Assembly (NCBI GenBank): GCA_900320595.1 | Contig: ONSW01000011.1 | Location: 1 to 37,765 of the forward strand | Origin: an uncultured Eubacteriales bacterium | Lineage (GTDB): Bacteria; Bacillota; Clostridia; Oscillospirales; Oscillospiraceae | Direction: 5' to 3' | DNA length: 37,765 nt | Shown: positions 1 through 37,765 of the stretch, one piece after another | How the letters are laid out: the number at the start of each line of letters is the position of its first letter | Position numbering within the stretch: the stretch's first letter is position 1 | Program-made: the position numbers and the translations under genes | Notes under the pieces: model-generated | What the model was told of the DNA's origin: nothing | Seen by the model: only the letters and a program-made list of their open reading frames with translations | Databases searched by the model: none

Positions 1-951
1 GAGCTGATCGCGCGCTCCGGCGGGAGCGTGACAGCAAGACTTTTGGAAAGACGAGCGGGCCTGTTTGCGGCCGCGGCGCTCTTCGCGCTGCTGCTGACAG
101 TGTCCGGACTCTTTATCTGGGATTTTGAGGTTGTTGGAAATCAGACGATCTCCGAGCACGAGATCCTGCGCACACTTGCGGACTGCGGCATCTCGGAGGG
201 CTGCTTCTGGCCTGCGACCGACGTGGAGACGATCCGGAGCCGCGTTCTGCTGCGGGAGAAAAAGCTCGCGTGGATGACACTGAATGTGCGAGGCTCGCGT
301 GCAACCGTGCTTGTGCTCGAGCGGGAGGAAAAACCGCCGCTCTATGATGAAGAAAAGACAGCTGATCTGGTGGCGCTGCGCGGCGGGGAAATCGCGGAAA
401 TGACTGTAAAAAACGGCCGCGCGCTTGTCACGGCGGGGCAGCTCGTCGCGGCGGGCGACACGCTGGTGAGCGGACGGATGGAGAGCGTAAGCGGAGAAGC
501 ACGATCTGTCCGCGCCGAGGGAACGGTGACGGCCGATACCTGGCGAGAAGAGCGTGTTTATCTGAGCCCCGCAGCAAAGGAAAAGAGGGGGCGAAGCGGC
601 GTGCATCTGATCTTGGGACTCAAGTGCGGAAAAAGGCGGTTCAATCTTGCGCCAAAGGGTAGAAAAGAGCTTGACGAATGTGATAGAATCAGTAAAGAAT
701 ACAAACTGGGGATAAAAGGCGTGTTCTGCTTTCCGCTCTCGCTTGTCGTGGAGGAATACCGGCCGTACGAGAAAGGCGGGGATTTCCGCCCGGACGCCGA
801 GGCGGCGGAAAAGCGGATCCTTGACGCGCTCGCGGATCAGATCGACGGGGAAATCGTTTCCGCCGACTTTGAGCGGGGCGGGGGATGGCTGCTGCTTCGC
901 GCACACTGCCGGGAGAACATCGCGAACCTTCAGGAAAGAACAGACCCGTAA
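1..951 (+). CDS. yqfD: Sporulation protein YqfD (5' end cut by window)
   Basis: The frame is open from base 1, so the N terminus lies outside the window; a GTG at 28 is available but there is no reason to prefer it. After a short basic stretch comes one hydrophobic membrane segment (AALFALLLTVSGLFIWDF), then a POTRA/FtsQ-like beginning (VVGNQTISEHEILRTL) and a long soluble domain. This matches YqfD, a membrane protein needed for sporulation in Bacillus whose biochemical role is unclear. Position directly before phoH, ybeY and era is the conserved Firmicutes order, and that context is as strong as the motif evidence. The full protein is usually near 400 residues, so roughly 80 to 90 residues are probably missing here. 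Confidence 0.85.
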   Translation, partial: ELIARSGGSVTARLLERRAGLFAAAALFALLLTVSGLFIWDFEVVGNQTISEHEILRTLADCGISEGCFWPATDVETIRSRVLLREKKLAWMTLNVRGSRATVLVLEREEKPPLYDEEKTADLVALRGGEIAEMTVKNGRALVTAGQLVAAGDTLVSGRMESVSGEARSVRAEGTVTADTWREERVYLSPAAKEKRGRSGVHLILGLKCGKRRFNLAPKGRKELDECDRISKEYKLGIKGVFCFPLSLVVEEYRPYEKGGDFRPDAEAAEKRILDALADQIDGEIVSADFERGGGWLLLRAHCRENIANLQERTDP

Positions 952-965
952 GGGAGAGAATGCGA

Positions 966-1973
966 ATGATAGAAAAAACCATCGCCGTGGACAGACTGGA
1001 GCATATCATGGGCGTCTTCGGCTCGTTTGACCAGAATCTTCGGATCATCGAGGAAGACCTTGCCGTGACGGTCGTCGAACGCGGCGATCAAATGCACATC
1101 ACAGGCGAGGCGGAAAATGTGATGCTGGCCGAGCAGGCCATCAACGGGTTGCTGTCGCTTTCGGCCAAGGGCGAGAGCATCGACGCGCAGAACGTGCGCT
1201 ATATCCTCAAACTTGTCCGTGAGGGCAAGGAGGATAAGATCGGCGAGCTTGCGGGCGACGTGATCTGCATCACGGCGAAGGGCAAGCCCATCAAGCCCAA
1301 GACGCTCGGACAAAAGGAATACTGCGAGGCGATCGCGAAAAACACGGTCACGCTCGGTATCGGCCCGGCCGGCACCGGAAAAACGTATCTCGCCGTCGCG
1401 GCGGCCGTGGCGGCTTTCCGAGCCGAGCAGGTCAACCGCATCATCCTGACGCGTCCCGCGGTAGAGGCCGGCGAGCGGCTCGGCTTTCTCCCCGGCGATC
1501 TGCAGAGCAAGGTCGACCCGTATCTCAGACCGCTGTATGACGCGCTGTTCGACATGCTCGGCGCGGATACCTATCAGAAATATCTTGAGCGCGGGAACAT
1601 CGAGGTCGCGCCGCTGGCCTATATGCGCGGGCGGACGCTCGACGACAGCTTTATCATTCTCGACGAGGCGCAGAACACCTCGCGTGAGCAGATGAAGATG
1701 TTCCTGACGCGTATCGGCTTCGGCTCCAAGGTCGTGATCACCGGCGACATCACGCAGATCGATCTGCCGGAGGATAAGACGAGCGGGCTGAAGGTCGCAA
1801 TGAAGGTGCTGGAGGGCATCGACGACATCGCGATCTGCACGCTGACCGGCGCTGACGTCGTACGCCACCGCCTGGTGCAGAAGATCATCGAGGCGTATGA
1901 GGTCTACGACAAGAAAAATCCCGCGCCGGCGGAGGAGAAAAAGACGCCGATGCGCAATTACAGGAGAAGATAA
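966..1973 (+). CDS. phoH: PhoH family ATPase
   Basis: Cytoplasmic P-loop ATPase of the PhoH/YlaK type, a helicase superfamily-like fold associated with RNA metabolism; it is often linked to ybeY, as here. The Walker A motif GPAGTGKT is clear and the Walker B region reads DDSFIILDEAQNT. An N-terminal KH-like region of about 100 residues precedes the ATPase domain. Two ATGs lie 6 nt apart at 960 and 966; the AAGGGAG at 950-956 is only 3 nt from the first and 9 nt from the second, so 966 is chosen, giving 335 residues. Its stop abuts the ybeY start, indicating translational coupling in the yqfD-phoH-ybeY-era operon. Confidence 0.93.
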   Translation: MIEKTIAVDRLEHIMGVFGSFDQNLRIIEEDLAVTVVERGDQMHITGEAENVMLAEQAINGLLSLSAKGESIDAQNVRYILKLVREGKEDKIGELAGDVICITAKGKPIKPKTLGQKEYCEAIAKNTVTLGIGPAGTGKTYLAVAAAVAAFRAEQVNRIILTRPAVEAGERLGFLPGDLQSKVDPYLRPLYDALFDMLGADTYQKYLERGNIEVAPLAYMRGRTLDDSFIILDEAQNTSREQMKMFLTRIGFGSKVVITGDITQIDLPEDKTSGLKVAMKVLEGIDDIAICTLTGADVVRHRLVQKIIEAYEVYDKKNPAPAEEKKTPMRNYRRR

Positions 1974-2459
1974 ATGAAACACCTGATCACCGTCAGCCGT
2001 GAAAAGCGGGGACTGGGACACAAAGAGGCCGCACAGCTTGTGAGGCGCGCGGCGGCGATGGCGCTGGACGCGGAGGGGATCCGCGAGGCGTGTCTCATCA
2101 ATGTGATGCTGACAGATAACGAGGGCATCCGCCGCGTCAACCGCGAGTTTCGCGACGTCGACCGCGCGACGGACGTGCTGTCGTTCCCGTTCAATGAGCT
2201 CGTTCCGGGCGGCTTTGACGCTTTGCTCTGCGAGCGTGACCCGGAGAGCGGCGCCATCGTGCTGGGCGATATGATGATCTCGCTTGAGCGCTGCGCAGAG
2301 CAGGGCGAGGAATTCGGCCACGGCTTTGAGCGGGAGATCATGTATCTCACGGTCCATTCGGTGCTTCATCTGCTCGGATACGACCACGTGGACGAGGGAG
2401 CGATGAAGAAACAGATGCGCGACAGAGAAAAAACGATCATGGGGGATAAGGACGAATGA
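1974..2459 (+). CDS. ybeY: Endoribonuclease YbeY (rRNA maturation)
   Basis: Single-domain zinc metalloprotein involved in 16S rRNA 3'-end maturation and ribosome quality control. The diagnostic H-x3-H-x5-H zinc motif is present as HSVLHLLGYDH near the C terminus, and the upstream TDVLSFPF strand and ESGAIVLGDMMIS are family-typical. Length of 161 residues is normal. The ATG follows the phoH TAA with no gap, and the gene overlaps era by 4 nt (ATGA), so all three are read from one transcript. Confidence 0.95.
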   Translation: MKHLITVSREKRGLGHKEAAQLVRRAAAMALDAEGIREACLINVMLTDNEGIRRVNREFRDVDRATDVLSFPFNELVPGGFDALLCERDPESGAIVLGDMMISLERCAEQGEEFGHGFEREIMYLTVHSVLHLLGYDHVDEGAMKKQMRDREKTIMGDKDE

Positions 2460-3343
2460 CAAAATCTGCGATGATAACGATCTGCGGACGGCCGAACGTC
2501 GGCAAGTCCACGCTGACGAATGCACTGGTGGGCGAAAAGGTGGCAATCGTTTCGCCCAAGCCGCAAACGACACGAAACCGCATCACCGCGATCGTCGAGC
2601 GCGGCGAGACACAGTTTGTCCTGCTGGATACGCCCGGCATCCACAAGCCGCGCACAAAGCTCGGCGACTATATGGTGAACGTCGTGCGCGAGAGCGTGGC
2701 GGACGTCGACTGTGTGCTGATGATGGTCGAACCCGTGGCCTCTATCGGGCCGCAGGAGGAGGCGCTGATCGAACGCCTCAAGGAGACGGGAAGCCCCGCG
2801 ATCCTCGTGATCAACAAGATCGACACGGTCGAGAAGGGACGTCTGCTCGAAGTGATCGCGCTGTACTCTGCTGCCTATGATTTCGACGCGGTGATCCCCG
2901 TTTCAGCCAAGACCGGCGACGGACTGAACGAGCTGCTCGTCGAGTTGGAGAAGTACGCTGAGGAAGGGCCGCATTTCTTCCCCGACGACATGATCACCGA
3001 CCAGCCCGAGCGGCAGATCTGCGCGGAGCTGGTGCGCGAAAAGCTGCTGCGCTGCCTCGATAAGGAGATCCCGCACGGCACGGCCGTCGAGGTCACCCGG
3101 TTTTCCGAGCGCGACGACGGCGTCGTGGAGATCGACGTGACGATCTACTGTGAAAAAGACAGCCACAAGGGCATCGTGATCGGCAAAAAGGGCGCGATGC
3201 TCAAGAAGATCGGCGAGCTTGCCCGTACGGATATGGAGGCCTTCCTCGGTACCAAGGTCTTTTTGCAGACCTGGGTCAAGGTCAAGGAAAACTGGCGCGA
3301 CAGCATGGCACAGCTTCGCAACTTCGGCTATAACAATGAATAA
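2456..3343 (+). CDS. era: GTPase Era
   Basis: Ribosome-assembly GTPase that binds the 3' end of 16S rRNA in the 30S subunit. The GTPase domain shows G1 GRPNVGKST, G3 DTPGI, G4 NKID and a SAKTGDG G5 loop. The C-terminal half is the KH domain (VIGKKGAMLKKIG). Length 295 is typical. The start ATG overlaps the ybeY stop. It is followed by a small yqzL-like gene and recO, a standard Firmicutes arrangement. Confidence 0.97.
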   Translation: MTKSAMITICGRPNVGKSTLTNALVGEKVAIVSPKPQTTRNRITAIVERGETQFVLLDTPGIHKPRTKLGDYMVNVVRESVADVDCVLMMVEPVASIGPQEEALIERLKETGSPAILVINKIDTVEKGRLLEVIALYSAAYDFDAVIPVSAKTGDGLNELLVELEKYAEEGPHFFPDDMITDQPERQICAELVREKLLRCLDKEIPHGTAVEVTRFSERDDGVVEIDVTIYCEKDSHKGIVIGKKGAMLKKIGELARTDMEAFLGTKVFLQTWVKVKENWRDSMAQLRNFGYNNE

Positions 3344-3420
3344 GTCATTGCGGAAGCTGAAATAAATACCAACTATATTTGACCGCCCCGCGCGAATACT
3401 AAAGGCGTGAGGTGGTTTGG

Positions 3421-3567
3421 ATGAACAGCGATATCTTATGGCAGGCCTTTGTCGACACCGGCGACCCATCGTATTATGTCCTGTACAAATCCGCGTCCGA
3501 CAAAGAAAGAGAAGAGAAGAAGAAAAAAGAGGGCGGAGAGGGGCGCATGCCCGCCGCCTCGGATTGA
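3421..3567 (+). CDS. yqzL: YqzL-like small protein
   Basis: A 48-residue ORF starting MNSDILWQAFVDTGDPSYYV, with a lysine/glutamate-rich tail. The pattern of a short aromatic start (I-x-W-x-x-F), a T-G turn and a YxLYK segment matches the YqzL family of small Firmicutes proteins, and the gene sits between era and recO where yqzL usually lies. A purine-rich AGGTGG about 7 nt upstream of the ATG serves as ribosome binding site. The function of YqzL is unknown. Family assignment rests on the short motif plus position, so it is good but not certain. Confidence 0.75.
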   Translation: MNSDILWQAFVDTGDPSYYVLYKSASDKEREEKKKKEGGEGRMPAASD

Positions 3568-3581
3568 AAGAACGTACATAG

Positions 3582-4319
3582 ATGTTTCAGACGACAAAAG
3601 CACTGGTGCTGCGCGAGGTGAAATACAAGGAGGCGGACAGGATTCTGACGCTGCTGACCGCCGACAACGGAAAGATCACCGCCAAAGCGCGCGGCGCGCT
3701 GCGTAAAACCAGCAAGACAGGGGCCGCCACCCAGCAGCTGACCTATGCCGATATGACGCTCTTCCTCAACAAGGGCAAATGGACGGTCAACGAGGCCTCG
3801 GTGATCGAGCCCTTTGAGGGCTTGAAAGGAGATATCGCACGTTTCGCACTCGGCTGCTATTTTGCCGAGTGCGCCGAGGCGCTTTCCGTCGAGGATCAGC
3901 GGGACGATGCGCTTTTGAGCCTGGTGCTCAATTCGCTTTATGCGCTGAGCCGCGATCTGCACGACGCGCGCAAGATCAAGGCCGCCTTTGAACTGCGGCT
4001 GATGAGCCTGTCGGGGTATCGCCCCTCGCCGGAGCACTGCGCACACTGCGGGGCGGAAACGGTGGAAAACCCGGTTTTCGACCTCGTTGACGGACGCGTC
4101 TACTGCCGGAAGTGCAGCCGCAGCGGCAGCACGGTCACGCTGGACGACGCCTCGCTCGCGGCGATGCGTTTTGTGCTGGACGCGCCGCCGAAGCAGATCT
4201 TTTCCTTTGAATTAGAGGGAGATCCTCTCGTTTCTCTTTCGTATGCGGCGGAGAACTATCTCCTGATGCAGACGGAGAGAAGCTTTGGCACACTGGATTA
4301 TTATAAACAATTCAAATAA
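3582..4319 (+). CDS. recO: DNA repair protein RecO
   Basis: Recombination mediator that with RecR loads RecA on SSB-coated single-stranded DNA. The N-terminal OB fold is recognisable (ALVLREVKYKEADRILTLLT) and the C-terminal half has a four-cysteine zinc site, CAHCG and YCRKC. Length 245 residues is normal. The ribosome binding site before the ATG at 3582 is weak (GAAAG), so expression may depend on coupling to the yqzL-like gene 14 nt upstream. mutS2 follows 12 nt downstream. Confidence 0.93.
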   Translation: MFQTTKALVLREVKYKEADRILTLLTADNGKITAKARGALRKTSKTGAATQQLTYADMTLFLNKGKWTVNEASVIEPFEGLKGDIARFALGCYFAECAEALSVEDQRDDALLSLVLNSLYALSRDLHDARKIKAAFELRLMSLSGYRPSPEHCAHCGAETVENPVFDLVDGRVYCRKCSRSGSTVTLDDASLAAMRFVLDAPPKQIFSFELEGDPLVSLSYAAENYLLMQTERSFGTLDYYKQFK

Positions 4320-4331
4320 CGGGATACGGCT

Positions 4332-6704
4332 ATGAGTTTTTTTGAAAAATCACTGAACACGCTTGAACTGCCTGCTGTGCTGAACATGCTTGCCGCCGAA
4401 GCGGTGGGCGATTCGGCCAAGGAGGCGGCGAGGGCGCTTGCTCCGTCATCGGATCCCTTTGAGGTCAGACGCCGTCTCGGCGAGACGAGCGCCGCCAAGA
4501 CGATGATGGTCGTGCGCGGCAGCCCGTCCTTCTCCGGCGTAAAGGACGTCCGTCCCTCGCTGGCAAGAGCGGATCTCGGCGGGGCGCTGAACACGCGCGA
4601 GCTGATGGATATCGCGCGCGTGCTGCAGTGCGCGCGGCTTGTGCGCGGCTATATTGCGGACGACAGCGTCGGCAAAACGCCGATCGACTATCTCTTCTAT
4701 GCGCTGCACGCGAACAAGTTTTTAGAGGAGAAGATCAACGGCTCCATCCTGGGCGAGGATGAGATCGCGGACAGCGCATCGGCCGATCTCGCGTCGATCC
4801 GCCGCCAGATGCGCGCGGCTGCTGCCAGGGCGCGCGACGCGCTGCAGAAGATCATTTCGTCTCCGTCTTATGCCAAGGCGCTGCAGGAGCCGATCATCAC
4901 CATGCGTTCCGACCGCTATGTCGTGCCGGTAAAGGCCGACCACAAAGGTGCCGTTCCGGGTTTGGTACACGATATCTCCGCCTCCGGCATGACGCTGTTC
5001 ATCGAGCCGATGGCGGCCGTCAAGGCCAACAACGAGCTGCGCGAGCTTGCGGCAAAGGAAAAGCTCGAGATCGAGCGGATCCTTGCCGAGCTTTCCGCGG
5101 ACTGCGCCGAGCACCGAAACGACATCGATTCGGATTATGAGGTACTGGTGAAGCTTGATCTGATCTTTGCCAAGGCCAAGCTCTCCTATAAGCTCGACTG
5201 CGGCGAGGCGGACACGGAGGGGACAGGCCTGATCCTGCGCCGGGCACGGCATCCGCTGCTTGACCAGGCGAAGGCCGTGCCGATCGACGTTGAGCTAGGC
5301 GACGGATTCGATACGCTCGTCATCACGGGCCCGAACACCGGCGGCAAAACGGTCTCGCTCAAGACGATCGGACTGCTTGCGGCGATGCACCAGTGCGGGC
5401 TGCATGTTCCCGCCGCAGACGGAAGCGTTCTGCCGGTATACAGCCATATCCTGGCCGATATCGGCGACGAGCAGAGCATCGAGCAGAGCCTGTCCACCTT
5501 CTCGGCGCATATGACGAACATCGTCAGTATCCTCGAGGAGTGCGACGAGCGCTCGCTGCTGCTCTTTGACGAGCTTGGCGCCGGCACCGACCCGACCGAG
5601 GGCGCGGCGCTTGCCATTTCGATCATCGAATACGCGCGGCAGAAGGGGGCCGTGATCGCGGCCACAACGCACTATGCCGAGCTGAAGGTCTATGCCACGA
5701 ACGAGCCGGGCGTGCAGAACGCTTCCTGCGAGTTCGACGTGGAGACGCTTCGCCCGACTTACCGGCTGCTTGTCGGCATCCCGGGCAAATCGAACGCCTT
5801 TGCCATCTCGCGCAGACTTGGACTTGGCGAGGACATCATTGAGGATGCGCGCCGCCGCGTCGGCACCGAGAGCGCCAGCTTTGAGGCCACGATCGAAAAG
5901 CTTGAGCAGACGCGTCTGCTGCTGGAGAAGGATCGTACGGAGACGGCAAAGCGTCTGCGCGAGGCCGAGGAGAACGCGCGGAAGTCAGCCTTTATGAAGG
6001 CGGAACTCGAGGTGCGCCTTGAAAAGGCGGATCTCAAGGCAAAGCGCGACGCGGAGCGGATCCTGGCCGATGCGAGACGCACGGCGGAGGAGACCTTTGA
6101 GGAGCTTGACGAAATGCGCCGCCACGCCAACGAGGAGAGCGACATCAACGCGCTCAACGAGGCGCGCAGCGAGTTGAGGCGCAAGCTCAACACGGCCGAG
6201 GATAACGTAAGAGTCAAGGAAGCCGCCCCAGCGGTTGAAGAAAAGAAATCCGCGCGTGCCGTCGTCGCGGGAGACATCGTGCAGGTGCGCTCGCTCGGCG
6301 TCAAGGCCGAGGTCATCTCCGTATCTCCCGACCGGACGCTGACACTGCGCGCGGGGATCATGACGCTGACCGCCAAGGAAGACGAGGTTTTGCTCCTCGA
6401 GGGAGAAAAGCCGAAGAAGCAAAAGACTGCCTCGGGTGGGACGGCGCTCCGTTCGGAGACCTTCTCGTCCGAGATCGATCTGCGCGGTCTGGAGGCGATG
6501 GAGGCCGTGCTCGCCGCGGAGCGGTATATCGACAGCGCCGTGATGGCCAAAATGAATACCGTACGGATCATCCACGGAAAGGGGACAGGAGCGCTGCGCA
6601 GCGCGATCCAACAGATGCTCCGCAGGAACAAAGCCGTCAAATCCTTCCGTCTCGGGCGTTACGGAGAGGGAGAAACGGGCGTCACTGTTGTCGAACTGAA
6701 ATAA
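4332..6704 (+). CDS. mutS2: Endonuclease MutS2
   Basis: MutS paralogue lacking the mismatch-recognition domain; the family acts against homologous recombination and, in Bacillus, in rescue of collided ribosomes. The ATPase core has Walker A GPNTGGKT near residues 333-340 and Walker B LLLFDELGAGTDPTEGA. A long charged coiled coil spans about residues 510-640. A C-terminal Smr nuclease domain is complete, with IDLRG and the HGKGTGALR loop. At 790 residues it is full length. It is the last gene of the yqfD-to-mutS2 run. The GCCCC/GGGGC hairpin just after the stop lacks a T tract and is not a convincing terminator. Confidence 0.96.
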   Translation: MSFFEKSLNTLELPAVLNMLAAEAVGDSAKEAARALAPSSDPFEVRRRLGETSAAKTMMVVRGSPSFSGVKDVRPSLARADLGGALNTRELMDIARVLQCARLVRGYIADDSVGKTPIDYLFYALHANKFLEEKINGSILGEDEIADSASADLASIRRQMRAAAARARDALQKIISSPSYAKALQEPIITMRSDRYVVPVKADHKGAVPGLVHDISASGMTLFIEPMAAVKANNELRELAAKEKLEIERILAELSADCAEHRNDIDSDYEVLVKLDLIFAKAKLSYKLDCGEADTEGTGLILRRARHPLLDQAKAVPIDVELGDGFDTLVITGPNTGGKTVSLKTIGLLAAMHQCGLHVPAADGSVLPVYSHILADIGDEQSIEQSLSTFSAHMTNIVSILEECDERSLLLFDELGAGTDPTEGAALAISIIEYARQKGAVIAATTHYAELKVYATNEPGVQNASCEFDVETLRPTYRLLVGIPGKSNAFAISRRLGLGEDIIEDARRRVGTESASFEATIEKLEQTRLLLEKDRTETAKRLREAEENARKSAFMKAELEVRLEKADLKAKRDAERILADARRTAEETFEELDEMRRHANEESDINALNEARSELRRKLNTAEDNVRVKEAAPAVEEKKSARAVVAGDIVQVRSLGVKAEVISVSPDRTLTLRAGIMTLTAKEDEVLLLEGEKPKKQKTASGGTALRSETFSSEIDLRGLEAMEAVLAAERYIDSAVMAKMNTVRIIHGKGTGALRSAIQQMLRRNKAVKSFRLGRYGEGETGVTVVELK

Positions 6705-6760
6705 AAATGCCCCGCAGGGGGCGCACGGAATGTATAAATCTCCAAAACCGTCAAAATCGG

Positions 6761-6789
6761 TTGACGTTCTGACATTTTTTTGCTAAATT
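6761..6789 (+). promoter_or_regulatory. Predicted ptsH promoter
   Basis: TTGACG (6761-6766) and TAAATT (6784-6789) separated by 17 nt, in an AT-rich gap after mutS2. A second -10-like TATAAT lies at 6814-6819, but it has only a poor -35 at the right distance. Confidence 0.6.
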
Positions 6790-6793
6790 ATAT

Positions 6794-6809
6794 ATGTACG
6801 AACGTACAT
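6794..6809. promoter_or_regulatory. Palindrome upstream of ptsH, candidate operator
   Basis: ATGTACGAACGTACAT: 7-bp perfect inverted arms around a 2-nt centre, placed between the -10 element and the ribosome binding site of ptsH. Position and symmetry suggest a repressor site or a short mRNA leader hairpin. The binding protein is unknown. Confidence 0.4.
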
Positions 6810-6836
6810 CTTGTATAATGTTAAGGAGTGGCAAGT

Positions 6837-7100
6837 ATGATAACCAAAGAGGTAGTTATTAACAATCAGGTTGGCCTTCATGCCAGACCGGCTACTTTCT
6901 TTATCCAGAAGGCGAATGAGTTCAAGAGCAGCATTTGGGTCGAGAAAGAGGAGAGACGTGTCAACGCGAAGAGCCTTCTTGGCGTGCTTTCTCTTGGCAT
7001 CGTCAAGGGAACCACGGTCACACTCATTGCTGACGGCGCAGACGAGGACGAGGCTATCGCTACGCTCTCCGAGCTCATAGATTCCGATTTCTCCGAGTGA
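6837..7100 (+). CDS. ptsH: Phosphocarrier protein HPr
   Basis: Small phosphocarrier of the PEP-dependent sugar phosphotransferase system. Starting at the ATG at 6837 (8 nt after AAGGAG) gives 87 residues, with the active-site histidine at position 15 (GLHARPA) and the HPr-kinase regulatory serine at position 46 (NAKSLLG). These are exactly the classical numbers, which supports this start over the GTG at 6828. Presence of His15 argues against the paralogue Crh. The gene is monocistronic, with its own promoter and terminator; ptsI is not adjacent. Confidence 0.95.
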   Translation: MITKEVVINNQVGLHARPATFFIQKANEFKSSIWVEKEERRVNAKSLLGVLSLGIVKGTTVTLIADGADEDEAIATLSELIDSDFSE

Positions 7101-7127
7101 GAAGCGGCAGTATTATTACCTGAATCA

Positions 7128-7153
7128 GGGGCGTGCTTGGCACGCCCCGTTTT
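7128..7153 (+). terminator. Rho-independent terminator after ptsH
   Basis: Perfect 9-bp stem GGGGCGTGC / GCACGCCCC with a TTG loop, followed by GTTTT. Confidence 0.85.
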
Positions 7154-7179
7154 ACTATCCCGGCACAGGCGGGTATGAT
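7151..7179 (+). promoter_or_regulatory. Predicted uvrC promoter
   Basis: TTTACT (7151-7156) and TATGAT (7174-7179), 17-nt spacer, starting within the T tract of the ptsH terminator and about 80 nt upstream of the uvrC start. Confidence 0.5.
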
Positions 7180-7259
7180 CTTGTAAGAATAGATCTGCCT
7201 GAGCCGGCACTGTCTATGCGGCTGCGGAATGGCGGATCGCTGGGGAAAGGGAAAGACGC

Positions 7260-9000
7260 ATGCTGGACACCCTGCTTGAAAAAGCGAATAATCTGCCACT
7301 GCTGCCGGGCGTGTATATCATGCTGGACGACAAGGGCGAGGTCATCTATGTCGGCAAGGCCAAAAAGCTGAAAAACCGGGTGACAAGCTATTTCCGCGGC
7401 GAGCATCTGCCGAAGGTGGCCGCCATGGTCGAAAAGGTGCGCGACTTCAACGTGATCGTGGCGAGCAGCGAGTTTGAGGCGCTGGTGCTGGAAAACTCAC
7501 TGATCAAGCGGCACAAGCCGCACTATAACATCCTGCTGAAGGACGACAAGGGCTATCCCTTCATCCGCATCGATAAGAAGAGCGCGTATCCGGTGATGAG
7601 CGTCACGCGCAACGCGCCGAGGGACGGGGCTAGCTATTTCGGCCCCTTCGGCGGCCGCTACCAGACGCGCGAGATCATCACCGTGATCCAGAACGCGCTG
7701 CTGCTGCCGGACTGCTCGCGCCGTTTCCCGCGCGACATCGGCAAGGAGAGGCCCTGCCTGAAATATCAGATGGGCAGCTGCGCGGGCTGGTGTCTGCCGG
7801 GCATGACCGAGGAGGATTACCGCACGCGCATGGACGGCGGAGGAGCTGCGCTTTGAGCAGGCGGCCGCTCTGCGTGACCGCATTCGCGCCATCGATGCGC
7901 TGACGCGCAAGCAGCGCGTGATCTCGACGGCTTTTTCGGATACCGACGCGATCGGCTTTTGCCGCGGCGCGAAGAGCTGCTTTACCGTGCTGCATTTTCG
8001 CGGCGGCGATATGAGCGGCAAGGACACGGAGATGATCGACGAGCCGCTTGAGGACGACGCCGAGGCGATCTCGAACCTCGTGCGTCAGTATTATGCGACG
8101 CGCGGCACCGTGCCGAAGCATATCCTGCTGCCGATCGAATGCGAGGACAGGGAGGAACTGGAGACCTTCCTCAGTGAGAGCGCAGGAAGAAAGACAGTCA
8201 TCGAGGTGCCGCAGCGCGGCGAGCGGATGAGGCTGATCGAAAGCGCGGCTCTCAACGCAAAGGAAGAGATCCTTCGCCGCACGACCCAGGCGCAGCGAAG
8301 AAGCAAAACGCTTGAATGGCTGCAGAAGGCGCTTGGACTTGAACAGTTTCCGACGCGGATCGAGGCCTTTGATATATCGAACCTCGGCAACACAGGCATC
8401 GTCGCGGCGATGACCGTACATGTGGACGGAAAGCCGCTCAAGCGCGCTTACCGCAAATTCCGCATCCGCGGACTGGAGCAGCCGGACGACTATGCCAGCA
8501 TGTATCAGGTGATCTCCCGACGGCTGCAGCACTATATCGACGGCGATGAAAAATTCATGCCGCTGCCGGATCTGTTCCTGATCGACGGCGGCGATAAGCA
8601 TGCTACGACAGCCGTGCGCGCCGCGGCGGATCTGGGGCTTGTGATCCCGACCTTCGGCATGGTAAAGGACGAGAGGCACCGCACGCGCGCTCTCGTTTCG
8701 CCGGAGGGGCGGGAGATTGGCATCGTCGGCAACCAGGCGGTCTTTTCCCTGGTAGGCAACATCCAGGAGGAGACGCACCGCAGCGCGATCGAGTATCAGC
8801 GCTCGCTGCGCAGCGAGGCCTACGGCTCGACGCTTGAAAAGATCCCGGGCGTCGGGAAGAAGCGCCGGGAGGAGCTGATCGGCCATTTCAAGTCGGTCAA
8901 GGCGATCCGCCAGGCAAGCATCGAGGAGCTCTGTGCCGTCGTGCCGAAAAACACGGCACAGGCCGTCTGGAGCTATTTCCGCCAGGAGGAAGAGGAATGA
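7260..9000 (+). pseudogene. uvrC: Excinuclease subunit UvrC, disrupted by frameshift and probable internal deletion
   Basis: UvrC makes the dual incisions of nucleotide excision repair. The first frame (7260-7856) encodes the GIY-YIG nuclease domain (PGVYIMLDDKGEVIYVGKAK) and then runs to a TGA at 7854-7856 after EEDYRTRMDGG. From about 7837 the homology resumes in another frame with the UVR motif EELRFEQAAALRDRI and continues without a stop to 9000: RNase H-like domain (EAFDISN, LIDGG) and helix-hairpin-helix (IPGVGKKRREELIGHF). The linker of roughly 25-30 residues that normally separates these two points is absent, so an out-of-frame deletion is more likely than a single-base error. An assembly error is possible. 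The downstream part has an in-frame GTG at 7918 and an ATG at 8011. Confidence 0.85.
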
Positions 9001-9539
9001 GAGTCATTACCGGTACCGCTCGCGGCCGAAAACTGAAAACGCCGGAAAACTATGATATACGGCCGACGACGGACAACGTCAAGGAAGCGGTTTTCAATAT
9101 TCTGCAGTTTGACATCGAGGGCAGACGCGTGCTGGATCTCTTTGCCGGGACGGGGCAGCTCGGGATCGAGTGCCTCAGCCGCGGCGCGTCAGAGGCGGTC
9201 TTTCTTGACCGTGACCGGGCGGCCGTGCAGATCGTAAAGGACAATCTGAAGACCTGCGGACTGAAGGGGACCGTCCTCTGCCAGGATTCCCTGTCGTACT
9301 TGAAGAGCTGCGGCCGCTTTGATCTGATTTTTGTCGATCCTCCGTATGATTCCGGGCTGTATGACGAGGTTTTGCGGACGATTAATTCGGTTGACATATT
9401 ATCGGAAGGTGGTATAATGATCGTCGAGGCACGTCGAACAGCCAACCTTCCCGAAATGACGGCGCCTTACCGAAAAGGGAAGGAATATTGCTACGGCAAA
9501 GTGAAAATCTGCACCTATTTCAGGGAGAGTTCAGTATGA
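8997..9539 (+). CDS. rsmD: 16S rRNA (guanine966-N2)-methyltransferase RsmD
   Basis: SAM-dependent methyltransferase of the 30S subunit. Motif I is VLDLFAGTGQLGIECLSRGA and the catalytic motif is VDPPY; the N terminus (MRVITGTARGRKL, then RPTTDNVKEAVFN) is the family signature. The length of 180 residues is normal. It overlaps uvrC by 4 nt (ATGA) and coaD by 4 nt. The rsmD-coaD pair is widely conserved in bacteria. Confidence 0.95.
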   Translation: MRVITGTARGRKLKTPENYDIRPTTDNVKEAVFNILQFDIEGRRVLDLFAGTGQLGIECLSRGASEAVFLDRDRAAVQIVKDNLKTCGLKGTVLCQDSLSYLKSCGRFDLIFVDPPYDSGLYDEVLRTINSVDILSEGGIMIVEARRTANLPEMTAPYRKGKEYCYGKVKICTYFRESSV

Positions 9540-10036
9540 GGACAGCCATCTGCCCGGGCAGCTTCGACCCGATCACGCTGGGGCATTTGAATATCATCCG
9601 CCGCACCGCGAAGATCTTTGACCATGTGGTCGTGTGCATCATGAAAAACTCCACCAAGACCTCGCCGATGTTCTCGGTCGAGGAGAGGACGGAAATGGTC
9701 AGACGCGCGTGCGTCCGCTATGAGAACGTCACGGTGGAAAGCTCGGACATCCTGCTTGCCGAATATGCCAAGCGCTTTGAAAATCCCGTGATCGTCAAGG
9801 GGCTGCGTGCGGCGTCGGACTTTGAATATGAATTCCAGATGGATCTGATCAACAAGAACATCAATCCCAAGCTGGAGACGATGTTTCTTACGGCAAGCGG
9901 CAAATATACGTTTTTAAGTTCTTCGGTCGTGCGCGAGATGGCGAAATACGGCGCCGATCTGACCGGCCTTGTTCCGCAGGAGCTGATCGCCGAGATCGAA
10001 GAAAAAGCGAGACAATGGGGGAAAAACAATGGATAA
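9536..10036 (+). CDS. coaD: Phosphopantetheine adenylyltransferase
   Basis: Penultimate step of coenzyme A synthesis: 4'-phosphopantetheine plus ATP gives dephospho-CoA. The nucleotidyltransferase signature GSFDPITLGHLNI is at the N terminus, and KGLRAASDFEYEFQMDLIN and the C-terminal FLSSSVVRE are diagnostic. The ATG at 9536, overlapping the rsmD stop, gives the usual 166 residues; an upstream in-frame TTG at 9488 would add 16 non-homologous residues. Confidence 0.96.
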   Translation: MRTAICPGSFDPITLGHLNIIRRTAKIFDHVVVCIMKNSTKTSPMFSVEERTEMVRRACVRYENVTVESSDILLAEYAKRFENPVIVKGLRAASDFEYEFQMDLINKNINPKLETMFLTASGKYTFLSSSVVREMAKYGADLTGLVPQELIAEIEEKARQWGKNNG

Positions 10037-10535
10037 CACGAACGACGTAATCGAACTGCTCGACATCCTCTACGGTATGGTGACCGAAGCCTGGGGCGTT
10101 CCTCTGGGCAACGACAAGTGCATCATTGAACGGGAAAAGGCCATCGAGATCATCAATGATATCAAGGCCAATCTCCCCACGTCTCTCGCCGAGGCCAAGC
10201 GTCTCGTCGCCGCGCGGGACGAGTTTATCGGCAACGCCAAGCGCGAGGCCGAGGCGCTGCGCAAGAGCGCCGAGGAAAAGGCGCGCATCATGGTCGAGGA
10301 ACAGGAGATCGTCCGCATCGCCAAGGAGCGCAGCGCGGAAATGATCGCCTCGGCCGAGGCCAAATCCAAGGAGCTTCGCCGTGTCGCCGCCGATTATGTG
10401 GACGATCTGATGCGTCAGACAGAGGAGAGCATCTCCGCCGCGCTCTCGACGGTACAGAACTCCCGCGGCGCGTTCCGCAGCGCCGGCGCTGCCTCCTCCG
10501 CCAAAAGCGCGAAGGAAGAAGTTCCCGCCGAATAA
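10029..10535 (+). CDS. Conserved coiled-coil protein of unknown function
   Basis: A 168-residue protein overlapping the coaD stop by 8 nt, so surely co-translated. The first 45 residues look globular (NDVIELLDILYGMVTEA). They are followed by a long, highly charged helix rich in A, E, K and R (about residues 55-135) and a serine/alanine tail. It resembles the ATP synthase b-subunit-like or DivIVA-like coiled-coil proteins that often follow coaD in Clostridia. There is no membrane segment and no enzymatic motif. The function is unknown. A strong terminator follows. Confidence 0.75.
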   Translation: MDNTNDVIELLDILYGMVTEAWGVPLGNDKCIIEREKAIEIINDIKANLPTSLAEAKRLVAARDEFIGNAKREAEALRKSAEEKARIMVEEQEIVRIAKERSAEMIASAEAKSKELRRVAADYVDDLMRQTEESISAALSTVQNSRGAFRSAGAASSAKSAKEEVPAE

Positions 10536-10554
10536 GAAGAAAGCGATAACAATG

Positions 10555-10588
10555 GATCCGAGCCTACATTTTGGGCTCGGATCTTTTT
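10555..10588 (+). terminator. Rho-independent terminator
   Basis: Perfect 10-bp stem GATCCGAGCC / GGCTCGGATC with a 9-nt loop and a five-T tract; it ends the uvrC-rsmD-coaD transcript. Confidence 0.9.
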
Positions 10589-10665
10589 CTGCAACTATAT
10601 TTTGATGTGCCTGATTTTGCAAAAAAAGAGCAAAAAATAAGACAAAAAAAGACAAAAAGTTTCTC

Positions 10666-10694
10666 TTGCTTTTTCCCAGACGCCCCCCTATAAT
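10666..10694 (+). promoter_or_regulatory. Promoter of the mraZ (dcw) operon
   Basis: TTGCTT (10666-10671), 17-nt spacer, perfect TATAAT (10689-10694), directly upstream of the MraZ-type repeats. The preceding 60 nt are A-rich, resembling an UP element. Confidence 0.75.
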
Positions 10695-10701
10695 TGAATT
10701 G

Positions 10702-10731
10702 AAAGTGGAGCGAAGTGGAGTAAAATGGTGA
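10702..10731 (+). promoter_or_regulatory. MraZ-binding repeats
   Basis: Three tandem units with exact 10-nt period at 10702, 10712 and 10722: AAAGTGGAGC, GAAGTGGAGT and AAAATGGTGA. They fit the GTG-containing direct repeats with 10-nt spacing known as MraZ operators in other bacteria. They lie just after the -10 element, where MraZ binding would block its own operon. Confidence 0.7.
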
Positions 10732-10756
10732 AAAAAACAGGAGAAGAGGTGCAACG

Positions 10757-11173
10757 GTGACAGGCGAATTCCAGCATTCCCTTGACAATAAAAGCAGATT
10801 GTTTATCCCTGCCAAGCTGCGAGAAGAACTTGGCGAGGTTTTTTATATGACGTTATCGATGGACCGGTGCCTTTGCGCATACAGCGCGGAGAACTGGCAG
10901 ATTTTTTCCGACAAGGTCGGGGCGATGCCCTATGTCCAGCAGCGGAGGATGCGGCCGCTTTTTGCGCATGCCGCACGCTGTGAGCTTGACAGCCAGGGCA
11001 GGACGATCATCCCGCAAAATCTGCGCGCCTATGCCGGCCTGACAAAGAACGTCACCGTGGTCGGCTGCAACAATCATGCCGAGCTTTGGGACAGTGAGGC
11101 CTGGAAGAGCGTTTTCGAGGCGGAGTCTACGCCGGAGAATATCGCCGCGGCCATGGAGGAGCTTGGCTTCTGA
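10757..11173 (+). CDS. mraZ: Transcriptional regulator MraZ
   Basis: AbrB-fold DNA-binding protein that autorepresses the division and cell-wall cluster. Both MraZ half-domains are visible: MTGEFQHSLDNKSRLFIPAK at the start and ELDSQGRTIIPQNLRAYAGL in the middle. Length 138 is usual. Translation starts at GTG 10757 after AGAAGAGGTG. The stop TGATG overlaps the rsmH start, so the two are coupled. Confidence 0.95.
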   Translation: MTGEFQHSLDNKSRLFIPAKLREELGEVFYMTLSMDRCLCAYSAENWQIFSDKVGAMPYVQQRRMRPLFAHAARCELDSQGRTIIPQNLRAYAGLTKNVTVVGCNNHAELWDSEAWKSVFEAESTPENIAAAMEELGF

Positions 11174-12108
11174 TGACGGAATTCAAACACGTTTCCGTCC
11201 TGCTGGACGAGTGTATTGATAATTTAAAGATCGATCCGGACGGCATATACGTCGACGGCACGCTCGGTCTCGGCGGACATTCCGCCGAGATCGCGAAGCG
11301 TCTGCGCAGCGGGCGCCTTATCTGCATCGACCGCGATGAAACGGCGATCGAACGCGCGGGAGCGCGCCTCGAAGCTTTTGCCGACCGGATCACCTTCGTT
11401 CACGGCAATTTTTCAGACACGGCTTCGATTCTCGACTCGCTTGGGATCGACGCGGTGGACGGAATGTTGTTTGATCTGGGCGTATCCTCGCCGCAGCTTG
11501 ACGAGTCGCAGCGAGGCTTTTCTTATCAGCACGACGCGCCGCTAGACATGCGCATGGACAAGAGCGCGGCACTGACGGCCTTTCAGGTCGTCAACGAATG
11601 GGATGAAAACCGCCTTAACCGAATCCTGTGGGATTACGGCGAGGAGCGCTATGCCCGCCGCATCACGGCGGCTATCCTGGCATATCGGGAAAGAAAGCCG
11701 ATTGAAACGACGCTGGAGCTGGTCGAAATCATTCGCGGCGCAATGCCCGCGGCGGCACTGCGCGAAAAGCAGCATCCCGCCAAAAGAAGCTTCCAGGCGA
11801 TTCGCATCGCCGTCAACGACGAGCTGGGCGAGATCGCGACCATGATGGACACGGCTCCGGACAAGCTGCGTCCGGGCGGAAGGCTTTGTGTCATCAGTTT
11901 TCACTCGCTGGAGGACCGGATCGTCAAAAGCGGGATCGCGCGGCGGGAGAACGGCTGCGTTTGTCCGCGCGAGGCGCCGATCTGCACCTGCGGCTTTGTC
12001 CGGACGCTCAAAAGTGTCACAAGAAAACCCATCCTGCCGACAGCGGAGGAACTTGAGAGAAATCCGCGCGCACGCAGCGCCAAGCTGCGTGTGGCCGAGC
12101 GCGTATGA
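11173..12108 (+). CDS. rsmH: 16S rRNA (cytosine1402-N4)-methyltransferase RsmH
   Basis: Methylates N4 of C1402 in the 16S rRNA decoding centre. Family motifs are present: HVSVLLDECIDNL at the N terminus, DGTLGLGGHS (SAM motif I), DLGVSSPQLDESQRGFSY, and a C-terminal ISFHSLEDRIVK. It is 311 residues, which is normal. It overlaps mraZ and the ftsL-like gene. Confidence 0.96.
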   Translation: MTEFKHVSVLLDECIDNLKIDPDGIYVDGTLGLGGHSAEIAKRLRSGRLICIDRDETAIERAGARLEAFADRITFVHGNFSDTASILDSLGIDAVDGMLFDLGVSSPQLDESQRGFSYQHDAPLDMRMDKSAALTAFQVVNEWDENRLNRILWDYGEERYARRITAAILAYRERKPIETTLELVEIIRGAMPAAALREKQHPAKRSFQAIRIAVNDELGEIATMMDTAPDKLRPGGRLCVISFHSLEDRIVKSGIARRENGCVCPREAPICTCGFVRTLKSVTRKPILPTAEELERNPRARSAKLRVAERV

Positions 12109-12392
12109 GAAGCGGCAGGGGAACGAAAGGCTTTGTCGCGGCGGCCTGCTGTGCGCTTGCCGGAGGGCTTCTGATCGTCTCGCTTTTCGGCGAGATCAGG
12201 CTCGGCGCGCTGCGGGACGAGATCCATACGCTGGAGAGAGAAGAAAAGACGCTTGAGGAAAAGCGTTCGGTGCTTTCGGTGCGTCTCGCCGAACGGATGG
12301 ATCTTGAAGAGCTGGAAAGCTATGCGACCGGAGTGCTCGGCATGCAGCGATGCCGTCCGGAACAGCTTGTCGAGCTTGATTTAATACCGTAA
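12105..12392 (+). CDS. ftsL: FtsL-like septal protein
   Basis: A 95-residue bitopic protein: short basic N terminus, one membrane segment at about residues 9-28 (FVAAACCALAGGLLIVSLFG), then an extracytoplasmic coiled coil of E/L/R heptads. This architecture between rsmH and the PBP is that of FtsL, which with DivIC and DivIB controls septal peptidoglycan synthesis. Sequence conservation in FtsL is very low, so the call rests on topology and position. The ATG overlaps the rsmH stop. Confidence 0.75.
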   Translation: MRSGRGTKGFVAAACCALAGGLLIVSLFGEIRLGALRDEIHTLEREEKTLEEKRSVLSVRLAERMDLEELESYATGVLGMQRCRPEQLVELDLIP

Positions 12393-12456
12393 TGACATAG
12401 AATGCCCGGCTGCCGAATAAAGATATACGGAGAGATCTTTATGGCAGGAGCGGACC

Positions 12457-14775
12457 ATGGAAACTAACAACTGGAAAAGAACACCGGGGATCGGTATGCT
12501 TCGCCGCACGCTGTTTTTGATGGCAACGTGCGGCATTGCTGCATTTGCGGTGCTGATCGCGCGTCTCTATCAGCTTCAGATCACCGAGCATGAAAAATAT
12601 GAGTCGCTCGCCGTGGCGCAGCAGCTGCGCGAAGCGGCTTCGTCGAACGAGCGAGGCACGATCTGCGACCGCAACGGTGTTCCGCTTGCCATCAGTGCAA
12701 CGGTGGACAACGTATATCTAAGCCCTGTCGAGATCGAGATGTATGGAGAGGACAAGGAGCTGATTGCAGACCGCCTTTCTGAGATCCTGGGAGTCGACAG
12801 AGAGGAGATCTACGAAAAGGCCTCGCGGCAAGGGTCGTGGTATGTGACAGCGGCGCGAAAGGTCGAGCAGGAAACTGCCGAAAGGGTGCGAGCCTTTAAG
12901 GAAGAATACGGCATCAAGGGCGTCCGTCTGGAAACGGACACAAAACGATATTACCCCAACGGCTCGCTTGCCTGTCATCTGCTTGGATTTGTCGGAACGG
13001 ACAATTACGGATTGGAGGGGATCGAAGCGCAGTACAACAGCTTTCTCGAGGGCGGCGCGGGTTCAACGGTGCGCGGAACGAACGCATACGGGACCGAGCC
13101 GATGTTCGAGCAGTATGCCGAGCACATTGCGGGAGAAGAGGGCTGCGATGTCGTCACGACAATCGATTCGACGATCCAGTATTTCATCGAAAAGCATCTG
13201 AGGCAGGCAGTCGCCGATTACGACGCGCTCAACGGCGCGGGCGCGATCGCAATGGACGTCAACACGGGAGCCGTCCTTGCCATGGCGTCGCTGGACGGAT
13301 ATGACCCGAATGATTTCCTGGCTGTCAGCGAAAAAGCACAGGCAGCCGTTGACGCGGCTCCGAACGCAGAGGAGGCGCAAAAGCTCCTTGCCGCGTTTCA
13401 GGCAAGACAATGGCGCAACAAGGCACTGTCGGATACATATGAGCCGGGCTCGACCTTCAAGATCATCACGCTTTCGATGGCGCTCGACAGCGGAGCTGTC
13501 TCACTTGGCGACGGGTTTTACTGTCCCGGTTATGTCAGCGTGATCGGCCGCAGCTCGCCCATCCGGTGCTGGAAGGACGGCGGGCACGGTTCGCAGACGC
13601 TGACGCAGGCTGTGCAGCATTCGTGCAACGCGGCGTTCGTCGCAATCGGGCAGCGCGTGGGCGCGGAGCGCTTTTATGAGTATTGCGACGCCTTTGGCTT
13701 TCTACGGCTTTCTGACGACCCGGACGAGAATCTCAGCGCCAAAACGGGGATCGATCTCGCCGGAGAGAGCGGGAGCATCTGGTGGAGCCGCAATACTTTC
13801 TGCTCACCGAAAAATCTGTCGCAGCTTGCGGCTGCCTCTTTCGGTCAGACTTTTACGATCACGCCGCTGCAGCTGATCACGGCTGTCAGCGCCTGCGTCA
13901 ACGGCGGGCGGCTGATGAGGCCCTATGTCGTATCGGAGATCCGCAGCGCGGACGGGGAGACCGTTCTCAGGCGAGAGCCGGAGCTCGTGCGGCAGGTGAT
14001 CCGCGAGGAGACGAGCGAAAAGGTACGCTCGATCCTGGAGCAGGTCGTAGGCGACCCGAAGGAAGGAACAGGGCGCAACGCCTCGGTCGCCGGCTATCGG
14101 ATCGGCGGCAAGACCGGAACAAGTGAAAAAGTTAGCCTCGAAGCCGCGACAGGGGAGAAGGAATATATCGTCTCCTTTATCGGTTTCGCGCCGGCGGATG
14201 ATCCGCAGATCGCGGTGCTTGTGTTTCTCGACACGCCGTCGCCCAAAACCGGGATCTATATCAGCGGCGGCCAGATGGCGGCGCCGGTCGTCGGCGCGAT
14301 GATGGCGGATATCCTGCCGTATCTCGGCGTGAGGGCGGAACAAAACGCTGCCGACGATTCTGCCAGGGACGTCATGATGCCGCAGACCGTGGGAAAAAGT
14401 CTGGACGAGGCCGGGGCGCTGCTGAAAAAGGCGGGGCTTCGCTTTCGCACGATCGGAGAGGGCGAAACCGTTACGGCACAGCTTCCCGCGGCGCTGTGGC
14501 AGATCGCGCGCGATACGGAGACGATCCTGTATTTGGGCGCGGAGATTTCAAATGAAAAAGAAATTGTTCCCAATCTCGCGGGAATGCGTTATAATGAGGC
14601 GCGGGATGTGCTTTCCCGCTATGGGATCTATCTTCATTCTCTCAGCACCGTGATAGACGGAGAGCAGCAAAGCGTCAGCACGCAGAGCATTCTGCCGGGA
14701 TATGCGGTCGAACACGGGAGCGTGATCGAGGTCTCGCTTGTATCGAACGACGAATCCATGCTGGGAAAGTACTGA
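12457..14775 (+). CDS. Class B penicillin-binding protein with PASTA domains (SpoVD/PbpB type)
   Basis: Peptidoglycan transpeptidase anchored by an N-terminal membrane helix (about residues 18-38), followed by the PBP dimerisation domain with the RGTICDRNG motif. The transpeptidase motifs are complete: S332TFK, S389CN and K552TG. Two C-terminal PASTA domains follow, about 645-700 and 704-768 (VPNLAGMRYNEARDVL is the second). FtsI, PbpB and SpoVD share this plan, and the sequence alone does not say whether this one serves vegetative division, spore cortex or both. It lies 64 nt after ftsL; the ATG at 12457 follows CAGGAG, while an earlier ATG at 12441 opens only an 8-codon frame. Confidence 0.93.
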   Translation: METNNWKRTPGIGMLRRTLFLMATCGIAAFAVLIARLYQLQITEHEKYESLAVAQQLREAASSNERGTICDRNGVPLAISATVDNVYLSPVEIEMYGEDKELIADRLSEILGVDREEIYEKASRQGSWYVTAARKVEQETAERVRAFKEEYGIKGVRLETDTKRYYPNGSLACHLLGFVGTDNYGLEGIEAQYNSFLEGGAGSTVRGTNAYGTEPMFEQYAEHIAGEEGCDVVTTIDSTIQYFIEKHLRQAVADYDALNGAGAIAMDVNTGAVLAMASLDGYDPNDFLAVSEKAQAAVDAAPNAEEAQKLLAAFQARQWRNKALSDTYEPGSTFKIITLSMALDSGAVSLGDGFYCPGYVSVIGRSSPIRCWKDGGHGSQTLTQAVQHSCNAAFVAIGQRVGAERFYEYCDAFGFLRLSDDPDENLSAKTGIDLAGESGSIWWSRNTFCSPKNLSQLAAASFGQTFTITPLQLITAVSACVNGGRLMRPYVVSEIRSADGETVLRREPELVRQVIREETSEKVRSILEQVVGDPKEGTGRNASVAGYRIGGKTGTSEKVSLEAATGEKEYIVSFIGFAPADDPQIAVLVFLDTPSPKTGIYISGGQMAAPVVGAMMADILPYLGVRAEQNAADDSARDVMMPQTVGKSLDEAGALLKKAGLRFRTIGEGETVTAQLPAALWQIARDTETILYLGAEISNEKEIVPNLAGMRYNEARDVLSRYGIYLHSLSTVIDGEQQSVSTQSILPGYAVEHGSVIEVSLVSNDESMLGKY

Positions 14776-14798
14776 TAAAGGATATAAAGAGGAAGAAC

Positions 14799-16250
14799 AT
14801 GAGATTATCGGAACTGCTGCAGGATCTTGAGATCCTTTCCGCCACGGCGGATATGAGCAAGGAAATCACAGGCGTGTGCTACGATTCGCGAAAGGTGAAG
14901 CCGGGCGACCTTTTTGTCGCCGTCAAGGGCTTTTCGTCCGACGGTCACCGCTTTATCCCAACGGCCCTGGAAAAGGGGGCGGCCGCCGTGCTGTGCGAGG
15001 ATATTCCCGCGGACGCTGCACCCTATGTCCAGATCGCGGACTGCCGTCTGGGATTGGCGCTTGCGAGCCGCAACTTTTACGGCAATCCCGCCGGGGAGAT
15101 GACGGTCATCGGGATCACCGGGACCAGCGGCAAGACGACATCGAGCTATCTCATCCGGCACATGCTGGAGGAAAAGCTGGGCGCCAAGGTCGGGCTGATC
15201 GGAACAAACGGCAACATGATCGGCGACGAGCACATCCATTCGGAGTTTACAACGCCGGAGAGCCTTGAGCTTCAGCAGTTGTTCCGGCGCATGGCGGACA
15301 GCGGCTGCACGCACGTCGTGATGGAGGTCTCGTCCCACTCGCTTGTGCTGGAGCGCGTGGCGGGGATCCGCTTTGACGTCGCGCTCTATACCAATCTCTC
15401 GCAGGATCACCTGGATTTCCATCATACGATGGAGGAATACGCCGCGGCGAAAAAGAAGATCTTTTCCGTATGCAGCACGGCCTGTGTCAACGCAGACGAC
15501 GCATGGTGTGATTTCATGAGCGGAGATGCGGCCTGCCCGATCCTGTCCTTCGCGGTCGATAAAGAGGCTGATCTCCGTGCAGAGAACGTCAGCCTTTCTG
15601 CCTCCGGCGTGCGCTTTGAAGCCTGCCTCGGCGAAGAGCGCGCCGAGACCTCGCTTGCGATCCCGGGACTTTTCTCAGTACACAACGCGCTCGGTGTGAT
15701 GGCAGTCGGGCTTGTTCTGGGGCTCTCGCTTGAAGACTGTGCCGACGCGATGCGCTCGGCAAAGGGCGTCAAGGGGCGCTTGGAGAGCGTACCGACAGAC
15801 GGCGATTATGATATTATCATCGATTATTCGCACAAGCCGGACGCGCTGGAAAACGTGCTGACGACGCTCCGTCCCGTCACGCGCGGAAGACTGATCGTGC
15901 TCTTCGGCTGCGGGGGAGACCGCGACCGGCTCAAGCGGCCGATCATGGGCGCAATCGCCTCCGAAAAGGCCGATCTTTGTATCGTGACGAGCGATAATCC
16001 CCGTACCGAGGAGCCGGAGGCGATCATCGATGAGATCATGGAGGGCGTCGAAGGGAAAAGCGCGCAGGTCCTGCGGATCTGCGACAGGGTCGAGGCGATC
16101 CGCGCCGCTATTGACAACGCCCGCGACGGTGATGTAATATTGCTTGCCGGGAAAGGCCACGAGGATTACCAGATCGTAGGCCATGAAAAACACCACATGG
16201 ACGAGAGAGAGATCGTGGCCGACTATCTGAAGATGAGGAAAAAGATATGA
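14799..16250 (+). CDS. murE: UDP-MurNAc-L-Ala-D-Glu:meso-DAP ligase MurE
   Basis: Adds the third residue of the peptidoglycan stem peptide. The ATP-binding motif GITGTSGKTT lies near residues 103-112, the YTNLSQDHLDFHHTMEEY central motif is present, and the substrate-selecting motif is DNPR at about 399-402, which marks meso-diaminopimelate rather than L-lysine ligases. A C-terminal LLAGKGHEDYQI confirms the family. It is full length at 483 residues and overlaps mraY by 4 nt. Confidence 0.95.
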   Translation: MRLSELLQDLEILSATADMSKEITGVCYDSRKVKPGDLFVAVKGFSSDGHRFIPTALEKGAAAVLCEDIPADAAPYVQIADCRLGLALASRNFYGNPAGEMTVIGITGTSGKTTSSYLIRHMLEEKLGAKVGLIGTNGNMIGDEHIHSEFTTPESLELQQLFRRMADSGCTHVVMEVSSHSLVLERVAGIRFDVALYTNLSQDHLDFHHTMEEYAAAKKKIFSVCSTACVNADDAWCDFMSGDAACPILSFAVDKEADLRAENVSLSASGVRFEACLGEERAETSLAIPGLFSVHNALGVMAVGLVLGLSLEDCADAMRSAKGVKGRLESVPTDGDYDIIIDYSHKPDALENVLTTLRPVTRGRLIVLFGCGGDRDRLKRPIMGAIASEKADLCIVTSDNPRTEEPEAIIDEIMEGVEGKSAQVLRICDRVEAIRAAIDNARDGDVILLAGKGHEDYQIVGHEKHHMDEREIVADYLKMRKKI

Positions 16251-17257
16251 CGATAAAGCTGATATGCTCTTTTATTCTGTCGTTTCTGTTTGCGACGGGC
16301 TTCGGGAAATATTACATTCCCTGGCTGCACCGGCAGAAGGCAAATCAGGAGATCAAGAGCGAGGTCACCTGGCATAAATCCAAGAGCGGGACGCCGACCA
16401 TGGGCGGCGTGATGTTCATACTCGGCGTGCTGCTGTCGATCCTGACGATCGGCTTTCCCAGCATGATGCAGGGGAAGTTCGTCCATCTGTTCGTGTTCCT
16501 CTTCGCGCTGGTGTTCGGCGCGATCGGCTTTCTTGACGACTGGGAAAAGATTAAAAACGCGCAGAACCTTGGGCTGACCGCTGGCATGAAATTCCTGCTG
16601 CAGCTCTCGGCGGCACTCGTTTTTATATTCCTGATGCGCCGCATCGGCTTTGTCAGGCCGAATCTGTATATCCCCTTTGTGGGCACGACGGTCCCGATCC
16701 CCGAATGGCTGTATTTTGTTTTTGCGGCCTTCGTCATCGTCGGAACGGTCAACGCGGTCAATCTCACCGACGGCGTGGACGGGCTTGCCACCGGCACATC
16801 GCTGCCGGTATGCCTGTTTTTCGTGGCGGTCACCTTTGCCTGGGGAAAGGATTTTCTTGAACTCGGCATTTTCGCCTCGGCGCTGCTGGGCGGACTGATG
16901 GGCTTCCTTGTTTACAATTTTAATCCGGCGAAAGTCTTTATGGGCGATACCGGTTCGCTGTTCCTTGGCGGCGCGGTGGCCGCGATGGCCTTCGCCTATG
17001 ACATGCCGCTGATCCTTGTTACCATCGGCATCATGTACATCATCGAAACCCTCTCGGACATCATCCAGGTCGGTTATTTCAAGCTCAGCCACGGCAAGCG
17101 CGTGTTCAAGATGGCACCGTTCCACCATCACCTTGAGATGGGCGGATGGACCGGGAAAAAATGGAGCGAAAAAGAACTCTTTGTGCTCTTCACAGGCATA
17201 AGTCTGCTGTTTGCGGTCATATCATTTATTGGGGTGTTCCAGCGTTACGCCATGTGA
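16247..17257 (+). CDS. mraY: Phospho-MurNAc-pentapeptide transferase MraY
   Basis: Multi-pass membrane enzyme making lipid I from UDP-MurNAc-pentapeptide and undecaprenyl phosphate. Signatures: KSGTPTMGGVMF, GFLDDWEK (aspartate pair), NAVNLTDGVDGLATG, VFMGDTGSLFLGG, and the HHHLE loop before the last helices. Length 336 is slightly on the short side of the usual range but complete. In many Firmicutes murD follows mraY; here a FtsW/SpoVE gene follows directly. Confidence 0.96.
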   Translation: MTIKLICSFILSFLFATGFGKYYIPWLHRQKANQEIKSEVTWHKSKSGTPTMGGVMFILGVLLSILTIGFPSMMQGKFVHLFVFLFALVFGAIGFLDDWEKIKNAQNLGLTAGMKFLLQLSAALVFIFLMRRIGFVRPNLYIPFVGTTVPIPEWLYFVFAAFVIVGTVNAVNLTDGVDGLATGTSLPVCLFFVAVTFAWGKDFLELGIFASALLGGLMGFLVYNFNPAKVFMGDTGSLFLGGAVAAMAFAYDMPLILVTIGIMYIIETLSDIIQVGYFKLSHGKRVFKMAPFHHHLEMGGWTGKKWSEKELFVLFTGISLLFAVISFIGVFQRYAM

Positions 17258-17296
17258 CCGACAGCATTTCGGGCAAAAGCCGGGGAGGTGGGAGAA

Positions 17297-18448
17297 GTGC
17301 GTTACGAAACGGCCCGCCTCGCCGACTTTTCCGTATTGCGCGGTGAGGAAAGACGAAAAGGCTTTGACAGAAGCTTTTTCACCCTTGTCCTCCTGCTGCT
17401 CCTGCTCGGGGTGATCATGGTCCTCTCGGCGAGTTTCCCGAGAGCGTATTATGATCCGGGGCATATCACGGGCGGCCGCGCCGGCTATTACTTCGTCCGG
17501 CAACTGATCTTCGCCGCGGCAGGAGTCGCTGCGATGCTGCTGTGCTCACGCTTCCCGATCGGCTTTTACAGGCGCTATGCCAAGCATTTTATGGCCTTTA
17601 CGCTTGTACTGCTTGCGCTTGTCCCGTTTATCGGTATAAAGGCCAACGGCTCGCGCCGCTGGCTTGGCGTCGGATCGCTGACCGTTCAGCCGTCAGAGCT
17701 TGCCAAGCTTGCCGTCATCCTGCTTTTCGCGGCGATGATCAGCCGGCGGAGAGGGCGGATGAAGAGCTTTCGCGAGGGGATCCTGCCCTTCGCGCTGATT
17801 CTGGCTCTCATCGTTGGGCTTCTGGTGTTGGAGCCGCATTTCTCGGCTTCGATCATCATTCTTTCACTCGGCGCGGCGATGCTCTTTCTGGGAGGAGCGC
17901 CGCTGGGGTGGTTCGCTGCGGCCTTCGGCGCGGGAGGAGCGGCGCTCGGTGTGCTGCTGGTGTTTTTTCCGTACGCTTCCGGGCGTATCACGACCTGGCG
18001 CGACCCGTTTTCTTCCTCCTCAGACGAGGGCTATCAGATCGTGCAGTCGCTCTATACGATCGGCTCGGGCGGTCTGGGCGGCGTGGGACTCGGAGCGAGC
18101 CGGCAAAAGTACCTCTATCTGCCGGAGGAGCACAACGACTTTATTTTTTCGGTCTTGTGCGAGGAGCTTGGCTTTTTAGGGTCGGTGCTCGTACTCGTTT
18201 TGTTCGCGATGCTGATCCTGCGGGGATACCGGATCGCGCTGCGCTGTGCCGATCCCTTCAGCTTCCTCGTTACGGCCGGAATCACGACGCTGCTGGCGCT
18301 TCAGGTTTTTCTGAATGTGGCGGTCGTTACGAATCTGCTGCCCTGTACAGGCATTTCGCTGCCGTTTTTCAGCTATGGCGGAACGGCGCTGATCATACAG
18401 CTTGCTGAGATGGGAATCATCCTCAGCGCCTCCAGAGAGAGTACATAA
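17297..18448 (+). CDS. ftsW: SEDS peptidoglycan glycosyltransferase, FtsW/SpoVE type
   Basis: Polytopic membrane polymerase that works with a class B PBP, most likely the one encoded 2.5 kb upstream. SEDS motifs are seen: ANGSRRWLGVGSLTVQPSELAKLA, SSDEGYQIVQSLYTIGSGGLGG, LPEEHNDFIFSVLCEELGF and the C-terminal GISLPFFSYGGT. GTG 17297 is chosen because GGGGAGG at 17282-17288 is correctly spaced from it, whereas the GTG at 17288 overlaps that site. This gives 383 residues. The position between mraY and murG is also where spoVE lies in Bacillus; ftsW and spoVE cannot be separated by sequence here. Confidence 0.9.
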   Translation: MRYETARLADFSVLRGEERRKGFDRSFFTLVLLLLLLGVIMVLSASFPRAYYDPGHITGGRAGYYFVRQLIFAAAGVAAMLLCSRFPIGFYRRYAKHFMAFTLVLLALVPFIGIKANGSRRWLGVGSLTVQPSELAKLAVILLFAAMISRRRGRMKSFREGILPFALILALIVGLLVLEPHFSASIIILSLGAAMLFLGGAPLGWFAAAFGAGGAALGVLLVFFPYASGRITTWRDPFSSSSDEGYQIVQSLYTIGSGGLGGVGLGASRQKYLYLPEEHNDFIFSVLCEELGFLGSVLVLVLFAMLILRGYRIALRCADPFSFLVTAGITTLLALQVFLNVAVVTNLLPCTGISLPFFSYGGTALIIQLAEMGIILSASREST

Positions 18449-18463
18449 AGGAGATCGGATCGA

Positions 18464-19585
18464 ATGAAATTCCTCTTTACCTGCGGCGGAACGGCCGGAC
18501 ATATCAATCCCGCGCTCGCGATCGCGGGGCGGCTTGAAGAGCTGCTCGGTGACTGCGAGATCCTCTTTATCGGTGCAAAAGGCATGATGGAGATGGAACT
18601 GGTCCCGCGGGAAGGCTATGAGGTCCGCGGGATCGACATCACGAACATCAGCCGCTCGCTGAGTCTCGAGGGCTTTGCCCACAACGTCAAAACGGTCAAA
18701 AATGTCGCGGTCTCGATCGAGCGGGCGAAGAAGATCATGAAGGAATTCCGCCCTGACGCCGTGATCGGAACGGGAGGCTATGTTTGCTATCCGGTTCTGA
18801 CGGCTGCGGCGCATCTGCATATCCCGACGCTGGTGCATGAGAGCAACGCCGTGCCGGGGCTCACGACAAAGCTCCTGGCGCGGCATGTCGACAGGATCAT
18901 GGTGGGCTTTGAAGACAGCCGCTCGGCGTATCCCGATCCCGACAAGGTCTATGCGACCGGAACGCCGGTCCGCGGCAGCTTTTCGTGCTATACGCAGGAA
19001 ACCGCGAAAAAAGAGCTCGGCATCCCGAATGACAAGCCGCTTGTCGTTTCGGTGTGGGGATCGCTCGGTGCGGCGCATATGAACGCCGTGATGTCGGATC
19101 TGATCCCGCTGATGAAGGAGCAGGCGGACTTCCGGCTGATCCACGCGGCGGGGAGCCGATATTATGACGAGGTGTGTGAAAAACTTGCCGTGAGCGCACC
19201 GGACCGCATGGCCTTCGGGGCCGATGTGCGCAAATACATCTATGACATGCCGCGCGTGATGGCGGCGGCCGATCTGATCCTGTGCCGGGCAGGCGCGTCC
19301 TCGCTGGCGGAGCTGACCTATATGGGGAAGCCGGCGATCATCGTCCCGTCTCCGAACGTGACCAATCATCACCAGGAGAAAAACGCGCGTGTCCTGGAAA
19401 AGGCGGGGGGCGCTCGCGTCCTGCTTGAAGGCGAGTTTGAAGCAGGGAGTCTGCTTGCCCTGATCCGGGATCTCCTTGCAGATGAGGAGCAGATGAAGAG
19501 TATGCGCAGTGCGATGCGCTCTCTTGCCGTCCCTGATGCCACAGACAGGATCTGTGAGGTCATCGTTGAGGCGATAAGGCATTGA
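18464..19585 (+). CDS. murG: Lipid II synthase MurG
   Basis: Transfers GlcNAc from UDP-GlcNAc to lipid I at the inner membrane face. The N-terminal G loop TCGGTAGHINPALAIA and the loop VVSVWGSLGAAHMN are characteristic, as is the C-terminal RAGASSLAELTYMGKPAIIVP donor-site motif. It has 373 residues. An AAGGAG 9 nt upstream marks the ATG at 18464. Confidence 0.95.
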   Translation: MKFLFTCGGTAGHINPALAIAGRLEELLGDCEILFIGAKGMMEMELVPREGYEVRGIDITNISRSLSLEGFAHNVKTVKNVAVSIERAKKIMKEFRPDAVIGTGGYVCYPVLTAAAHLHIPTLVHESNAVPGLTTKLLARHVDRIMVGFEDSRSAYPDPDKVYATGTPVRGSFSCYTQETAKKELGIPNDKPLVVSVWGSLGAAHMNAVMSDLIPLMKEQADFRLIHAAGSRYYDEVCEKLAVSAPDRMAFGADVRKYIYDMPRVMAAADLILCRAGASSLAELTYMGKPAIIVPSPNVTNHHQEKNARVLEKAGGARVLLEGEFEAGSLLALIRDLLADEEQMKSMRSAMRSLAVPDATDRICEVIVEAIRH

Positions 19586-19600
19586 TACAATCACAAGAAA

Positions 19601-19648
19601 AACCCTCCGGGCATAGAATGGCTTGATTTCTGTGCACGGAGGGTTTTT
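19601..19648 (+). promoter_or_regulatory. Terminator-like hairpin whose 3' arm contains the murA ribosome binding site
   Basis: Outer 9-bp perfect arms AACCCTCCG (19601-19609) and CGGAGGGTT (19637-19645), extended inward by GCATAGAA pairing with TTCTGTGC (one G-U pair), then a five-T run to 19648. The GGAGGG at 19638-19643, 8 nt before the murA ATG, is the only good ribosome binding site and is base-paired in this structure. It could be an intrinsic terminator between murG and murA, an attenuator, or a translation-inhibiting hairpin. Confidence 0.7.
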
Positions 19649-19651
19649 ATT

Positions 19652-20908
19652 ATGGATATCTGGCACGTCAGAGGCGGAAACAGACTGTTCGGAAGCTGCC
19701 GTGTGCAGGGCTCGAAAAACGCATCGCTGCCGATCCTGGCCGCGAGCGTTGCGCGTCCGGTGAGATCAAGACTGAAAAACGTCCCGCGGCTGAAGGATGT
19801 GGACGCCGCGCTGCAGATCCTTTCACATCTCGGGTGCCGTGTCGAGCGAGATGAGCATGAACTTCTGATCGATTCCTCTTCCTTCACCGGCGCGGAGATC
19901 CCCCGGGAGCTGATGGAGGAGATGCGTTCGTCCGTGATCTTTATGGGAGCGCTTCTGGCCAGATGCGGAGAGGCAAAGCTCAGCCTTCCGGGCGGCTGCC
20001 AGCTCGGCAAGCGGCCGATCGACCTCCATCTGTCGGCATTGCGTCAAATGGGCGCGGAGATAACGGAAGAGGGGAGAGACATCTTCTGCCGCGCGGAGAA
20101 GCTGCACGGCGCGGAGATAGAGCTGCGCTTTCCGAGCGTCGGCGCGACGGAAAATATCATGCTTGCCGCCTGCGCCGCGGAGGGAGAGACGACGATCCAC
20201 GGCGCGGCACGCGAGCCTGAGATCGTCAGCCTGCAGGATTATCTGCGCGGGATCGGCGTGGAGATCAGCGGGGCGGGCAGCGGCATTGTTTCGATCAAAG
20301 GAGCGGAAAGGAGAGACGAAGCGGCCTATACGATCCCGGGCGATCGCATCGTGGCCTCGACGCTTGCCTGCGCCTGTGCGGCGGCAGGCGGCAGGATCAT
20401 CCTCTCCGGCGTCGATTCGGATCATTTTTCTACCGTTCTCCACTTCCTAAATGAAGCGGGATGTGATATAATAAACTTTAATGATATCGTCGAGATCTCA
20501 TCTGACGGGAAATTGCACGCGCCGGGACATATCATCACAGCGCCGTATCCCGGCTTCCCGACGGACGCGCAGCCGATCCTCATGGCCGCGCTGCTGCGCT
20601 CGCAGGGGACGACGCACATCACCGAAACGATTTTTGAAAATCGTTTCCGGCAGGTGGGCGAGCTGAGACGACTGGGCGGCGATATCGCTGTTTCCGGAAC
20701 GGAGGCGGTGCTGCGCGGTGTAAAGAAGCTGCGCGGCGACACGCTGACCGCGCCGGATCTGCGAGGCGGTGCCGCCATGATCGTGGCGGGCCTTCATGCC
20801 GAGGGAGAGACGATCATCATCGACGCGGGACACATCGCCCGCGGATATGAAAGCTTTGACGACACGCTCTGCGCGCTTGGCGCGGACGTGTGGACCGAAC
20901 ACAAATGA
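19652..20908 (+). CDS. murA: UDP-N-acetylglucosamine 1-carboxyvinyltransferase MurA
   Basis: First committed step of peptidoglycan synthesis: transfer of enolpyruvate from PEP to UDP-GlcNAc. The N-terminal GSKNASLPILAAS motif and the active-site loop LPGGCQLGKRPIDLHL are present; the cysteine of the loop is the nucleophile targeted by fosfomycin, so the enzyme is predicted to have the sensitive form. The length is a typical 418 residues. Firmicutes usually have two MurA paralogues; this one is embedded in the dcw cluster. Translation probably depends on opening the hairpin that covers its ribosome binding site. Confidence 0.94.
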   Translation: MDIWHVRGGNRLFGSCRVQGSKNASLPILAASVARPVRSRLKNVPRLKDVDAALQILSHLGCRVERDEHELLIDSSSFTGAEIPRELMEEMRSSVIFMGALLARCGEAKLSLPGGCQLGKRPIDLHLSALRQMGAEITEEGRDIFCRAEKLHGAEIELRFPSVGATENIMLAACAAEGETTIHGAAREPEIVSLQDYLRGIGVEISGAGSGIVSIKGAERRDEAAYTIPGDRIVASTLACACAAAGGRIILSGVDSDHFSTVLHFLNEAGCDIINFNDIVEISSDGKLHAPGHIITAPYPGFPTDAQPILMAALLRSQGTTHITETIFENRFRQVGELRRLGGDIAVSGTEAVLRGVKKLRGDTLTAPDLRGGAAMIVAGLHAEGETIIIDAGHIARGYESFDDTLCALGADVWTEHK

Positions 20909-20929
20909 AAGGATAAACGGGGTTTAAAC

Positions 20930-21709
20930 ATGCCAGCTGTCAGAAACAATCAGCCGCCTTCCAGCAAGCACGGCGAATATAAAAAGCCGCGGAAACGTTC
21001 CGTGAGCGGCGCGATCCTGACCTTTGCCATCGTCGTGATCGCAACGGTCTTCCTCATGAGCGTCTTCCTTCGTATCTCGGACATCAGCGTAGTGGGCAAC
21101 GAGCACTACACGGACGAGGAGATCATCAAGGCCATCGATATTGAGCAGGGCGACAACCTGTTTTTCTTCGACCGGTTTGCCGCCATCAGCCGCGTCTTTG
21201 CCAAACTTCCCTATGTCGAAGAGGTCTCTGTTTCGCGTCAGCTTCCCGACAAGGTCGTGATCACGGTACAGGAATGCAAGGCGCTGGCCTATATCGCAGT
21301 GGGCGACGAGAACTGGACGATCGACCACAGCTGCAAGGTCCTCGGCAAAGCGACGGACAACGAGCTGGGCGATCTGATCCGCGTCGAAGGGATCGACCCC
21401 GGCACGCTGCTGATCGGCGAAAAGCTGACGACAGCAGACGGCGACGACACGGCCGTGACCTTCCTGTCTGACGTACTGTATCAGGTTCAGAACCGGGATC
21501 TTACCGGACATATCAAAAACATGGATTTTTCCGACCTGATCGGGACAAAGTTGTATTATGACACGCGCTTTACGATCATGATCGGCGGAAAGAGCGAAGT
21601 GAACCACAAATTTGCCATGCTGGAATCCGTGCTGGAGCAGCTCAAGGAGGGCGACGTCGGCGTGATCAACGTGTCTGACGGGACCAGCGCGCACTTCATT
21701 CCCCAATAA
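20930..21709 (+). CDS. divIB: Cell division protein DivIB/FtsQ
   Basis: A bitopic division protein of 259 residues. A basic, disordered N terminus (residues 1-24) is followed by one membrane helix (about 25-44, AILTFAIVVIATVFLMSVFL), then a POTRA domain starting ISDISVVGNEHYTDEEIIKA and a beta domain. It forms the FtsL-DivIC-DivIB complex that activates septal synthesis. The position between murA and ftsZ agrees. Confidence 0.9.
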   Translation: MPAVRNNQPPSSKHGEYKKPRKRSVSGAILTFAIVVIATVFLMSVFLRISDISVVGNEHYTDEEIIKAIDIEQGDNLFFFDRFAAISRVFAKLPYVEEVSVSRQLPDKVVITVQECKALAYIAVGDENWTIDHSCKVLGKATDNELGDLIRVEGIDPGTLLIGEKLTTADGDDTAVTFLSDVLYQVQNRDLTGHIKNMDFSDLIGTKLYYDTRFTIMIGGKSEVNHKFAMLESVLEQLKEGDVGVINVSDGTSAHFIPQ

Positions 21710-21758
21710 ATAAATTACAAAATGATTACAATAATTTTCACAAAAATAAAAATAGCAC

Positions 21759-21787
21759 TTGACCTTGAGAGAAATTTGTAATAAGAT
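21759..21787 (+). promoter_or_regulatory. Predicted ftsZ promoter
   Basis: TTGACC (21759-21764), 17-nt spacer, TAAGAT (21782-21787) in the AT-rich 148-nt gap before ftsZ. It indicates that ftsZ can be transcribed independently of the dcw operon. Confidence 0.65.
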
Positions 21788-21857
21788 AGCGATACAAATC
21801 CAAAATACCACTATCACATGATAATACATGGTAGGATAAATACAGGGAGGCAGCAAC

Positions 21858-23036
21858 ATGGATTTCAAAGCAGAAACCGGTCCTGAAAACGTTGTAACGT
21901 TAAAAGTCATTGGTGTCGGCGGCGCCGGCAACAATGTTGTCAACAGAATGGTCAAATCCGGCACCCAGGGTGTCGAGTTTATTGCGATCAATACCGATAA
22001 GCAGGCGCTGAGCGTTTCCAACGCCGATCAGAAGATCCAGATCGGTGAGAAGATGACGCACGGCCAGGGCGCGGGCTCCGATCCCGATGTCGGCAAGCGC
22101 TCCGCCGAAGAGAGCCGCAACGATATCGCCAAGGCTCTTGAGAATGCGGACATGGTCTTTATCACCGCCGGTATGGGCGGCGGCACCGGAACGGGCGCTG
22201 CTCCCACGGTGGCCGAGCTTGCGCGCGAAGCGGGCATCCTCACCGTCGGCGTCGTGACCAAGCCCTTCAAGTTTGAGGGAAAGCGCCGTATGGACCAGGC
22301 AAACGCCGGCATCCAGGAGCTGCTCGGCAAGGTCGACTCTCTTCTGATCATCCCGAACGACAGACTGAAGTTCGCCACCGACCAGAAGATCACGCTCGCC
22401 AACGCCTTTGAGATCGCGGACGATGTTCTGCACCAGGCTGTCACCAGCATTTCCGATCTGATCAAGAACACGGGCTTCATCAACCTTGACTTTGCGGACG
22501 TCACCTGCATCATGAAGAATGCGGGCTTCGCTCACATGGGCGTCGGACATGCCGCCGGCAAGGGCAAGGCCGAAGAGGCCGCCCGCATGGCCGTTGCGAG
22601 CCCCCTGATGGAGACCTCCATCAATGGCGCACACGGCGTTCTGATCAACATCACCGGCTCCGAGGATATGGGTCTCGACGACATCGAGTCCGCCGCCAGC
22701 CTCGTTCAGGAAGCCGCGCATCCGGATGCCAACATCATCTTCGGTGCGACCTTTGACCCGAGCATGGAAGACGAGATCCGCGTCACTGTCATTGCTACCG
22801 GCTTTGACGAGAACGCCCCGTCCTCTGCCGCAACGGCTGTGTCTGCCGCTCCGGTACGCCCGGTCGCCGTCAGAGAGAAGCCGCAGGGCCTCTTCACCGG
22901 CGCTGTTGAAAAGGCCGCTGCGCCTGTCAATCCCGCGCCCATCACGCCCGCTGCTCCCGCCCCTGCCGCCGCACCCGCGGAGGAACAGGAAGAGGATCCG
23001 TTCGACAGCATCTTCAAGATCTTCAATTCCAAATAA
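21858..23036 (+). CDS. ftsZ: Cell division GTPase FtsZ
   Basis: Tubulin-like GTPase forming the division ring. The tubulin signature [10 protein letters not shown] is present near residue 105, with [13 protein letters not shown] near the N terminus and the T7 loop NLDFADV. After a proline/alanine-rich linker (about 325-375) the protein ends [13 protein letters not shown]. The usual C-terminal peptide resembling DIPxFLR is not obvious, which matters because it normally docks FtsA or SepF, and ftsA is not in this cluster. GGGAGG 9 nt upstream marks the start. 392 residues. Confidence 0.96.
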
Positions 23037-23050
23037 AGCAGAATAAATTG

Positions 23051-23081
23051 ACCGCCGGGACGATCTGCCCCGGCGGTTTTT
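23051..23081 (+). terminator. Rho-independent terminator after ftsZ
   Basis: Perfect 9-bp stem ACCGCCGGG / CCCGGCGGT followed by a T tract. Confidence 0.9.
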
Positions 23082-23094
23082 CCGTTAGAAAGCA

Positions 23095-23119
23095 AAAGCG
23101 CGGATCAAATCCGCGCTTT
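23095..23119 (-). terminator. Terminator of the minus-strand csoR-like gene
   Basis: Perfect 11-bp stem AAAGCGCGGAT / ATCCGCGCTTT with a 3-nt loop, 4 bp past the minus-strand stop. Read on the minus strand it runs into CTTTTGCTTTC. It probably also acts as a second barrier for ftsZ transcripts. Confidence 0.8.
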
Positions 23120-23123
23120 GTTG

Positions 23124-23471
23124 TTACATGAATTTGTCGATCGCGTCATTGAGAGCCTGCAGCTGTTCACCGGCGGACTGATCGTCGGAGATGCAGTGCT
23201 CGAGATGATCCTTCAAAATGACCTTGGCGGTGCTGCCGAGAGCGGAGCGGACCGCCGCCAGCTGGACCAATACCTCGGTGCAGTCGCGTCCGTCCTCGAT
23301 CATGCGTTTGACCGATTCTAGATGCCCGATCGCACGCGAGAGCCGGTTGAGGACCGCTTTCGTCTGGGTATGGGAGTGGGTGTGGCTGTGCCCCTCGATA
23401 TGGCTTCCGTCAAGGTGATGGGCGTGTACGACGCCGTCGCCGTGATCGTGATAATAGATTTCGTCGCTCAT
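23124..23471 (-). CDS. CsoR/RcnR-family metal-sensing repressor with histidine-rich N terminus
   Basis: A 115-residue all-helical DUF156 repressor. The core reads LSRAIGHLESVKRMIEDGRDC, then LAAVRSALGSTAKVILKDHLEHC: the Cys of GRDC and the His and Cys of DHLEHC correspond to the Cys-His-Cys copper(I) site of CsoR. The first 36 residues are unusual, with about ten histidines (YYHDHGDGVVHAHHLDG, HSHTHSHT), suggesting an extra metal-binding tail. No copper ATPase or chaperone gene is adjacent, so the regulon is elsewhere. The start follows GAGGAA by 7 nt. Confidence 0.85.
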   Translation of the reverse strand: MSDEIYYHDHGDGVVHAHHLDGSHIEGHSHTHSHTQTKAVLNRLSRAIGHLESVKRMIEDGRDCTEVLVQLAAVRSALGSTAKVILKDHLEHCISDDQSAGEQLQALNDAIDKFM

Positions 23472-23500
23472 GATGGATTCCTCATTTTTGCTTTTTTGCT

Positions 23501-23529
23501 ATTCTACATCAAAAAAACAGAATACGCAA
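23501..23529 (-). promoter_or_regulatory. Predicted promoter of the csoR-like gene
   Basis: On the minus strand TTGCGT (23524-23529), 17-nt spacer with a seven-T run, TAGAAT (23501-23506). It lies just past the stop of the upstream NTPase-like gene, so the repressor can be expressed alone. Confidence 0.6.
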
Positions 23530-23533
23530 GCGG

Positions 23534-24115
23534 TCAGTGCGTGAATGTCTCGACCCATTGGTGCAGAGCCGCGATGTGACCGGCCTCGAGCTCGCCCGGA
23601 ACGTCGAGCAGCATGGTTTCGTCATCCGCTTCAAGCGCGGAGCGAAGCCTGGCCGCGAAGGCGGTACAGCGTTCGCCTAGCCCGAGAAAACCGCGCATCA
23701 GCTCTGCCTCCTCAAGCGGTCTGAGGATCCCGATGCAGGGAACGGAAGAGGAGAGAAAAGCGGCAAGCGCCTCGCGAAACTGGGGGATCACGAGCTCAAA
23801 GCCGCCGATCGAATCCAATACGGCAAAAGGATAATACGGCGCTTCCTGCAGCAGCCGAACGGCCTCCACTCGAAAGACCTCGTTATCGGTTTTAGGCGGG
23901 ACAACAGTCATATCCAGGAAACGTGCACCGATAAACCCATCAACGGCAGCGGCAGCAGTCGGAAACAGATCAAGCCCGAGCAAGGAGCCTTCTTCGCCGA
24001 CGGCCTGCTCTGTAATAAAGCCGCCCGCAGAGGCAAGGCTCTCGCCGAGTTCACGCAGGATCATCTCCCGGCAGCCGCTTGAGGAAGAACAGCAGAAGAA
24101 CAGCTTCTTATGCAT
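23534..24115 (-). CDS. THEP1-like nucleoside-triphosphatase family protein with degenerate P-loop
   Basis: A 193-residue protein that resembles the THEP1/DUF265 NTPase family in its middle part: FAVLDSIGGFELVIPQFREAL matches the family stretch around D-E-I-G-x-x-E-L. However, the N-terminal P-loop is lost: where the family has GxxGxGKT this protein reads CSSSSGCRE, with no lysine, and the Walker B pair DE is replaced by DS. It is therefore probably not a working NTPase. ATG 24115 is preferred over 24133 because GAGGTG stands 6 nt before it. Family assignment is from memory of motifs and moderately sure. Confidence 0.6.
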   Translation of the reverse strand: MHKKLFFCCSSSSGCREMILRELGESLASAGGFITEQAVGEEGSLLGLDLFPTAAAAVDGFIGARFLDMTVVPPKTDNEVFRVEAVRLLQEAPYYPFAVLDSIGGFELVIPQFREALAAFLSSSVPCIGILRPLEEAELMRGFLGLGERCTAFAARLRSALEADDETMLLDVPGELEAGHIAALHQWVETFTH

Positions 24116-24139
24116 AAGAACACCTCGTTTCATGAAGCA

Positions 24140-24168
24140 AGTATATCGTTTCCCGTGGGGAATGTAAA
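24140..24168 (-). promoter_or_regulatory. Predicted promoter of the NTPase-like gene
   Basis: On the minus strand TTTACA (24163-24168), 17-nt spacer, TATACT (24140-24145), 24 bp upstream of the start codon. Confidence 0.65.
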
Positions 24169-24302
24169 GAAGGCGAAAAAAAGCAAAGGGAGGGGAGCGG
24201 TGAAAAAACTCTTTCTTTTATGTCGGGAAAGGTGTATAGTGAGAAAGCCGTACAAAAATTTTAACTAAATCAAACAAGTATTTACCAGCCTCTTCGGGCG
24301 GT

Positions 24303-24327
24303 GAGATGAATTGTATACTTCATTCTC
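24303..24327 (+). repeat. Left-end subterminal hairpin of the IS element
   Basis: GAGATGAA (24303-24310) pairs with TTCATTCTC (24319-24327) with one bulged base. Imperfect subterminal hairpins are what the Y1 transposase recognises. Confidence 0.5.
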
Positions 24328-24375
24328 AAGTTAGTCGTTGACCCTATTTTCTACTTGCGATAAAATCAGTCGTAG

Positions 24376-24797
24376 TATGATATTTGGACTGAAAAACAAA
24401 AGAAATTGGCCTCTAATAACCATTCTGTGTTCTACCTGAATTATGCTCTTGTTCTGGTTGTCAAATTTCGCCGAAAAGTGATAGATGACACGGTCTCGCA
24501 GAGGTTACAGGAAATCTTTGAGTACATACAGCCTTCATACAATAATACTCTTTAGGGATGGAATCACAATCAAGATCATGTGCACGTGTTTTTTCAGCAC
24601 ATCCCAATTCTGAGCTCACGAAGTTTTTGAATGCATACAAGAGTGCAAGCAGTCGGCTGATCAAAAAAGAGTTTCCTGAGATCCGGCAAAAATTGTGGAA
24701 GGAATACTTTTGGAGTAGAAGATTCTGCCTGGTCAGCAACGGAGGGGCTCCAATTGAGGTGATAAAGAAGTATATAGAAAGCCAAGGAGAAAAATGA
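24376..24797 (+). pseudogene. tnpA: IS200/IS605 Y1 transposase TnpA, inactivated
   Basis: The first part, read from about 24376, encodes SNNHSVFYLNYALVLVVKFR and continues to an in-frame TAG at 24553-24555. It reads through to NHNQDHVHVF, containing the H-x-H metal motif. At a six-T run (24589-24594) the frame shifts and the rest follows in another frame: AHPNSELTKFLNAYKSASSR to GAPIEVIKKYIESQ, which carries the catalytic tyrosine. So the gene has one nonsense mutation and one single-base frameshift, and no good start codon in frame (a TAG stands at 24373-24375). All parts of the normal 140-residue protein are recognisable. Confidence 0.85.
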
Positions 24798-25894
24798 AAG
24801 CGAACAAATCTTACAAGTTCAGACTCTACCCAAACATGGAACAACAAATTCTGTTTGCAAAGACTTTTGGTTGCGCAAGATTCGTCTATAATAAAATGCT
24901 CGGGGATAAAATCGAATACTATCAAAGCACAGGGAAAATGCTTCATAATACCCCAGCGCCGTTAAAAGAGGAATTCCCGTGGCTGAGGGAAGTGGACAGC
25001 CTGGCACTTGCAAATGCACAACTGCAGCTTCAGACAGCCTATAACAACTTCTTCAGGAATACATCAATTGGATTTCCGAAGTATCGAAGTAAGAAGTCTG
25101 GACGAAAAAGCTACACAACAAATAACCAAAAAGGCACAGTACGGATAGAGGCCGGGAAGTTAAGGCTGCCAAAGGTCGGATTCGTCCGAATAAAACAACA
25201 TCGGCAAATCCCTGAAGGTAATACTATTAAGAGTGTTACTATTTCGCAGGAACCATCCGGAAAGTATTATGCATCGATCCTGACCGAGTACGAAACCGAA
25301 GAGCAGATTGTCATGTTAGATGCGGAAAAGTCTATTGGTCTTGATTACTCGAGCCCACATTTCTATGTCTCCAGTGATGGAGAGATAGCTGATATGCCGT
25401 CATTCTATCGAGGAGCAGAGATTAAACTCGCCAGAGAACAACGGAAGCTCTCCAAAATGACGAAAGGTGGAAGCAACTGGAAAAAGCAGAAGATCATTGT
25501 TGCTAGAGCACATGAGAAAGTCCGCCTCAAGCGCAAAGACTGGCAGCACAAGAAAAGTGCAGAACTGGCCGAACAATATGATTACATCTGTGTAGAAGAC
25601 ATCAATCTCAAAGGCATAGCGCAAGGATTGAATCTTGGAAAGGCAACAAACGACAATGGATTCGGGCAATTCTTGGAATTCTTATCATATAAAATGGCAG
25701 AACGAGGGAAGAAACTGATCACGATAGACAAGTGGTTTCCGTCTTCCAAGACCTGTCACAGTTGTGGATTTGTGAATGAAGAACTAACTCTGGCAATTCG
25801 CGAATGGACATGTCCATGTTGCGGAGAATACCATGATCGTGATATAAATGCGGCAATAAACATTAGAAAACAGGGTCTATCCATTATTGCGTAA
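24794..25894 (+). CDS. tnpB: TnpB, RNA-guided nuclease of the IS element
   Basis: A 366-residue TnpB, the ancestor-type relative of Cas12. The split RuvC-like nuclease is intact: Asp184 in IGLDYSS, Glu268 in CVEDINL and Asp350 in HDRDINAAINI. The four-cysteine zinc finger (CHSCG, CPCCG) lies between the last two. The N terminus KSYKFRLYPNMEQQ and the arginine-rich region SKKSGRKSY are typical. The ATG overlaps the tnpA stop. In studied elements TnpB uses an RNA from the right end to cut the empty donor site and so keep the element. Length and motifs give no sign of decay, in contrast to tnpA. Confidence 0.93.
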   Translation: MKANKSYKFRLYPNMEQQILFAKTFGCARFVYNKMLGDKIEYYQSTGKMLHNTPAPLKEEFPWLREVDSLALANAQLQLQTAYNNFFRNTSIGFPKYRSKKSGRKSYTTNNQKGTVRIEAGKLRLPKVGFVRIKQHRQIPEGNTIKSVTISQEPSGKYYASILTEYETEEQIVMLDAEKSIGLDYSSPHFYVSSDGEIADMPSFYRGAEIKLAREQRKLSKMTKGGSNWKKQKIIVARAHEKVRLKRKDWQHKKSAELAEQYDYICVEDINLKGIAQGLNLGKATNDNGFGQFLEFLSYKMAERGKKLITIDKWFPSSKTCHSCGFVNEELTLAIREWTCPCCGEYHDRDINAAINIRKQGLSIIA

Positions 25895-26011
25895 AAGAAA
25901 CATAAAAACTGTGGGACACACAGGGTTAGCCCGTTGATACTGTGCTCGTTAGAGTGCTTGAGCGGGAAGCCCCCACTTGTATGCGTAGCATAGGCGGTGG
26001 GAGCATGTCAC
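25895..26011 (+). ncRNA. Right end and probable omega-RNA scaffold of the IS element
   Basis: Directly after tnpB, a 117-nt stretch with several self-complementary parts: CTGTG/CACAG around 25910-25922, GGGTTAGCCC at 25923-25932, GCTC/GAGC at 25944-25963, and a terminal hairpin with arms CCCAC (25972-25976) and GTGGG (25997-26001) enclosing TATGC/GCATA and a GTA loop. In TnpB systems this region, with the 3' end of tnpB, forms the guide RNA whose 3' end is copied from the flank. Here the guide would begin around 26012 (GCTTTAGATGGGAGAAAC). Exact RNA ends cannot be read from sequence. Confidence 0.65.
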
Positions 26012-26035
26012 GCTTTAGATGGGAGAAACACAGAA

Positions 26036-26923
26036 ATGGCAAAGACAAAGAGAAAATGGGGCGACAGACGGGACGGACGCTGGGTCAGAGACGTGACAGG
26101 TCTGCAGTGCGTGATGACGAATCTGATGCCGAACCGGACCGACTGTGAGGTCTGCCTGTCCGACAAGTTCGACGTGACCGAGCTTGTGAAGTATCTTGAC
26201 GAAAAGAACGCCTCTCATCCCGACTATAAAACGACGCTGTTCCACTGCATCCTGGTCGCGGTGGCCAGAATGATTCGCGAGCGGAATTTTCTCAACCGCT
26301 TTATCCAGGGCAGACGCACCTATGAACGCGATGAGATCACGCTGAGCTTTGTGGCCAAGCGCCGCTTTGCCGACGGCGCGGACGAGGCGCTGATGGTGCT
26401 CACCGCAAAGGACGACGACACGCTCGATACGGTCAGCCGCCGGATCGTCGGGGATATCCGCGAGACGAGAAAGAGCGAGCACTCCACCGGCGGGATCGAC
26501 TCGGCGGTCGACGCCTTTGCCAAGATCCCTCGGCTGCTGTTGATGTTTGCGATCCGCGTGATCCGCTGGCTCGACTTCTGGGGGCTTGTCCCGCGCGCGC
26601 TGACGGACGGCGACCCGAACTATACGACTGTTCTGCTCAGCAACCTCGGCAGCATCAAGTGCCCGGCCGTGTACCATCATCTGAACAACTACGGTACGAA
26701 CAGCATCATGGTCACGATCGGGACGCTGCATAAGGAAGAGTTGATCATGGAGGACGGCACGAAGAAGGTGCGCGACGTGGTGGACTTTTGCGCCACGCTT
26801 GACGAGCGTATCGCTGACGGCTTTTATTTTGCGCGCAGTCTGAAGCTGATCCGCTATATCTTTGCCCATCCGGAAATGCTCGACAAGCCCATCGGCGAGC
26901 CGAGCGGCTTTGAATACAAATAA
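26036..26923 (+). CDS. Acyltransferase-fold protein (2-oxoacid dehydrogenase/CAT-like)
   Basis: A 295-residue protein resembling the catalytic fold of chloramphenicol acetyltransferase and lipoamide acyltransferases: TTLFHCILVAVARMIRERN in the first half and VLLSNLGSIKCPAVYHHLNN, then SIMVTIG, in the second. No lipoyl domain is present, and the catalytic HxxxD motif is not obvious, so acyl transfer is inferred from fold only. The ATG at 26036 follows GGGAGAA; an in-frame upstream ATG-less extension runs into the IS. It is paired with an adenylate-forming ligase 22 nt downstream, suggesting joint work on an activated acyl group. The natural promoter has probably been moved away by the IS just upstream. 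Confidence 0.7.
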   Translation: MAKTKRKWGDRRDGRWVRDVTGLQCVMTNLMPNRTDCEVCLSDKFDVTELVKYLDEKNASHPDYKTTLFHCILVAVARMIRERNFLNRFIQGRRTYERDEITLSFVAKRRFADGADEALMVLTAKDDDTLDTVSRRIVGDIRETRKSEHSTGGIDSAVDAFAKIPRLLLMFAIRVIRWLDFWGLVPRALTDGDPNYTTVLLSNLGSIKCPAVYHHLNNYGTNSIMVTIGTLHKEELIMEDGTKKVRDVVDFCATLDERIADGFYFARSLKLIRYIFAHPEMLDKPIGEPSGFEYK

Positions 26924-26945
26924 TAAGCACAGGGAGATAACAGAA

Positions 26946-28688
26946 ATGGAACAGATCACCGCTAAAACGCCCTGGGCGGGTCATACCGAGGATATCCCGC
27001 TGCATCTGGAGTATTTTGAAGGCTCTATGTTTGACGCCGTCAAAAAGGCCGCCGAGCAGTATCCTGAGTATACGGCCTTTACCTTTATGGGTAAGTCGAC
27101 AAACTATAAGACGCTGATCGGCGAGATCGAAAAGTGCGCCCGAGCGCTCAAGACGATCGGCGTGCGGGAAAACGACAAGGTCACGATCGCGCTACCGAAC
27201 TGCCCACAGGCGATCTATATGTTCTATGCCGTCAATCTTGTCGGTGCGATCGCCAATATGGTCCATCCGCTCTCCGCCGAAAAAGAGATCGAATTTTATC
27301 TCAACGAGTCCGAAAGCGTGACGGCGATCACCCTGGACCAGTTTTACCACAAATTCGAGAGTATCCGCAGCAACACAAAGGTCGTCAACATCATTATTGC
27401 GAGTGTCAAGGACGCGTTGGCCCAGCCGCTTAAGGCCGGGTACATGCTGACGGAAGGCCGCAAGATCCGGAAGATCCCCAAGGAGGCGCCGGTCATCCGC
27501 TGGAACGAGTTCATGCGTCTTTCCAGGGCCTGCTTTTATAACTACAAGGTCGAGCGCAGAGGAGAAGACCCGGCTGTTATTCTGTACTCCGGCGGCACGA
27601 CCGGCAAGACCAAGGGCATCGTGCTGACGAACAAAAACTTCAACGCGCTCGGTACCCAGATCATCGCGACCAACCCGATGTTCCGCGCCGGCGACAAGAT
27701 GCTCTCGGCCATGCCGATGTTCCACGGCTTCGGACTTGGCGTGTGCATCCACTCGATGCTGCAGAGCGGGGGCTGCTGTATTCTGATCCCGCGCGTCAAT
27801 CCCAAGGATTATGCCAAGCAGGTCGTGAAAAACCGCTGCAACTTCATTGCCGGCGTGCCGACGCTTTATGAAGCGATGCTGCGCATGAAGAGCATGGAAA
27901 ACGCGGACCTGAGCAGCCTCAAGGGCGTGTTCTCGGGAGGCGATTCGCTTTCCGTTGAACTGAAGAAAAAGTTTGACAAGTTCCTCTATGATCACAACGC
28001 GGCCATCCAGGTGCGCGAGGGCTACGGCACGACAGAGACGGTCACGGCCTGCTGCCTGACGCCGCCGCACATGTTCAAAGAGGGGAGCATCGGCGTTCCT
28101 TTCCCGGATACCTATATCAAGATCGTCGAGCCCGGCACGGACCGCGAGCTTCCCTACGGCGAGGAGGGCGAGATCCTGCTTGCCGGTCCGACGGTGATGA
28201 AGGAATATATGAAGCACCCCGACGAGACAGCCGAGACGCTCCGCCATCACGCGGACGGATTGACCTGGGTCTATACGGGAGACCTCGGTACGATGGACGA
28301 AGAGGGCTTTGTTTATTTCCGCGGCAGGGCCAAGAGAATGATCATCTCGTCGGGGTATAACGTCTATCCCGGACAGCTGGAGAACATCCTCGACGCCCAT
28401 GAGCTGGTGCAGATGAGCTGCGTTATCGGCGTGCCGGACCCCTATAAGATGCAGAAGGTCAAGGCCTTCGTCAAGCTGGCCGCGGGTGTCCCTGCGAGCG
28501 AGGAAACGAAGCAGACGCTGATGGCGTACTGCAGAAAGAACATAGCGAAATACGCGATGCCCTATGATATCGAATTCCGCGAGGATATGCCCAAGACACT
28601 CGTCGGCAAGGTCGCTTACCGCGAACTGGAGGAACAGGAGCTGCAGAAGATCAAAGCAGCGGAAGAAAAAGAAGCAGTTACACAGTGA
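26946..28688 (+). CDS. Acyl-CoA synthetase-like AMP-forming ligase
   Basis: A 580-residue member of the adenylate-forming superfamily. The P-loop YSGGTTGKTKGIVLTNKNF, the YGTTETV motif, YTGDLGTMDEEGFVYFRGRAKR and the C-terminal catalytic lysine in MPKTLVGKVAY are all present, so the enzyme should be active. Overall it is closest to medium/long-chain fatty acid-CoA ligases; the actual carboxylic acid is unknown. GGGAGAT precedes the ATG at 26946 by 7 nt. It forms an operon with the acyltransferase-fold gene. Confidence 0.85.
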   Translation: MEQITAKTPWAGHTEDIPLHLEYFEGSMFDAVKKAAEQYPEYTAFTFMGKSTNYKTLIGEIEKCARALKTIGVRENDKVTIALPNCPQAIYMFYAVNLVGAIANMVHPLSAEKEIEFYLNESESVTAITLDQFYHKFESIRSNTKVVNIIIASVKDALAQPLKAGYMLTEGRKIRKIPKEAPVIRWNEFMRLSRACFYNYKVERRGEDPAVILYSGGTTGKTKGIVLTNKNFNALGTQIIATNPMFRAGDKMLSAMPMFHGFGLGVCIHSMLQSGGCCILIPRVNPKDYAKQVVKNRCNFIAGVPTLYEAMLRMKSMENADLSSLKGVFSGGDSLSVELKKKFDKFLYDHNAAIQVREGYGTTETVTACCLTPPHMFKEGSIGVPFPDTYIKIVEPGTDRELPYGEEGEILLAGPTVMKEYMKHPDETAETLRHHADGLTWVYTGDLGTMDEEGFVYFRGRAKRMIISSGYNVYPGQLENILDAHELVQMSCVIGVPDPYKMQKVKAFVKLAAGVPASEETKQTLMAYCRKNIAKYAMPYDIEFREDMPKTLVGKVAYRELEEQELQKIKAAEEKEAVTQ

Positions 28689-28690
28689 CG

Positions 28691-28725
28691 AAAAAGGAAA
28701 AGCCCCACAGGGCTTTTCCTTTTTT
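28691..28725. terminator. Bidirectional terminator between the ligase gene and sigK
   Basis: Perfect 15-bp stem AAAAAGGAAAAGCCC / GGGCTTTTCCTTTTT with a CACA loop. T tracts occur on both strands, so it can stop the plus-strand ligase transcript and the minus-strand sigK transcript. Confidence 0.9.
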
Positions 28726-28759
28726 GCGCTCAAAGCGGAACTTTTCCGAGTAAAATCCG

Positions 28760-28825
28760 TCATTCCGATCGGAGAGCCTGACGAAGCTTTTCAAGCGCGC
28801 GCTTTTCGATGCGCGAGACATAGGA
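28760..28825 (-). CDS. sigK: 3' fragment of split sigK (end of region 4.2)
   Basis: On the minus strand, from the 8-bp core (28818-28825) the codons read SYVSRIEKRALEKLRQALRS and end with E and a TGA at 28760-28762. SYVSRIEKRAL is the signature of the sigma-K recognition helix. This piece has no start of its own; it becomes the end of sigma-K when the intervening element is removed. The same frame upstream is closed by the stop codon of the recombinase gene at 28832-28834, so read-through is prevented before excision. Confidence 0.93.
   Translation of the reverse strand, partial: SYVSRIEKRALEKLRQALRSE
28818..28825 (-). repeat. Attachment core at the sigK 3' side
   Basis: ACATAGGA (minus TCCTATGT, coding S-Y-V of sigma-K). 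Identical to 34339-34346; flanking bases differ (GCGTGCTT here, ACGGCTGA there). Confidence 0.85.
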
Positions 28826-28831
28826 GCGTGC

Positions 28832-30418
28832 TTATTGTAAGTGATTGATCCCCTCCAACTGCGGGAATTTGAAATGTATGATGACCTGTTTATCCTCCGT
28901 CAGCTCCACCCGCTCGATCAGGCTGACCAGTACCTCCCGGCTTCGGACGCCGGTTTCGAGGAAGCGCCGCACAAGCTCTCTGGCTTCCGCCTCCCTTTGC
29001 TGTGGGGAGATCTCCTGCGTCTGTATCGCGTCCAGCCGTTCCGATGTTGCGGTGCGTTCGGTCTTGACCTTTCGATATATGCGCTCAAAATCTCCCTGGT
29101 CCAGCAGGCCGTTCAGCTTATCCAGATAGATCTTGTCAAGCTGCGCTGTCAACGAGTCCAGCCTCGCCGTCAGCGCTGTCCGCTCTTCCTCCGCGCGGTC
29201 TGTCTGCTCCGCCTGTTCCAGCTCCTCGCGGGCGACGGGCAGCAGCGTTTTGGGATCAAGATAGGCTTGGCAAACTTGCCGAACGCGCTCCAGCACCTCC
29301 TCCGTCAGCGTCTTCTCCTTGATGTTGTGGCAGGTGCAGACGCCTGCTGAGGTAAAACGCTGATAGGTGCGGCATACGAAGAACAGAACGTCCTCGCCCT
29401 TCGCGTTCCGTCGGTTAAGGACGGCCAGCGGGTAGCCGCACTCATGACAGAAGATCAGCCCTTTCAACAGGAAGTCATAAGTGCGGCTGCGCGTATGCTT
29501 GCGGCTGTCCACCAGCATTCGCACCTTGCGGAAGGTCTCCCTGTCAATGATCGGCTCATGGGTATTCTCCACCACCACCCAACTTTCACGGGGCTGACGT
29601 ACAGTCTTTTTTGACTTGTAACTGACTTTGACCGATCGGCCCTGCACCATGTTTCCGATATAGGTCTCATTTTGCAGCATGTCGGAAATGCGCTCGCTGG
29701 ACCATAGGCCGTTGTATGGGCCAATTTTGCCGGGCGTGAGTCCCGCATAGGTGGCCGGCGTCGGTACGCCCTCTGCGTTAAGCGCTGCGGCGATCTTCCG
29801 GCAGCTCATGCCGGAGAGCGCCATGCTGAAGATGCGCCGCACCGTGGGCGCCGCTGCCTCGTCGATCACGATCCTGTTTTTCTCCGTCGGGTGCATCTGA
29901 TAACCGTAGACGGGCTTGCCGCCGATGAACTGTCCCTTTCTCTGCTTGTCGCGCTTGACGCTCTTGATCTTTTTGGAGATATCCTTGGCGTACATGTCGT
30001 TCATGATGGCGCGAAAGGGCGTTATGTCGTTGGCCGAGGACTCCACGCCCGTGTCGATCCCGTCCAGCAGGGAGATGTAACGTACCCGCTTTTCCGGGAA
30101 ATAGCGCTCCATATAATGCCCGGTCAGAATGTAGTCGCGCCCCAGACGGCTCAGGTCTTTGGTAATGACCATGTTGACCTTTTTGGCCTCAATGTCCCCG
30201 ATCATACGCAGAAAGTCCGGGCGGTCAAAATTGGTCCCGCTCCATCCATCGTCGATATAGGTATCATAGACAAGAATGTGGTGCAGTTTCACAAATTCAT
30301 CCAGCAGCGACCGTTGGTTAGTAACACTTTGGGATGGGCCTTCGCTCTCGTCCTCCTTTGACAGCCGGATATAAAGGGCTGCCCGATAGTCCAATGGGTT
30401 ACTTATTTCTATCTGCAT
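28832..30418 (-). CDS. Large serine recombinase (SpoIVCA-like), predicted sigK element excisionase
   Basis: A 528-residue large serine recombinase. The N-terminal resolvase domain starts YRAALYIRLSKEDES, with the catalytic serine at residue 20, followed by the conserved TKDLSRLGRDY. The recombinase domain (KRKGQ/GKPVYGYQ) and a zinc-ribbon domain (FCHECGYPLA with later CRTY and CTCHNI) follow, then a C-terminal coiled coil. The ATG at 30418 is chosen over 30451 because GGAGG lies 6 nt upstream. The stop codon is 7 bp from the attachment core and the gene is transcribed in the same direction as sigK. Position and family make it the enzyme that excises the element during sporulation; no mother-cell promoter could be identified by eye. 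Confidence 0.93.
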   Translation of the reverse strand: MQIEISNPLDYRAALYIRLSKEDESEGPSQSVTNQRSLLDEFVKLHHILVYDTYIDDGWSGTNFDRPDFLRMIGDIEAKKVNMVITKDLSRLGRDYILTGHYMERYFPEKRVRYISLLDGIDTGVESSANDITPFRAIMNDMYAKDISKKIKSVKRDKQRKGQFIGGKPVYGYQMHPTEKNRIVIDEAAAPTVRRIFSMALSGMSCRKIAAALNAEGVPTPATYAGLTPGKIGPYNGLWSSERISDMLQNETYIGNMVQGRSVKVSYKSKKTVRQPRESWVVVENTHEPIIDRETFRKVRMLVDSRKHTRSRTYDFLLKGLIFCHECGYPLAVLNRRNAKGEDVLFFVCRTYQRFTSAGVCTCHNIKEKTLTEEVLERVRQVCQAYLDPKTLLPVAREELEQAEQTDRAEEERTALTARLDSLTAQLDKIYLDKLNGLLDQGDFERIYRKVKTERTATSERLDAIQTQEISPQQREAEARELVRRFLETGVRSREVLVSLIERVELTEDKQVIIHFKFPQLEGINHLQ

Positions 30419-30475
30419 ATTTGCCTCCAGAAACAAGCGACCATTCATCATCTATATTGTAAAATATGATGCCGA

Positions 30476-30613
30476 TCATGTCAAAATTTGCACTGTTTCC
30501 GGCAGGTTTATCTGTATAAAAGTGCGGAAAGCCTCTATCAGCAAGCTCTCCGCGCTTTCCCCTTTTTCGTTATAGGTACAAGTCACCGTGATCTGCCTTT
30601 TTGCTTTCTCCAT
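30476..30613 (-). CDS. 45-residue protein upstream of the recombinase, unknown function
   Basis: Starts MEKAKRQITVTCTYNEKGES, preceded by a perfect AGGAGGTG ribosome binding site 7 nt away, and ends 57 nt before the recombinase start. The strong ribosome binding site and phase with the recombinase support a real gene, although an in-frame ATG further upstream (30682) exists without such a site. Small proteins of this kind are often seen before serine recombinase genes in Clostridia. It is a candidate recombination directionality factor or regulator by position only. Confidence 0.7.
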   Translation of the reverse strand: MEKAKRQITVTCTYNEKGESAESLLIEAFRTFIQINLPETVQILT

Positions 30614-30676
30614 AGAACACCTCCTGACTACTCTATGCATATGCCGCTCCGCCTCGTTTTTTGCCTGTCCATCGGG

Positions 30677-30703
30677 AAACATGTCTCACCGTGAGACATG
30701 TTT
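30677..30703. repeat. Palindrome of the TGTCTCA-N3-TGAGACA family, copy 1
   Basis: 12-bp perfect arms AAACATGTCTCA / TGAGACATGTTT around CCG, followed on the plus strand by a T-rich run (TTTTCTGTTGTTT). It lies upstream of the 45-residue gene. It could be a terminator for plus-strand reading, an operator, or a transposon-end relic, since related copies lie at 32250 and 32942. Confidence 0.6.
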
Positions 30704-30978
30704 TCTGTTGTTTCCCTCTGATTACCTAAAACAAAAAAGAGGGCTAAAAAAACGGATATTCGCAAAAGTAGTCAAAAGAAGTGAAAAAGATATTACTTTT
30801 GGCAGTATTCGATATGAAACAGAGTATTATTGCATTTAGCAGATGCGCCTCAAAAGAGTGTTGGTTGATTTCGGGCTTTATTCTTGTTCTAATTCAAATT
30901 AGATATTAATTAATTTAATTACTACTATTGACAAGATAGTTTTCTTGTGATATTTTAAGTGCAAGGAGGCGAGAATGA
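30704..30978 (+). promoter_or_regulatory. AT-rich intergenic region with predicted promoter and palindrome
   Basis: No gene seen. It holds a 16-bp palindrome TCTAATTCAAATTAGA at 30888-30903 and, 25 bp further, a promoter TTGACA (30928-30933), 17-nt spacer, TATTTT (30951-30956), followed by AAGGAGG (30963-30969) for the next gene. The palindrome just upstream of the -35 element is a possible activator or repressor site. The GC content is much lower than in the flanking host genes. Confidence 0.65.
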
Positions 30979-31722
30979 ATGAAACGCTTGATCACAAAAT
31001 GCCCCAACTGCCATGAGTATTTGAAAATCGCATCTTTGAAATGTCCCGAGTGTGGGCTAGAGCTCCGCAACGATTTCGAGCCGAGTATATTCGATCAAAT
31101 CAATGATGAACAGTACGCTTTTCTCATTTCTTTCCTTAAAAACAGAGGGAATTTGAAAAATCTGCAAAACGAATTTCAAATCTCTTACCCGAGCGCAAAG
31201 AAGAAGCTGGACGAGCTGCTGGAGGCTCTCGGTCTTGAATGTTCTGTTGATGAGGCACAGCCAGCCATAGAAGTGGATCTGAGCAATATGGAGATCGACG
31301 ACAAGAGCGTAAAGGCTTCGGAGATTATCAAGGCCAAGCTGAAAGAAGCCGGTGGCCGCGTGATGGTACGCACCTTGAACGGCGAGCTTCGTGAAATCGT
31401 CGCCGCTCCGAACGGGAAGGATTTTCTTTGCCCACAGCTGATTCCATACCCCTATGAGGTTTTTGATGCAATCGTTAATCTTCTGCTGGAAAGCCCCGGC
31501 TACCGTGCGCGCAAGGGTAACGCGCGCATGGCTAAGCTTGGCGAGCCGGGCTGCGAGGAAAACACCGTCGCAGGAGCTGTTCTTCTGTTCCAGGGTAAAA
31601 AGCCCGGAGAGTCCGGATTGGACCCGACGTTCATTCTTGCCGCTGTGTTGGACTGGGCAGGAATTGCAACCAACGGACGTGGAGAGATTGCCCTGACCGC
31701 GTCATATAGGAACAGACTATGA
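30979..31722 (+). CDS. Zinc-ribbon DUF2089-like protein
   Basis: A 247-residue protein. The N terminus is a four-cysteine zinc ribbon (CPNC at residues 8-11, CPEC at about 22-25). Next comes FLISFLKNRGNLKNLQNEFQ, then ISYPSAKKKLDELLEALG, which matches the helix-turn-helix-like pattern of DUF2089. The remaining 150 residues (about 90-247) have no motif I recognise and are unlike the usual short DUF2089 proteins, so this may be a fusion. It is a probable DNA-binding regulator by its N-terminal half. ATG 30979 is 9 nt after AAGGAGG; the ATG at 30975 is in another frame. Confidence 0.7.
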   Translation: MKRLITKCPNCHEYLKIASLKCPECGLELRNDFEPSIFDQINDEQYAFLISFLKNRGNLKNLQNEFQISYPSAKKKLDELLEALGLECSVDEAQPAIEVDLSNMEIDDKSVKASEIIKAKLKEAGGRVMVRTLNGELREIVAAPNGKDFLCPQLIPYPYEVFDAIVNLLLESPGYRARKGNARMAKLGEPGCEENTVAGAVLLFQGKKPGESGLDPTFILAAVLDWAGIATNGRGEIALTASYRNRL

Positions 31723-31832
31723 CTACTATCCTTATTCTTTTACTATTTTCCTGCGGAGGTATCATCGGCCACCTGCTGCGCATACCAATTCTCGTTTTGT
31801 ATAACGTGCTATTCAAAGATAATAAATGGTAG
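31719..31832 (+). CDS. Small hydrophobic peptide, 37 residues
   Basis: Overlaps the stop of the DUF2089-like gene (ATGA) and encodes MTTILILLLFSCGGIIGHLL, a single hydrophobic segment, then a short polar tail. The coupling arrangement and membrane-like content make a small membrane peptide plausible. There is no homology I can name, and it could be chance. Confidence 0.4.
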   Translation: MTTILILLLFSCGGIIGHLLRIPILVLYNVLFKDNKW

Positions 31833-31848
31833 AAAGACGGTGAAAGAT

Positions 31849-32094
31849 ATGGGAAAGTTTTATCCGTTGACAAATTATTTATCAAACATAACCGAGAAAA
31901 ACCTTGTCCTTTCCTTCTCTGAAATTGAGCGTATAATCTCCGAACAACTCTGTTATTCAGCATATACATATAGGGCATATTGGGCCCCCAGCAAAACACA
32001 TATGCTGCCCAATGCAATTCTTGAGGCCGGATTTGAAATTGACAACATCGACCTGAGTAAACAGAGAATCATACTGAAAAAAGCAGAACAGTAG
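31849..32094 (+). CDS. Small conserved protein, DUF7662-like
   Basis: 81 residues from ATG 31849 (an upstream GTG at 31840 is possible). The pattern GKFYPLTNYL, LSFSEIERIISEQLCYSAYT, YRAYWAPSKTHM, AGFEIDNIDL and a final basic beta strand matches a widespread family of small proteins recalled as DUF7662. The function is unknown. A strong hairpin terminator follows 12 nt after the stop, closing the transcript that starts at 30957. Confidence 0.65.
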   Translation: MGKFYPLTNYLSNITEKNLVLSFSEIERIISEQLCYSAYTYRAYWAPSKTHMLPNAILEAGFEIDNIDLSKQRIILKKAEQ

Positions 32095-32106
32095 GGCAGA
32101 ATAAAT

Positions 32107-32160
32107 GAAAAAGCGCACGCGCACCGTCCTTTGTCTAGGTCGGCGCGCGTGCGCTTTTTC
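32107..32160. terminator. Strong bidirectional terminator
   Basis: Perfect 16-bp arms GAAAAAGCGCACGCGC (32107-32122) and its reverse complement (32145-32160) with a 22-nt loop; T tracts on both strands. It separates the plus-strand DUF2089 operon from the minus-strand toxin-antitoxin pair. Confidence 0.9.
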
Positions 32161-32180
32161 GATTCCGAAAGTATGTCTCG

Positions 32181-32227
32181 GCAAGTATGGCATTTGGTAG
32201 TACAAACGCCCTTGTTAGGGGAAAGCC
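32181..32227 (+). repeat. Left 47-bp terminal inverted repeat
   Basis: Begins GCAAGTATGGCATTTGGTAG and ends with AGGGGAAAGCC; reverse complement of 32979-33025 except two positions. Confidence 0.85.
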
Positions 32228-32249
32228 TCTAAGACCCCGACAGCAGAAA

Positions 32250-32272
32250 ACTTGTCTCAGAGTGAGATAAGT
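32250..32272. repeat. TGTCTCA-N3-TGAGACA family palindrome, copy 2
   Basis: 10-bp arms ACTTGTCTCA / TGAGATAAGT around GAG; the one mismatch would be a G-U pair in RNA. Read on the minus strand it is followed by GTTTTCTGCTG, as copy 1 is on the plus strand. It lies downstream of the toxin gene and may terminate the pair. Confidence 0.55.
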
Positions 32273-32294
32273 ATTCAAAAGGACAAAAACGCTC

Positions 32295-32603
32295 TTATTC
32301 TGCAATACCCTTGTTTCTGTCGCGGCGGCCGTGAAGGAAGCGCCGGATCTCCACACAATCCTGAAAAACGGCATAGTACAGCCCATAGTTCTTGACCGGT
32401 ACTTTTCGGATCTCGTCCTGCATCGGGCGCTCTGTGCGATAAAGCTCGCAGGCATAGGGAAACTCCGCGATTTGCTTTATCGTTTCGTCAAACGCTGTCA
32501 ATAAATCACGGGCGGCTTTCGGTGCGTCCAGCGTGGAGGCGATATAGTCCAGCGCCTCCAATAAATCGATTTCCGCAAGCGGCAAATAGAGGATCTTATG
32601 CAC
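32295..32603 (-). CDS. ParE/RelE-superfamily toxin
   Basis: A 102-residue toxin of the RelE/ParE fold: MHKILYLPLAEIDLLEALDY (first strand and helix), then ELYRTERPMQDEIRKVPVKN and YGLYYAVFQDCVEIRRFLHG, the last strands with the typical YY-x-V and R-x-x-H. Whether it cleaves mRNA or blocks gyrase is not decidable here. It overlaps the upstream antitoxin gene by 8 nt, so translation is coupled. Confidence 0.87.
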   Translation of the reverse strand: MHKILYLPLAEIDLLEALDYIASTLDAPKAARDLLTAFDETIKQIAEFPYACELYRTERPMQDEIRKVPVKNYGLYYAVFQDCVEIRRFLHGRRDRNKGIAE

Positions 32604-32883
32604 GCTTCCGTCCCTCCGCCGTGTTCAGAAGCTGTCGCGCCTTTGTCATCACGTCCTCGTGGCTATGGCGCTCGGTGGTGCTTGCCGCCTGCAGCTCCGC
32701 CTCGCGCAGTTTGTCATATACCATGCTTTCATAGCGGTTTTGCTCGTAGCTCTCCATGCTCATGACCACAATGGAGCCGACGCCGTTCTTGGTCAAAAAC
32801 ACCGGCTCGCCGCTGAGCTGTGCCTCCTTCGTGATCTCCGCGAAATGATTTCGCAAATCAGAAACAGGTCGAATGTTGGGCAT
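32596..32883 (-). CDS. Phd/YefM-type antitoxin
   Basis: 95 residues starting MPNIRPVSDLRNHFAEITKE, then GEPVFLTKNGVGSIVVMSME: the typical Phd/YefM DNA-binding and dimerisation domain. The charged C-terminal half (about residues 50-95) would be the toxin-neutralising tail. AGGAGGTG is present 6 nt upstream. It has its own strong promoter and presumably represses it with the toxin. Confidence 0.9.
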   Translation of the reverse strand: MPNIRPVSDLRNHFAEITKEAQLSGEPVFLTKNGVGSIVVMSMESYEQNRYESMVYDKLREAELQAASTTERHSHEDVMTKARQLLNTAEGRKRA

Positions 32884-32907
32884 CTCGCCACCTCCTTGTT
32901 TAGCATT

Positions 32908-32936
32908 ATTGTATGCAAAATTGCGCTAATTGTCAA
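32908..32936 (-). promoter_or_regulatory. Promoter of the Phd/ParE pair
   Basis: On the minus strand consensus TTGACA (32931-32936), 17-nt spacer, TACAAT (32908-32913). TTAGC and GCTAA flank the -10 region symmetrically, a likely autoregulatory site. Confidence 0.85.
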
Positions 32937-32941
32937 CGTAT

Positions 32942-32966
32942 AATGTGTTTCACGGTGAGACACATT
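32942..32966. repeat. TGTCTCA-N3-TGAGACA family palindrome, copy 3
   Basis: 11-bp arms AATGTGTTTCA / TGAGACACATT around CGG with one G-U-compatible mismatch. It lies just upstream of the -35 element of the antitoxin promoter and inside the right inverted repeat of the cassette. Confidence 0.55.
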
Positions 32967-32978
32967 TCTGGGTTTCAG

Positions 32979-33025
32979 GGCTTTGCCCTGACAAGGGCGT
33001 TTGTACTACCAAATGCCATACTTGC
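32979..33025 (-). repeat. Right 47-bp terminal inverted repeat
   Basis: Reverse complement of the left repeat at 45 of 47 positions; ends CCAAATGCCATACTTGC. Confidence 0.85.
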
Positions 33026-33069
33026 TCAACAGTACGCTTATCCGGACGGTAAAAAGTAATGACATTGTA

Positions 33070-33103
33070 TTGACTTTCATGCCATGTTCGGATATAATAT
33101 CCG
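33070..33103 (+). promoter_or_regulatory. Promoter and operator of the RelB/RelE pair
   Basis: TTGACT (33070-33075), 17-nt spacer, perfect TATAAT (33093-33098). The -10 lies inside a palindrome with 7-bp arms CGGATAT / ATATCCG around one base (33089-33103), where the antitoxin complex could bind. GAGGAG follows at 33105-33110. Confidence 0.8.
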
Positions 33104-33119
33104 TGAGGAGTTGATGATC

Positions 33120-33443
33120 ATGGATAACACAGTCAATGTCGTTAACGCGCCTAAGACTTCTACCTTTCAGATGCGGATCAATCCGGATGTCAAACGGCAG
33201 GTGGAAGCCGTGTATGCCAAACAGGGCTTGACCTTTACCGACGCCGTCAATATTTTTATCCAACAGTCTCTGAACGAGGACGGTCTCCCCTTCCTTGCCT
33301 CCCCAGAAAATACAGAGTTTATGAAAGCGAAGGCTATGCGCCGCTTGCTGGGCGAAGTGCAGAAAGGCTGGGATTCCGCCGAGCGTGAGGGTTGGCTGAG
33401 CATAGAGGAAATAGAAGCGCGTTTGGGGATTGAGGATGAATAA
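33120..33443 (+). CDS. RelB/DinJ-type antitoxin
   Basis: 107 residues. STFQMRINPDVKRQVEAVYA and GLTFTDAVNIFIQQSLNEDG are the ribbon-helix-helix RelB/DinJ core, followed by LPF. ATG 33120 is 9 nt from GAGGAG, unlike the ATG at 33114. The last codons overlap the toxin gene by 8 nt. Confidence 0.9.
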   Translation: MDNTVNVVNAPKTSTFQMRINPDVKRQVEAVYAKQGLTFTDAVNIFIQQSLNEDGLPFLASPENTEFMKAKAMRRLLGEVQKGWDSAEREGWLSIEEIEARLGIEDE

Positions 33444-33771
33444 GCTGATCCTTTCCCCAGAGGCCGCAAGAGATTTGGAGAGTATCCGGCAGTACATAGC
33501 CTTTGAGCTGAAAAACAAGGCTTCGGCGCTTCGCGTCGTTCACAGCATCACAAAAGAACTGCGTATTTTGCAACGCTATGCCGAAGCTGGCCCTTCTGTT
33601 GAGGCATTGACAGGCTATTCGACCGACCTTCGGATGCTTGTCTGCGATTCCTATATCGCTCTTTATCGTGTAGAAGGAACAACCGTTTCCGTTGCCAGAA
33701 TCTTAAATGCCAAGCAGGATTTTTTGCAAGTCCTGTTTGGCAACGGCGCCGAACGCTTAACTTTGGACTAA
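33436..33771 (+). CDS. RelE/ParE-superfamily toxin
   Basis: 111 residues starting MNKLILSPEAARDLESIRQY; STDLRMLVCDSYIALYRVEG and VSVARILNAKQDFLQVLFG are the last strands of the RelE/ParE fold. The final R-I-L-x-x-K-Q-D is nearer to ParE-like toxins. Its start overlaps the antitoxin stop, and an SWIM-domain gene follows at 11 nt, making a three-gene operon. Confidence 0.87.
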   Translation: MNKLILSPEAARDLESIRQYIAFELKNKASALRVVHSITKELRILQRYAEAGPSVEALTGYSTDLRMLVCDSYIALYRVEGTTVSVARILNAKQDFLQVLFGNGAERLTLD

Positions 33772-33782
33772 CGGAGGTATAT

Positions 33783-34253
33783 ATGGGCTTGCTTTCTGTT
33801 GCCGGTGCCGCCTCTGTATGGCGGGGCTATGAGTATTACACGCAGGGAAAAGTTTTATCCTGCAAACAAATCAATACCGATGAATATGAGGGCGAAGTCG
33901 CCGGGAGCGGAAGCTCATCCTATCACGTTCATATCAACGTTGCTCATCCAAGAAAATCAAGCTGCAACTGCCCCCATGCCGATGGCCGTCAAATTATCTG
34001 CAAGCATAAGGTTGCTTTGTATTTTACCTCTTTTCCAAAGGAGGCCGACGCCTATCTTGCCGAAGTGGAGGCCTATGAACGAGAGCAGGAGGAATATGAG
34101 CGGGAGCAGGAGAAGCTGAGGCAGGAACGCTATGAAGCGCTGAAGAAATATGTCATGGGATTGTCGAAAAAAGAGCTTCAGGAGCAGCTTTTGGAGGCTT
34201 TACTTCGCTCGGATCTGGATGATTATGACGAGGACGATGATTGGGATTGGTGA
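33783..34253 (+). CDS. SWIM zinc-finger protein
   Basis: 156 residues. The SWIM motif C-x-C-x(n)-C-x-H is at about residues 60-74 (SCNCPHADGRQIICKHKVAL). Upstream, VWRGYEYYTQGKVLSCKQI and the V-x-G-S-x-x-Y-x-V-H-I pattern are typical of the N-terminal part of SWIM proteins. The C-terminal half is a charged helix rich in E, Q and R ending in an acidic DDYDEDDDWDW tail. SWIM domains bind DNA or protein; no helicase is fused. GGAGG precedes the ATG at 33783. It is part of the toxin-antitoxin operon and is the last gene before the attachment core. Confidence 0.85.
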   Translation: MGLLSVAGAASVWRGYEYYTQGKVLSCKQINTDEYEGEVAGSGSSSYHVHINVAHPRKSSCNCPHADGRQIICKHKVALYFTSFPKEADAYLAEVEAYEREQEEYEREQEKLRQERYEALKKYVMGLSKKELQEQLLEALLRSDLDDYDEDDDWDW

Positions 34254-34288
34254 TGAATGGTCGCCTGTATGTAATAATTCTGTATAGC

Positions 34289-34318
34289 AGTGCTGCCCGG
34301 ATTCGTCCGGGCAGCACT
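34289..34318 (+). terminator. Long perfect hairpin at the right end of the sigK element
   Basis: 13-bp perfect arms AGTGCTGCCCGGA / TCCGGGCAGCACT with a TTCG loop, but only a weak T content afterwards. It ends 20 bp from the attachment core and 4 bp from the truncated sigK stop. It may terminate the SWIM transcript before it runs antisense into sigK. Confidence 0.7.
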
Positions 34319-34322
34319 TACA

Positions 34323-34967
34323 TTAAGCGCGACGATATACATAGGAACGGCTGATCCGGCAGAGCTGAGCCGTTTCCCTTTGCGTGCGCGGCTCGCGCCC
34401 GTCAAGACCGTAGCGGAGCGTGATGATACGCTCCTCCCGTTCGTCGAGCGTCGTGCGGATCGCATCCCGGAGCTGCGAAAAGAGCTCATTTTCACAGAGC
34501 TTCTCATCGAGATCCTCGTCAAGCGCGACGACATCGAGAAGCGAGAGCGACCCGAGATCGCCGTCGGTGTCGATCGCGTCGGAGAGCCTGACGTCGCCGG
34601 CAGACTTGCGGCGGCTGCGAAAATACATCAGGATCTCGTTTTCGATGCAGCGGCTGGCATAGGTCGTAAGACGCACGCCCTTGTCGCGCTGATAGGTGTT
34701 GATCCCTTTGATAAGGCCGATCGTGCCGATGGAGATCAGATCGTCGGCATCCTCGCTTTGGGTATAGTACTTTTTGATGATGTGCGCCACAAGGCGCAGA
34801 TTGTGCTCGACCAGTTCATTGCGCGCGTCGATATCTCCCTGCTCCCAACGGGCAAGACAATCCGCCTCCTCCTCGCGGCTGAGCGGTTTGGGAAAGGAAT
34901 CACCCGGCATGATGCGCAGCATGAAAAACAGACTGTTCATCAACAGCCAGAATGCGCTTTCGATCAT
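34323..34967 (-). CDS. sigK: 5' part of split sigK (pro-sigma-K, regions 1.2 to 4.2)
   Basis: Minus-strand sigma-70 family factor. Region 2 is clear (NLRLVAHIIKKYY, DLISIGTIGLIKGINTY, RCIENEILMYFRSRR), as is region 4 (DEREERIITLRYGLDG, TQRETAQLCRISRSYV). The start at 34967, after GAGGTG, gives a hydrophobic N terminus (MIESAFWLLMNSLFFMLRIM) like the membrane-inserted pro-sequence of sigma-K. As it stands the frame ends 214 residues long, with a TAA (34323-34325) 13 bp after the core. Joining 34967-34339 to 28817-28760 gives 228 residues with ISRSYVSRIEKRAL restored. This is therefore a developmentally interrupted gene rather than a decayed one. Confidence 0.92.
   Translation of the reverse strand: MIESAFWLLMNSLFFMLRIMPGDSFPKPLSREEEADCLARWEQGDIDARNELVEHNLRLVAHIIKKYYTQSEDADDLISIGTIGLIKGINTYQRDKGVRLTTYASRCIENEILMYFRSRRKSAGDVRLSDAIDTDGDLGSLSLLDVVALDEDLDEKLCENELFSQLRDAIRTTLDEREERIITLRYGLDGREPRTQRETAQLCRISRSYVYRRA
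34339..34346 (-). repeat. Attachment core at the sigK 5' side
   Basis: ACATAGGA, identical to 28818-28825; on the minus strand TCCTATGT encodes S-Y-V in the same frame. Confidence 0.85.
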
Positions 34968-35074
34968 TGTGCCATCACCTCGCTTCATCCTATTCCGGCG
35001 CGGCCCGTCTCCATTCCTGAAAAGTTGACGGAAAAGGAAAAACGAGGGGGAAAAAGGCGGAAGGGGCGGAAGAC

Positions 35075-35103
35075 TTGTCTTTTCCGCAAGAGCGTGGTAT
35101 AAT
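35075..35103 (+). promoter_or_regulatory. Predicted promoter of the carboxypeptidase gene
   Basis: TTGTCT (35075-35080), 17-nt spacer, perfect TATAAT (35098-35103), 41 nt upstream of the start codon. The 35000-35070 stretch between the divergent sigK and this gene holds no other gene. Confidence 0.7.
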
Positions 35104-35144
35104 CATTTTCACGAATTTTTGAAGAAAGGCAGGGGAGACGGATT

Positions 35145-35987
35145 ATGAGAAAAAGAATGCGGAAAAACAAGCTCGCATGGATCCTGATGACAGCCGTTTT
35201 GTGCCTGCTTTTATATTCGATCGTCGTCATGCGCAGCGACAACCGCGTATCGGTCATCGTGGGCGGAACGGACGGCGCCTTTATCCAGTCGGACGGCCTG
35301 ACTTATGCCGACCCGAACGCCGTGACGGAAACGCCGGAGCCGACAGTCGATATCTGGCCGGATATCGATATCACGCAGACCCAGTATACGATGGTCCGCG
35401 ACGGAAGCCCGCTGAGCGCGGCCTGGGCGCCCGACTGTGAGAAGATCAGCGGGACGAACAACCAGCTCTTCGACGTTACCGCGCTGCCGCATCTTGAAAA
35501 GATGCTGGAGGACTGCCGCGCTGCCGGCTTCACGATCTATGTGACGGCGGCGTACCGCTCCTATTCCTATCAGAACAACCTTTTCAACAGCAAGGCCAGC
35601 CAGATCGCCGCCGGCATGGGCATCACGGGCAAAGACTCCTATCTGGACCCCCAGTATCAGGAGGCGGCCGAGGAGGCCAAGAAGATCGTTATGTTCCCCG
35701 GCACCAGCGAACATCAGCTTGGACTTGCGGTCGATCTGATGGACAAGAACTATTCCTATCTCGTGTATGAAAACATGGATCAGGAGATGTTCGCATGGCT
35801 CGACTCGCATTGTGCGGAGTACGGCTTTATCAAGCGCTATCCGACGCGCAAGCTGCTGCTGACCGGCTGGGACGAGCCGTGGCACTATCGTTATGTCGGC
35901 AAGGAGGCTGCAACCTTCATTATGGAGCACGGACTGTGCTATGAGGAATTCTACGCACACTATGATCCGAGCTTTACCTACGGCTGA
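35145..35987 (+). CDS. VanY-type D-alanyl-D-alanine carboxypeptidase (peptidase M15)
   Basis: 280 residues. A basic N terminus and one membrane anchor (about residues 11-30) are followed by a linker and the extracytoplasmic M15B domain. Zinc ligands are visible in SEHQLGLAVDL (His, Asp) and DEPWHYRYVG (His), with AAYRSYSYQNNLF as the first conserved block. It would trim D-Ala from peptidoglycan stem peptides. Divergent from sigK, and monocistronic as far as can be seen. Association with vancomycin resistance is not implied: no vanH/A/X genes are present. Confidence 0.9.
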   Translation: MRKRMRKNKLAWILMTAVLCLLLYSIVVMRSDNRVSVIVGGTDGAFIQSDGLTYADPNAVTETPEPTVDIWPDIDITQTQYTMVRDGSPLSAAWAPDCEKISGTNNQLFDVTALPHLEKMLEDCRAAGFTIYVTAAYRSYSYQNNLFNSKASQIAAGMGITGKDSYLDPQYQEAAEEAKKIVMFPGTSEHQLGLAVDLMDKNYSYLVYENMDQEMFAWLDSHCAEYGFIKRYPTRKLLLTGWDEPWHYRYVGKEAATFIMEHGLCYEEFYAHYDPSFTYG

Positions 35988-36014
35988 TACGACGAAAAGA
36001 GAGCAAAAAAACAC

Positions 36015-36043
36015 TTGCAATATCTGTAAACGGGTGTTATAGT
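36015..36043 (+). promoter_or_regulatory. Predicted promoter of the rimP-nusA operon
   Basis: TTGCAA (36015-36020), 17-nt spacer, TATAGT (36038-36043), about 93 nt upstream of the rimP start. Confidence 0.65.
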
Positions 36044-36068
36044 TACAAAGTAAGCATTATGGTAAGAC

Positions 36069-36096
36069 AAGAGTGGGTTGCAGCCCACTCTTTTTT
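36069..36096 (+). terminator. Leader terminator (attenuator) before rimP
   Basis: AAGAGTGGG (36069-36077) and CCCACTCTT (36084-36092) form a 9-bp stem with a 6-nt loop, followed by a T tract (36091-36096). It lies between the promoter and rimP, so it would stop transcription of the operon before the first gene unless read through. Since nusA is the second gene, autoregulation through NusA-stimulated termination is a natural hypothesis. Confidence 0.75.
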
Positions 36097-36135
36097 GTGA
36101 AGTAAACGGGGTCAAGTCCGGGAGAAGGATGCAAA

Positions 36136-36591
36136 ATGAGTAAGATAACGGATAAAGTCAGCGCGATCGCAAAACCGATCGTGGAAGAGGAAGGCTGCAG
36201 CCTTTGGGACGTGGAATACGTCAGAGAGGCCGGAAGCTGGTATCTGCGCATTTATATCGACAAGGTCGGCGGCGTGGATATCGACGACTGCGAGCGGATC
36301 AGCAGAAGGCTCGACCCGGTATTGGACGAGGCCGACCCGATCCCCGACAGCTATGTTTTCGAAGTCGGCTCCGCCGGGATTGAGCGTGAGCTGAAACGGC
36401 CGGGCGATTTCGAGGCCTTTTTGGGCAGCGATGTCGAGGTCAGGCTCTATCAGCCCGTGAACGGGCAAAAGTCCTTTGTCGGTACGCTTGTCGGTTATGA
36501 CAACGGCACCACGACGATCGAGATCGGCGGAAAGACGCTTTCTTTCAACAAGACACAGACCGCGCAGGTGAGACTGCACGCAACGATATAA
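36136..36591 (+). CDS. rimP: Ribosome maturation factor RimP
   Basis: 151-residue 30S assembly factor. EEGCSLWDVEYVREAGSWYL, RIYIDKVGGVDIDDCERIS and VFEVGSAGIERELKRPGDF are family motifs. It begins the rimP-nusA-ylxR operon, the standard order in Firmicutes. Confidence 0.95.
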   Translation: MSKITDKVSAIAKPIVEEEGCSLWDVEYVREAGSWYLRIYIDKVGGVDIDDCERISRRLDPVLDEADPIPDSYVFEVGSAGIERELKRPGDFEAFLGSDVEVRLYQPVNGQKSFVGTLVGYDNGTTTIEIGGKTLSFNKTQTAQVRLHATI

Positions 36592-36607
36592 AAAGGGGTA
36601 TCATACA

Positions 36608-37660
36608 ATGAACGCTGAATTCTTTGAAGCTATCGAAGAACTGGAAAAGGAAAAGGGCATCTCGCGCGAATACATGTACGAGAAGATCAAGCAGGCGATG
36701 CTTGCCGCTTTTCGCCGCGACAATCCCAACTGCGAGGATAACGTGGAGATCATTCTTGACGAGAGCAAGAAGCGCATCGAAATGAACGTCAACAAGACCG
36801 TCGTCGAGAATGTGGAGGATCCCTCCCACGAGATCGACCCCGAGGCGGCCAAGCGCATCGTCAAGCGTGCCAAGCTCGGCGATATCATCCCCATTCCCGT
36901 CGAGACCAAAAAGTTCGGCCGTATCGCCGCCCAGGCTGCCAAGCAGGTCATCATCCAGGGCATCCGTGAGGCGGAGCGCGGCATCATCTATGAAGAGTTC
37001 ACCTCCAAGGAGCATGAGATCCTGACGGGCGTCGTGTCTCATATCGAGCCGCGCAACGGCAGCGTGTCGATCCGCATCTCCTCGAACAGCGAATTCACCG
37101 AGGCCATGCTGGCCCCGAACGAGAGGATCCGTACCGAAGCGCTGAAGGAAGGTGACCGGATCAAGGTCTATGTCGTGGAGGTGAGAAACTCCACCCGAGG
37201 CCCGCAGGTTTTGATCAGCCGCACGCATCCCGGCCTTGTCAAGCGTCTGTTCGAGCTTGAAGTGCCGGAAATTTATGACGGCATTGTCGAGATCAAGTCG
37301 ATCGCGCGTGAGGCCGGCAGCCGCACGAAGATGGCGGTTTGGTCCAACGATCCCGACGTCGACCCGATCGGCGCCTGTGTCGGCCCGAAGGGCGGACGAG
37401 TTGCCAGCATCGTCAACGAGCTTGGCGGCGAGAAGATCGACATCATCAAGTACAGCGAGAGCCCCGAGGAATACATCGCGGCTTCTCTGTCCCCGTCCGA
37501 GGTCGTGAGCGTCACGATGCTTGAGGACGGCAAGAGCTGCCGGGTCGTCGTTCCCGATAACCAGCTCTCTCTTGCCATCGGCAAAGAGGGCCAGAATGCA
37601 AGACTTGCGGCAAAGCTGACGGGCTACAAGATCGACATCAAGAGCGAGTCGGAGGCCTGA
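36608..37660 (+). CDS. nusA: Transcription termination/antitermination factor NusA
   Basis: 350 residues, the short Firmicutes form without the C-terminal acidic repeats of Escherichia coli. The N-terminal RNA-polymerase-binding domain starts MNAEFFEAIEELEKEKGISR. An S1 domain follows at about 135-200, then two KH domains with RTHPGLVKRLFELEVPEI, DPIGACVGPKGGRVASIVNE and SLAIGKEGQNARLAAKLTG. AAAGGGG stands 9 nt before the ATG. Confidence 0.96.
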   Translation: MNAEFFEAIEELEKEKGISREYMYEKIKQAMLAAFRRDNPNCEDNVEIILDESKKRIEMNVNKTVVENVEDPSHEIDPEAAKRIVKRAKLGDIIPIPVETKKFGRIAAQAAKQVIIQGIREAERGIIYEEFTSKEHEILTGVVSHIEPRNGSVSIRISSNSEFTEAMLAPNERIRTEALKEGDRIKVYVVEVRNSTRGPQVLISRTHPGLVKRLFELEVPEIYDGIVEIKSIAREAGSRTKMAVWSNDPDVDPIGACVGPKGGRVASIVNELGGEKIDIIKYSESPEEYIAASLSPSEVVSVTMLEDGKSCRVVVPDNQLSLAIGKEGQNARLAAKLTGYKIDIKSESEA

Positions 37661-37691
37661 GAAATCCATTATCAGAAAGGCGGCGGAGAAC

Positions 37692-37765
37692 ATGCAAAAG
37701 AAAATACCGATGCGGCAATGTCTCGGCTGCCGTGAAATGAAGCCCAAACGGGAGCTGATCCGTGT
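37692..37765 (+). CDS. ylxR: YlxR/RnpM family RNA-binding protein (3' end cut by window)
   Basis: The first 24 codons, MQKKIPMRQCLGCREMKPKR and on, match the YlxR family, whose start has R-x-C-x-x-C. The position directly after nusA is conserved. Members bind the RNase P RNA and modulate its activity. Only the N terminus is in the window. Confidence 0.9.
   Translation, partial: MQKKIPMRQCLGCREMKPKRELIR

What the first reader, a model, noticed from the sequence alone, without database searches (positions are those of the whole stretch)
28760..34967. sigK is split by a 5.5-kb recombinase-encoding element with a precise 8-bp join
Seen: the minus-strand 5' part of sigK stops 13 bp after the core ACATAGGA (34339-34346), and the missing C-terminal codons lie at 28760-28817 beside an identical core. 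Joining them leaves one core and restores a 228-residue pro-sigma-K with ISRSYVSRIEKRAL. A large serine recombinase gene ends 7 bp from the left core. Known: in Bacillus subtilis and Clostridioides difficile a skin element is excised from sigK in the mother cell by a serine recombinase. Inference: this is a skin-type element with its own cargo, regulating mother-cell gene expression by DNA excision.
Basis: partly seen in the sequence, partly recalled or inferred. Interest (0 to 1): 0.92.

Follow-up and report, generated by a model that had tools for sequence, protein, structure and literature searches.

The report
Sporulation gene sigK cut by recombinases
In this gut bacterium the gene for a late sporulation regulator is cut in two by a small DNA element that carries its own cutting-and-joining enzyme, and relatives carry the same kind of element in the same codon, sometimes with one or two further elements so that the gene lies in three or four pieces that would have to be rejoined to make the protein.

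Summary
sigK is split within the Val codon of SRSYV (Val217 of 235) by a 5,521-bp element; removing it leaves one core and an intact SigK. The circle junction would be a 50-bp near-palindrome (18/25 symmetric, 0/5000 shuffles). No second sigK was found; the next hit looks like sigE. No phage structural genes: the recombinase is TnpX/TndX-like, the cargo toxin-antitoxin and small genes. It belongs to a recombinase family tied to this codon: 77 of 81 recombinases lie against a sigK fragment (random positions 158/4050), and 21 of 21 complete elements (2.4-15.9 kb) restore sigK in frame. Orientation follows the central dinucleotide, GT or AC. A ~45-residue ORF upstream, in 75 of 75 loci that hold that stretch, is a candidate directionality factor. 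Two unrelated recombinase families occupy two other sigK codons, and elements stack: computed joins give sigK in three pieces in six genomes and four in one. Excision, its timing and the helper are inferred. Verdict: a skin-type system, new site and variant, recurrent in this family.

The parts
34339..34988 (-). 5' part of sigK (216 codons and the GT of Val217, from ATG 34988; pro-sequence, region 2 and most of region 4); the reading frame runs on past the core to a stop
   Evidence: SigK subfamily model 1.6e-73 over residues 9-219, below that model's cut-off as the gene is cut; only such gene found in the genome
28760..28819 (-). 3' part of sigK: (V)SRIEKRALEKLRQALRSE and stop
   Evidence: dN/dS 0.11 against L077 over 23 codons, the first four of which belong to the arm, not to sigK
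28818..28825 (.). left core ACATAGGA; AC at 28818-28819 is the predicted crossover dinucleotide
34339..34346 (.). right core ACATAGGA; AC at 34339-34340
28819..28843 (.). recombinase-side attachment arm (half of attP)
   Evidence: inverted match to 34315-34339; arm pattern found in 74 of 81 loci
34315..34339 (.). distal attachment arm (other half of attP)
28832..30451 (-). large serine recombinase, 539 aa (start possibly at the conserved M of MQIEISNP); YIRLS catalytic motif (motif recalled)
   Evidence: Resolvase, Recombinase and zinc-ribbon domains; TnpX 3.2e-25, SPbeta integrase 1.6e-18; dN/dS 0.07 to L077
30476..30613 (-). 45-aa ORF just upstream of the recombinase, candidate recombination directionality factor
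   Evidence: family found upstream of the recombinase in 75 of 81 loci; the 6 lacking are cut by contig ends; no Pfam, NCBIfam or PHROG match at 1e-3 for the window ORF
30456..30484 (-). TTGACA-N17-TACAAT, vegetative-type promoter-like site for the recombinase
   Evidence: 11 of 12 consensus positions
30437..30449 (-). 13-bp motif GATGAATGGTCGC at the recombinase start
   Evidence: 67 of 76 loci with up to 2 mismatches, control 9 of 1620 random 100-bp stretches
34252..34264 (+). second, inverted copy of the 13-bp motif, 75 bp inside the distal end
   Evidence: also inverted repeat I5
30979..31722 (+). cargo: zinc-ribbon/HTH DUF2089 protein
31840..32094 (+). cargo: DUF7662 protein
32295..32883 (-). 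cargo: Phd-like antitoxin and ParE-like toxin
   Evidence: flanked by 47-nt inverted repeats 32181-32227 / 32979-33025
33084..33771 (+). cargo: RelB-like antitoxin and ParE/RelE-like toxin
33783..34253 (+). cargo: SWIM zinc-finger protein at the distal end
   Evidence: clusters with ORFs of two other elements, L100 and L109

Best explanation
The element is an integrated mobile element without phage structural genes, whose large serine recombinase recognises the invariant codons for SRSYVSR in sigK. In growing cells sigK is split and its product lacks the end of the region-4 recognition helix. On sporulation the recombinase, helped by a directionality factor (probably the 45-aa protein upstream), recombines the two cores, releases the element as a circle and leaves an intact pro-sigma-K gene. 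Shown: the split, the cores and arms, the exact in-frame join here and in 20 other complete elements, one recombinase family at one codon, orientation going with the central dinucleotide, no second sigK found. Inferred: that excision happens, that it is limited to the mother cell, that the cut product is inactive, and the role of the small protein. The same logic appears at two other sigK codons with two unrelated recombinases, in some genomes at the same time.
For: Join and core; attP symmetry; single sigK, sigE-like second hit, spo0A and spoIVA present; recombinase against a sigK fragment in 77 of 81 (80 named loci + window) and in 45 of 52 genomes with the recombinase in the 400-genome family sample, random positions 158 of 4050, recombinase 5' ends 0 of 81 for the 3' fragment; sigK 3' fragment open and in frame in 63 of 65 GT loci and sigK 5' part open to ISRSY in 9 of 9 reversed loci; 21 of 21 complete elements restore sigK; low dN/dS against L077 (sigK 5' part 0.21, 3' part 0.11, recombinase 0.07); small ORF in 75 of 75 loci that hold the stretch; a natural attP-like site beside a recombinase of the family in L223.
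Against: No reads, transcripts or cultures: the excised junction was not seen in this species. The 45-aa ORF as directionality factor rests on position and conservation only; its model is one helix at mean pLDDT 72. No sigma-E-like promoter stood out (upstream of the small ORF 1 of 69 at the threshold, shuffles 4%; between it and the recombinase 0 of 69, shuffles 1%). The genome is a 92.65%-complete draft, so a second sigK could be missing. 7 of 52 recombinases of the family sample and 4 of 81 of the named set were not beside sigK by the test. The window-L077 comparison cannot prove that the insertion predates their split (recombinase dS 0.49, sigK dS 0.94).
Confidence: 0.85

Rival explanations
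1. A selfish mobile element that uses sigK as a conserved landing site. Excision happens at random or on stress, not as a developmental step; hosts tolerate it because enough cells excise it.
For: Closely similar recombinases in records named Lachnospiraceae, Butyricicoccaceae and Oscillospiraceae suggest transfer; cargo is toxin-antitoxin and accessory genes that vary between elements; the window recombinase has a vegetative-type promoter-like site.
Against: Overlaps with the best explanation rather than excluding it: the C. difficile recombinase CD1231 is also expressed vegetatively (passages of PMC5025042). The sigK pieces stay open and conserved.
Confidence: 0.35
2. Dead sigK: insertion inactivated the gene and the host no longer completes sporulation.
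For: Three of nine sampled congeners have no sigK match at 1e-55, so sporulation may have been lost in parts of this genus.
Against: 21 of 21 complete elements keep the frame and a 3' fragment with no start codon of its own stays conserved; spo0A and spoIVA are present.
Confidence: 0.06
3. Assembly artefact joining a mobile element to sigK in a draft metagenome assembly.
For: The window comes from a 107-contig draft.
Against: The same junction type in records titled as strains (Flavonifractor An82, Oscillibacter ER4, Blautia wexlerae, Pseudoflavonifractor capillosus) and in the one-contig genome G078.
Confidence: 0.02

Closest known systems
skin element of Bacillus subtilis (SpoIVCA)
   Same: interrupts sigK, large serine recombinase, short core, precise join restores sigma-K
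   Different: 48-kb prophage-like element with a 5-nt core (passage of PMC13141910) at another codon (AATGA in Asn-Glu, recalled; this would be site B here); the window element is 5.5 kb, without phage structural genes, at Val217
skinCd of Clostridioides difficile (CD1231 with directionality factor CD1234)
   Same: sigK split, recombinase plus small helper protein, vegetative-type recombinase promoter
   Different: 14.6 kb prophage-like (recalled); site stated to differ from the B. subtilis one, its position relative to the window's was not compared; sigma-K there lacks the pro-sequence (passages of PMC5025042), which the window gene has
gin element in gerE of Bacillus cereus ATCC10987 (GirC, GirX)
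   Same: non-phage gene-intervening element in a sporulation gene, recombinase plus helper
   Different: target gerE, 28.6 kb, three recombinases (passages of PMC5595907)
TnpX/TndX recombinases of mobilizable or conjugative transposons
   Same: best-matching solved structure is TnpX; TndX 34.7% identical
   Different: this family sits at one sigK codon in nearly all cases seen; TnpX/TndX elements use several sites (recalled)

Membership tests
sigK-intervening (skin-type) element | splits sigK; no second intact sigK | tested here: met
   (draft genome)
sigK-intervening (skin-type) element | large serine recombinase encoded in the element next to an end | tested here: met
sigK-intervening (skin-type) element | short direct core with inverted arms; precise join restores the frame | tested here: met
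sigK-intervening (skin-type) element | excised during sporulation in the mother cell | not testable with these tools
   needs cultures or reads
sigK-intervening (skin-type) element | directionality factor needed for excision | tested here: inconclusive
   conserved 45-aa ORF, function untested
prophage-like skin (B. subtilis, C. difficile, C. tetani) | phage structural genes | tested here: not met
   no phage structural family among the nine element ORFs scanned against PHROGs, nor in Pfam or NCBIfam
TnpX/TndX-type large serine recombinase | resolvase, recombinase and zinc-ribbon domains, similar to TnpX and TndX | tested here: met
TnpX/TndX-type large serine recombinase | inserts at several sites (recalled) | tested here: not met
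   77 of 81 at sigK

The most novel reading that the evidence does not exclude
In a good number of Oscillospiraceae sigK is a gene in pieces, assembled anew in the mother cell by up to three unrelated serine recombinases acting at three conserved places (K73, N117, V217): a DNA-level AND gate in which every element must leave before sigma-K can be made. The four-piece sigK of G091 joins into an intact 233-residue protein.
Probability: 0.6. Interest if true: 0.88.

Novelty: new variant of a known kind. Interest (0 to 1): 0.77.

Why it matters
One paper calls a skin element an exception in clostridia (passage of PMC5025042). Here a sample of one gut family shows a recombinase family tied to one sigK codon, two more families at two other codons, and genes cut two or three times. 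It makes several questions testable: whether mobile elements have been recruited repeatedly as developmental switches, whether stacked elements leave in order, and how orientation is set in nature by the central dinucleotide. It also suggests that sigK may be scored as broken or absent in spore-former genomes where it is only split, and it gives a set of site-specific recombinases with inferred attB and attP sites.

Tried and rejected
A prophage origin: no phage structural families among nine element ORFs; relatives in phage and plasmid records are all under 60% identical.

Excised circle in metagenomes: L104/L223 carries the recombinase beside an intact attP-like site, but the contig holds ORFs that I read as uvrA and uvrB, has no terminal overlap, and the same genome has an uninterrupted sigK. 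I read it as an element copy or remnant elsewhere, not as a circle. Of ten viral-contig relatives, I looked at the 3' flank of five: L232 and L233 run into sigK 3' codons by eye, L231 ends in the core, L230 and L235 end at the recombinase; no circle.

Sigma-E promoter: no enrichment upstream of the small ORF or between it and the recombinase; the vegetative consensus is not enriched upstream of the small ORF (0 of 69, shuffles 3%) but is between it and the recombinase (14 of 69 with 10 or more of 12, shuffles 2%) (69 of 75 loci had enough upstream sequence). Simple consensus counting, so weak either way.

Small protein: Pfam at E up to 1 gave only weak hits, the best a ribbon-helix-helix family at 0.038 for one of four members; the model is a single helix.

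Conserved cargo: only the recombinase is in 21 of 21 elements by blastp clustering; an ORF that I read as a tyrosine recombinase is in 10, others in fewer; the small ORF clustered in only 8 of 21 by blastp and needed a profile to be seen elsewhere.
Full report
1. The observation. The two cores, the stop 13 bp beyond the right core, the missing codons at 28760-28817 and the 235-codon (228 from the inner ATG) joined gene are as described. The crossover falls in the Val codon of SRSYV, Val217 of 235 (numbering). The element is 5,521 bp. The recombinase ORF ends 6 bp from the core, inside the attachment arm. Built in silico, the circle junction is a 50-bp site with 18 of 25 symmetric positions, centred on the AC at the start of the core; none of 5000 shuffles of that stretch reached 18.

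2. The genome. One sigK was found; the next hit is 45% identical, has an ending typical of sigE (recalled) and lies beside an ORF that I read as spoIIGA. spo0A and spoIVA are over their curated cut-offs. In a sample of 400 genomes of the window's family, 272 have a sigK match at 1e-55; six of nine congeners have a match reaching residues 232-235 of the joined query, that is, uninterrupted at this site, and three have no match. Only part of the matches was listed, so I did not count all interrupted ones.

3. The element. Recombinase (three Pfam domains), best-matching solved structure TnpX, 34.7% identical to TndX. Cargo: two toxin-antitoxin pairs, one flanked by 47-nt inverted repeats, a DUF2089 protein, a DUF7662 protein and a SWIM protein. 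No phage structural families. A 13-bp motif occurs at the recombinase start and, inverted, 75 bp inside the far end; at the recombinase start it is found in 67 of 76 loci with enough sequence (control 9 of 1620), and inverted near the far end in 15 of 21 complete elements (my count of its listing). Its role is unknown.

4. The family. From one scan, the best 80 of 509 relatives were kept; with the window, 81. In 77 of 81 the recombinase 3' end lies within 400 bp of a sigK fragment on the expected strand: 68 face the 3' fragment, 9 face the 5' part; not so L084, L101, L104, L130. Controls: random positions in the same loci 158 of 4050; recombinase 5' ends 0 of 81 for the 3' fragment. In the 400-genome family sample 52 genomes (G000 included) have a relative at 1e-130; 45 of 52 lie against sigK by the same test. 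In a phylum-wide sample 2 of 398: G000 itself and G452, where sigK 3' codons follow the recombinase by eye. The arm pattern, which accepted only GT or AC at its centre, was found in 74 of 81: GT in 65, AC in 9. The 9 AC loci are exactly the 9 reversed ones; 63 of the 65 GT loci run into an open sigK 3' fragment of 16-41 codons; the two others are L101 and L130. Of the 7 without the pattern, 5 are beside sigK. So the element sits in either orientation at the same base pair, and orientation goes with the dinucleotide, as expected for serine integrases (established knowledge). On a quick tree of 91 recombinases (87 labelled, about a dozen of the labels set by hand) orientation needs 6 changes, at least 4 forced by starred branches, shuffled mean 11.5. 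Very close recombinases occur in records named for different bacterial families; some are metagenome bins, so single cases could be binning errors.

5. Excision would restore sigK. 21 elements could be closed on both sides (redundant copy L173 dropped; the rest failed because the far end was off the stretch or its arm did not fit the pattern): 2,382 to 15,941 bp, and all 21 restore ISRSY-VSR(I/L/V)E in frame. In some of these the 5' part is itself incomplete because of a contig end or a further element. The smallest (L110) holds the recombinase, the small ORF and a 120-aa ORF. Against L077 (93% identical recombinase), dN/dS is 0.07 for the recombinase, 0.21 for the sigK 5' part and 0.11 for the 3' part (the last over 23 codons, four of them in the arm).

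6. Candidate helper. An ORF whose conserved part is about 45 residues ends between 76 bp before and 43 bp after the extrapolated recombinase start in 75 of 81 loci; the six without it have the contig end within about 100 bp of the recombinase match. By analogy with CD1234, SprB and GirX (passages of PMC5025042, PMC6957869, PMC5595907) it is my candidate directionality factor. No family match at 1e-3, weak ones only in Pfam at E up to 1; predicted as one helix.

7. Other codons, stacked elements. Truncated sigK pieces led to two more recombinase families, 22-24% identical to this one and to each other. Type A: 75 of 385 genomes match at 1e-100; of the 30 best loci 28 hold a sigK piece beside the recombinase, in 25 of them with an end at residues 61-76. 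Type B: 38 of 385 match; of the 30 best loci 29 hold a sigK piece, in 25 with an end at 112-120 (in L293 it is 1.4 kb away). The weaker matches were not examined. N117 corresponds to the B. subtilis skin site if my recalled sequence and core are right. Eighteen genomes suspected of two or more elements were searched for sigK pieces. Seven were joined by computation and give full-length or near full-length SigK: G078 (one contig, B and C, 229 aa), G284 (B and C, 231), Flavonifractor An82 (A and C, 231), Oscillibacter ER4 (B and C, 227, start trimmed), G237 (A and C, 230), G112 (A and B, 230, from the matched stretch) and G091 (A, B and C, 233). In G237 and G112 the join at site A as I placed it leaves one Lys fewer, still in frame. 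G091's fourth piece is on another contig; An82's C element would span about 103 kb of one contig. G250 and G067 may also have three elements, but pieces were not found.

8. Mechanism. Shown: anatomy, join, site, orientation rule, recurrence, stacking. Inferred: excision in the mother cell; helper role; that the truncated product is inactive. Vegetative-type promoter-like sites are enriched between small ORF and recombinase (14 of 69, shuffles 2%); no sigma-E signal was seen.

9. Known and new. Papers seen as passages only: PMC5025042, PMC13141910, PMC5595907, PMC12946183, PMC11536998, PMC10083194, PMC6957869, PMC5553647; other papers as search listings. Those passages mention sigK elements in B. 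subtilis, C. difficile, C. tetani, C. perfringens, some C. botulinum and Alicyclobacillus; a listing adds B. cereus biovar anthracis. In the listings and those passages I found no description of this site in sigK, of this recombinase family at sigK, or of a sigK cut more than once; the library holds open-licence papers only, and supplements were not searched. I file it as a skin-type element by anatomy, with sporulation-time excision untested.

Noticed in passing
L220, L221, L330-L345; sigK in three or four pieces in several genomes of the family through elements at K73, N117 and V217.
   Followed up: partly
window 30437-30449 and 34252-34264: Inverted pair of a conserved 13-bp motif GATGAATGGTCGC at recombinase start and far end of the elements.
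   Followed up: partly
window 32181-32227 and 32979-33025: 47-nt, 96% complementary inverted repeats flank the phd/parE-like pair, like a small mobile cassette inside the element.
   Followed up: no
L223 about 14260-15990: Recombinase of this family with an intact attP-like site away from sigK, on a contig with uvrAB-like ORFs.
   Followed up: partly
window 24794-25894: TnpB-like ORF (my reading of the sequence) with no transposase seen beside it.
   Followed up: no
L088 (Blautia wexlerae), L080 (Butyricicoccus pullicaecorum): The same recombinase family in sigK of records named for other bacterial families, close in sequence, suggesting transfer.
   Followed up: partly
G109, G224, G264: Three congeners have no sigK match at 1e-55, possible loss of late sporulation.
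   Followed up: no
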